Shown here piece after piece: positions 1 to 32,804 of a stretch of DNA of 32,804 bases. Made by a program: the position numbers and the translations under genes. Positions within the stretch are counted from its first letter, which is position 1. Every line of letters starts with the position of its first letter. Source of the DNA: Acidobacteriaceae bacterium. GTDB lineage: Bacteria; Acidobacteriota; Terriglobia; Terriglobales; Acidobacteriaceae. The DNA lies in contig PLBW01000197.1 in the NCBI GenBank assembly GCA_003135475.1, positions 1-32,804 of the forward strand. Direction: 5' to 3'. The notes beneath the pieces are model-generated. The model had not been told where the DNA came from. It searched no databases and saw only the letters and a program-made list of their open reading frames with translations.

Positions 1-384
1 CTGCAGATGGTGCGCGAGCCGCGTTCGCTCGACGTGATCGTCACCAACAACATGTTCGGCGACATCCTCACCGACCTGGCTGCCGCGCTGCAAGGCGGCC
101 TCGGCATGGCCGCCAGCGGAAACATCCATCCCGGCCGCACTTCGATGTTCGAACCGGTGCATGGCTCGGCTCCTCCGATCGCGGGAAAGAACATTGCCAA
201 CCCCATGGGCTCAATTCTGACCGCGGCGATGATGCTGGCGCACCTGGGCCTGAACGCTGAAGCGCAGAAGATGGAGAACGCGGTGCTGGATGCGGTCCGC
301 CAGCAGAAGATGACGGTGGATGTGGGAGGCCCGCTGGGCACGCGCGAGTGCGCCCAGTGGATTGCGGAGCGGGTGGCGAAATAG
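1..384 (+). CDS. leuB: 3-isopropylmalate dehydrogenase, C-terminal part (cut by window start)
   Basis: Open from base 1 in frame 1, so the N-terminus lies outside the window; about 127 residues remain. The family (isocitrate/isopropylmalate dehydrogenases) oxidatively decarboxylates 3-isopropylmalate in leucine synthesis. What is seen is the C-terminal hallmark: a V-T-N-N-x-F-G-D-I-L-T-D-L stretch that supplies the Asp residues binding Mg and substrate, then the GGLGMAASGNI segment and the MFEPVHGSAP motif that contacts the NAD adenosine. The NIHPGRTSMFEP spelling resembles actinobacterial-type LeuB. Tartrate or homoisocitrate dehydrogenase cannot be excluded without the N-terminus. The stop at 382-384 is followed after 25 bases by the prenyl synthase start. 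Confidence 0.85.
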   Translation: MQMVREPRSLDVIVTNNMFGDILTDLAAALQGGLGMAASGNIHPGRTSMFEPVHGSAPPIAGKNIANPMGSILTAAMMLAHLGLNAEAQKMENAVLDAVRQQKMTVDVGGPLGTRECAQWIAERVAK

Positions 385-409
385 TTGCGATTGTTATACT
401 GCCCTATTG

Positions 410-1291
410 ATGCTCAAGGACACGCTGCAACAAGGCCGAACCGTTACCGACAAAACGCTGGAGCGCCTGCTCCCGCCAGGTTCGCAATATCCCGGGTCGA
501 TTCATCAGGCGATGCGGCACAGCGTCTTTGCCGGAGGCAAACGCCTGCGGCCGATCCTGTGCATGGAAGCCGCGCAGATGATCGCAGGGTGTATTCCCAG
601 GGGCATCGACGAGTTGGGCGCGGCGTTGGAGATGCTGCACACCTACTCGCTCATCCACGACGACCTTCCCGCGCTCGACAACGATGACCTTCGCCGCGGA
701 CGCCCCACGTGCCACAAGGCATTCGGCGAGGCCACGGCCATCCTCGCGGGCGACGCGCTGCAGACCTATGCCTACGAAGTGCTGGCCAAGTTGCAGTGTC
801 CGGCGGAGGCACGAGTTGCCATCATCGCCGAGATCGCGCACGCCACGGGCACCATCGGCGGCATGATCGGCGGCCAGGTCATGGACCTCGAGGCCGAGCA
901 TGTTCATCCCGACGCAAAGACGCTGGAGTACATCCATCGCTCCAAGACGGGCGCGCTGCTGACCGCGAGCGTCGTCACCGGCGGCATGTATGCGGGAGCG
1001 GATGCGTCCCAGCTCCAGAGCCTGCGCGACTTCGGCCGGAACATCGGGCTGGCGTTTCAGATTGTGGACGATGTGCTGGACGTAACTCAGACTTCGGAGC
1101 AGTTAGGCAAAACTGCAGGCAAGGATACCGCACACGACAAGGCGACCTATCCCGCGCTGTTCGGCATCGACGCTTCGCTGAAGAAGGCGGACGGGCTGGT
1201 CGGCGCCGCTGAGGCTGCGCTGGACCAATTCGGCGAACGTGCTGCAACGCTGCGCGAGATCGCGAAGTTTTTGGTGGAGAGGAAGAAGTAA
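410..1291 (+). CDS. ispA: Farnesyl/geranylgeranyl diphosphate synthase
   Basis: Short-chain trans-prenyl diphosphate synthase of 293 residues, the usual IspA length. It condenses isopentenyl diphosphate with allylic diphosphates to make C15/C20 precursors of quinones and cell-wall carriers. The GGKRLRP motif (about 42-48), the first Asp-rich motif DDLPALDNDD (84-93) with its two-residue insertion typical of bacterial FPP synthases, the LAGDAL segment (112-117) and the second motif FQIVDDVLD (216-224) are all present, followed by KTAGKD. An upstream in-frame start at 320 would add 30 atypical residues overlapping leuB, so the ATG at 410 is preferred. A TATACT hexamer at 395-400 sits just before this ATG, giving a very short leader. 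Product chain length cannot be told by eye. Confidence 0.9.
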   Translation: MLKDTLQQGRTVTDKTLERLLPPGSQYPGSIHQAMRHSVFAGGKRLRPILCMEAAQMIAGCIPRGIDELGAALEMLHTYSLIHDDLPALDNDDLRRGRPTCHKAFGEATAILAGDALQTYAYEVLAKLQCPAEARVAIIAEIAHATGTIGGMIGGQVMDLEAEHVHPDAKTLEYIHRSKTGALLTASVVTGGMYAGADASQLQSLRDFGRNIGLAFQIVDDVLDVTQTSEQLGKTAGKDTAHDKATYPALFGIDASLKKADGLVGAAEAALDQFGERAATLREIAKFLVERKK

Positions 1292-1319
1292 GGGGCGGAC
1301 CGCGTGCCCTGAACTGCTG

Positions 1320-1754
1320 TTATTCCAAAAGCAAGACGTGATCGCGGAATTCGCTTCCGGCCAGAGCTTTGATCGCGCGATCCAGGGTCACTAGTTTTCC
1401 CTTCTTCTTCACCGCCATCCCCAACAAATAGGCGTCGGTCACTTGCTGGTGGCCGAACAATCTTTCGGTGAACGGCTGCACTGCGTCGAGAAAACCGACG
1501 TCCATCGCCCAGAAACGGTGGCCCGACAGTTTGCTGACGGTGCGAAGCATCTCCAGCGCCTCGCTGATGTCGAGAGAAGGGTCGGAGAACTTCGGGTTGG
1601 ACACTATTCTTACGAAACTCGCCTCCGTCAGTGGGCAAGTGACCCAATCTCTGGCGCTATTTCGCTGAAACCACTGCTTAACGATTTTGTGGGACACATG
1701 GTCCTGGCGAAGCAACGCGATCAAGACATTCACGTCCAGCAGGAATGGGCTCAC
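1320..1754 (-). CDS. vapC: VapC-family PIN-domain toxin (pair 1)
   Basis: A 144-residue PIN-domain protein, predicted to be a Mg-dependent RNase acting as the toxin of a type II toxin-antitoxin pair. PIN acidic residues are visible: Asp in LLDVNVLIALL (D7), the T-E of PLTEASF, the Asp of VTDAYLLGMA and the late TLDRAIK Asp. It starts with GTG (complement of 1752-1754), whose last bases form the TGA of the upstream antitoxin, so the two are translationally coupled by a 4-base overlap. This is the first of three consecutive PIN pairs. It ends 28 bases from the convergent prenyl synthase stop. The RNA target is unknown. Confidence 0.85.
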   Translation of the reverse strand: MSPFLLDVNVLIALLRQDHVSHKIVKQWFQRNSARDWVTCPLTEASFVRIVSNPKFSDPSLDISEALEMLRTVSKLSGHRFWAMDVGFLDAVQPFTERLFGHQQVTDAYLLGMAVKKKGKLVTLDRAIKALAGSEFRDHVLLLE

Positions 1755-1978
1755 GGCTCCTCTGTCTCCAGCGCCTTCACTCGTTCGCTAGTGATCGGGT
1801 GTTTCGACTTGGGGAGATCGAAAACCGGTAGTCCATCCACGTACTTGATACGCGCGGACCGCCGGGTGCCTCGCACGATCAACTCCGCAATGGCCTTGCT
1901 CAGCGACAGGTCGCGGCTTTCCGCATATTGTGCAGCGATCGCAGCTACATCATCATTCAGCGTGACTGTCGTTCTCAT
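1751..1978 (-). CDS. vapB: Ribbon-helix-helix antitoxin (pair 1)
   Basis: Small protein of 75 residues starting MRTTVTL, with an N-terminal ribbon-helix-helix DNA-binding signature (a beta strand with alternating residues, then two helices through AIAELIVRG) and a C-terminal tail ending in Glu-rich residues that would wrap the toxin. An in-frame ATG two codons earlier (1984) is possible. The 1978 start is preferred because a promoter-like pair TTGCAT (2008-2013) and CATAAT (1985-1990) with 17-base spacing would start transcription close to 1978, making the message nearly leaderless. It overlaps its toxin by four bases. RHH antitoxins normally repress their own operon, and that is expected here. 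Confidence 0.75.
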   Translation of the reverse strand: MRTTVTLNDDVAAIAAQYAESRDLSLSKAIAELIVRGTRRSARIKYVDGLPVFDLPKSKHPITSERVKALETEEP

Positions 1979-1984
1979 ACCCAT

Positions 1985-2013
1985 ATTATGCTCACATGAT
2001 TATATTGATGCAA
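1985..2013 (-). promoter_or_regulatory. Probable sigma70 promoter of TA pair 1
   Basis: On the minus strand TTGCAT (2008-2013) and CATAAT (1985-1990) are separated by 17 bases. The predicted transcription start falls at or next to the antitoxin start codon, suggesting a leaderless message. The call is based only on hexamer similarity and spacing. Confidence 0.45.
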
Positions 2014-2061
2014 GTGGCTCAAATCTGCATCTCTCTGGCTCTAGATGGGCGGAGCACTTAC

Positions 2062-2478
2062 TCACGCACTCCACGGATTAACAACGGGGACCGCAAGATC
2101 GTCAAAGTGCACCGTGTTGCGCGTAGCCAATATGGCCCGGTGGGCGAGGGCAATACCGGCAATCATAGTATCGCGCAGGTCACCGGGACGCCCCTTCTTG
2201 TGCCGCGAGGCCATCAGGTCAGCCGCGTGCTGCGCGGCAGCAGCATCAAAAGCCGCAACTCGTTGGCCGATCTTGTCCAGAAGCGCCTCGAACGCCTGAA
2301 TCAGCAACGACCGGCGCTTCCCGGCAGGCATGATCTGCAGCCCGAAGCGGACTTCGAGAACAGTGATGGAAGTTGTCCAGACGGATGTCCGAGGTTGCTT
2401 ATCAAGCCACGCGACGACTTGCTCGTCGGGCGCTTGGCGCATAAGTGCCGAAAGCACGTTCGTGTCCAGAATGATCAT
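2062..2478 (-). CDS. fitB: FitB-like PIN-domain toxin (pair 2)
   Basis: A 138-residue PIN-domain RNase-like toxin of the VapC/FitB type. It opens with the diagnostic MIILDTNVLSAL (D5) and carries the second acidic residue in ITVLEVRFGL, a third in the GDLRDTMIAGIA helix and a polar ATRNTVHFDDL close, matching the four-residue PIN active site. Gonococcal FitB pairs with the RHH protein FitA, and the upstream gene here is clearly FitA-like. The ATG (complement 2476-2478) overlaps the antitoxin TAA by one base, so expression is coupled. It is unrelated at the eye level to the neighbouring PIN proteins beyond the fold, so the three pairs are not recent tandem copies. Confidence 0.87.
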   Translation of the reverse strand: MIILDTNVLSALMRQAPDEQVVAWLDKQPRTSVWTTSITVLEVRFGLQIMPAGKRRSLLIQAFEALLDKIGQRVAAFDAAAAQHAADLMASRHKKGRPGDLRDTMIAGIALAHRAILATRNTVHFDDLAVPVVNPWSA

Positions 2479-2723
2479 TACTTAAATGTAGGGGGCCTGA
2501 TGACGTGGCCTCGCAGCTCAGGAATGTCTGAAACCAGGCCGTCCTTGGCAAACAAGGCGGCGATTTCCGTGCCCAGTCCGCCAGCCGGGTCCTCGTCCCG
2601 GTTGACGGCGCTGCGCAGGATTTCTCGCACTTCTTCTTCCATGCTGCGGCCATGTCGCGTGGCGCGGCGTTGCAAGCGTTGCTTCACCGTATTCTCGATG
2701 CTGCGAACAACAAACTGGGCCAT
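2478..2723 (-). CDS. fitA: FitA-like RHH antitoxin (pair 2)
   Basis: Antitoxin of 81 residues beginning MAQFVVRSIENTVKQRL and continuing with RRATRHGRSMEEEVREILR, the recognisable FitA ribbon-helix-helix signature. The open frame extends upstream to 2885, but those residues run over the operator palindrome and into the neighbouring toxin, and the FitA family begins at MAQFVV, so the ATG at 2721-2723 is chosen. FitA proteins bind inverted repeats in their own promoter through the RHH and bind FitB through the C-terminus. A perfect 24-base palindrome lies 17 bases upstream, a good candidate for that site. The antitoxin is followed immediately by its toxin (1-base overlap). Confidence 0.87.
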   Translation of the reverse strand: MAQFVVRSIENTVKQRLQRRATRHGRSMEEEVREILRSAVNRDEDPAGGLGTEIAALFAKDGLVSDIPELRGHVIRPPTFK

Positions 2724-2740
2724 GTACGCTTCTACTTCAT

Positions 2741-2764
2741 AGAATGATATCATGATATCATTCT
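2741..2764. promoter_or_regulatory. Perfect 24-bp palindrome, candidate FitA operator
   Basis: Bases 2741-2764 form an exact palindrome with no spacer: half-site AGAATGATATCA followed by its reverse complement. Each half contains TGATATCA, itself palindromic, so two TGATATCA boxes sit back to back. It is placed directly upstream of the FitA-like start (2723), where autoregulation would act. FitA of Neisseria is known to bind an inverted repeat with similar TGATA-type cores; binding here is inferred. Confidence 0.7.
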
Positions 2765-2793
2765 GGCCGTCTAAATCTGGGGCGACGACTCCG

Positions 2794-3189
2794 TCACGCA
2801 AGGGCGCTCGCAATGTCGGTATGGGGAAAGTCGCCGCCTTTGAACAGTAATGGTTCGCCCATGGCTCTTGCCAAGGCGTATGCAAAGCAGTCGCCGAAAT
2901 TCAGTCTGGCCGGGTGTCCACTGCCTTTGCCGAAATCCCGGTACGCATCGCGTGCAATTTTCGCCTGCACTTGGGTGACCGGCTCGACCGTTACCCCCGC
3001 CTCGCGCAATAAATCATCGAAGCGGCGGCTTGCCACCGGATCTCGGCTACCATCGATGACCGCTGCGGCCTCAACATAATTGACGGCAGAGATGCGACGA
3101 TGCCCGGCATCCTGAATTGCCTGGGCAAAGCGCTCGGCTTCCGGCTCGTCACGCAGAATTGCGATGACTGCCGACGTGTCGAGAATCAT
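2794..3189 (-). CDS. vapC: VapC-family PIN-domain toxin (pair 3)
   Basis: A 131-residue PIN-domain toxin. The opening MILDTSAVIAIL (D4), the Glu of NYVEAAAVID, the Asp of LNFGDCFAYALA and the late LLFKGGDFPHTDI give the full set of metal-binding acids in the order typical of VapC. It would act as an RNase held inactive by the upstream antitoxin. Its ATG (complement 3187-3189) overlaps the antitoxin TGA by four bases. The gene ends 30 bases upstream of the palindromic operator of pair 2, so pairs 2 and 3 could also be read from one long transcript. Confidence 0.88.
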   Translation of the reverse strand: MILDTSAVIAILRDEPEAERFAQAIQDAGHRRISAVNYVEAAAVIDGSRDPVASRRFDDLLREAGVTVEPVTQVQAKIARDAYRDFGKGSGHPARLNFGDCFAYALARAMGEPLLFKGGDFPHTDIASALA

Positions 3190-3440
3190 CGCGGCAGCCC
3201 CTTCTCGTCGTAGAGCAGATCCCCGTGGTCAATGGATCGGAAAGGCTCTTGGAGGCGTGGCGCACAATCCCTCCCGATTTGCAGCAGACGGTTGGCCAGC
3301 CCAGTACCCCTTTGGCGCCGCAGCCTATCAAGCCGCTCACGAACCGCCTCCGTGACCGCTTCTGTCATGTTTTCGCCTGTCAAGCCTGCCAGTTCTTCGA
3401 CAAGCTTGTAAGTGTTTAGATTTTTGATGTTGAGTCCCAT
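3186..3440 (-). CDS. vapB: VapB antitoxin, Rv0623-like (pair 3)
   Basis: Antitoxin of 84 residues. The start MGLNIKN followed by KLVEELAGLTGENMTEAVTEAV is the signature of Rv0623-type (PSK) VapB antitoxins, in which a short N-terminal DNA-binding strand is followed by helices; the remaining residues (GLPR at the end) would cover the toxin. The frame is open 15 codons further upstream, but the family start and the position of the operator repeats favour the ATG at 3438-3440. No Shine-Dalgarno sequence is evident. It overlaps the toxin by four bases. Confidence 0.87.
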   Translation of the reverse strand: MGLNIKNLNTYKLVEELAGLTGENMTEAVTEAVRERLDRLRRQRGTGLANRLLQIGRDCAPRLQEPFRSIDHGDLLYDEKGLPR

Positions 3441-3443
3441 TAT

Positions 3444-3481
3444 ATATACCCTTCTACCCGTGCAATATACCATTCTACCCG
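3444..3481 (-). promoter_or_regulatory. Promoter/operator with two 17-bp direct repeats, pair 3
   Basis: Two copies of a 17-base unit (plus strand ATATACC then C/ATTCTACCCG) lie at 3444-3460 and 3465-3481, differing at one base. They are spaced 21 bases start to start, two helical turns, so proteins bound at both would sit on the same DNA face. A -10-like TATATT on the minus strand (3464-3469) lies between and inside them. They immediately precede the vapB start at 3440, so autoregulation by VapB or the VapBC complex is the natural reading. Confidence 0.65.
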
Positions 3482-3523
3482 ACACAAAACAAGCTTTAGT
3501 CTTGGATTTGGCGCCTCGCTCGC

Positions 3524-4294
3524 CTACAGCGACTGGACCGGAACAGCCAGCAAGTCATCCACCAGCCCGACCTCTTTCTGCACGAAAGGCTCGGCGTATT
3601 GGACGCCCGCAAGCAGGCCGTAGAAAGCGGCCATGGCTGCGAGTCGTTCCCGGATCTCCGCCTGGAGCGGGAAGAGGCCGCTGCCTGCCGACTGGTCCTG
3701 ATACTGCGAGAGGTAGGCCATCAGGGCGGCGAAGCGGGCCTCAAACTGCTCGGAGATGTCCACCACGAACGACGGGCGAACGTCGGCGTAGAGGCTGGCA
3801 TAGACAATCTTGTAAGGGCGATGGGGCGGAAAAGAGGCGAGCGCCTGTAAGCTCTCGGGAGGAATGTCCGCGGTCGCGTCGGTGTGGCCGAGTTTCGCCA
3901 ATCCCGCGAGGAACGCGGCTTCATAGCCGAGCACTGACGCGGTGGCGTGGTCGGGATGCCGCGCCTGCCAATAAGGAAGAATAAGCACGCGCGGGCGCAG
4001 CTCACGAATGACGCTGGCGACCTTGACCCGGTTGACAAAGGTGTTCTCGACCCGGCCGTCAGGAATATCGAGCGCTCGCCGCCAACTGACTCTCAGGATG
4101 CGCGCCGCCTCGTCGGCCTCGCGCGCCCGGTCTTCAACGCTGCCGCGAGTGCCCATCTCGCCCTGCGTGAGGTCAAGGATGGCAGTGCGGTGTCCGCGCT
4201 CCGCCATCTTGAGCAGCGTGCCGCCGCAGGTTTGTTCGACGTCGTCACGATGGGCGGCAATGGCCAGGATGTCGCACTGTGGCGCGTCAGGCAT
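3524..4294 (-). CDS. bshB1: LmbE/PIG-L family N-acetylglucosaminyl-malate deacetylase (BshB1-like)
   Basis: A 256-residue zinc deacetylase of the LmbE/PIG-L family, closest in layout to BshB1, which deacetylates GlcNAc-malate in bacillithiol synthesis. Zinc-site motifs are AHRDDVE (14-20) and RHPDHAT (112-118); the first normally reads AHPDD, so Arg replaces Pro at residue 16 while the catalytic Asp and ligands stay. The GTRGSVEDRAREADEAARIL stretch (48-67) and the PFVQKEVGLVDDLL end are typical of BshB1. Only 6 bases separate its start from the upstream methyltransferase stop, so the two are likely co-transcribed. No bshA or bshC is in the window, so pathway assignment rests on similarity; a mycothiol-type or other amide hydrolase is possible. 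Confidence 0.8.
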   Translation of the reverse strand: MPDAPQCDILAIAAHRDDVEQTCGGTLLKMAERGHRTAILDLTQGEMGTRGSVEDRAREADEAARILRVSWRRALDIPDGRVENTFVNRVKVASVIRELRPRVLILPYWQARHPDHATASVLGYEAAFLAGLAKLGHTDATADIPPESLQALASFPPHRPYKIVYASLYADVRPSFVVDISEQFEARFAALMAYLSQYQDQSAGSGLFPLQAEIRERLAAMAAFYGLLAGVQYAEPFVQKEVGLVDDLLAVPVQSL

Positions 4295-4300
4295 AAAAAG

Positions 4301-4960
4301 CTAAAGCCGCATTGCCACCGCGACGCCGTCGCGCAGCGGGACGATCGTCGTGAACCAATCCTGCGACGAGTAAAGCAACTGATTGAACTTCACAACGCCT
4401 TGGGAGTGCTTGTCAGGCTCGGCGCTGTTCGCCAAGTCGGGATTGCCGGCGGCGTACGCCACGGTGCCGCTCCACAAGGCATTGTCGGCGATGAAGAGCC
4501 CGCCTTTGCGCACGCGCGCCGCCGCCATATTGAAGACGCGGGGATAGTCATGCTTGTCCACGTCGTTGAATACGATGTCGAACTGCTCTTTGCGCTCTGA
4601 CAGAATTTCGAGCGCATCGCCCACGTGAATCTCGATGCGATCGGCGACGCCCGCCTGCTCGAAGTAGCCACGCGCTTCGTCAGCGTTCTTGCGGCTGCCA
4701 TCGGTGTAATGGACCTTGCCACCCTCACCGACCGCCTGGGCCCACCAGATGGTGGAATAGCCGATCGCCGAACCCAACTCGAAGACCGTCTTGGCGTTGA
4801 TCAGCCGCGCATACTGATAGAACAGCCGGCCGACCGCAGGCCCCACAATGGGGATGTCGCGCGCCTTGGCCTGGCGTTCCATCTCCTGCAAGACGGGCCC
4901 GCGCTCGGGAAGCATAGCGTAGAGATAGTTTTCGACGCGTTCATCGGTAAAGCTCTTCAT
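4301..4960 (-). CDS. SAM-dependent O-methyltransferase (COMT/CCoAOMT type)
   Basis: A 219-residue class I methyltransferase of the O-methyltransferase family 3 type, cytosolic. The SAM-binding motif I is VFELGSAIGYST (59-70), and motif IV/metal site is FNDVDKHDYP (131-140), where the usual D-A-D-K reads D-V-D-K; a later ADNALWSG supplies the Asp-Asn metal ligands. Members methylate catechols, flavonoids or small phenolics using Mg; the substrate here is not predictable. A GAGGAG sits about 12 bases upstream of the ATG. It precedes the bshB1-like gene by six bases. Confidence 0.85.
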   Translation of the reverse strand: MKSFTDERVENYLYAMLPERGPVLQEMERQAKARDIPIVGPAVGRLFYQYARLINAKTVFELGSAIGYSTIWWAQAVGEGGKVHYTDGSRKNADEARGYFEQAGVADRIEIHVGDALEILSERKEQFDIVFNDVDKHDYPRVFNMAAARVRKGGLFIADNALWSGTVAYAAGNPDLANSAEPDKHSQGVVKFNQLLYSSQDWFTTIVPLRDGVAVAMRL

Positions 4961-4976
4961 CGATAATATTCACTCC

Positions 4977-5687
4977 TCAGCTCAACGTTTGCCCAGGCTT
5001 CATTTCGACCACCTCCGGGCCGCCCGTCCCCAGCAATTTCTTCAGATCATCGGGCCGTCCGGTCAACATCGGAAACGTGCCGAAGTGCATAGGGATGACA
5101 GTTTTGGGTTGCAGCAGCTTGCATGCGTAGGCCGCCTCGCGGGGGCCCATAGTGAAGTGATCGCCGATGGGCAGCATCGCGATCTCGGGCGAATAGAGAT
5201 CGTGGATGATCTGCATGTCGCCAAACACGGCGGTGTCGCCGGCGTGATAGAGCCTCACTCCGCCCGGCAACTCGAGAACATAGCCGCACGCCTCGCCACC
5301 GTACACGATGCTGCCATCGTCATCCTGAATGCCGCAGGAGTGCACGGCGTGCGTCATCGTGACCTTAATACCGGCGACCGTCTGCGTCCCGCCCTTGTTC
5401 ATGGGGGCGATCTGCTGGGCGCCTTTCTTCCCCATCCAGGTGCAGAGCTCAAAAATCCCGACCACGATGGGATTGTGCTGTTTGGCAATCTGCACGGCGT
5501 CGCCGATGTGGTCCATGTGGCCGTGGGTACAGATCAGTAGGTCGGCCTTTCTCACCTGCTTCTCGCTCTCCGGGCATGCCGGATTGCCCATTACCCAGGG
5601 ATCCACGTACACAGTGACGCCGTCTTTGGTTGTAATGCGGAATGTGGCATGGCCCAGCCACGTAATGCGGTTTCCTTGCAGGTCCAT
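4977..5687 (-). CDS. Metal-dependent hydrolase, UPF0173 metallo-beta-lactamase fold
   Basis: A 236-residue protein of the UPF0173 family of single-domain metallo-beta-lactamase-fold hydrolases. The metal motif THGHMDH (54-60) is followed by a SCG loop, LYHAGDTAVF with the bridging Asp, IGDHFTMGP and VIPMHFGTFP with the last His, all in the family order. The N-terminus (ITWLGHATFRI) is also diagnostic. The physiological substrate of the family is unsettled. A GAGGTG ribosome site lies four bases before the ATG. It is in a minus-strand run with the rhodanese upstream and the O-methyltransferase downstream, 16 bases away. Confidence 0.88.
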   Translation of the reverse strand: MDLQGNRITWLGHATFRITTKDGVTVYVDPWVMGNPACPESEKQVRKADLLICTHGHMDHIGDAVQIAKQHNPIVVGIFELCTWMGKKGAQQIAPMNKGGTQTVAGIKVTMTHAVHSCGIQDDDGSIVYGGEACGYVLELPGGVRLYHAGDTAVFGDMQIIHDLYSPEIAMLPIGDHFTMGPREAAYACKLLQPKTVIPMHFGTFPMLTGRPDDLKKLLGTGGPEVVEMKPGQTLS

Positions 5688-5729
5688 GGTTCACCTCGAT
5701 TGCGGAGCGGAAAACCGTGTGCCGAAGCT

Positions 5730-6086
5730 TTAGTATGTGTCACCCTCACGCCAGTCGCGATAGCCGCCGGCGAGCGAGAACACATTGCGAAAGCCCATCT
5801 TCTTGAGATTGAGGGCGGCGAGCGCCGAACGGCCGCCTCCGCCGCAATACAAAACCAGCTTGCGGTCCTTGTCGGCTGTGATCTTGTCGATGTTCACTTC
5901 CAGAATGCCGCGCGGCAGGCTGACCGCCCCAGGGATGATTCCCTTGTCCTGTTCGTCGCGCTCTCGCACGTCCAGCAGGGTGAAGTCTTCGCCCGATTGC
6001 TGCATGCGTCTGAGCTCATCGGGCCCGATTTCGCTGATCTGCGCCTTGGCTTCGTCGACCAGTTGCTTGAATTCCGGTAAGGGCAT
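5730..6086 (-). CDS. Rhodanese-domain sulfurtransferase
   Basis: Single rhodanese domain of 118 residues, cytosolic. The fold markers are LLDVRERDEQDKGIIPGAV (37-55) and the active loop YCGGGGRSA, with the persulfide-forming Cys81 and Arg at its close. Single-domain rhodaneses move sulfane sulfur from thiosulfate or cysteine persulfides to acceptors. The open frame extends 14 codons upstream, but the ATG at 6084-6086 has a GAGGAGAG ribosome site eight bases before it and gives a normal N-terminus, so it is preferred. The physiological acceptor is unknown; the sulfur-carrier genes at the window's right end are 25 kb away. Confidence 0.85.
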   Translation of the reverse strand: MPLPEFKQLVDEAKAQISEIGPDELRRMQQSGEDFTLLDVRERDEQDKGIIPGAVSLPRGILEVNIDKITADKDRKLVLYCGGGGRSALAALNLKKMGFRNVFSLAGGYRDWREGDTY

Positions 6087-6352
6087 GGCTCGTCTCTCCT
6101 CTACAGGCCGCGCGAACGATGCGAACACGGTACGAACGGCAGCAAGCTTACAGGCTACTGAAAGATCGGGAAAAGGTAAAATGCGTTACCCCGGCGGTTA
6201 ACCAGCCTGCTGAAAAAACCGGCTTCCACGCGTCCCGGCGGAACGACACCATGGAACATTTTAGACGGCTTGGACGTCAGTCAGGCCCGCTTCCAGCAGC
6301 GGACCTGAATTGGCCGTTCTGGATAGCGCACAACCAGCAGGGTAGATTAGGT

Positions 6353-6631
6353 CTAACGGGCGACTTTCCTGTCCACCGCGACCGCATGGGCGCTGCGCGG
6401 CGGCCGGCGCGTACCGTGACGCAGGCCTTTGGCATCCAGCTTAAGTTCGGCGATGGCACGGCTGAGGGTGTTGCGGTGCATACCCAGTTGGCGCGCGGCC
6501 TTGCACTGATTACCCTTGCATTCCTGCAGCACCGTGAGAATGAATCGCTTCTTGAATTCGCACACGCCTTCGGAATAGGTTATGCCGTTTTTGTACATCT
6601 GCAGGATCAAAGCTTCCAATTGATCTTTCAC
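6353..6631 (-). CDS. Fis-type helix-turn-helix regulator
   Basis: A 92-residue DNA-binding protein. The C-terminal HTH of the Fis/HTH_8 class is visible at about 26-66: FKKRFILTVLQECKGNQ, CKAARQLGMHRNTLSRAIAEL. The tail after residue 70 is basic. No receiver, AAA+ or sensor domain is attached. The long open frame continues upstream to 7108, but that part is the shadow of cvpA; the GTG at 6629-6631 preceded by GAGAGAGGCG is the likely start. It lies 89 bases downstream of cvpA on the same strand. Whether it regulates the purine genes next to it is unknown. Confidence 0.8.
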   Translation of the reverse strand: MKDQLEALILQMYKNGITYSEGVCEFKKRFILTVLQECKGNQCKAARQLGMHRNTLSRAIAELKLDAKGLRHGTRRPPRSAHAVAVDRKVAR

Positions 6632-6720
6632 AACGCCTCTCTCTTTTGCTTCGGTAAGGCCGCAAATGGACCACAGCTTCACAGGTAACGATCGCTGCCG
6701 TCGCCTTGCTCGGATACGTG

Positions 6721-7242
6721 CTAGGGAACGGTCCGTAACAGCTCCCAGCCTTGGCGAAAGCGCTGCCGCAATTCCGCCGGGGCCGCCCAGATCAAAGCGC
6801 GGCCGCTGACCAGCAGGAAAGGCGCGATCCGAGACTGCTGCAACCGTCCCCATTGCGGCGCGAAAGCGGCCAGCGCCAGCACCACCACCGTGCCGACCAC
6901 CGCGCCGCGCAGAAACCCAAATGCCGCGCCCAGAAGACGGTCGAACCAGCGCAGTCCGACGCCGTGCACGGCCCAGCGCGCAATCCGTCCCAACACTCCC
7001 GCCAGCACCACGACGACAACGAATATGGTAAAGAACCCAGCGATATCCGCCGCCCACTGGGAGTTCACGTGAGGCGCAAACCATGCGGCCGCCCGCGGGT
7101 ACTCCCATGCTGCCAGCAAATATCCGACGATCACGCCCGCCAGCGAAAAGAATTCGTAAAAGAACCCCTGTGCGCTGGCCTGTAACACCGACAACACAAT
7201 GATGAGCACAATGACCCAGTCGAGAATAGAGACGCCCATCAT
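6721..7242 (-). CDS. cvpA: CvpA family inner-membrane protein
   Basis: A 173-residue polytopic protein of the CvpA family (named for colicin V production). Four hydrophobic segments are visible, at about 8-25, 31-46, 66-86 and 103-126, the usual CvpA number. The segment SAQGFFYEFFSLAGVIVGYLLA matches the family's first conserved block, and DRLLGAAFGFLRGAVVG the second. The exact function is unsettled; it supports envelope integrity in several bacteria. It starts 10 bases after the purC stop, so co-expression with purC is likely, echoing the cvpA-purF linkage of enterics. Two adjacent ATGs exist (7242, 7239). Confidence 0.85.
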   Translation of the reverse strand: MMGVSILDWVIVLIIVLSVLQASAQGFFYEFFSLAGVIVGYLLAAWEYPRAAAWFAPHVNSQWAADIAGFFTIFVVVVVLAGVLGRIARWAVHGVGLRWFDRLLGAAFGFLRGAVVGTVVVLALAAFAPQWGRLQQSRIAPFLLVSGRALIWAAPAELRQRFRQGWELLRTVP

Positions 7243-7252
7243 TCGGCTTTTC

Positions 7253-8167
7253 CTAGGCCGGCAGCGGATGCCCGGTCAATTGGATGTAAGCCTCCACATA
7301 CTTCTCACTCGTTCGGGCCGCCACCTCCGGAGGTAACGCCGGGGCCGGCGGCTGCTTGTTCCACTTGATAGCTTCCAGATAGTCGCGCACGTATTGCTTG
7401 TCGTACGAGTCCTGCGGTCCACCGGGCTGATACTTGTCCTTGGGCCAGAAGCGCGACGAGTCCGGCGTGAGCACTTCATCGGCCAGCACCAGTCCGGCAG
7501 CGGTACGGCCGAATTCAAACTTGGTATCGGCGATGATGATGCCGCGCGTCTCCGCGTAATCGGCAGCCGCCTGGTAGATTTTCACGCTCAACTCGCGCAA
7601 CTGTTGGCTGAGTTCGCGGCCCGCCAGCGTCACCATGCGATCGAACGAGATGTTTTCGTCGTGACCGCTGCTGGCCTTGACCGCGGGGGTGAAAATCGGC
7701 TCCGGCAACTTGTCTGACTCGCGCAACCCCGCGGGCAGCTTGATGCCGCAGACCGAGCCGCTGGCCTGGTACTCTTTCCAGCCCGAGCCGGAAAGATAGC
7801 CGCGCACCACGCACTCGATGGCGATCATGTCGGCCCGCACCACCAGCATGGAGCGGCCATGCAACTGGGCGGCGTATTTCTGCAGCTCCGGCGGATATTT
7901 GCGCACATCGGCGGTGACCAGGTGATTGGGGACGATGGGCTTGAGGAACTCGAACCAGAAAAGCGAGAGCTGCGTCAGTACTTGTCCCTTTTGCGGGATG
8001 CCGGTCGCCAGCACGTAGTCGAAGGCCGAGAGGCGGTCGGTGGCTACGAACAGCAGATGTTCGCTGCCGACCTGGTAAAGGTCGCGAACTTTTCCACTGG
8101 CGTAGAGCTCGAGCCCGGAAAAGTCGGTCCGCAACAGAACGTCGGAAATTTGAGCTGAATCTTTCAC
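7253..8167 (-). CDS. purC: SAICAR synthase (phosphoribosylaminoimidazole-succinocarboxamide synthase)
   Basis: A 304-residue enzyme that joins Asp to CAIR in the eighth step of purine synthesis. The signature SGKVRDLYQVG (23-33), with the ATP-binding Lys, FVATDRLSAFDYVL (39-52), CVVRGYLSGSGWKEY (115-129) and IADTKFEFG (201-209) are all present. The length fits the longer, yeast/acidobacterial-like PurC rather than the 240-residue E. coli form. It starts with GTG (complement 8165-8167) without a clear ribosome site. A good sigma70-type promoter lies 35-62 bases upstream, so purC heads a purC-cvpA(-HTH) unit. Confidence 0.95.
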   Translation of the reverse strand: MKDSAQISDVLLRTDFSGLELYASGKVRDLYQVGSEHLLFVATDRLSAFDYVLATGIPQKGQVLTQLSLFWFEFLKPIVPNHLVTADVRKYPPELQKYAAQLHGRSMLVVRADMIAIECVVRGYLSGSGWKEYQASGSVCGIKLPAGLRESDKLPEPIFTPAVKASSGHDENISFDRMVTLAGRELSQQLRELSVKIYQAAADYAETRGIIIADTKFEFGRTAAGLVLADEVLTPDSSRFWPKDKYQPGGPQDSYDKQYVRDYLEAIKWNKQPPAPALPPEVAARTSEKYVEAYIQLTGHPLPA

Positions 8168-8201
8168 GGCGGCGTAAATCGAATCGGAGAAGTCGTCGGG
8201 T

Positions 8202-8229
8202 ATTCTAAATTTCCCGCCTGGTTTGTCAA
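8202..8229 (-). promoter_or_regulatory. Probable sigma70 promoter of purC
   Basis: On the minus strand a consensus TTGACA (8224-8229) and TAGAAT (8202-8207) are separated by 16 bases. The predicted start is near 8195, giving purC (GTG at 8167) a leader of about 28 bases. No purine riboswitch-like structure fits in so short a leader. Confidence 0.65.
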
Positions 8230-8464
8230 CGGCTGATGAAAATTACTTGCGGCCTACTGGAAAAAATCTGTGAAAAATTTCTTGACAGAGTGCCAGATCT
8301 CGCGGAACCCTTGTGCCTCGCGGCTTTCGAAGCATTCGGAGGCCAGCCATGTAAACCCTGCGGCGGTGTCCGGCGGCTGCCACCAGACGACAATTTGGAA
8401 ACCAAACTTCGCCCGGTGTCAAGACCCTGCGAAAACAATTTTCGCAAACCGGACTGTCGGCGCG
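8230..8464. other. Gene-free spacer with one perfect hairpin
   Basis: Between the purC promoter and the ABM-like gene no convincing gene is seen. An 8-base inverted repeat TGCGAAAA/TTTTCGCA with a 3-base loop lies at 8428-8446, about 20 bases past the stop of the minus-strand ABM-like gene. It lacks a following T run, so termination is only a possibility. Confidence 0.4.
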
Positions 8465-8761
8465 CTAGTCGGCCGCGCTGCGATGGACGGTACGCACGTC
8501 CTCGATGTACTGCACATCGGGGGGGCCTTCGACCCCGGCCTGCTGCATCGCCTTACGCAGGTCATCGGAGTTCATAAACTTGCGCGCCTGCTCGACGCTC
8601 TCCCAATCGAAGAACAGGACCACTTCGCGGGGATCGTCAACGGCATGAAAAATGCGGAACGCGGTTTCGCCGGCATGTTTGCGGGTATTGAGGTGAGAAT
8701 CGAACGCTTGCTTCCAGCGGTTGTAATCCGCCACCTTGTGGCGGACCAGCACATGCACCAT
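8465..8761 (-). CDS. Antibiotic-biosynthesis-monooxygenase-like (ABM/dimeric alpha-beta barrel) protein
   Basis: A 98-residue protein starting MVHVLVRHKVADYNRWKQAF, then a central helix and VVLFFDWESVEQARKFM, the strand-helix pattern of small dimeric alpha/beta-barrel proteins (ABM, EthD, YciI-like). Similar small proteins act as heme- or quinol-handling monooxygenases or as stress proteins, but no catalytic residue identifies a reaction here. The open frame runs back to 8872, but the ATG at 8759-8761 is preceded by GGGAGG and gives the family-like N-terminus. It is divergent from the SET-domain gene. Confidence 0.65.
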   Translation of the reverse strand: MVHVLVRHKVADYNRWKQAFDSHLNTRKHAGETAFRIFHAVDDPREVVLFFDWESVEQARKFMNSDDLRKAMQQAGVEGPPDVQYIEDVRTVHRSAAD

Positions 8762-8961
8762 GAGAGCGCCTCCCAATCGAATCGTCTCCTCCAAGATACG
8801 AAATCTTCCGCCGAATGTGAACTGGGAAATGCAACCGTTCTCGGTGACGAAGGGTATTGACAGCGAAGCCATTGGGGTGCTGGCGGTGCGCGCCAGGAAG
8901 CGCTCCTGCGCAACCTGGAGTGGGTTATACTGCCAACCAAGTTCACCGGGAGCGTTTCTTC

Positions 8962-9465
8962 TTGCCGCGCCTCATCATTCGTTCCTCAGACATTCACGCT
9001 GCCGGATGTTTCGCCCTGGAAAATATCCCCAAGCGCACGCGCCTCCTGGAATACACGGGAGAGCGCATCACCAAAGCCGAAGGCGACGTCCGCTATGAAG
9101 GCCGCCCGTTCACGTATCTGTTCGGCCTTGGCGACGGCGAGGTGGTGATCGACGGCCACGGGATGGCGATGTTTGTGAACCATTCTTGCGATCCCAACTG
9201 CGAAACCGACGAGGAAGAGGGACGGGTTTACATCGCCGCCATTCGCGACATTGCCGCCGGAGAAGAACTTACCTACGACTATTGCCTCTACGATGGCGAC
9301 GACGAAGCACCCTGTTCCTGCGGCAGCAAAAGTTGCCGGGGGAGCATGTATTCTCCCGAAGAATTGAAGAAAATGGCGCGGGCCGCAGCCCGCAAGAAGA
9401 AACAGGCCGAACCGGCGGCAAAGAATAACGGTGCCGGGCGAAAAGTGAGAACGAAAAGCAAGTAA
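8962..9465 (+). CDS. SET-domain protein-lysine methyltransferase homolog
   Basis: A 167-residue protein with a complete SET domain, a fold that methylates protein lysines with SAM and is best known from eukaryotic histone methyltransferases. Visible: the N-terminal G-x-G-like AAGCFALENI strand (13-22), the pseudoknot motif NHSCDPNC (73-80), ELTYDY with the catalytic Tyr (102-107) and a post-SET CxCx4C cluster (C118, C120, C125) that with C77 could hold zinc. The last 30 residues are Lys/Arg-rich. No ATG fits; the TTG at 8962 follows GGGAG and a TATACT hexamer (8926-8931) and begins right at the domain. An in-frame start at 8857 would add unrelated residues. The target is unknown. Confidence 0.82.
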   Translation: MPRLIIRSSDIHAAGCFALENIPKRTRLLEYTGERITKAEGDVRYEGRPFTYLFGLGDGEVVIDGHGMAMFVNHSCDPNCETDEEEGRVYIAAIRDIAAGEELTYDYCLYDGDDEAPCSCGSKSCRGSMYSPEELKKMARAAARKKKQAEPAAKNNGAGRKVRTKSK

Positions 9466-9549
9466 AGTAAAAGGCAGCGGCTTCCACCCGGCCTTCTGCT
9501 ATATTTAGCTTTTGATTACCCCCATTCCTTAAGCACAGGAGCGGTCCTC

Positions 9550-10002
9550 ATGGCTAAGAGCGTCAATAAGGTCATTCTCATCGGCAATCTCGGAAAAGAT
9601 CCGGAAGTGAAGTACACCCAGACCGGCATGGCGGTGGCCCACTTTACCTTGGCCACCAACGAGCGTTTCAAGGACAAGGACGGAAACTGGCAGGACCGTA
9701 CCGAGTGGCACAACCTGGTCGCTTTCCAGCGCACGGCTGAGATCGCCGCCGAGTACCTCAAGAAAGGTCGCTCGGTCTATATCGAAGGCAGCCTGCGTAC
9801 CAACTCCTGGGACGACAAGGACACTGGCCAGAAAAAGTACAAGACCGAGATCATTATCAACGATTTGGTGCTGCTCGGAGGACGCGATGCCGGCAGCGAA
9901 GGCGCCGGCAAGTCCAGCGGCATGGACCAGCGCACGCCCGAGCCTGAACCGTCGCCGGCGCCATCCAGCGCGGAGATCACGGACGAAGATATTCCGTTTT
10001 GA
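9550..10002 (+). CDS. ssb: Single-stranded DNA-binding protein
   Basis: A 150-residue SSB that coats single-stranded DNA in replication, repair and recombination. The OB fold (about 1-105) begins SVNKVILIGNLGKDPEVKYT, with WQDRTEWHNLVAF and YIEGSLRTNSWDD. A Pro/Ser-rich linker leads to the acidic tip DEDIPF at the very C-terminus, the docking peptide for partner proteins. An AGGAG lies nine bases before the ATG, and a TATATT hexamer at 9500-9505 may be its -10. It stands alone, not in an rpsF-rpsR operon. Confidence 0.96.
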   Translation: MAKSVNKVILIGNLGKDPEVKYTQTGMAVAHFTLATNERFKDKDGNWQDRTEWHNLVAFQRTAEIAAEYLKKGRSVYIEGSLRTNSWDDKDTGQKKYKTEIIINDLVLLGGRDAGSEGAGKSSGMDQRTPEPEPSPAPSSAEITDEDIPF

Positions 10003-10020
10003 TCTGGTGGACTTTGCTAT

Positions 10021-10074
10021 GGCTGTCATCCCGAACGAGCCCGCCGCGGCGGGCGAGTCGAGGGACCTGCTTTT
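10021..10074. repeat. Interspersed hairpin motif after ssb
   Basis: A TGTCATCCCGAACGAG...GAGTCGAGGGACCTGC stretch encloses an exact 16-base GC palindrome at 10039-10054. From general familiarity, TCATCCCGA...GAGGGA-type motifs recur between genes of Acidobacteriota and some other phyla. It lies 18 bases past the ssb stop and could fold as a transcript end, though the T run (10071-10075) is about 16 bases beyond the stem. Confidence 0.45.
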
Positions 10075-10135
10075 TCCGCTGAGCGCGGTGTTCTCAACCA
10101 ACACCGGCCAGGGGATTGCGATCTAACATTACGGC

Positions 10136-11656
10136 ATGAGCTTTCCACGATCCAGTGGCATCCTGTTACATCCAACTTCTCTGCCGTCGGCTTACGGCAT
10201 CGGCGAACTAGGGCCTGAGGCGCATCGCTTCGCCGATTTTCTGCGCGATGCCGGCCTGCGCATCTGGCAGGTCCTGCCGCTGGGGCCGACCGGATACGGC
10301 GACTCTCCCTACCAGTGTTTCTCAGCCTTCGCCGGCAATCCTCTATTGATCAGCCTCGACACGCTGGTGGTGCGCGGTTATCTCGATTCCGGCGACTTGG
10401 AATCGCGCCCGGAGTTTCCTGCTGGCCAAGTGGATTTCGGCGCCGTGATCGCATGGAAGGTCCCTTTGCTGCGTCATGCTTTCCGGTCGTTCCAACGCAG
10501 CTCGCCGGCCGAGCGCGAAGCCTTCGCCGCTTTCTGCGAAAGGCACTCCAGCTGGCTCGACGAATTTGCCCTGTTCATGGCGCTCAAGGAAACTCACGAT
10601 AATGTTGCGTGGACGCTCTGGGATGCCGATCTGGCGCTGCATCAGCCGGATGCCATTCAGCGCGCACGCAACCAGCTGCGGGACGAGATTGAATGCCATA
10701 AGTTTATCCAGTTCGAATTCGAGCGGCAGTGGCGCGAGCTGAAGGCGCACTGCGGGCGTACCGGCATTCGCATCATGGGCGACCTTCCCATCTATGTCGC
10801 TCTCGATAGCGCGGACGTATGGGCCAACCGCGAGTTGTTCGAACTGGACGAGTCGGGCTGGCCAAAAGTCGTCTCCGGCGTGCCGCCTGACTACTTCAGC
10901 GCCACCGGCCAACTGTGGGGCAACCCCATCTACCGCTGGGAAGCCCACGCTGAGACCGGATATGCCTGGTGGATCGCCCGCCTGCACCGTTCCCTGGAAA
11001 TGCTCGACCTGATTCGCCTCGACCACTTCCGCGGCTTTGAGGCGTACTACGAAATTCCCGCCGGCGAGATGACGGCGATTAACGGTGCGTGGGTCAAAGG
11101 ACCCGGCGCCGCGCTATTTGAGGCGCTGGAGAACGCGCTGGGCAGGCTGCCCGTCGTCGCGGAGAATCTGGGCGTGATCACGCCGGAAGTGGAAGCGCTG
11201 CGCACGCGGTTCGGATTTCCGGGTATGGCGATTCTGCAGTTTGCATTTGGCAGCGATCCGCAAGCTCCGGACTTCAAGCCCCACAACTACCCGCGCCATC
11301 TGGTGGCCTACACCGGCACGCACGACAACGATACCGCCGTGGGCTGGTGGACGAGCACGGCGGGAGCCGGAAGTATTCGCACCTCCGCAGAAGTAGCAGA
11401 AGAGATGGAGTATGCACGGCGCTACTTGAACACCGACGGCCACGAAATCAATTGGGTGATGATCCGCACTCTGTTAGCATCGGTGGCCGACACCGTACTG
11501 TTTCCGTTGCAGGATGTGCTGGGTGTCGGCAGCGAAGGCAGGATGAATCTGCCGGGTACCTCGTCGGGAAACTGGCGCTGGCGCTTCCGCCAGGAAGATC
11601 TGACGCCGGCAATGAGCGCACGGCTAAAGCAATTGGTGGAAACGTTCGAGCGTTAG
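10136..11656 (+). CDS. malQ: 4-alpha-glucanotransferase (amylomaltase, GH77)
   Basis: A 506-residue GH77 enzyme that transfers alpha-1,4-glucan segments between maltodextrins, serving glycogen/maltose metabolism in the cytosol. The N-terminal RSSGILLHPTSLPS and WQVLPLGPTGYGDSPYQ blocks are classic. Catalytic positions are the nucleophile D296 in RLDHFRG, the acid/base E343 in VVAENLG, and the H396-D397 pair in TGTHDND. The length equals typical bacterial MalQ without an extra N-terminal domain. No ribosome site is evident before the ATG. It stands alone between ssb and a convergent phosphatidyltransferase gene. Confidence 0.95.
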   Translation: MSFPRSSGILLHPTSLPSAYGIGELGPEAHRFADFLRDAGLRIWQVLPLGPTGYGDSPYQCFSAFAGNPLLISLDTLVVRGYLDSGDLESRPEFPAGQVDFGAVIAWKVPLLRHAFRSFQRSSPAEREAFAAFCERHSSWLDEFALFMALKETHDNVAWTLWDADLALHQPDAIQRARNQLRDEIECHKFIQFEFERQWRELKAHCGRTGIRIMGDLPIYVALDSADVWANRELFELDESGWPKVVSGVPPDYFSATGQLWGNPIYRWEAHAETGYAWWIARLHRSLEMLDLIRLDHFRGFEAYYEIPAGEMTAINGAWVKGPGAALFEALENALGRLPVVAENLGVITPEVEALRTRFGFPGMAILQFAFGSDPQAPDFKPHNYPRHLVAYTGTHDNDTAVGWWTSTAGAGSIRTSAEVAEEMEYARRYLNTDGHEINWVMIRTLLASVADTVLFPLQDVLGVGSEGRMNLPGTSSGNWRWRFRQEDLTPAMSARLKQLVETFER

Positions 11657-11687
11657 AGGAATCCGCCTGCCAGTACACGCCGTGATG

Positions 11688-12350
11688 CTATCCCACCATC
11701 TCTTCAAATTTCAGCGGATCCGGCGGCACGGGGCTGGGCGGAGGTTCAATCACTTTCAGGACCTGATAGGTGTGGGTGACGCGGTGAATGACCGTAATCG
11801 TGCTCAGCACGGCGATCACCCATAGCACCGGGCCCATGCAGTTGAACAGGGCTCCGATGATGATCAGCACGATGCGTTCCGGCCGCTCCATGAAGCCGAC
11901 CTTGCAGCTGGGAATGAGCGACTCGGCGCGCGCCCGGGCGTAGCTCACCATCACCGAGCTGATCATGACGAAGGCAGCCATCACTACGTAGAAGAACCGG
12001 TTGGCGCGAGCGTAATACACCAGCAGCCCGAAAAACAGGGCCACATCGCTATAGCGATCGATGATGGAATCGAAGAAGCCGCCGAATTGCGTGACCTGGT
12101 TGGTGGCGCGGGCCACCCGGCCATCCACCATATCGAAAATGCCTGCCCCAATGATCACCAGTCCGGCGTAGAGAAACATGCGGCGCTGGTTCTCGGCGTG
12201 GGCATAGCCAAACAGAATGCCGGCCACCACGTTGATCAGCAAACCAATGAAGGTGAGCGCGTTAGGCGAAATTCGGGTGAGCGCAAGGCCGTGGACAATC
12301 TTGTACAAAAGCCACTTGCAGGACCGCCCGACTGCGCTCGTCCAGGTCAT
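11688..12350 (-). CDS. CDP-alcohol phosphatidyltransferase
   Basis: A 220-residue integral membrane enzyme of phospholipid synthesis, which moves a phosphatidyl group from CDP-diacylglycerol to an alcohol. The complete signature D-x2-D-G-x2-A-R-x8-G-x3-D-x3-D is present at D73, D76, G77, A80, R81, G90, D94 and D98. About five to six hydrophobic helices surround it, and a Pro-rich C-terminal tail follows. The acceptor (glycerol-phosphate, inositol-phosphate or other) cannot be fixed from sequence; the FMERPERIVLI block resembles the PgsA/inositol-phosphate branch. It starts nine bases after the greA stop, so the two probably share a transcript. Confidence 0.85.
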   Translation of the reverse strand: MTWTSAVGRSCKWLLYKIVHGLALTRISPNALTFIGLLINVVAGILFGYAHAENQRRMFLYAGLVIIGAGIFDMVDGRVARATNQVTQFGGFFDSIIDRYSDVALFFGLLVYYARANRFFYVVMAAFVMISSVMVSYARARAESLIPSCKVGFMERPERIVLIIIGALFNCMGPVLWVIAVLSTITVIHRVTHTYQVLKVIEPPPSPVPPDPLKFEEMVG

Positions 12351-12359
12351 TGCGCGCCA

Positions 12360-12830
12360 TTATCCTTCATCGTGAATGGTGGTCAGTTTCAGCACCTCTA
12401 GTTCGCGCTTGCCGGCAGGGGTGACGACCTCGCTGACGTCGCCTACTTTTTTCCCCATGAGGGCGCGTCCGATCGGGGAACTGGTGGAGATCAGTCCCTT
12501 GGTCACATCCGATTCTTCGCTGGTCACCAGCTTGTACTCGATCTTTTCCTCTTTGGTGGAGTCATAGACCAACAAGGTCGAGCCAATGGCGGCGCGGTCG
12601 CGGGGAATGTTCGCCATATTGATCATCGAAAGGTCAGCCATGCGCTGCTTGAGTTGACCCAGACGGGCGCGGACAAACTCCTGCCGCTGCTTGGCCATGT
12701 GGTACTCGGCGTTCTCGCTGAGATCGCCCATGGCTACCGCCTTCTTCAGCTCTTTGGGCAGCTCGTGATTGAGCTCGTGCTCGAGAACCAAAATCTCTTC
12801 CGACAGCTTCTTCTTGATGTGTTCAGGCAT
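12360..12830 (-). CDS. greA: Transcription elongation factor GreA
   Basis: A 156-residue GreA/GreB factor that rescues backtracked RNA polymerase by stimulating transcript cleavage through the secondary channel. The N-terminal coiled coil holds the acidic tip in the diagnostic AMGDLSENAEYHMAKQRQ block; the C-terminal FKBP-like domain has SPIGRALMGKKVGD. The GDLSENAEY spelling indicates GreA rather than GreB. The frame is open back to 12911, but the ATG at 12828-12830 gives the normal N-terminus. Its downstream partner is the phosphatidyltransferase. Confidence 0.93.
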   Translation of the reverse strand: MPEHIKKKLSEEILVLEHELNHELPKELKKAVAMGDLSENAEYHMAKQRQEFVRARLGQLKQRMADLSMINMANIPRDRAAIGSTLLVYDSTKEEKIEYKLVTSEESDVTKGLISTSSPIGRALMGKKVGDVSEVVTPAGKRELEVLKLTTIHDEG

Positions 12831-13025
12831 ACTTCGGAGTTGATGGCTTCGGGCCGGCTGGACGCCTCCCGAAAGCATTGCACCATTATACGACGAGGAG
12901 TATTTCCCCACGCGAACGGAGGGGGCCTGGCAGCCCTGTAAGACGGGGAATGGTGAACAGATTGATCCGTCCTGGGCTGCTTCGGGACATCGCGCCGGCC
13001 GGCAATTCCCCTAACACCCCGTCAA

Positions 13026-13055
13026 TTGACCCCTTCGAAGAAACGGGGGTATACT
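13026..13055 (+). promoter_or_regulatory. Probable sigma70 promoter of carD
   Basis: TTGACC (13026-13031) and TATACT (13050-13055) are spaced by 18 bases. The expected start near 13062 would give carD a leader of about 65 bases. Confidence 0.65.
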
Positions 13056-13126
13056 CCTAGCAGCGAAAGAGCCGTTCTTCCCCATAAAACCCAGGTTCAG
13101 TGTCTGGGTGTAATGCTCTGGCCCTC

Positions 13127-13657
13127 ATGCATAACCTAAGTTTCAGCATCGGAGACAAGGTCGTTTATCCCAACCACGGGGTGGGCGTAATCGAGCAGAT
13201 CAGCAGCCGCACCATCGGCGCGCAAGTCGAGAAATTCTACCTGCTCAAGATCAAGGCCAGCAGCTTGAAGGTCATGGTGCCCTTTCACAACGTCGGCACT
13301 GTCGGGTTGCGGAAAGTGGTGCGCAATGGCGAGGTGCAGAAGATTCTGGACTTCCTCAACGATGGAAAGTGCGAGAACCACGCCGATTGGAAATACCGCT
13401 TCAAGGAAAACTCCGACAAGATGCGCACCGGCTCTCTACTTGATGTTGCCGTGGTCCTCAAAGGTCTGCTGGTTCTGGCCCAATCCAAACCGCTCAGCTT
13501 CCGGGAAAAGAAAATGCTGGAGCGGGCCCGCTACCTGCTGGTGAGCGAACTGGCGATGTCAAGAAATCGGGCCGAGGCCGAGGTCGAGGACCTGCTCAAT
13601 AAATCGTTATCCAAATCCAAGCTGCGCTTTCCCGAAGCGTCGAGCATGGAAGCCTGA
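13127..13657 (+). CDS. carD: CarD-family transcriptional regulator
   Basis: A 176-residue CarD/CdnL-type regulator that binds the RNA polymerase beta subunit and stabilises open promoter complexes, often at rRNA genes. The N-terminal Tudor-like interaction domain begins FSIGDKVVYPNHGVGVIEQI and continues through FYLLKIKASSLKVMVP; the C-terminal helical DNA-binding part holds SFREKKMLERARYLLVSELA. A GTG at 13100 would add nine residues; the ATG at 13127 gives the family-like start six residues before the conserved block. It has its own promoter and is followed 18 bases later by a small gene. Confidence 0.92.
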   Translation: MHNLSFSIGDKVVYPNHGVGVIEQISSRTIGAQVEKFYLLKIKASSLKVMVPFHNVGTVGLRKVVRNGEVQKILDFLNDGKCENHADWKYRFKENSDKMRTGSLLDVAVVLKGLLVLAQSKPLSFREKKMLERARYLLVSELAMSRNRAEAEVEDLLNKSLSKSKLRFPEASSMEA

Positions 13658-13675
13658 GTTTTCGTCGGAAAGCAC

Positions 13676-13945
13676 ATGCCAGGAACCTTGCACATCTTTC
13701 GCCTGAAACCCGATCCACTGCAATACCAAGCGAACATCAACGTCGGCGCAAATTCGTGGGTGCGGGTCTTCGACGCCCAGGGGCTCGATGAGTTTCTGCG
13801 CCACAGTTGGGCGCTACCCGAGAGTGAGGTGGAGGCCATGCTGGGGGAACTCCGGGCCCTGGGGCGCACCACCGAGGCAATGGTGGACATCCCGGAATCG
13901 CACCTGGCCGAAATGGGCTTCGCCGAATCGCCCAGCGACCCATAG
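13676..13945 (+). CDS. Small protein encoded after carD, function unknown
   Basis: An 89-residue soluble protein, not recognised. It starts MPGTLHIFRLKPDPLQYQ and has a strand-rich first half, then two predicted helices around LDEFLRHSW and ESEVEAMLGELRALG, with an acidic end. Coding potential is supported by close spacing after carD (18 bases) and the absence of a competing frame. It lacks membrane or metal motifs. Co-transcription with carD is likely, but no functional link can be drawn. Confidence 0.6.
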   Translation: MPGTLHIFRLKPDPLQYQANINVGANSWVRVFDAQGLDEFLRHSWALPESEVEAMLGELRALGRTTEAMVDIPESHLAEMGFAESPSDP

Positions 13946-13964
13946 CCCGCTCACCGCCGCCGAC

Positions 13965-14378
13965 CTACTCGCAGAAGATGCGCACGTGCTTGCCGTCGTT
14001 ACTGTCAATATCGATACAAAGCTCGTTGAGCGCTTCATTCAACTTGTCGCCGCGCAAGCCCGCCAGAGCGTCCAAATTGAACCCCTGGTCGGTCAGTTTC
14101 TGCGCCACCCGCGGCGGCAGCACGCCGATCAGTCCCACGCCGGTGCGCACGAAGCTAAGCGGCACTCGCATGTTGACGTCCTTGCCCTCGCCGTTGTCCA
14201 CCACGATGCGCAGGTATTTGCGCACGCTGGTCCCGGAGGGACTCTCTTGATGCTCTGGCGCGCCGCTCTCGGTGGGCTCCTTCACCGCCGCCAGTTTGTC
14301 GAGCAGCCGCTCCGCATCGTCGGAGGTGATCTTTCCGGCGGCGAGCATTTCAAGCACTTTTCTGGTTTCCACTGACAT
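13965..14378 (-). CDS. SHOCT-like-domain protein, DUF2089 partner
   Basis: A 137-residue protein. The first 30 residues (TRKVLEMLAAGKITSDDAERLLDKL) form a short helical SHOCT-like hairpin; a Ser/Pro/Glu-rich linker follows, then a conserved C-terminal domain with YLRIVVDNGEGKDVNMRVPLSF of the kind found with DUF4097/anti-sigma-like proteins. No membrane helix is seen. It begins 17 bases after the DUF2089 gene stop and shares that gene's short C-terminal motif, so the two are probably functional partners in gene regulation. The exact role is unknown. Confidence 0.75.
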   Translation of the reverse strand: MSVETRKVLEMLAAGKITSDDAERLLDKLAAVKEPTESGAPEHQESPSGTSVRKYLRIVVDNGEGKDVNMRVPLSFVRTGVGLIGVLPPRVAQKLTDQGFNLDALAGLRGDKLNEALNELCIDIDSNDGKHVRIFCE

Positions 14379-14395
14379 CGTCGTTCCTCCTGAAC

Positions 14396-14746
14396 TCAGC
14401 CCAATTTCTCCAAAGCTTCGTCCACGCTGATTTCTCCGCGCGAAAGCTGCTCCAGCACATACTCGCGGGGCGACGGAGCTTGCATCCCCTTGTCCAGTTG
14501 CGCCGCAACCGCGTTCAGCCGGTTTTTCACCGTGGGATAGCTGATCCCGAAAAGCTGCTCCATCTTCTTGATCGAGCCATGATGACGAACGAACGCCATC
14601 ACCAACGCCTGATCGTCAGCCGAGAGCTGATCCAGGGGCGACAGCTCAATCTGGCCTTCCATCGTCAGATTGCAGGTCGGACAGGCCAGCCGGGTGATTT
14701 TGAAGGGCTGATTGCATTCCGGGCAGGTTGTTCTGGAGATTGCCAT
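14396..14746 (-). CDS. DUF2089 family zinc-ribbon/HTH regulator
   Basis: A 116-residue DUF2089 protein. Domains in order: a zinc ribbon with C8-x2-C11 and C22-x2-C25, a helix-turn-helix (about 44-86, including FGISYPTVKNRLNAV) and a C-terminal SHOCT-like hairpin YVLEQLSRGEISVDEALEKLG. Family members are predicted DNA-binding regulators. It heads a two-gene unit with the SHOCT-like gene and sits directly behind a near-consensus promoter in an AT-rich spacer, so it may be autoregulated. The ATG at 14744-14746 has no ribosome site and a leader of only about 12 bases. Confidence 0.87.
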   Translation of the reverse strand: MAISRTTCPECNQPFKITRLACPTCNLTMEGQIELSPLDQLSADDQALVMAFVRHHGSIKKMEQLFGISYPTVKNRLNAVAAQLDKGMQAPSPREYVLEQLSRGEISVDEALEKLG

Positions 14747-14764
14747 GGGTTAAGTTTCATGACA

Positions 14765-14793
14765 ATAATATGCAGATGCATTGATAATGTCAA
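14765..14793 (-). promoter_or_regulatory. Near-consensus sigma70 promoter of the DUF2089 operon
   Basis: On the minus strand TTGACA (14788-14793) and TATTAT (14765-14770) have exactly 17 bases between them, inside an AT-rich tract (14756-14836) unlike the surrounding GC-rich DNA. It is the best-looking promoter in the window. Confidence 0.75.
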
Positions 14794-14869
14794 TATGTAA
14801 ATTAAATAATTTGATTTGTAAATTGATTTTAGTAACGGTGGGCTATTGGGGGAGGGCCAACCGTGTGGA

Positions 14870-15646
14870 CTATCCCACCAGGACCGCACCCCCGTTTACG
14901 TTGAAGACCTCGCCGGTTATGAACCCTGCGTGCCGGGTGCAGAGGAACAGGATGGGCGCGGCAATCTCTTCCGGCGTGGCCACCCGGCCCAGCGGAATCG
15001 CGGCGAAGATTCTTTGGCGCCGCTCAGGGTCAGCGAGCGCCCCGGCGGTCATGTCCGTGTCAACCCATCCCGGCGCCACGCAATTGACGTAAATGCCATG
15101 CGGGGCGAGTTCGGTCGAGAGCCCCTTGGTCATGCTGATGATCGCGCCCTTGGTGGCAGCGTAGTCCACATGGCCGGCCTCACCGCGCTGCCCGGCGGTG
15201 GAGCTGACGAGCACGATATGGCCGCCGCGCGCCTGCCGCTTCATCTGCGCCACCGTGTGTTTCACTAACGCGAATGTGCTGTCGAGGTTGATGGCCAAAG
15301 TGGTGCGCCACTGCCCGTCGGTCATCTGGTCGATGTCAACTTCCTCCGATAGCCAGATACCGTGATTGACGACCAGCGCATCGAGCGATCCGAAGCGCTC
15401 GACGGCTGCGCGCACGAACGATGCGGCGTTTGCGGTGCCGGTGAGGTCGGCCTGCACGGCGTGGCAATCTTCGGCGCCGCATTCCTCGACCAGACGTTGT
15501 GCTTCAGATTGGGCGCTTTTGTAGTTGAAGACGACCCTAGCTCCGGCGCGAACAAACAGGCGGACGGTCGCCGCACCGATGCCGCGCGAGCCGCCGGTGA
15601 CGAGGGCAACTTTTCCTTCGAGCGATAAAGTCGGAATCGGTGGCAT
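14870..15646 (-). CDS. SDR-family NAD(P)-dependent oxidoreductase (FabG-like)
   Basis: A 258-residue classical short-chain dehydrogenase. The cofactor motif TGGSRGIG is at 17-24, NHG at 94-96 (usual NAG), and the catalytic set is N120, S148/S149, Y162 and K166 (YAATK), followed by PGWVDTDM. The C-terminal FITGEVFNVNGG is typical of FabG-like reductases. It could reduce 3-oxoacyl-ACP or another ketone; there is no fatty-acid gene context, so a housekeeping FabG role is not supported. It is a single-gene unit divergent from the repeat-bearing spacer. Confidence 0.85.
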   Translation of the reverse strand: MPPIPTLSLEGKVALVTGGSRGIGAATVRLFVRAGARVVFNYKSAQSEAQRLVEECGAEDCHAVQADLTGTANAASFVRAAVERFGSLDALVVNHGIWLSEEVDIDQMTDGQWRTTLAINLDSTFALVKHTVAQMKRQARGGHIVLVSSTAGQRGEAGHVDYAATKGAIISMTKGLSTELAPHGIYVNCVAPGWVDTDMTAGALADPERRQRIFAAIPLGRVATPEEIAAPILFLCTRHAGFITGEVFNVNGGAVLVG

Positions 15647-16099
15647 AGCTAAGAAAAGCTACCACACGGCAGGCGTGACCGGTTACCGTCATGGCAGGCG
15701 TCTCAAACGCGGGGATCCCGGTCCGAGTACAAAGCAGCGATCAGAGCAGCGTTTGTCTAGCAAACCGTGACCGTCGTGACGGATTGCGATGGTGGGAGCG
15801 CGTCCTCGTCGAGGCCCCACGCTCCACTGATAGCGATGGTGGGAGCACGTCCTTCGTCGAGGGCCCCACGCTCCCACTATCCCTGCCTTGCTGCGCAGCC
15901 TACGCGGCATTGTTGGTACTATCGGACATAGTCGGGCAGTCCTTTAGTGGTACCTTGATGCCCGCTTTGACCCCCGGTTGCTGCTGGCTTCCGGCATGTG
16001 CTAACGTCTGTCGGTTACTCTGGGCGTCCATCGGGCGAACATGGGAATAGCCATGGATTCGTCGGCTACGGGCGCCGAAATTCGGACGAGGAGAAGCAC
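15647..16099. other. Gene-free spacer carrying a tandem hairpin repeat
   Basis: About 450 bases without a credible gene. Its only notable content is the pair of hairpin repeats at 15786-15878. The right part precedes a small exported-protein gene; no convincing promoter was found. Confidence 0.5.
15786..15878. repeat. Two tandem copies of a ~45-bp palindromic repeat
   Basis: Copies at 15786-15828 and 15833-15878 both read GCGATGGTGGGAGC, then CGTCCT..CGTCGAGG, then CCCCACGCTCC..ACT, differing by three small indels and a substitution. Within a copy, GTGGGAGC pairs with GCTCCCAC (15839-15846 with 15870-15877), and CCTCG-T-CGAGG makes an inner stem in copy 1. This resembles REP/MITE-type extragenic repeats. 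Confidence 0.7.
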
Positions 16100-16402
16100 A
16101 TGAAGAAGCTTGTATTCCTGACTCTGTTGATCACGGCAACTCTGCTATTAACCCTGGCCTTTCCGGCGGCGGCAACTGGTCCAAAGGCGCCGGCGGCTCC
16201 GATGGCTGTTCTTTCCAGCCCCGCGGCGGCGGCCACGACCCAAGAGTATAGACGCCCTCGCATACACGAGGCGCTAGAAGCCATGCGAAACGCCAGGGAA
16301 CATCTGCAGCAGGCCCAGGGCAATTTTCATGGCCATCGCGAGAAAGCGATCGAGCATCTCAACAGCGCTATCCACGAAGCGGAGATTTGCGAGCACGAAT
16401 GA
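16100..16402 (+). CDS. Small exported helical protein, function unknown
   Basis: A 100-residue protein with a clear Sec signal peptide (KK, then a hydrophobic stretch LVFLTLLITATLLLTLAF, then an AAA-type cleavage area near 24-26). The mature part has an Ala/Pro-rich linker and then two amphipathic helices: IHEALEAMRNAREHLQQAQ and HREKAIEHLNSAIHEAEI. The His/Glu content suggests possible metal or heme contact, but no motif fixes it. A GAGGAG ribosome site lies seven bases before the ATG; the upstream in-frame ATG at 15998 has no signal. Similar small exported proteins seem familiar from Acidobacteriota, but none with known function. Confidence 0.7.
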   Translation: MKKLVFLTLLITATLLLTLAFPAAATGPKAPAAPMAVLSSPAAAATTQEYRRPRIHEALEAMRNAREHLQQAQGNFHGHREKAIEHLNSAIHEAEICEHE

Positions 16403-16641
16403 TAGCGTTTGGTCGCAAAGCGAAGGCAGCGGCATGCGGTGACCCAACTTCGGCACGCAGCGGCCGACATCCTGGAATGGGTGTCGGCTTTCTCTTGCTA
16501 CCACGCGATAGCTCCTGATTGTCGCCATCGGAAATGATCATCGGCGTCCCCGGGCCGCGGAGCCGGCTTATCCTGAACTGGCGCCGTTAGAGGGAACTAT
16601 CCTGTCGAATGCCTGGTAGCATTCGCGCAATGGAGCAGATG

Positions 16642-17145
16642 ATGGATATTGAAGCGATTCGGCAGTACTGCCTGCAATTCCCGCACACAACGGAAATCGT
16701 GCAGTGGGGAGCCGACCTGTGCTTCAAAGTGGATGGCAAGCTGTTCGTGGTGGCGGCGATGGAAATGGTGCCGCAACGGATTTCTTTCAAGTGCACTCCT
16801 GAGAACTTCGCCGAGCTATGCGAGCGGCCTGGAATTATTCCTGCACCCTACATGGCGCGCGCGCAGTGGGTCAGCCTGGAACGGCTGAACGCGCTGCCCG
16901 ATGCGGAGCTGCGCGAAATGATCTCAGAATCCTACCGGCTGGTGTGGGAGCGCCTGCCGATGAAGAGGCGGGTTGAGCTGGAGAGCGGCGCTGCGGCGGG
17001 CGCACAGCGACCGGCAGTCCGCAGACCAAAGCCTGCATCGCGGAAGTCAGCCGTTAAAACCAAGTCAGCCGTCAAAACCAAGTCAGCCGTCAAAACCAAG
17101 TCAGCGGTCAAAGCCAAGAGTACGAAGGTGGGCCGGCGTAGATGA
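16642..17145 (+). CDS. MmcQ/YjbR family protein with repetitive Lys-rich tail
   Basis: A 167-residue protein. The first ~115 residues are the MmcQ/YjbR (CyaY-like) domain: YCLQFPHTTEIVQWGADLCFKVDGK, later PYMARAQWVSL and the ISESYRLVWERLP end. This family is proposed to bind DNA; its physiological role is unclear. After residue 117 comes an unusual extension, low in complexity and rich in Lys, Arg, Ala and Ser, with four copies of a SAVKTK-type hexapeptide. The start is chosen at the third of three nearby ATGs because GGAG at 16632-16635 is best spaced for it. Its stop overlaps the next gene's ATG by four bases. Confidence 0.8.
   Translation: MDIEAIRQYCLQFPHTTEIVQWGADLCFKVDGKLFVVAAMEMVPQRISFKCTPENFAELCERPGIIPAPYMARAQWVSLERLNALPDAELREMISESYRLVWERLPMKRRVELESGAAAGAQRPAVRRPKPASRKSAVKTKSAVKTKSAVKTKSAVKAKSTKVGRRR
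17044..17115 (+). repeat. Four tandem 18-bp units inside the YjbR gene
   Basis: Units at 17044-17061, 17062-17079, 17080-17097 and 17098-17115 encode K-S-A-V-K-T/A repeats. Units 2 and 3 are identical; units 1 and 4 differ by one and two bases. The 18-base period keeps frame, so copy number can vary without breaking the gene. Confidence 0.9.
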
Positions 17146-17708
17146 AGATGAAGTGGAGAGCTGGCCCGCCTCGTGCCGTTATGTTCAGCGCGATGCTTTC
17201 GTCCATGCTGCTGACGCAGACGATTTCCGCCGCAGCCCAGTCAGCTTCCCCGCCAGGGGCATCGAGGGCGCCACACGCTTCGATCTCGCCGCAAACCGCC
17301 GCACTGGAGCGCGACTTCTTCGCCGCCCTTCGCCAAGGGAACGCCAAAAAGTTTTTGTCGTACGTGCCCGAGGAAGGGCTTCACGTTGGCCCGCAAGCCA
17401 AGCCGGTGGGCCGTGCCGAGGTCGAAGAGCAGTTGTCGCATCGCCGCGATCTCTACTGCAAGCTGTTCGATTCATCCTGTATCGACAGTCCCATCAAGCT
17501 GGACGCCAGCTCGCGCGCCTGCTCGGACCGCGAACTGCTGACGCATTCGGAAAAAGTCCGCACCGCCGCCAGCGAGACGGTGCGCAACGGAGTGCGCCAG
17601 GCGATTCTGGTGGCCGAGGTCAAGAACAAGCGATGCGGCGGCGCCAACCTGGTCGATTTCATCTTCAATTATGTGCACGGCGAGTGGAAGCTGTTCTCGG
17701 TGCCGTAG
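17142..17708 (+). CDS. Exported protein with NTF2/DUF4440-like layout
   Basis: A 188-residue protein with an N-terminal signal peptide (basic start, hydrophobic core about 12-27, AAAQ-type end near 33). The mature part begins with ALERDFFAALRQGNAKKFLSYV, the helix typical of SnoaL/DUF4440 (NTF2-like) domains, and ends in strand-rich NLVDFIFNYVHGEWKLFSVP, which fits that fold's last strands. Five Cys residues in the middle may form disulfides. The ATG overlaps the YjbR stop by four bases, so translation is coupled. Function is not assignable. Confidence 0.6.
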   Translation: MKMKWRAGPPRAVMFSAMLSSMLLTQTISAAAQSASPPGASRAPHASISPQTAALERDFFAALRQGNAKKFLSYVPEEGLHVGPQAKPVGRAEVEEQLSHRRDLYCKLFDSSCIDSPIKLDASSRACSDRELLTHSEKVRTAASETVRNGVRQAILVAEVKNKRCGGANLVDFIFNYVHGEWKLFSVP

Positions 17709-18009
17709 GTCCGGCCCAGCCCAAATCGGGAAAAGGCGTCCTTAGGAGGCTGACCCGAGCATTTCGCCATTGGACGCGATTCTAGGCCTTCGCCCGATTC
17801 GGAGGTACTTTTGGGTCGTCCGAAGGGACGAAACGTCGCCTACGGGCTCCTCGTGGCATTTAAACACTATTCCAGGAAGTGCTTGTGGTAGCCAAATGGT
17901 GGTTGGCATATTTGTCACATAAGTTCCATATTTAATTCAGGTGAATGGCACCTAAGTGTGGGCTACATTTGCAATTACGGAACGAGGCGTTGCTAGGGTG
18001 GACTTCGAT
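17709..18009. other. Gene-free spacer, AT-richer toward the right
   Basis: No gene is seen. The GC content visibly drops from about 17860 onward, marking the edge of the foreign island. Small hairpins TCGTCC-GAAG-GGACGA (17816-17831) and AGGTG-AATGG-CACCT (17938-17952) occur; neither has a T run. Confidence 0.4.
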
Positions 18010-18411
18010 TTAGATTAGCCTTCGAAGACGATTCAAAAAACGGGCAGGGGCGGCAAGCTGACATTCCTTCACTCGAATTACTTTCCATCCTCGACTTCTC
18101 AGATGGCGCGCCACCTGCAAATCACGCCGCATGTTTCGCTGAACTTTAACCCGCCAAAAGATGGCTGACGACTTAGGGGCCTGATAGCAACGCGGGCAGC
18201 CGTGCCAAAAGCACCCGTCCACAAACAAGGCAACTTTGGCTTTGTGGAAAACGAAGTCTGGCTTGCCGAAAACCGGAGAGTGCCGCCTCCATCCCGTCAA
18301 CTTGTTTGCTCGTAGCAGAGTTGCCATCTTCAGTTCAGTGCTTGCGTTTCCGCGAGCGCGAACGCGGGACATAATCAGAGAGCGCTGCGCCTTGGTGAAA
18401 ACATCAGCCAT
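18010..18411 (-). CDS. vsr: Very short patch repair endonuclease (Vsr)
   Basis: A 133-residue Vsr nuclease. The family nicks DNA 5' of T:G mismatches produced by deamination of 5-methylcytosine and nearly always accompanies a cytosine-C5 methyltransferase. Visible: DVFTKAQRSLIMSRVRARGNASTEL (3-27), FGKPDFVF with the catalytic Asp52, and FVDGCFWHGCP (63-73) with the metal/zinc-site residues; the Cys-rich block continues with PRCY. The length is normal and the frame intact. It is the last gene of a minus-strand trio and starts 20 bases after the HNH gene. The only methyltransferase nearby (20177-19893) is truncated. Confidence 0.93.
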   Translation of the reverse strand: MADVFTKAQRSLIMSRVRARGNASTELKMATLLRANKLTGWRRHSPVFGKPDFVFHKAKVALFVDGCFWHGCPRCYQAPKSSAIFWRVKVQRNMRRDLQVARHLRSRGWKVIRVKECQLAAPARFLNRLRRLI

Positions 18412-18431
18412 TGCCTTTGGGAATTGTACGG

Positions 18432-18932
18432 TTACTTCGTCGGGCCAAATTTCCTAAGCAGCCAATTGAACACGGCGTGTTGCTCATCTATGCCAGCCCG
18501 ACGGACCTGGGAAAGCAGCCAAATAGCGGTTGGCTTCTCGCCTGTGATGTTCTTGGCTCCTTGATTGCAGGTTGAGCATAGCGCCCGAAGATTGGATAGT
18601 TCGTCTTTGCCGCCAAGATTCTTGTCCTTGATGTGGCCGACATGCAGGCGGACCTTGCGCCCAGTGGTCGGGTCAATATCCCCAGGCGAAAGGCCGCACA
18701 TCTGACAAGTGAAACCATTGCGGTCGAAAACTTCTGCGCGGAGCTTCGCAGAGATGGAGTGTTCGAATTTGAGTGCTGCTTCCGGGGGCCTTTCCGTCAA
18801 GAGGTACTGTCCAGGCTTCAAATCCGTACTATCGTTGTGCGTAAGGATGATCCACCCTTCCTGCTCTCCGTTTATCGGCGCACTCTTCGCTGTAGTGATC
18901 ACGGGCTCGTTCAAGGGCGGATTCAAAATCAA
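18432..18932 (-). CDS. HNH endonuclease
   Basis: A protein of up to 166 residues with a C-terminal HNH nuclease domain. Zinc-binding C76-x2-C79 and C119-x2-C122 frame the catalytic stretch RLHVGHIKDKNLGGKDELSNLRALC (His97, His100, Asn114), the complete beta-beta-alpha metal fold. The N-terminal 60 residues (ERPPEAALKFEHSISAKLRAEVF) are shared with stand-alone HNH nucleases linked to modification systems. The start is uncertain: TTG at 18932, TTG at 18926 or GTG at 18902 are all in frame. All overlap the preceding 119-residue gene. It is likely a restriction-type enzyme of the same locus as vsr. Confidence 0.85.
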   Translation of the reverse strand: MILNPPLNEPVITTAKSAPINGEQEGWIILTHNDSTDLKPGQYLLTERPPEAALKFEHSISAKLRAEVFDRNGFTCQMCGLSPGDIDPTTGRKVRLHVGHIKDKNLGGKDELSNLRALCSTCNQGAKNITGEKPTAIWLLSQVRRAGIDEQHAVFNWLLRKFGPTK

Positions 18933-19188
18933 TTGATTCTATGAGGCAGTCGTTAGTTTTCTGAACGTCGCACCAGTGCATAAGATCAGCAAGTAAGTCG
19001 CACAGCACCGTTTCAGGGTCAACCTTTACATCCCCGCCCAAGCCGGTGACGTCGGCAAAGTTGAGCACGGCGAATGCACCCCACAAGGAACGATCGGCGC
19101 AGCCAGGGTCCGCATTATTCTTGGCCAGACGGCGATTCACGCTTCGTACCCGGTTTCTGATCTTGAGGGTTGTAAGTCGATCCTCCAT
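18829..19188 (-). CDS. Small protein of the vsr/HNH operon, function unknown
   Basis: A 119-residue acidic protein, first gene of the minus-strand trio. A GAGGAG ribosome site lies eight bases before its ATG. The middle block TVLCDLLADLMHWCD followed by FESALERARDHYSEE is familiar from small uncharacterised proteins of plasmids and prophages, which usually end soon after that block. Here about 17 further basic residues follow, and they overlap the HNH gene by roughly 100 bases in another frame. A tail gained by loss of the original stop is possible. Function unknown. Confidence 0.65.
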   Translation of the reverse strand: MEDRLTTLKIRNRVRSVNRRLAKNNADPGCADRSLWGAFAVLNFADVTGLGGDVKVDPETVLCDLLADLMHWCDVQKTNDCLIESIDFESALERARDHYSEECADKRRAGRVDHPYAQR

Positions 19189-19268
19189 CCATTTTTCTCC
19201 TCTTGCGTGAAGGGCCCCGGTCGATGGCGCCGATTGCCGATTTCTCTCGTCAGCTCCTTCCGCTTGTC

Positions 19269-19287
19269 GTGTTCTATCTTAGAACAC
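19269..19287. promoter_or_regulatory. Perfect inverted repeat, candidate XRE operator
   Basis: GTGTTCTATCTTAGAACAC: two 8-base arms with a 3-base centre, exact, in the spacer between the divergent 119-residue gene (start 19188) and the XRE regulator (start 19295). Its size and symmetry fit a dimeric phage-type repressor site that could control both directions. Confidence 0.7.
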
Positions 19288-19294
19288 ATCTGAA

Positions 19295-19576
19295 TTGTCC
19301 GCAAAGTACTCTTTCCATGTGAAAAGAAAGCCTGCGCGAAAAAACATTATTGGCAGGCGCGTCGCTCAGGCGCGTCAAGGCTGCAGGCCAGCACTAACGC
19401 AGGATGCCCTTTCAGGGAAGCTCGCCCGGTGCGGAATTCAGCTCGACCGCGCCGCAATTGCAAAAATCGAAAACGATCTCCGCCATGTTCTTGACTATGA
19501 ACTTAAGGCTCTCGCAGAAGTGTTAGGCGTGGAGGCAAGTTGGCTTCTTGGAGATGAAAAAAAGGGGATTGCATGA
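19295..19576 (+). CDS. XRE-family helix-turn-helix regulator
   Basis: A 93-residue Cro/CI-type DNA-binding protein. The HTH spans about 17-80: IIGRRVAQARQ (helix 1), LTQDALSGKLARCGIQLDRAAIAKIEND (helices 2-3, with the insertion seen in some phage-like members), then ELKALAEVLGVEASWLLGD. No ATG fits; the TTG at 19295 is used here, and a GTG at 19319 is also possible. It most likely represses the island from the palindrome 8-26 bases upstream. Its stop overlaps the next gene's ATG by four bases. Confidence 0.82.
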   Translation: MSAKYSFHVKRKPARKNIIGRRVAQARQGCRPALTQDALSGKLARCGIQLDRAAIAKIENDLRHVLDYELKALAEVLGVEASWLLGDEKKGIA

Positions 19577-19896
19577 CCCCGGCCGAGCGGAAGAGCTATC
19601 GGATTAAGTTATTAGATGAACAAAAGGGTCTCTGTCCAGTTTGCGGATACGATAGCAATTACTGTTACTTTTGTGCCCGCAATATTGAACACCCCGGCGC
19701 GTGTAAGAGGCAGCCGGTCGTTGTCTTGGAGCACGATCACGGGCATTGCAAAGAGGGATGCGAGGTCTGTATCCGTGGAGTTGTACATCATGCATGTAAT
19801 AGGTTCATAGCGTTCATCGAAGCAAATCCCCAGGCCCATGACAGGCTCTTAACACCGTGGCTGCGGAGTTTCTTGTCAAAGGGAGACAAAACTTAG
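19573..19896 (+). CDS. Endonuclease VII-like HNH nuclease
   Basis: A 107-residue protein with the recombination endonuclease VII type of HNH motif: C21-x2-C24, then [26 protein letters not shown] with E53-H54-D55-H56 and the closing C75-N76. In phage T4 this fold resolves branched DNA; small chromosomal copies often accompany mobile or modification genes. An extra Cys-rich insertion (C31, C34, C44) lies between the zinc knuckle and the catalytic block. It overlaps the XRE gene by four bases and ends tail to tail, overlapping by four bases, with the truncated methyltransferase. Confidence 0.8.
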
Positions 19897-20177
19897 CTTG
19901 GGGAGTTAACGGAATATGCCTGACATGGCGGCGATGCGTGAACGGCGTCAAACGATGCGATGAACGTCGGGTCAAGCGTAAGCGCATCAGCTTGGATGAA
20001 CGGCAACGGGTAATGCGGCTGGGGATTAATGTCCACCCCGACAACCTCGAATCCTGCCCTGTTGTAACCAACCCCCGCGCCGCCCGCACAGCAAAAGAGG
20101 TCGAGTAGTCTCGGCTTCGTGACTGGCGTCTTATCGCCTCCCGCCCTCACCATACGTTGATTATCGGCCTTCCGCAT
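19893..20177 (-). pseudogene. DNA cytosine-C5 methyltransferase, N-terminal fragment
   Basis: The frame encodes motif I ([20 protein letters not shown]), the motif II acid VVGVDI, and motif IV with the catalytic cysteine (ASPPCQAYS), then stops after five unrelated residues. Complete enzymes continue through motifs VI (ENV), VIII (QRR), the target recognition domain, IX and X, all missing here. The sequence beyond the stop is the endonuclease VII gene's 3' end in the opposite direction, so the C-terminal two thirds were replaced or deleted rather than frameshifted. Several starts are possible (20237, 20177, 20153). Unlikely to methylate DNA. It was presumably the partner of vsr. Confidence 0.85.
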
Positions 20178-20349
20178 GGAAACATGATGCCACGGATTCA
20201 GCAGCGCCGTAACCCCCCTGTGCAAATCCTGTACCAAGAGGGTTCACTTCGCCGAGATCCGCGAATCAGCAACAACATCTTTCGTTCGCCTTCGTCCGGA
20301 CCTCGTGATACTTTAGAAACCCAAACTTCGCCCAAGGAACCACGCCGCC

Positions 20350-20730
20350 ATGATGTTGGAAACCGAGGTCTTCCAATTCGCACCGGATATCACCGGTGTC
20401 TCCTGCGCGGGCCGCTTCACGCTGGGGACGCGCCTCAGCGAAACCGAAGCGCTGTGCAATTCGCTGATTCAGCAAGGCGCGCGCAAACTAGTGCTTGACC
20501 TTACCCACGTCGAGTTCGTGGACAGCACCGGTCTTGGGATCATCATGCATATCTTTGGAGAGATTGGTCAGCAGGGAGGGCACTTCCGCGTTGCCGGCCC
20601 CAACGATCAGGTCAAACGCCTGTTTGAGATCACCCACACCAAGGCGATTCTGGCGATCGATCCCGACCTGGTCACCAGCGTGAAGAAGCTTCAGGACGGC
20701 GATGTCGGGGCAGCTAGCGTAACGGCGTGA
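20350..20730 (+). CDS. STAS-domain anti-sigma factor antagonist
   Basis: A 126-residue STAS-domain protein of the SpoIIAA/RsbV type, which releases sigma factors by binding an anti-sigma kinase when unphosphorylated. The core KLVLDLTHVEFVDSTGLGIIM (46-66) contains the phosphorylatable S59 next to T60; the loop FRVAGPNDQVKRLFEIT follows. Two adjacent ATGs exist (20350, 20353). No anti-sigma kinase or sigma gene is adjacent, so its partner is encoded elsewhere. It marks the return to normal GC-rich chromosomal sequence right of the island. Confidence 0.87.
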   Translation: MMLETEVFQFAPDITGVSCAGRFTLGTRLSETEALCNSLIQQGARKLVLDLTHVEFVDSTGLGIIMHIFGEIGQQGGHFRVAGPNDQVKRLFEITHTKAILAIDPDLVTSVKKLQDGDVGAASVTA

Positions 20731-20749
20731 AGTCCGTGCGCGAGGCGGA

Positions 20750-21688
20750 TTAGTCCAATTTCAACCCGCCGGTCAGATCGCTAATCTTTTCGATGCGGTG
20801 TTCCAGGCACCACTTCTCCAGGGAATCGACCAGCGTCTCACAGGCGCAGGGATCCCAGAAATTCACCGTGCCAACCTCGATGGCGGTTGCGCCGGCCAGC
20901 AGGAATTCAATCACATCTTCGGCGGTGCTGATGCCGCCGATTCCGATGACGGGTATCTTCACCGCCTTGGCCGCCTCCCACACCATGCGCAGGGCAATCG
21001 GCTTGATGGCGGGGCCGGACAGTCCGGCGGTGACGTTGGAGATGCGCGGCTTGCGGGTTTCGGCGTCAATCGCCATGGCCACGAAAGTATTGACCAGCGA
21101 GATGGCGTCGGCCCCTGCTTCCTCGGCTGCCCGCGCCACCTCGGGAATGCTGGTCACGTTGGGCGAAAGTTTCACGATGAGCGGGCGGGTGGCAATCTTC
21201 TTGACTGCGCTGACCACGTCAAACAGCATTTTGGGATCGCTGCCAAAGCTGATCCCGCCGCACTTGGTGTTAGGACAGGAAACGTTGAGCTCATAAGCGG
21301 CGATGCCCGCGCCGTCGTTGAGCATGCGTACCACGTCTTCGTACTCCTCCTGCGAATGCCCAAAGACGTTGCAGAAGAAAACGATGTTCTTGATGTTGTT
21401 CAGAAGCGGCAGCTTTTCTTCGAGAAAGGCCCGCACTCCAACGTTCTGCAGTCCGATGGCATTGAGCATGCCGGCGGCAGTTTCAAACAGCCGCGGCGGA
21501 GGATTGCCGGCCATCGGCTCGCGGGAAAGTCCCTTCACCACGAACCCGCCCAGCCGATCAAGCGTGACCACGTCTTCGAATTCCACGCCATAGCCAAAGC
21601 TGCCGCTGGCAGCCATGACCGGGTTCTTGAGCGTAATTCCCGCAACGTTGACGCTCATATCCAGCGCGGGCTTGGGAGCAGGACTCAC
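20750..21688 (-). CDS. pyrD: Dihydroorotate dehydrogenase, class 1B catalytic subunit
   Basis: A 312-residue flavoenzyme oxidising dihydroorotate to orotate in pyrimidine synthesis. The class 1 signature ELNVSCPNTKCGG carries the catalytic base C138 (Cys marks class 1; class 2 has Ser), and the FMN-binding IPVIGIGGISTAEDVIEFLLAGA block is present. The open frame extends to a GTG at 21721, but a GTG at 21686-21688 has a GGAGGA ribosome site six bases upstream (21695-21700) and avoids overlapping the fusion gene, so it is chosen. Class 1B enzymes need the electron-transfer subunit PyrK, which is not in this window. Confidence 0.92.
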   Translation of the reverse strand: MSPAPKPALDMSVNVAGITLKNPVMAASGSFGYGVEFEDVVTLDRLGGFVVKGLSREPMAGNPPPRLFETAAGMLNAIGLQNVGVRAFLEEKLPLLNNIKNIVFFCNVFGHSQEEYEDVVRMLNDGAGIAAYELNVSCPNTKCGGISFGSDPKMLFDVVSAVKKIATRPLIVKLSPNVTSIPEVARAAEEAGADAISLVNTFVAMAIDAETRKPRISNVTAGLSGPAIKPIALRMVWEAAKAVKIPVIGIGGISTAEDVIEFLLAGATAIEVGTVNFWDPCACETLVDSLEKWCLEHRIEKISDLTGGLKLD

Positions 21689-21701
21689 CAGTTGTCCTCC
21701 A

Positions 21702-24700
21702 TCAATGCGCCTCTCTTTCACGGCCTACGGTAATGGGCTGTCTCACACTGGCCGTGCGCTCCAGTTTGTCCCAGGCAAAGCTGCCCCCTTCCATGGCGCG
21801 CTTGAGCGTCTTGAGGAGCACCAGGGAGAACAGTTGGCGGTAGGCGAAACGTTGCAGCCAGACATGGCCCAGCAAGAGGAAGTCGCGTTTTCTGCCGGGC
21901 TGTTGCCGTTCCAGCGCGAAGGCGATGGCGGATGCGATGAAATCAATCACCATGAACAATGCGAAGTACACGACCAGGCGCTGGAAGCTGGCCGGATTCG
22001 CCGATTCCGGATGGAAATACCTGTTGACGAAGTAAGTCGCCGATCCCACCACAAACATGATGTCAATAAACGGCGAGACCAAGGGCAGCAGGATCTGGAA
22101 GATGACCATGTTGGGTATCGCCACCCAGCCCAGCGCTCCCTTTTGCTTCACCGCCGCGCGGTGCTTCCACACCGACTGCATAATGCCAAAGGACCAGCGG
22201 AAGCGTTGCCGCATCAACCCGCTCGCCTTGGTTGGCGCCTCGGTATAGGCCAGCGCGCGGTCCTCGTAGTTGACCCAGTAGCCCGCTTGGAGGAGCGCCA
22301 TGGTGAGATCGGCATCTTCGGCGACGGTGTCGTGCTGATAACCGCCGGCGGCGCGAACCGCAGCGGTGCGCCATGCGCCAATGGCTCCGGGGACCACGCT
22401 GACGGCGTTGAGCGTGTTCAGCGCGCGCCGCTCGAAGTTCTGGCTGGTGATGTACTCCAACGCTTGCCAGCGCGTCCACAGATTGACGCGATTGCCGACT
22501 TTGGCATTGCCTGCCATGGCTGCCACCCGCGGATTGCTAAAGTGCGGCACCAGTTTGGAGATCGCATCGGGCGCAACCAGGGTGTCTGCGTCGATGCCCA
22601 CAAACAGCTCTTCCGTCACTTGCTCGAGTCCGAAGTTGAGCGCGTCGGCTTTGCCCGAATTTGGCTTGGTCAACACCGTGACCCGGCCGGCCGCGATCTC
22701 GTTCTGGAAGGCGGCCCGGGTGACCTCCAGAGTCGTGTCGGTCGAGCCATCGTCGATCACAATGACCCGAAGGTGCTGGTAGTTGGAATCCAGGACCGAA
22801 CGGACGGTGCGATCGATAACTTTCGCCTCGTTGTAGGCGGGGATGAGCACGGCAACCGCCGGCCGATAGGTGGGATCGAAGTTGCTCTTGCGCCGATGGA
22901 AGCGGTCAAAGATGGCCAGCGTTCCGACCAGCACCAGACGCCCGCTCATCAGCACGTCACCCACGAAGAAAACGAAAATGATGAACGACGAGATGAGCCC
23001 GAACATGCCGAAGCTCAGGCCGTCGACCCAGGCGGCCCAGCGCTCGTTGGTTGAAATGGGCGGCATGATTTCGGCGCGGGTCTTGCCCAGCAGATCGGAG
23101 ACTGGCACGATCTCGTAGCCGCGGGCCCGCAGGCCGTCGATCATCATGCCCAACGCTTTGACCGTCCGGCTGCGGTTACCACCGCCATCGTGCAATAGGA
23201 TGATGTTCCCGCAGCTAAGATTGCCGGGGTGGCAGGGGGGCAGGTTGGCGTACACGTCGGCCACGATTTCGTCGGCGGAACGTCGCGGATTATCGCGCCA
23301 GTCGCTGGGATCGATCTTGTCCCCCACCGTGATAAAGCCCATGTCCTGCGAGAGTTCCAGGGGACGAACCTGGTCGGCGGTATCGGGCTCCTGGTCAATC
23401 GAATAGGGCGGACGGAAGAGTACGGGCTTGACTCCCAGCTTGCCTTCGAACAACCGCTCGGTGAGGTTCAGTTCCACTTCGAAGTAGCGCTTGGAGATGT
23501 TGCTGATATCGGGATGGGTGAAAGTGTGGTTCCCGATTTCATGGCCTTCCTGGTAAATGCGCTTGGCAATGCCGGGATACTTTTCAACTTCCAGCCCAAT
23601 AAGGAAGAAAGCGGCCTTGACGTTTTTTTCTTTCAGCACGTCGAGAATCTTGGGAGTCCACGTGGGGTCGGGGCCGTCGTCGAAGGTGATGGCAACCTTC
23701 TTTTGCGAGGTCCCGCCGTACATGTCCACTTCGTACGGTGACGGCATCGTCTTGAAGACCTCGTCGCTGACCAGGTTGGTATTGGGATCGAGCGTGATCC
23801 GGCGTTCGCCGGAGGCCGGACGCGAGGCGATGCGCAGCACTTCGCCTTGCCCTTCAATGTCCACATCCTGACCGGGGGGGACAGTCTCCAGCTTGGCGGG
23901 TGCATTGGCCTCGAATGGCCGGTCCCACACCGCCCACAGCGAGCGGTCTTCCGAACCCAGCCTCCATAATGCGAATGTGTTGATGCCCAACGAATGCGCC
24001 GCCCGCATCTGGTTGAGCACGGTCACCCCGTCGAGAAACCACACGTCGTGGCGAACGTTATTGTCGTCAAGATAGGCAAAGTGCGGATTCATGGCATCGT
24101 CATCGAAGTTCACGTCGGTCTCAGCATCTTCGGCTTCGAGCCAGGCGTCCTGCGCCGAGACGGTGTGCACCTCCGCGGGCGGCGCACCTTTCTTCTGGCC
24201 CTTTTTCATCGCCCAGTCGTAGCCGTAATTGCCGACCGCGCAGATGATTTTTTCCTTGGGAATGACCTTGAGGGCGTCTTGCAGGTTCTTCAGGAACCAG
24301 TCCTGCCCGGCAACCGGGCCGGAGTCGCCGCCGGGGTAGTGCTGGTCATAGTTCATCAGGATCAAGCCATCCGAGATTTGCGCGATGGTGGGATAGTCGA
24401 ATGTCTTGTCGTTGACCGGCACGGCGATATACAGCTTCAGGCCCTTGGCGTGGAGATCATCGTGGAGCTCTTGCACCAGCGCGTGGTAGTCGCCGCGTGA
24501 GGTTTCGGGAAAGGCCTCAATGTCCAGCGTGATGCCCTTGTACTGGTCGGTGGCCAGGAAACTCATCAGCTCGCTGCGGAAGCGCTGACGCGCCGCCGGA
24601 TCGGCCAGGAATTTCGCGGTAACGTCGGGTTGCCACTCATTGCTGATGGGATCGAAGTTGTTGACCAGAGGCAGGACCTCGGTTTGCGCCTTCTCGCCCT

Positions 24701-25196
24701 TGAGAAACGGCATCACCCTTTCGTCCACCGGACGCGGCTTGCCCTTGTCGTCCATCATGTTGTACAGAGTGTTCAGTTCAGTGACCGCTTGCAGCCGGCC
24801 GTCCGCGGTCAGCACATGCATCCACTCGGGAAACAGCAGGTCGATCTGCGGGTAGTACTCTTTCAGCGAGGCGAAGCTGGCCGCGTCCCACTGCACATAG
24901 AACGCTCCGCGAATGCCTTCGTCGGAGTTCAGGACCACCTGCGACGCGGGCCGCTTGGTCTTGCGGTGTGTGTTCGGCCGGCGTGGCGGCTTGTGCTTCT
25001 GGCTTTCCTTAAGAGCGTGATAGGGCTTCTTCACCAAAGGGAGGGGAACGCCGGGAACGGACGATCCACGAATGATGGTCGCGACAAAAAACACCCCCAG
25101 CAGTGTGACAACGATTACGCTGGTATCGAGCACCCAGCGTAAACGCCGCCAGCGCTTGCGATCGGGATCGAAAAAAATCGGTTTCGACTTAGGCAT
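21702..25196 (-). CDS. Tri-domain membrane protein: GH18-like, NodB deacetylase, processive GT2
   Basis: A protein of 1164 residues. A transmembrane anchor (about 25-42) is followed by an external GH18-like domain (90-425) with the acid motif GITLDIEAF (Asp225, Glu227), then a NodB polysaccharide deacetylase (about 485-700) with TFDDGPDP (Asp506, Asp507), HTFTH (His557, His561), RPPYS and LLHDGGG. A second membrane segment (about 726-748) leads to a cytoplasmic GT2 synthase with IDDGSTD, the DAD motif (869-871), TVAEDADL and QRFRW (997-1001), the set of processive beta-glycan synthases, then two or three more membrane helices. It plausibly makes, deacetylates and trims or guides an extracellular amino-sugar polymer such as poly-GlcNAc. 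The ATG at 25196 drops 11 unsupported residues. Confidence 0.85.
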   Translation of the reverse strand: MPKSKPIFFDPDRKRWRRLRWVLDTSVIVVTLLGVFFVATIIRGSSVPGVPLPLVKKPYHALKESQKHKPPRRPNTHRKTKRPASQVVLNSDEGIRGAFYVQWDAASFASLKEYYPQIDLLFPEWMHVLTADGRLQAVTELNTLYNMMDDKGKPRPVDERVMPFLKGEKAQTEVLPLVNNFDPISNEWQPDVTAKFLADPAARQRFRSELMSFLATDQYKGITLDIEAFPETSRGDYHALVQELHDDLHAKGLKLYIAVPVNDKTFDYPTIAQISDGLILMNYDQHYPGGDSGPVAGQDWFLKNLQDALKVIPKEKIICAVGNYGYDWAMKKGQKKGAPPAEVHTVSAQDAWLEAEDAETDVNFDDDAMNPHFAYLDDNNVRHDVWFLDGVTVLNQMRAAHSLGINTFALWRLGSEDRSLWAVWDRPFEANAPAKLETVPPGQDVDIEGQGEVLRIASRPASGERRITLDPNTNLVSDEVFKTMPSPYEVDMYGGTSQKKVAITFDDGPDPTWTPKILDVLKEKNVKAAFFLIGLEVEKYPGIAKRIYQEGHEIGNHTFTHPDISNISKRYFEVELNLTERLFEGKLGVKPVLFRPPYSIDQEPDTADQVRPLELSQDMGFITVGDKIDPSDWRDNPRRSADEIVADVYANLPPCHPGNLSCGNIILLHDGGGNRSRTVKALGMMIDGLRARGYEIVPVSDLLGKTRAEIMPPISTNERWAAWVDGLSFGMFGLISSFIIFVFFVGDVLMSGRLVLVGTLAIFDRFHRRKSNFDPTYRPAVAVLIPAYNEAKVIDRTVRSVLDSNYQHLRVIVIDDGSTDTTLEVTRAAFQNEIAAGRVTVLTKPNSGKADALNFGLEQVTEELFVGIDADTLVAPDAISKLVPHFSNPRVAAMAGNAKVGNRVNLWTRWQALEYITSQNFERRALNTLNAVSVVPGAIGAWRTAAVRAAGGYQHDTVAEDADLTMALLQAGYWVNYEDRALAYTEAPTKASGLMRQRFRWSFGIMQSVWKHRAAVKQKGALGWVAIPNMVIFQILLPLVSPFIDIMFVVGSATYFVNRYFHPESANPASFQRLVVYFALFMVIDFIASAIAFALERQQPGRKRDFLLLGHVWLQRFAYRQLFSLVLLKTLKRAMEGGSFAWDKLERTASVRQPITVGREREAH

Positions 25197-25214
25197 TCGG
25201 AGCCAATTTATCGT

Positions 25215-25313
25215 AGCAGCAGTTAGCACTTAGCCGTTAGCCTTTGGCATTTCGTTAAGGCACTCCGGCCAAATGCTAAATGCCAAAGGCTAATTGCTAT
25301 CTGCAAGCTGCTA
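25215..25313. repeat. Long inverted repeat between divergent glycosyltransferase genes
   Basis: Exact 16-base arms at 25237-25252 and 25278-25293 (TTAGCCTTTGGCATTT and its reverse complement) enclose a 25-base loop. Outer bases continue imperfectly to TAGCAGC (25215-25221) against GCTGCTA (25307-25313). It fills the spacer between the fusion gene (start 25196) and the GT39 gene. TTAGC/AATGC-type runs of this kind suggest an extragenic palindromic element. Confidence 0.75.
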
Positions 25314-25323
25314 TATTCGCCAC

Positions 25324-26757
25324 GTGCTGGAACCGGAGCGCAATTCGCTGAGCACAAGAACTGGGACGCACCCGTTCTGGAACATGCTGCGGGAGTCTCG
25401 GAAGTACTTCCTGCTGGTCACACTGGCGGCTTGTGCGCTGCGGCTTTTCTTCTACCTTAGATTCCCGCACGTGACCGGCGATTCGCTGGTTTACGGGGAC
25501 ATCGCCAAAAACTGGCTTCAGCACGGCATCTACGGCCTGACTCACGCCGAAGGGCCGCGGCCTACCTGGATTCGCCTGCCCGGCTATCCCGCGTTTCTGG
25601 CCGTCTGCTTTGCGCTATTTGGAAGCGAGCATTACAACGCCGTCCTGCTGGTGCAGATCGTCATCGACGTGGCGGGCTGTTTCGTCATCGCCGACTTGGC
25701 GCGCAGAGCGGTGTCGCCGAGCGCGGCACGGTCCACGTTTCTTCTGGCTGCGCTGTGTCCCTTTACCGCCAACTACTCGGTTGCTCCGCTGGCTGAGACG
25801 CTGAGCATCTTCTGCACTGCAGTTGCTCTCGATTGCGCAGTCACCGCGTTCCAGGCCGCGGAGGAGGGGCTTACCCTCTGGTCTGCCTGGATGGGCTGCG
25901 CTTTCGCCGTCGCGGCGGGAATCCTGCTCCGCCCCGACGGCGGCATTCTGCTGGTGGCGCTGGGACTGTTTCTGTTGTGGCGGATGTGGCAAAGGCCTGC
26001 GGAGCGTACGCGCCTATTCTGGGCGGGAGCGCTGGTGCTGGCGGTTTCGCTGGCGCCCCTGGCGCCATGGACGGTCCGAAATTGGCGCGACTTCCATCGT
26101 TTCCAACCCCTGGCCCCACGTTACGCCAGCGATCCAGACGAGTTTGTGCCGTCTGGTTTCGACAAGTGGGTGCGAACCTGGGTCGTGGACTACGTTTCCA
26201 CCGAGGAGATCTACTGGCAGATTCCGGGCGATGACGTTAATTTGCAGAACCTGCCCTCGCGGGCCTTCGACAGCGCGCAGCAGCGCGAGACGACGCAAGC
26301 CATCTTCAACGATTACGCCAAGACACAGGTGGTCGATCCCGAACTGAACGCCCGCTTTGCGGAGTTGGCCAACGAGCGCGTAAAACGCGCGCCATTTCGT
26401 TATTACATATGGCTGCCCGCGTTGCGCATCGCCGACATGTGGCTGCGTCCCCGTACGGAAATGCTGCCGCTCAACACGCGCTGGTGGGAGTACGCCAACG
26501 ACACCGAGGGCAGCGTCCTGGCCACCCTGTGGGGCGTGCTCAACCTGCTATTCCTGTTCGCGGCGGTGATGGGATTGGTGCGCGGGCCGCGGCCTCGCTA
26601 CCTCGCGCTTATGTTGTTGTTCGTGATCTTGCGCTCGGCGTTTCTGGGCACGCTGGAAAACCCCGAACCGCGCTATACGTTGGAGTGCTTTCCGGTGGTG
26701 CTGGTCTTGGGTGGGGCATGGCTGTCGCGGATCAACAGACGAAGAGTCCTACCGTGA
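25324..26757 (+). CDS. GT39-type membrane glycosyltransferase
   Basis: A polytopic protein of about 477 residues. After a short basic N-terminus comes a first membrane helix (KYFLLVTLAACALRLFFYL), then the external loop with GDSLVYGDIAKNWLQHGIYG and RLPGYPAFLAV, the acidic first-loop pattern of GT39/ArnT-like lipid-linked sugar transferases. About nine to ten more hydrophobic segments follow, with a soluble loop near 290-390. Such enzymes use polyprenyl-phosphate sugars at the outer membrane face; sugar and acceptor are unknown. Starts at TTG 25294 (inside the inverted repeat), GTG 25324 or ATG 25384 are possible. Its 3' end overlaps the panC relic. Confidence 0.75.
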   Translation: MLEPERNSLSTRTGTHPFWNMLRESRKYFLLVTLAACALRLFFYLRFPHVTGDSLVYGDIAKNWLQHGIYGLTHAEGPRPTWIRLPGYPAFLAVCFALFGSEHYNAVLLVQIVIDVAGCFVIADLARRAVSPSAARSTFLLAALCPFTANYSVAPLAETLSIFCTAVALDCAVTAFQAAEEGLTLWSAWMGCAFAVAAGILLRPDGGILLVALGLFLLWRMWQRPAERTRLFWAGALVLAVSLAPLAPWTVRNWRDFHRFQPLAPRYASDPDEFVPSGFDKWVRTWVVDYVSTEEIYWQIPGDDVNLQNLPSRAFDSAQQRETTQAIFNDYAKTQVVDPELNARFAELANERVKRAPFRYYIWLPALRIADMWLRPRTEMLPLNTRWWEYANDTEGSVLATLWGVLNLLFLFAAVMGLVRGPRPRYLALMLLFVILRSAFLGTLENPEPRYTLECFPVVLVLGGAWLSRINRRRVLP

Positions 26758-26802
26758 CGAAGCTGTGAGCAGGATGTTGTCGATCAGCCGCTGGGTGCCT
26801 AT
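26749..26802 (-). pseudogene. Relic of a panC 3' end
   Basis: Read on the minus strand, 26802-26749 encodes IGTQRLIDNILLTASSR followed by a stop, matching the end of the intact PanC (VGSTRLIDNILVTASSR, stop). At DNA level 26762-26790 and 28168-28196 agree at 28 of 29 bases. No panC similarity is seen beyond it. It overlaps the last three codons of the convergent GT39 gene. Confidence 0.8.
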
Positions 26803-26829
26803 CCTTTCGCCCGACTTTGGCGAAAGGGT
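26801..26829. terminator. Strong hairpin at the panC relic boundary
   Basis: CCTTTCGCC (26803-26811) pairs exactly with GGCGAAAGG (26819-26827) around a 7-base loop; outer bases extend it to 11 pairs with one G-T. It lies 44 bases past the GT39 stop. There is no T run, so intrinsic termination is uncertain. Confidence 0.4.
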
Positions 26830-26966
26830 GGGAAACGGATTCACTACATCCCGCTCTTCCTGTTTGTCCCGCGACTAGTCCGTGGAGAGGATTGCTAGCG
26901 TGATGGCGATTTATCGCTCGTTGTCGCGATTCGCTAAACGGCGACCCTAGTTAATCGAGCCTGTAG

Positions 26967-27665
26967 TCAGGCGGTTGCGGCTACGGGCTTTCGCTCCTTG
27001 GCGCCGATGACGATGAGCCACAGCATGATCGCCAGTTCTCCGAACATAACCGGGAATGCCGCGTTCCACACCCTCGCCAGATAGTGCGGCCACATGATGC
27101 CGGTCACGCTGAGAGCGACATACGCGCAGCAATTGAGCATCAGCCACAGGCCCAGCAGGCGAGGAAGGAACCGCGAGCGGTACACCAGCAGGCCGAACGG
27201 GAACAGCCACAGGCCCCAGAAGACCTCGTTCACCAGCACGCCATGGTTGTGCAGGCGAAGGAACAGCATGGCCAGGGCTTCGCGCTGCGGCTTATCGAAG
27301 GCCGCCAGGAAATCGGCGCCGCGCACCAGCAGCAGCGCAGCCGCGTCGTTGATGGTGTTGAGGAAATAGATGGGCGTCACCATCAGGGCGCCGAGGATCA
27401 CCATCACCACGGCGAGGCCCTGGTCCACGGCCTTGAACAGCCGGTACAGCGCAAGGGTGAGAAAGATGGCCATGGTCGCGGTGAACAGATCGCTGAGAAT
27501 GCCGAGGCGGAACAGCGTCTGGTGCGCGGCGATGTTGTTGGCCGTCGCGGCCGCGTTGCCGCTGACGATGATCTTGTCCTGGATGTAGATGAGGCGCAGG
27601 GGAGCGGTCATGAGTGTGAGATAGAGAAGCCCTGCGACTCTGGCGTTACGGCTGAGCGATGTCAT
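26967..27665 (-). CDS. DUF4386 family membrane protein
   Basis: A 232-residue polytopic protein matching the DUF4386 pattern: ARVAGLLYLTLMTAPLRLIYI at the start, then about six hydrophobic helices, with FLNTINDAAALLLV and HNHGVLVNEVFWGLWLFPFGLLVYRS in the middle, and a short basic C-terminus. The function of the family is unknown. The open frame runs back to 27755, but the ATG at 27663-27665 gives the family start. It lies within a 1.4 kb segment flanked by panC 3'-end copies, so it is probably an acquired gene. Confidence 0.8.
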   Translation of the reverse strand: MTSLSRNARVAGLLYLTLMTAPLRLIYIQDKIIVSGNAAATANNIAAHQTLFRLGILSDLFTATMAIFLTLALYRLFKAVDQGLAVVMVILGALMVTPIYFLNTINDAAALLLVRGADFLAAFDKPQREALAMLFLRLHNHGVLVNEVFWGLWLFPFGLLVYRSRFLPRLLGLWLMLNCCAYVALSVTGIMWPHYLARVWNAAFPVMFGELAIMLWLIVIGAKERKPVAATA

Positions 27666-27797
27666 CTGTGCCCCCACGGCGGATTTAGGCGGAGATACGC
27701 GGCACGGGGGTGAAAAGTTCCGCCTATATTGCCGTACACGGCTGACGCTGCTCAATTCGCGTTGAATCCTGCATCTCTCGCCAAAGATTGAAGCCGG

Positions 27798-27822
27798 AAA
27801 CGCAACTTACGATAAGGCGTTT
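27798..27822 (-). terminator. Possible terminator after the 48-residue peptide gene
   Basis: Nested inverted repeat AAACGC...CTTA-CGA-TAAG...GCGTTT with a two-base bulge, 62 bases past the minus-strand small gene's stop. Only three T follow on that strand, so the call is weak. Confidence 0.3.
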
Positions 27823-27883
27823 TATCAACAGATACGTGAAACTGGCGAAGCGGATGCGGCGTTGGTCCAGTTGACTAACAAAC

Positions 27884-28030
27884 CTAACCGACGAGCCCCT
27901 TCACGACTGCTCGTACCACTTCTGAAACGACTGCGTGCACCACTTGCGGGACAACAGTTGATGCGACAGCCAGGCCGAAGACAGCTGTCGGTACGCCGAC
28001 GAGCAGCCAAATCGGATATCGCGCGGCCAT
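27884..28030 (-). CDS. 48-residue membrane peptide, function unknown
   Basis: A short gene with a very strong ribosome site: AGGAGG eight bases before the ATG at 28028-28030. The product is MAARYPIWLLVGVPTAVFGL then AVASTVVPQVVHAVVSEVVR and a short KGLVG end: one hydrophobic segment (about 7-27) followed by an amphipathic Val/Ala-rich helix. It could be a single-span membrane peptide, a small exported protein or a toxin-like peptide; nothing decides between them. It lies directly downstream of panC within the segment flanked by panC 3'-end copies. Confidence 0.6.
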   Translation of the reverse strand: MAARYPIWLLVGVPTAVFGLAVASTVVPQVVHAVVSEVVRAVVKGLVG

Positions 28031-28154
28031 AGATGGTTCCTCCTGCAACAAGGTACGTGTGAGCGCAACAAAAAGTTCCGCCACGCAAGCCCAAATTGGC
28101 GATAACAGCCCATCTCGCACCCAATCCGGATCAACGACGCTCGGCATCCGTTAT

Positions 28155-29009
28155 TTACCGGGATGACGCTGTGACCAGGATGTTGTCGATCAGCCGGGTG
28201 CTGCCGACGTACGCCGCGACGGCCACCAGCGTGCAGTGCGACACATCCGCAACTGGATCGAGCGTGTCCAGATCGACGATGGCGAAGTAGTCCAACCGCG
28301 CCCCAGGCTCTTCCGCGATCACCTGCTTGCCAATCTCGATCAGCTTGGCGGAGTCGCGCTCGCCATGGTCCACGGCCGCCTGCACCCGAAGCAGCGACCG
28401 ATACAACACCGCCGCCTGCTGCCGCTGCTCGGACGCCAGGTAGGCATTGCGGGAACTCATTGCCAGGCCGTCTTTCTCACGCACTATGGGGCAGACGACG
28501 ACTTCCACGTCCATGTCGAGATCGTTGACTAACTTGCGAAGCACTGCTACCTGCGCGGCATCTTTCTGGCCGAAGAAGGCGAAATCGGGGCGGATGATTT
28601 CGAACAACTTCGCCACCACGGTCGCCACCCCACGGAAATGTCCGGGACGGGATGCGCCGTCGAGTTTGTTGCTCAGGCCCTCGACCACCACATAGGTCTG
28701 CGCCCCTGGGGGATACATTTCCTCCACCGCAGGCGTGAACAGCAGGTCCGCGCCCAGTTGTTCCAGCAGAGCAGTATCGCGTTCCATGGTGCGCGGATAC
28801 TTGTCCAGATCTTCCGCCGGACCGAATTGCAGTGGGTTGACGAAGATGGAAACGGCGGTCACGTCGCAGCGTGCCTTCGACGCGCGCACCAGCGAAAGAT
28901 GGCCTTCATGCAGCGCGCCCATGGTGGGCACGAATCCCAGGGTCTTGCCGTTACGGGTCACCTGACGGCAAGCTGCCTTCATCTCGGCGATGGTTGCAAT
29001 GCGTTTCAC
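28155..29009 (-). CDS. panC: Pantothenate synthetase
   Basis: A 284-residue enzyme joining pantoate and beta-alanine with ATP, the last step of vitamin B5 synthesis. The HIGH-like nucleotide motif PTMGALHEGH is at 28-37; SIFVNPLQFGPAEDLDKYPRT, the FFGQKDAAQVAVL block with its Gln/Lys substrate contacts, and VREKDGLAMSSRNAYL are all present. The length is normal. The last 17 residues have a near copy at 26749-26802, and the extreme 3' end may have come from an inserted segment. It starts 11 bases after the stop of the exported-protein gene, in a panB-exported protein-panC order. Confidence 0.96.
   Translation of the reverse strand: MKRIATIAEMKAACRQVTRNGKTLGFVPTMGALHEGHLSLVRASKARCDVTAVSIFVNPLQFGPAEDLDKYPRTMERDTALLEQLGADLLFTPAVEEMYPPGAQTYVVVEGLSNKLDGASRPGHFRGVATVVAKLFEIIRPDFAFFGQKDAAQVAVLRKLVNDLDMDVEVVVCPIVREKDGLAMSSRNAYLASEQRQQAAVLYRSLLRVQAAVDHGERDSAKLIEIGKQVIAEEPGARLDYFAIVDLDTLDPVADVSHCTLVAVAAYVGSTRLIDNILVTASSR
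28168..28196. repeat. 29-bp direct repeat, right copy (within panC)
   Basis: Matches 26762-26790 at 28 of 29 bases, same orientation, 1.4 kb apart. Similarity fades immediately outside both copies. It codes for LIDNILVTA near the PanC C-terminus. Confidence 0.85.
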
Positions 29010-29020
29010 GATTGATTGCG

Positions 29021-29692
29021 TTAGTGGCTGGGCGGCGGCGCTTTCGAAGGTGGAGTTGTCTGCTTGGGCGTATCCTCCTCCTCGGCGCCTGCCGGAGGTT
29101 CAGGCTCGGGCAGCACCCAGCTCTCCAGCACACCCGCAAATACCGGTCCCAGGCGCGCCAGGCTTTCCGGCGAACATTTCAACGCGATGGAATATATCTC
29201 GCGATCGGGGCCTTGAATAAAGACCATCTCTTCGACCCAATCGCGATCGGTCGCCTTCTCGCGATAGCGGACCTTCAGCATCTGGGCCGGTTTGTGGTCC
29301 ACGGTGCGCTGCTGGCGTTGCAAGGTTTCGAACGCCTGGCCGCCCTCGCGCATACTCTTGGACGCCTGTTCGATTATGACGTCCAGGCTTAACGGCTCTT
29401 CATCTCCTTCGGAAGGCGGCACGATCAGCGCAACCGTGATTTCATCCCAAAGTGCCTTGTCCAGCTTCTGAGGAGGCGCCACCACCACGCCATTGCCATC
29501 GTAAACCTCGCCCAGCATGGTCCATGAACCCGGATACTTGAAGCAGAACCCGCCATCAGGCTGGCAGTAACGCTTCCTGGGAACAGGCTTATGGAGCGGC
29601 GCTGGGGCCGTAGAAGGCTTCTGGCCGGCCGCAACCGCGGTCAGACTCAGCGCCAGGACCAACAAAATGGCAACGCGCAGCGACAGCCGCAT
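29021..29692 (-). CDS. Exported protein inside the pan operon, function unknown
   Basis: A 223-residue protein with a Sec-type signal peptide (RLSLR, hydrophobic core VAILLVLALSLTAVA, AAG end near 22). The mature part starts with a Pro-rich linker, then FCFKYPGSWTMLGEVYDGNGVVV, a layout like PsbP/DUF1795-type domains that hold a hydrophobic ligand or partner, and ends in a long Pro/Glu/Lys-rich tail. The long frame upstream of 29692 is the shadow of panB. It begins five bases after panB and ends 11 bases before panC, so it is co-expressed with pantothenate synthesis, though no role there is known. Confidence 0.75.
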   Translation of the reverse strand: MRLSLRVAILLVLALSLTAVAAGQKPSTAPAPLHKPVPRKRYCQPDGGFCFKYPGSWTMLGEVYDGNGVVVAPPQKLDKALWDEITVALIVPPSEGDEEPLSLDVIIEQASKSMREGGQAFETLQRQQRTVDHKPAQMLKVRYREKATDRDWVEEMVFIQGPDREIYSIALKCSPESLARLGPVFAGVLESWVLPEPEPPAGAEEEDTPKQTTPPSKAPPPSH

Positions 29693-29697
29693 GACTT

Positions 29698-30585
29698 CTA
29701 CAGTTGCACAGCTCGCCTGCGTTGCGCAATTCCCTCTAACGCTGAGAGCGTCTCCTTGGGCAGGTGATAGGACTCGGCGTCGGACGGATAGCTCCCGGCC
29801 TTCACGTCGTCCTTGAAAGCAACCACGGCATTGCCGATCACGGATGCCAGGTCCGCATAGCGACGGACGAACTTGGCTGGCGGCGCAAATGTCAGTCCCA
29901 GCAGATCGTGGAAGACCAGAACCTGCCCATCGCACTCGGGGCCGGCACCGATGCCGATGGTCGGGACCTCCAACTCGCGCGTGATCATGCCGGCGACCTC
30001 GCGCGGGATGCCTTCGAGAACGATGCAACAGGCGCCAGCGCGTTCCAGGGCGATCGCATCGTGCATCAGTTGCTCGACTGCTTGCAGGGTCTTGCCTTGG
30101 ACCTTGTATCCGCCCATGGCGTGCAACGATTGCGGCGTAAGTCCGATGTGGCCGACCACGGGAATCTCGGCCTCTACCATGCGCTCGACCAGGCGGGAGC
30201 GGGTTTCGCCGCCCTCGATTTTCACCGCCTCGGCGCCCGCCTCCTTGATAAAGCGAGCAGCGTTGCGCAGAGCGTCGCGCGAGGTGACGTGGTAGGAAGC
30301 GAAGGGCATGTCGGCCACCAGAAATGCCCGCTTGACGCCGCGCCGTACTGCACGCGTGTGGTGCAGCATCTCCTGCATAGTGACGGGGAGGGTATTTTCA
30401 TAGCCCAGCATCACCATGCCAAGGGAGTCGCCGACCAGGACCATGTCAATGCCGGCCTCATCCACCAGCCGCGCGCTGGGATAGTCGTAGGCGGTCAGAC
30501 AAGTGATGATTTCCTTACGCTGCTTTTTTTCGAGAAGAGTGGAAGAAGTAATCTTCGAGCGGAAGTCCCCGGTGGTGATGCTCAC
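29698..30585 (-). CDS. panB: 3-methyl-2-oxobutanoate hydroxymethyltransferase
   Basis: A 295-residue enzyme that makes ketopantoate from 2-oxoisovalerate using methylene-tetrahydrofolate, the first committed pantothenate step. Visible: ITCLTAYDYPSARLVDEAGID (27-47), VGDSLGMV (51-58), VKIEGGE with the active-site residues, HIGLTPQS and IGIGAGPECDGQVLVFHDLLGL. Residues upstream of 30585 in the open frame are not family-like; the GTG at 30583-30585 has GGAGG six bases before it. It heads the panB-exported protein-panC unit. Confidence 0.95.
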   Translation of the reverse strand: MSITTGDFRSKITSSTLLEKKQRKEIITCLTAYDYPSARLVDEAGIDMVLVGDSLGMVMLGYENTLPVTMQEMLHHTRAVRRGVKRAFLVADMPFASYHVTSRDALRNAARFIKEAGAEAVKIEGGETRSRLVERMVEAEIPVVGHIGLTPQSLHAMGGYKVQGKTLQAVEQLMHDAIALERAGACCIVLEGIPREVAGMITRELEVPTIGIGAGPECDGQVLVFHDLLGLTFAPPAKFVRRYADLASVIGNAVVAFKDDVKAGSYPSDAESYHLPKETLSALEGIAQRRRAVQL

Positions 30586-30837
30586 GATGTCCTCCAGTGC
30601 AGTTCCCCGACCTGGCGGGGATACCGCCTGTATCCGGATAAATTCTACACCCGCGCGACGGCCCAGCCACAGCTTTTTCGATGTAGCCGGATGCCAGGAT
30701 GATGCGAATTGAGGAAGCGAGACTCTACTCCGCGCAGGTGTGATCGTGGATAATCCACCAGCGAACGGAGCGAGTGTATTATCCGGAAAACTTACAGCCT
30801 GGCGGAGCCGGGACACATCGCCGATTGAGGGAAGAAG
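30586..30837. other. Gene-free spacer upstream of panB
   Basis: About 250 bases without a gene. A 13-base palindrome GTGGATAATCCAC lies near 30744-30756. It is not close enough to either gene's start to be called an operator. Confidence 0.35.
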
Positions 30838-31299
30838 CTATGCACGGCGCTTACCGGTTGCCGTTTGCCACGGGCGTTGGGGACGTTCCGCTTCCGGCAG
30901 ATCGCGTCCGCGCACGCGATCGTACATATACGACTCACTTACCGTGCCCAGGCCTTCATTGTAGAGACTGATGGCGCCAATCCCTTCCTTCAGCTCCTCA
31001 GTGAACTGGTGCAACGCCTGGAGGCGATCGGCGGTGGCAGGATACTCGGCCTTGGTGGTCTTCAAGACCTTCTGGTAGCCATGATCGACCAGCTTTGAGA
31101 TCTCGCCATTGAGGAGGTATCCCGGATAGGCGAAGACCTTGACGCCTCCGTCTTCTGTGCGCTCGATGGCGGCAGAACAGTGGTACTTCTTCAGAAATAC
31201 CCGAGTACTCGCGCCCGGAGCTTCCAGCACGTCAAATTCATGACTGCGAAACCACGCCAGCGCGTCTTCGTACGATTTGGCTTTGATCTTCTTGGTCAT
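30838..31299 (-). CDS. Uncharacterised soluble protein
   Basis: A 153-residue basic protein, not recognised. It begins MTKKIKAKSYEDALAWFRSHE, has alternating strands and helices through VFLKKYHCSAAIERTEDGGVKVFAYPGYLL, a helix pair around ADRLQALHQFTEELKEG, and an Arg/Pro-rich C-terminus. There are no membrane or catalytic motifs. The ATG at 31297-31299 follows GGAAGAAG closely; a TTG four codons upstream is less likely. It stands alone. The clean, well-composed frame and absence of a competing frame support it as real. Confidence 0.6.
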   Translation of the reverse strand: MTKKIKAKSYEDALAWFRSHEFDVLEAPGASTRVFLKKYHCSAAIERTEDGGVKVFAYPGYLLNGEISKLVDHGYQKVLKTTKAEYPATADRLQALHQFTEELKEGIGAISLYNEGLGTVSESYMYDRVRGRDLPEAERPQRPWQTATGKRRA

Positions 31300-31582
31300 C
31301 TTCTTCCGCAATACCCTTCGCGAACGACCCTCGTCAGACGGGAGTCACCACCACCGTCTTGGTCATGACATACGATACCGGAATACCGTACTTAGGTTGC
31401 ATCGGCTTCAAGCACACTTTACTGGAGCCGGCATCGCAGAGACTCACACTGTCGCACACTGCACGGGGAAACGGCAACTTACGTTGAGGCCAGAATCACA
31501 AACCTAACCAGTTGTTGCGCCACGAAAAAGGAATGTTTCTCCGGGAAATCGCGCCTGGACGTGATAGAAAAGGCGACAAAGG

Positions 31583-32020
31583 ATGTTGAAAATCCGCCAA
31601 CCGATTTACGACGAGATTCGCCGCCACGGCGAAGAGACGTATCCGTACGAGTGCTGCGGCGCGCTATTGGGCAGGGTCGAAGGTGACACCCGGACCGTGA
31701 GCGGGAGCGTGCGCTGCCGCAACACGCGGACCGACTCTGCAAGCGATCGTTATGAGATTGATCCGGTGGAGGCGGTGCGTATCCAGCGTGACGCGCGGAC
31801 CCGGGGACTCGACATTATCGGCTTCTATCACTCGCATCCCGATCATCCCGCGCAATGGTCGGCCACCGATCTTGCGGAAGCCCACTGGTTTGGCTGTTCT
31901 TATGTGATTACCAGCGTGGAAAAAGGGAAGGCCGCGCTCACAAATTCATTCGAGCTGACCGGCACGGACGAGAACAACAAGAAGCTTGCAGACGAAAAAA
32001 TTGAAGTCATTTCGAAATAA
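31583..32020 (+). CDS. JAMM/M67-family metalloprotease (Mec-like)
   Basis: A 145-residue JAMM (MPN+, M67) zinc protease. The metal set is complete: E23 in PYECCG, H83 and H85 in HSHPDHPAQWSATD, and D96 closing it. Bacterial members of this size trim C-terminal residues from ubiquitin-like sulfur carriers (for example Mec of mycobacteria acting on CysO, or the proteases of HcyS and QbsE systems). The next gene downstream encodes such a carrier with a residue beyond its Gly-Gly, which fits that role. A GACGGGCG hairpin separates the two, 15 bases after this stop. Confidence 0.88.
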   Translation: MLKIRQPIYDEIRRHGEETYPYECCGALLGRVEGDTRTVSGSVRCRNTRTDSASDRYEIDPVEAVRIQRDARTRGLDIIGFYHSHPDHPAQWSATDLAEAHWFGCSYVITSVEKGKAALTNSFELTGTDENNKKLADEKIEVISK

Positions 32021-32034
32021 GCGCGCAAAGGAGC

Positions 32035-32054
32035 GACGGGCGTCCCCGCCCGTC
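32035..32054 (+). terminator. 8-bp GC hairpin between protease and carrier genes
   Basis: GACGGGCG and CGCCCGTC with a 4-base TCCC loop. No T run follows. It may be an interspersed extragenic palindrome or attenuate read-through into the carrier gene. Confidence 0.4.
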
Positions 32055-32127
32055 CACCACCGATTGTCATTTCCTTGTCACTCCCCCCACTTGCATCTTT
32101 GCCTGTCGCCATAGCATCTTTATCTAT

Positions 32128-32403
32128 ATGCCCCAGATACAGATACCCTCTCCGCTTCGTCAATATTCGGGTAAGCAGGCCTCCGTCGAGGTTCCCGCGA
32201 AAACCGTGGGCGAGGCCCTTGATGGCCTCGTTTCGCAACACCCTGAACTGAAGCGGCACCTCTATACAGATGAGGGCAAGCTGCGCGCCTTCGTGAATGT
32301 TTATGTCAACGACGAAGACATGCGCTATCTGCAGAAAGAAGCAACCAAGCTTCAAGACGGTGATACCATTTCCATCGTGCCGTCGATCGCCGGCGGCTAC
32401 TAA
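32128..32403 (+). CDS. CysO/MoaD-like ubiquitin-fold sulfur carrier ending Gly-Gly-Tyr
   Basis: A 91-residue MoaD/ThiS-superfamily protein. The C-terminal part AFVNVYVNDEDMRYLQKEATKLQDGDTISIVPSIAGGY is close to mycobacterial CysO, the sulfur carrier of a cysteine pathway, but one residue (Tyr91) follows the Gly89-Gly90 pair. Carriers are adenylated and thiocarboxylated on the last Gly, so Tyr must be removed first, presumably by the upstream JAMM protease. No ribosome site precedes the ATG. The E1-like gene starts six bases after its stop, so the two are co-expressed. Confidence 0.87.
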   Translation: MPQIQIPSPLRQYSGKQASVEVPAKTVGEALDGLVSQHPELKRHLYTDEGKLRAFVNVYVNDEDMRYLQKEATKLQDGDTISIVPSIAGGY

Positions 32404-32409
32404 GAATTT

Positions 32410-32804
32410 ATGGCTACACTTTCTGAAATAAAACCCATTGACGCCAAATCCGAAGCGGTTCTAAGCAACGACGAAATCTTGCGCTACTCGCGCCATCTCA
32501 TCATGCCCGAGGTGGGCATGGAAGGGCAGCAGAAGCTGAAAGCGGCGAAGGTGCTGTGCATAGGAGCCGGCGGCCTCGGCTCTCCGCTCGCGCTTTACTT
32601 GACCGCAGCCGGCGTCGGCACTCTCGGCATCGTCGACTTCGATGTCGTGGATTACACCAACCTGCAGCGCCAGATTATCCACACCACCGCCGACGTTGGC
32701 CGCAAGAAGCTGGACTCGGCCGCCGACAAGTTAAAAGCGATCAATCCGTTTGTGAATCTGCGCACTTTCGATACGAAGCTGACCAGCGCCAACGCTCTCG
32801 ATCT
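32410..32804 (+). CDS. MoeB/ThiF-family E1-like adenylyltransferase (cut by window end)
   Basis: Starts with ATG at 32410, six bases after the carrier stop, and is open to the last base (131 codons). It reads ILRYSRHLIMPEVGMEGQQKL, then VLCIGAGGLGSPLALYL with the nucleotide-binding GxGxxG, VDFDVVDYTNLQRQI with the Arg finger region, and GRKKLDSAADKLKAINP: the MoeB/MoeZ/ThiF core. It would adenylate the carrier's C-terminal glycine. Whether a C-terminal rhodanese domain follows (MoeZ type), which would supply the sulfur, lies outside the window. Confidence 0.93.
   Translation, partial: MATLSEIKPIDAKSEAVLSNDEILRYSRHLIMPEVGMEGQQKLKAAKVLCIGAGGLGSPLALYLTAAGVGTLGIVDFDVVDYTNLQRQIIHTTADVGRKKLDSAADKLKAINPFVNLRTFDTKLTSANALD

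Follow-up and report, generated by a model that had tools for sequence, protein, structure and literature searches.

A Single-Chain Acidobacterial Membrane Protein Joining GH18, Polysaccharide Deacetylase and GT2 Synthase Domains, Probably for Making a Partly Deacetylated Amino-Glycan

The window analyzed here, a stretch of 32,804 nucleotides from an Acidobacteriaceae genome, contains a gene for one membrane protein that joins a GH18 barrel, a CE4 deacetylase and a GT2 domain resembling PgaC and hyaluronan synthase. We consider it probable (roughly 0.7) that this protein works as a self-sufficient machine in the inner membrane that makes a GlcNAc polymer and removes part of its acetyl groups. 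The GH18-CE4-GT2 architecture is widespread, not rare; what is new here is that the GH18 catalytic acid has changed repeatedly while the CE4 and GT2 sites hardly vary, and this is the part worth following. Polymers of the PNAG type drive adhesion and biofilms, and E. coli needs several proteins plus a porin for them. Having synthase, deacetylase and barrel in one polypeptide offers a compact setting in which to study the coupling of synthesis to modification, and the naturally occurring Glu-to-Gln variants could show whether the hydrolase fold serves to guide or to cut.

Gene and Domain Layout

The gene is read from an ATG, a start that exactly reproduces the coordinates, the length and the Glu227 given in an earlier note on this DNA. 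A longer open frame begins at an in-frame GTG (21702-25229, minus strand, 1175 residues), with the ATG 33 bases inside it; the relatives L027-L029 start close to the ATG. Residue numbers are counted here from the ATG, positions mapped in the alignment having been counted from the GTG (11 higher). The features are as follows.

21702..25196, minus strand: whole gene, 1164 residues from ATG, a single uninterrupted frame
25068..25157, minus strand: N-terminal membrane helix (model helix at residues 14-43; hydropathy peak at residues 24-42)
23907..24920, minus strand: GH18 barrel, residues 93-430, of the SleL/YdhD and chitinase fold (Pfam, sequence and fold matches)
24516-24518, minus strand: codon of Glu227, within GH18
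23715..23906, minus strand: linker from GH18 to CE4, residues 431-494, largely beta strands in the model
23082..23714, minus strand: CE4 polysaccharide deacetylase of NodB/PgdA type, residues 495-705 (Pfam, NCBIfam and PDB matches)
22896..23051, minus strand: second membrane helix, residues 716-767 (hydropathy and model)
22185..22862, minus strand: GT2 synthase, residues 779-1004, with DDGS, DAD, AEDADL and QRFRW (Pfam, NCBIfam, sequence and fold matches)
21789..22136, minus strand: C-terminal membrane and interface helices, residues 1021-1136 (hydropathy and model)

Pfam recovers the domains in the order GH18 (55.7 bits, cut-off 29.6), Polysacc_deac_1 (119, cut-off 23.1) and GT2 (112, cut-off 27), so that the three domains of the single-chain GH18-CE4-GT2 family lie in one open frame. 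Among NCBIfam models PgaC/IcaA (TIGR03937) ranks highest with 172.4 bits, under its cut-off of 422.3; the NodC model (TIGR04242) reaches 94.7 bits, under its cut-off of 550, and NodB also matches below cut-off. Compared by sequence with solved structures, the CE4 part comes closest to peptidoglycan deacetylases; the GH18 part is nearest to 5jh8 (a probable chitinase), YdhD and SleL, and the GT2 part to 6yv7 (PcManGT), chondroitin synthase and hyaluronan synthase. The second helix, GT2 and the C-terminal helices together align to hyaluronan synthase.

A chance fusion or an assembly join is ruled out by single frames in many genomes: the same domain order recurs in one frame in other genomes at 94 to 31% identity, and the AlphaFold2 model of the whole protein, built from 59 sequences, has a mean pLDDT of 89.6 and a pTM of 0.75.

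Catalytic Residues

The catalytic functions of the GH18, CE4 and GT2 motifs are well known for their families. The GH18 barrel carries the D-x-E and MxYD expected of glycoside hydrolases of this family (D225-x-E227; residues 281-284 with Y283 and D284) as well as W411. Its first motif is the reduced form T223-x-D225-x-E227, without the full chitinase motif, DxxDxDxE; Glu is the state of the acid position in known active GH18 enzymes. The CE4 part has the D/HxxxH set (D506/D507, H557/H561) together with the Arg, Asp-Trp and His motifs (R595, D632/W633, H669). The synthase part shows D815/D816, D869/D871, E960/D961 and Q997/R1000/W1001, namely the D, DxD, ED and QxxRW of processive GT2 enzymes with membrane helices on both sides, processivity itself being predicted from these sequence characters. 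The proposal that three full active-site sets coexist in one chain is therefore borne out: the residues could be mapped, all Pfam domains exceed their cut-offs and no key residue is lost.

Structure and Membrane Topology

In the model, residues 93-430 superpose on chitinase 5jh8 (Z 34.4, rmsd 2.2, 307 aligned) and on SleL 4s3j_C (Z 33.6, rmsd 3.2, 322 aligned), whereas the CE4 part matches the Bc1960 deacetylase 5o6y (target TM 0.85, rmsd 2.5, 36% identity). Residues 738-1163 fit the hyaluronan synthase of Chlorella virus, 8snc (Z 31.8, rmsd 3.5, 387 aligned), and residues 737-1139 the mannosyltransferase PcManGT, 6yv7_B (Z 32.9, rmsd 3.3, 341 aligned); since the two fit about equally well, the fold does not fix the donor sugar. 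PgaB was absent among the matches listed in the fold comparisons, to which we give no weight as evidence.

Hydropathy, with the peaks of the single sequence and of the family average merged, places membrane segments near residues 24-42, 727-760, 1022-1053 and 1074-1092. The Lys/Arg counts before and after these segments are 6/3 (taking the 15 residues before the first helix), 1/1, 4/0 and 2/4. The charges at the first, third and fourth helices fit a protein with its N-terminus inside, GH18 and CE4 outside and GT2 inside; the second helix is neutral, with equal flanking charge (1 and 1), and its direction thus rests on the other three. GH18 and CE4 are therefore likely to lie outside the membrane, as predicted from hydropathy, charge and the helices of the model, in keeping with the earlier note, which had the modifying domains outside and not in the cytoplasm. 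The alignment to hyaluronan synthase begins at residue 38 of the latter, which would fit a core resembling hyaluronan synthase with the outer domains inserted after its first helix and before its second. The same note had regarded the domain order as reversed relative to the path of export; this is not supported, because with the outer domains between the first two membrane helices the order of the chain need not oppose the order of export.

Distribution of the Three-Domain Protein

The protein is present in nine of nine same-genus genomes, several copies being cut by contig ends (41 genomes were searched, its own and 40 relatives). In a sample of its phylum, 31 of 149 genomes match at E 1e-60 or better; one of these matches (G105) covers the GT2 part only, another (G164) residues 442-1158 only, at a contig end and with one stop inside, and a third (G057) contains one internal stop. 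Plasmid records gave 47 matches, 22 of them spanning 80% or more of the query, including Sphingomonas, Deinococcus, Prevotella and Sulfitobacter. A scan of named genomes confirmed 587 stretches, of which the 80 best were used; lone deacetylases may be among the 587, since the scan patterns were deacetylase motifs. A scan of viral contigs found nothing.

All three Pfam domains exceed their cut-offs in proteins of Deinococcus, Sphingomonas, Prevotella, Cyanobacteriota, Gemmatimonadota, Bacillota, Desulfobulbus, a gammaproteobacterial MAG and a Bacteroidota MAG, besides the acidobacterial protein of the window. By record titles these span eight phyla (Gemmatimonadota, Bacillota and Desulfobulbus from MAGs only), so that singularity of the architecture is not supported. 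The GH18 cut-off is passed by 9 of the 12 Pfam-scanned relatives that align over the GH18 region; a Verrucomicrobia copy (L099) scores 22.7 bits, under the cut-off of 29.6, and in two copies with a replaced acid, L036 (Gln) and L030 (Ser), Pfam recognizes no GH18. In the tree the window protein is placed among Terriglobia. The copy in a genome titled Arthrobacter (L056) groups inside Sphingomonas, and its assembly is probably mislabelled.

Replacement of the GH18 Acid among Relatives

The alignment comprises 107 rows, the window and L008-L113, which are not independent since near-copies are among them. At each of the 17 catalytic positions of CE4 and GT2 at most one row carries another residue, gaps aside. 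The position of the GH18 acid, by contrast, has Glu in 88 rows, another residue in 14 and a gap in 5; leaving out the gapped rows and L033, a Streptomyces row devoid of GH18 whose aligned Glu is spurious, Glu is kept in 87 of 101 rows and replaced in 14 (eight Gln, two Asp, two Ser, one Pro and one Gly). The window and all eight same-genus loci keep it. Rows lacking Glu belong to Granulicella/Bryocella and a related MAG (five), Mucilaginibacter, Verrucomicrobiota and Desulfobulbus (two each), and Sulfitobacter, Methylobacterium and Rhizobium (one each). Two close Verrucomicrobia copies (L095 and L110) differ in the acid motif, DWQ versus DWE.

A tree built from the CE4-GT2 half of 99 rows (eight left out by name) requires at least six changes of the acid, and a 49-row tree seven, counts that carry no direction. 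In the 49-row tree support for the MatB-like root is low (78/91), and two long branches come together; for these reasons we claim no direction for gain or loss of GH18.

The dN/dS of GH18 in the five Gln-bearing rows of the Granulicella/Bryocella clade is 0.164, versus 0.169 in five relatives with Glu, indicating that the domain is still constrained, these ratios being rough since dS is near saturation. Divided by the dN of GT2 in the same proteins, that of GH18 comes to about 2.8 in the Gln clade (0.268/0.095) versus about 2.1 in the relatives with Glu (0.353/0.172), pointing to some relaxation. One Gln-bearing copy (L097) passes the GH18 cut-off with 38.7 bits (versus 29.6). Further GH18 residues drift in several rows lacking Glu, and decay of the domain in these lineages is possible.

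Comparison with Known Systems

The protein is presumably a member of the family that we take to be CDD cd06549, GH18_trifunctional, described as uncharacterized and with the same architecture of GH18, deacetylase and GT2. Our search of the open-licence literature found neither a study nor biochemistry of any three-domain GH18-CE4-GT2 member. The closest characterized relative is Streptomyces MatB (SLI_3306 / SCO2962), a CE4-GT2 fusion without GH18, in which a NodB-like CE4 precedes a PgaC-like GT2 in one chain, as in the window protein; MatAB is required for PNAG in Streptomyces (PMC4391728, PMC5972031). Unlike the window protein, MatB acts with MatA in a monoderm host, and no GH18 part is described for it. 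The CE4-GT2 half is collinear with a MatB-like plasmid protein of Streptomyces (compared in place of S. lividans MatB itself) through CE4, membrane helix, GT2 and C-terminus, with 244/658 residues identical. In Kocuria a CE4-GT2 fusion adjoins a separate gene annotated as chitinase, whose product scores under the GH18 cut-off (22.0 of 29.6 bits).

PgaB and PgaC of E. coli likewise bring a GT2 synthase, a deacetylase and a glycoside hydrolase domain to bear on one polymer (PMC7112194), but as separate proteins that work with PgaA and PgaD; in PgaB the hydrolase follows the deacetylase, whereas GH18 comes first here. GT-PgaB fusions without pgaA and pgaD have been reported in Gram-negative bacteria (PMC7112194). 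Like our protein, they combine a deacetylase with a GT in one chain, have no porin that could be detected and make an unproven product, but their GT is reported as N-terminal and the glycosyl hydrolase domain as missing, whereas ours has a C-terminal GT and GH18 is present.

An E. coli-type Pga operon is rejected, the PgaA and PgaB models remaining under cut-off. PgaA (TIGR03939) exceeds its cut-off in none of 25 genomes (the window's own, 82% complete, and 24 relatives), with weak partial matches in all 25, and does so in 1 of 14 control genomes; the best PgaB (TIGR03938) match in the own genome has 40.7 bits versus a cut-off of 321.9.

Possible Mechanism and Alternative Readings

Starting from what was computed (domains, residues, fold, the single frame and its wide conservation), we infer the donor sugar, the topology in the cell, the order of events and all activities as follows. 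On the cytoplasmic side the GT2 core would build the chain, with UDP-GlcNAc as the probable donor, and thread it through the synthase's own helices; the chain would emerge next to the outer pair of domains, which are anchored by the first and the second helix. CE4 would then remove acetyl groups, leaving a cationic chain, while the GH18 barrel would hold the chain and, when it has Glu as here, could cut at acetylated units, thereby setting chain length or releasing the product. The GH18 and PgdA/NodB-type CE4 relatives suggest a beta-1,4 linkage, the PgaC score and MatB a beta-1,6 linkage. The function guessed in the earlier note is reasonable.

The role of GH18 within such a machine can be read in another way, namely as a guide for the emerging chain, with hydrolysis an extra kept in many lineages and cutting not the core job. 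The 14 replacements among 101 rows while CE4 and GT2 sites hold, the recurrence of the change on both trees, the persisting constraint in the Gln clade and the Gln-bearing copy still recognized by Pfam all speak for it; yet Glu is retained in the large majority of rows, the window and its genus included, the relaxed GH18/GT2 ratio, the two copies in which Pfam recognizes no GH18 and the drift of other residues make decay possible, and the counts of change are undirected and the dS values nearly saturated. We regard the guide role as a tentative proposal, with the odds somewhat against it. Still more doubtful is the wider picture of a one-gene route to cationic amino-glycans over many phyla, PgaA-less in the relatives of the window: GH18 would mainly guide the chain, its acid having been altered six times or more on the tree, and what is conserved would be synthesis plus deacetylation rather than cutting.

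The product could also be a short chito-oligosaccharide, Nod-factor-like or a periplasmic glycan, trimmed by GH18, instead of a long exopolysaccharide. The matches to NodB and NodC, albeit below cut-off, would agree with this, as would the lack of PgaA matches over cut-off and the finding of one export protein among 20 neighbors scanned with Pfam; but PgaC/IcaA outscores NodC, the fold of the synthase part matches that of hyaluronan synthase, which makes long chains, and those 20 neighbors were chosen ones, so that other export genes may be missed. This makes a short product improbable in our judgment. Remodeling of a peptidoglycan-like glycan in place of new synthesis would suit the outer domains, whose nearest named relatives are SleL, YdhD and PgdA-type enzymes, but sits poorly with a fused synthase that is complete, nearly invariant and similar to polymer synthases, and with the need for MatB, which has the same CE4-GT2 half, in making PNAG; it is the least probable of these readings.

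Genomic Surroundings

The two neighbors of the gene are the following, an export porin being at neither side.

20750-21721, minus strand: pyrD, dihydroorotate dehydrogenase, overlapping the synthase stop by 20 bases
25294..26757, plus strand: PMT_2-type membrane glycosyltransferase gene, upstream of the synthase gene and divergent from it, with 97 bases between

By tblastn over 106 loci (L008-L113), of which 29 matched, the PMT_2 gene accompanies the synthase gene in 28 of 34 related loci: 15 of the 19 from the same genus, family or order (L008-L026; none in L013, L015, L018 and L024) and 13 of the 15 Terriglobia loci among the 80 best stretches of the genome scan (no match in L044, nor in L045, which begins within the synthase gene). 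In L064 a match is also present, downstream of the synthase gene. The PMT_2-type gene is a possible functional partner of the synthase.

Clustering of the neighbors in 80 loci (L034-L113) showed them to be mainly lineage-local, with PMT_2 in 14 loci and an MprF-type protein in seven (Pfam on one, L060); GH26 lies beside L099 and L105. The export protein mentioned above is of the Poly_export type and lies beside L098. L098 and L104, Glu-less relatives from alphaproteobacteria, have related genes directly downstream, that of L098 being this Poly_export/SLBB gene. Just upstream of a Verrucomicrobia copy (L109:5062-7617, plus strand) a GH2-type TIM barrel is fused to a GT2. Elsewhere in the window, 18010-20237 (minus strand) encodes a Vsr endonuclease, an HNH protein and the apparent start of a truncated C5 cytosine methylase (114 residues, PF00145 at 23.9 bits, stopping soon after PPC), and is possibly a decayed methylase/Vsr module.
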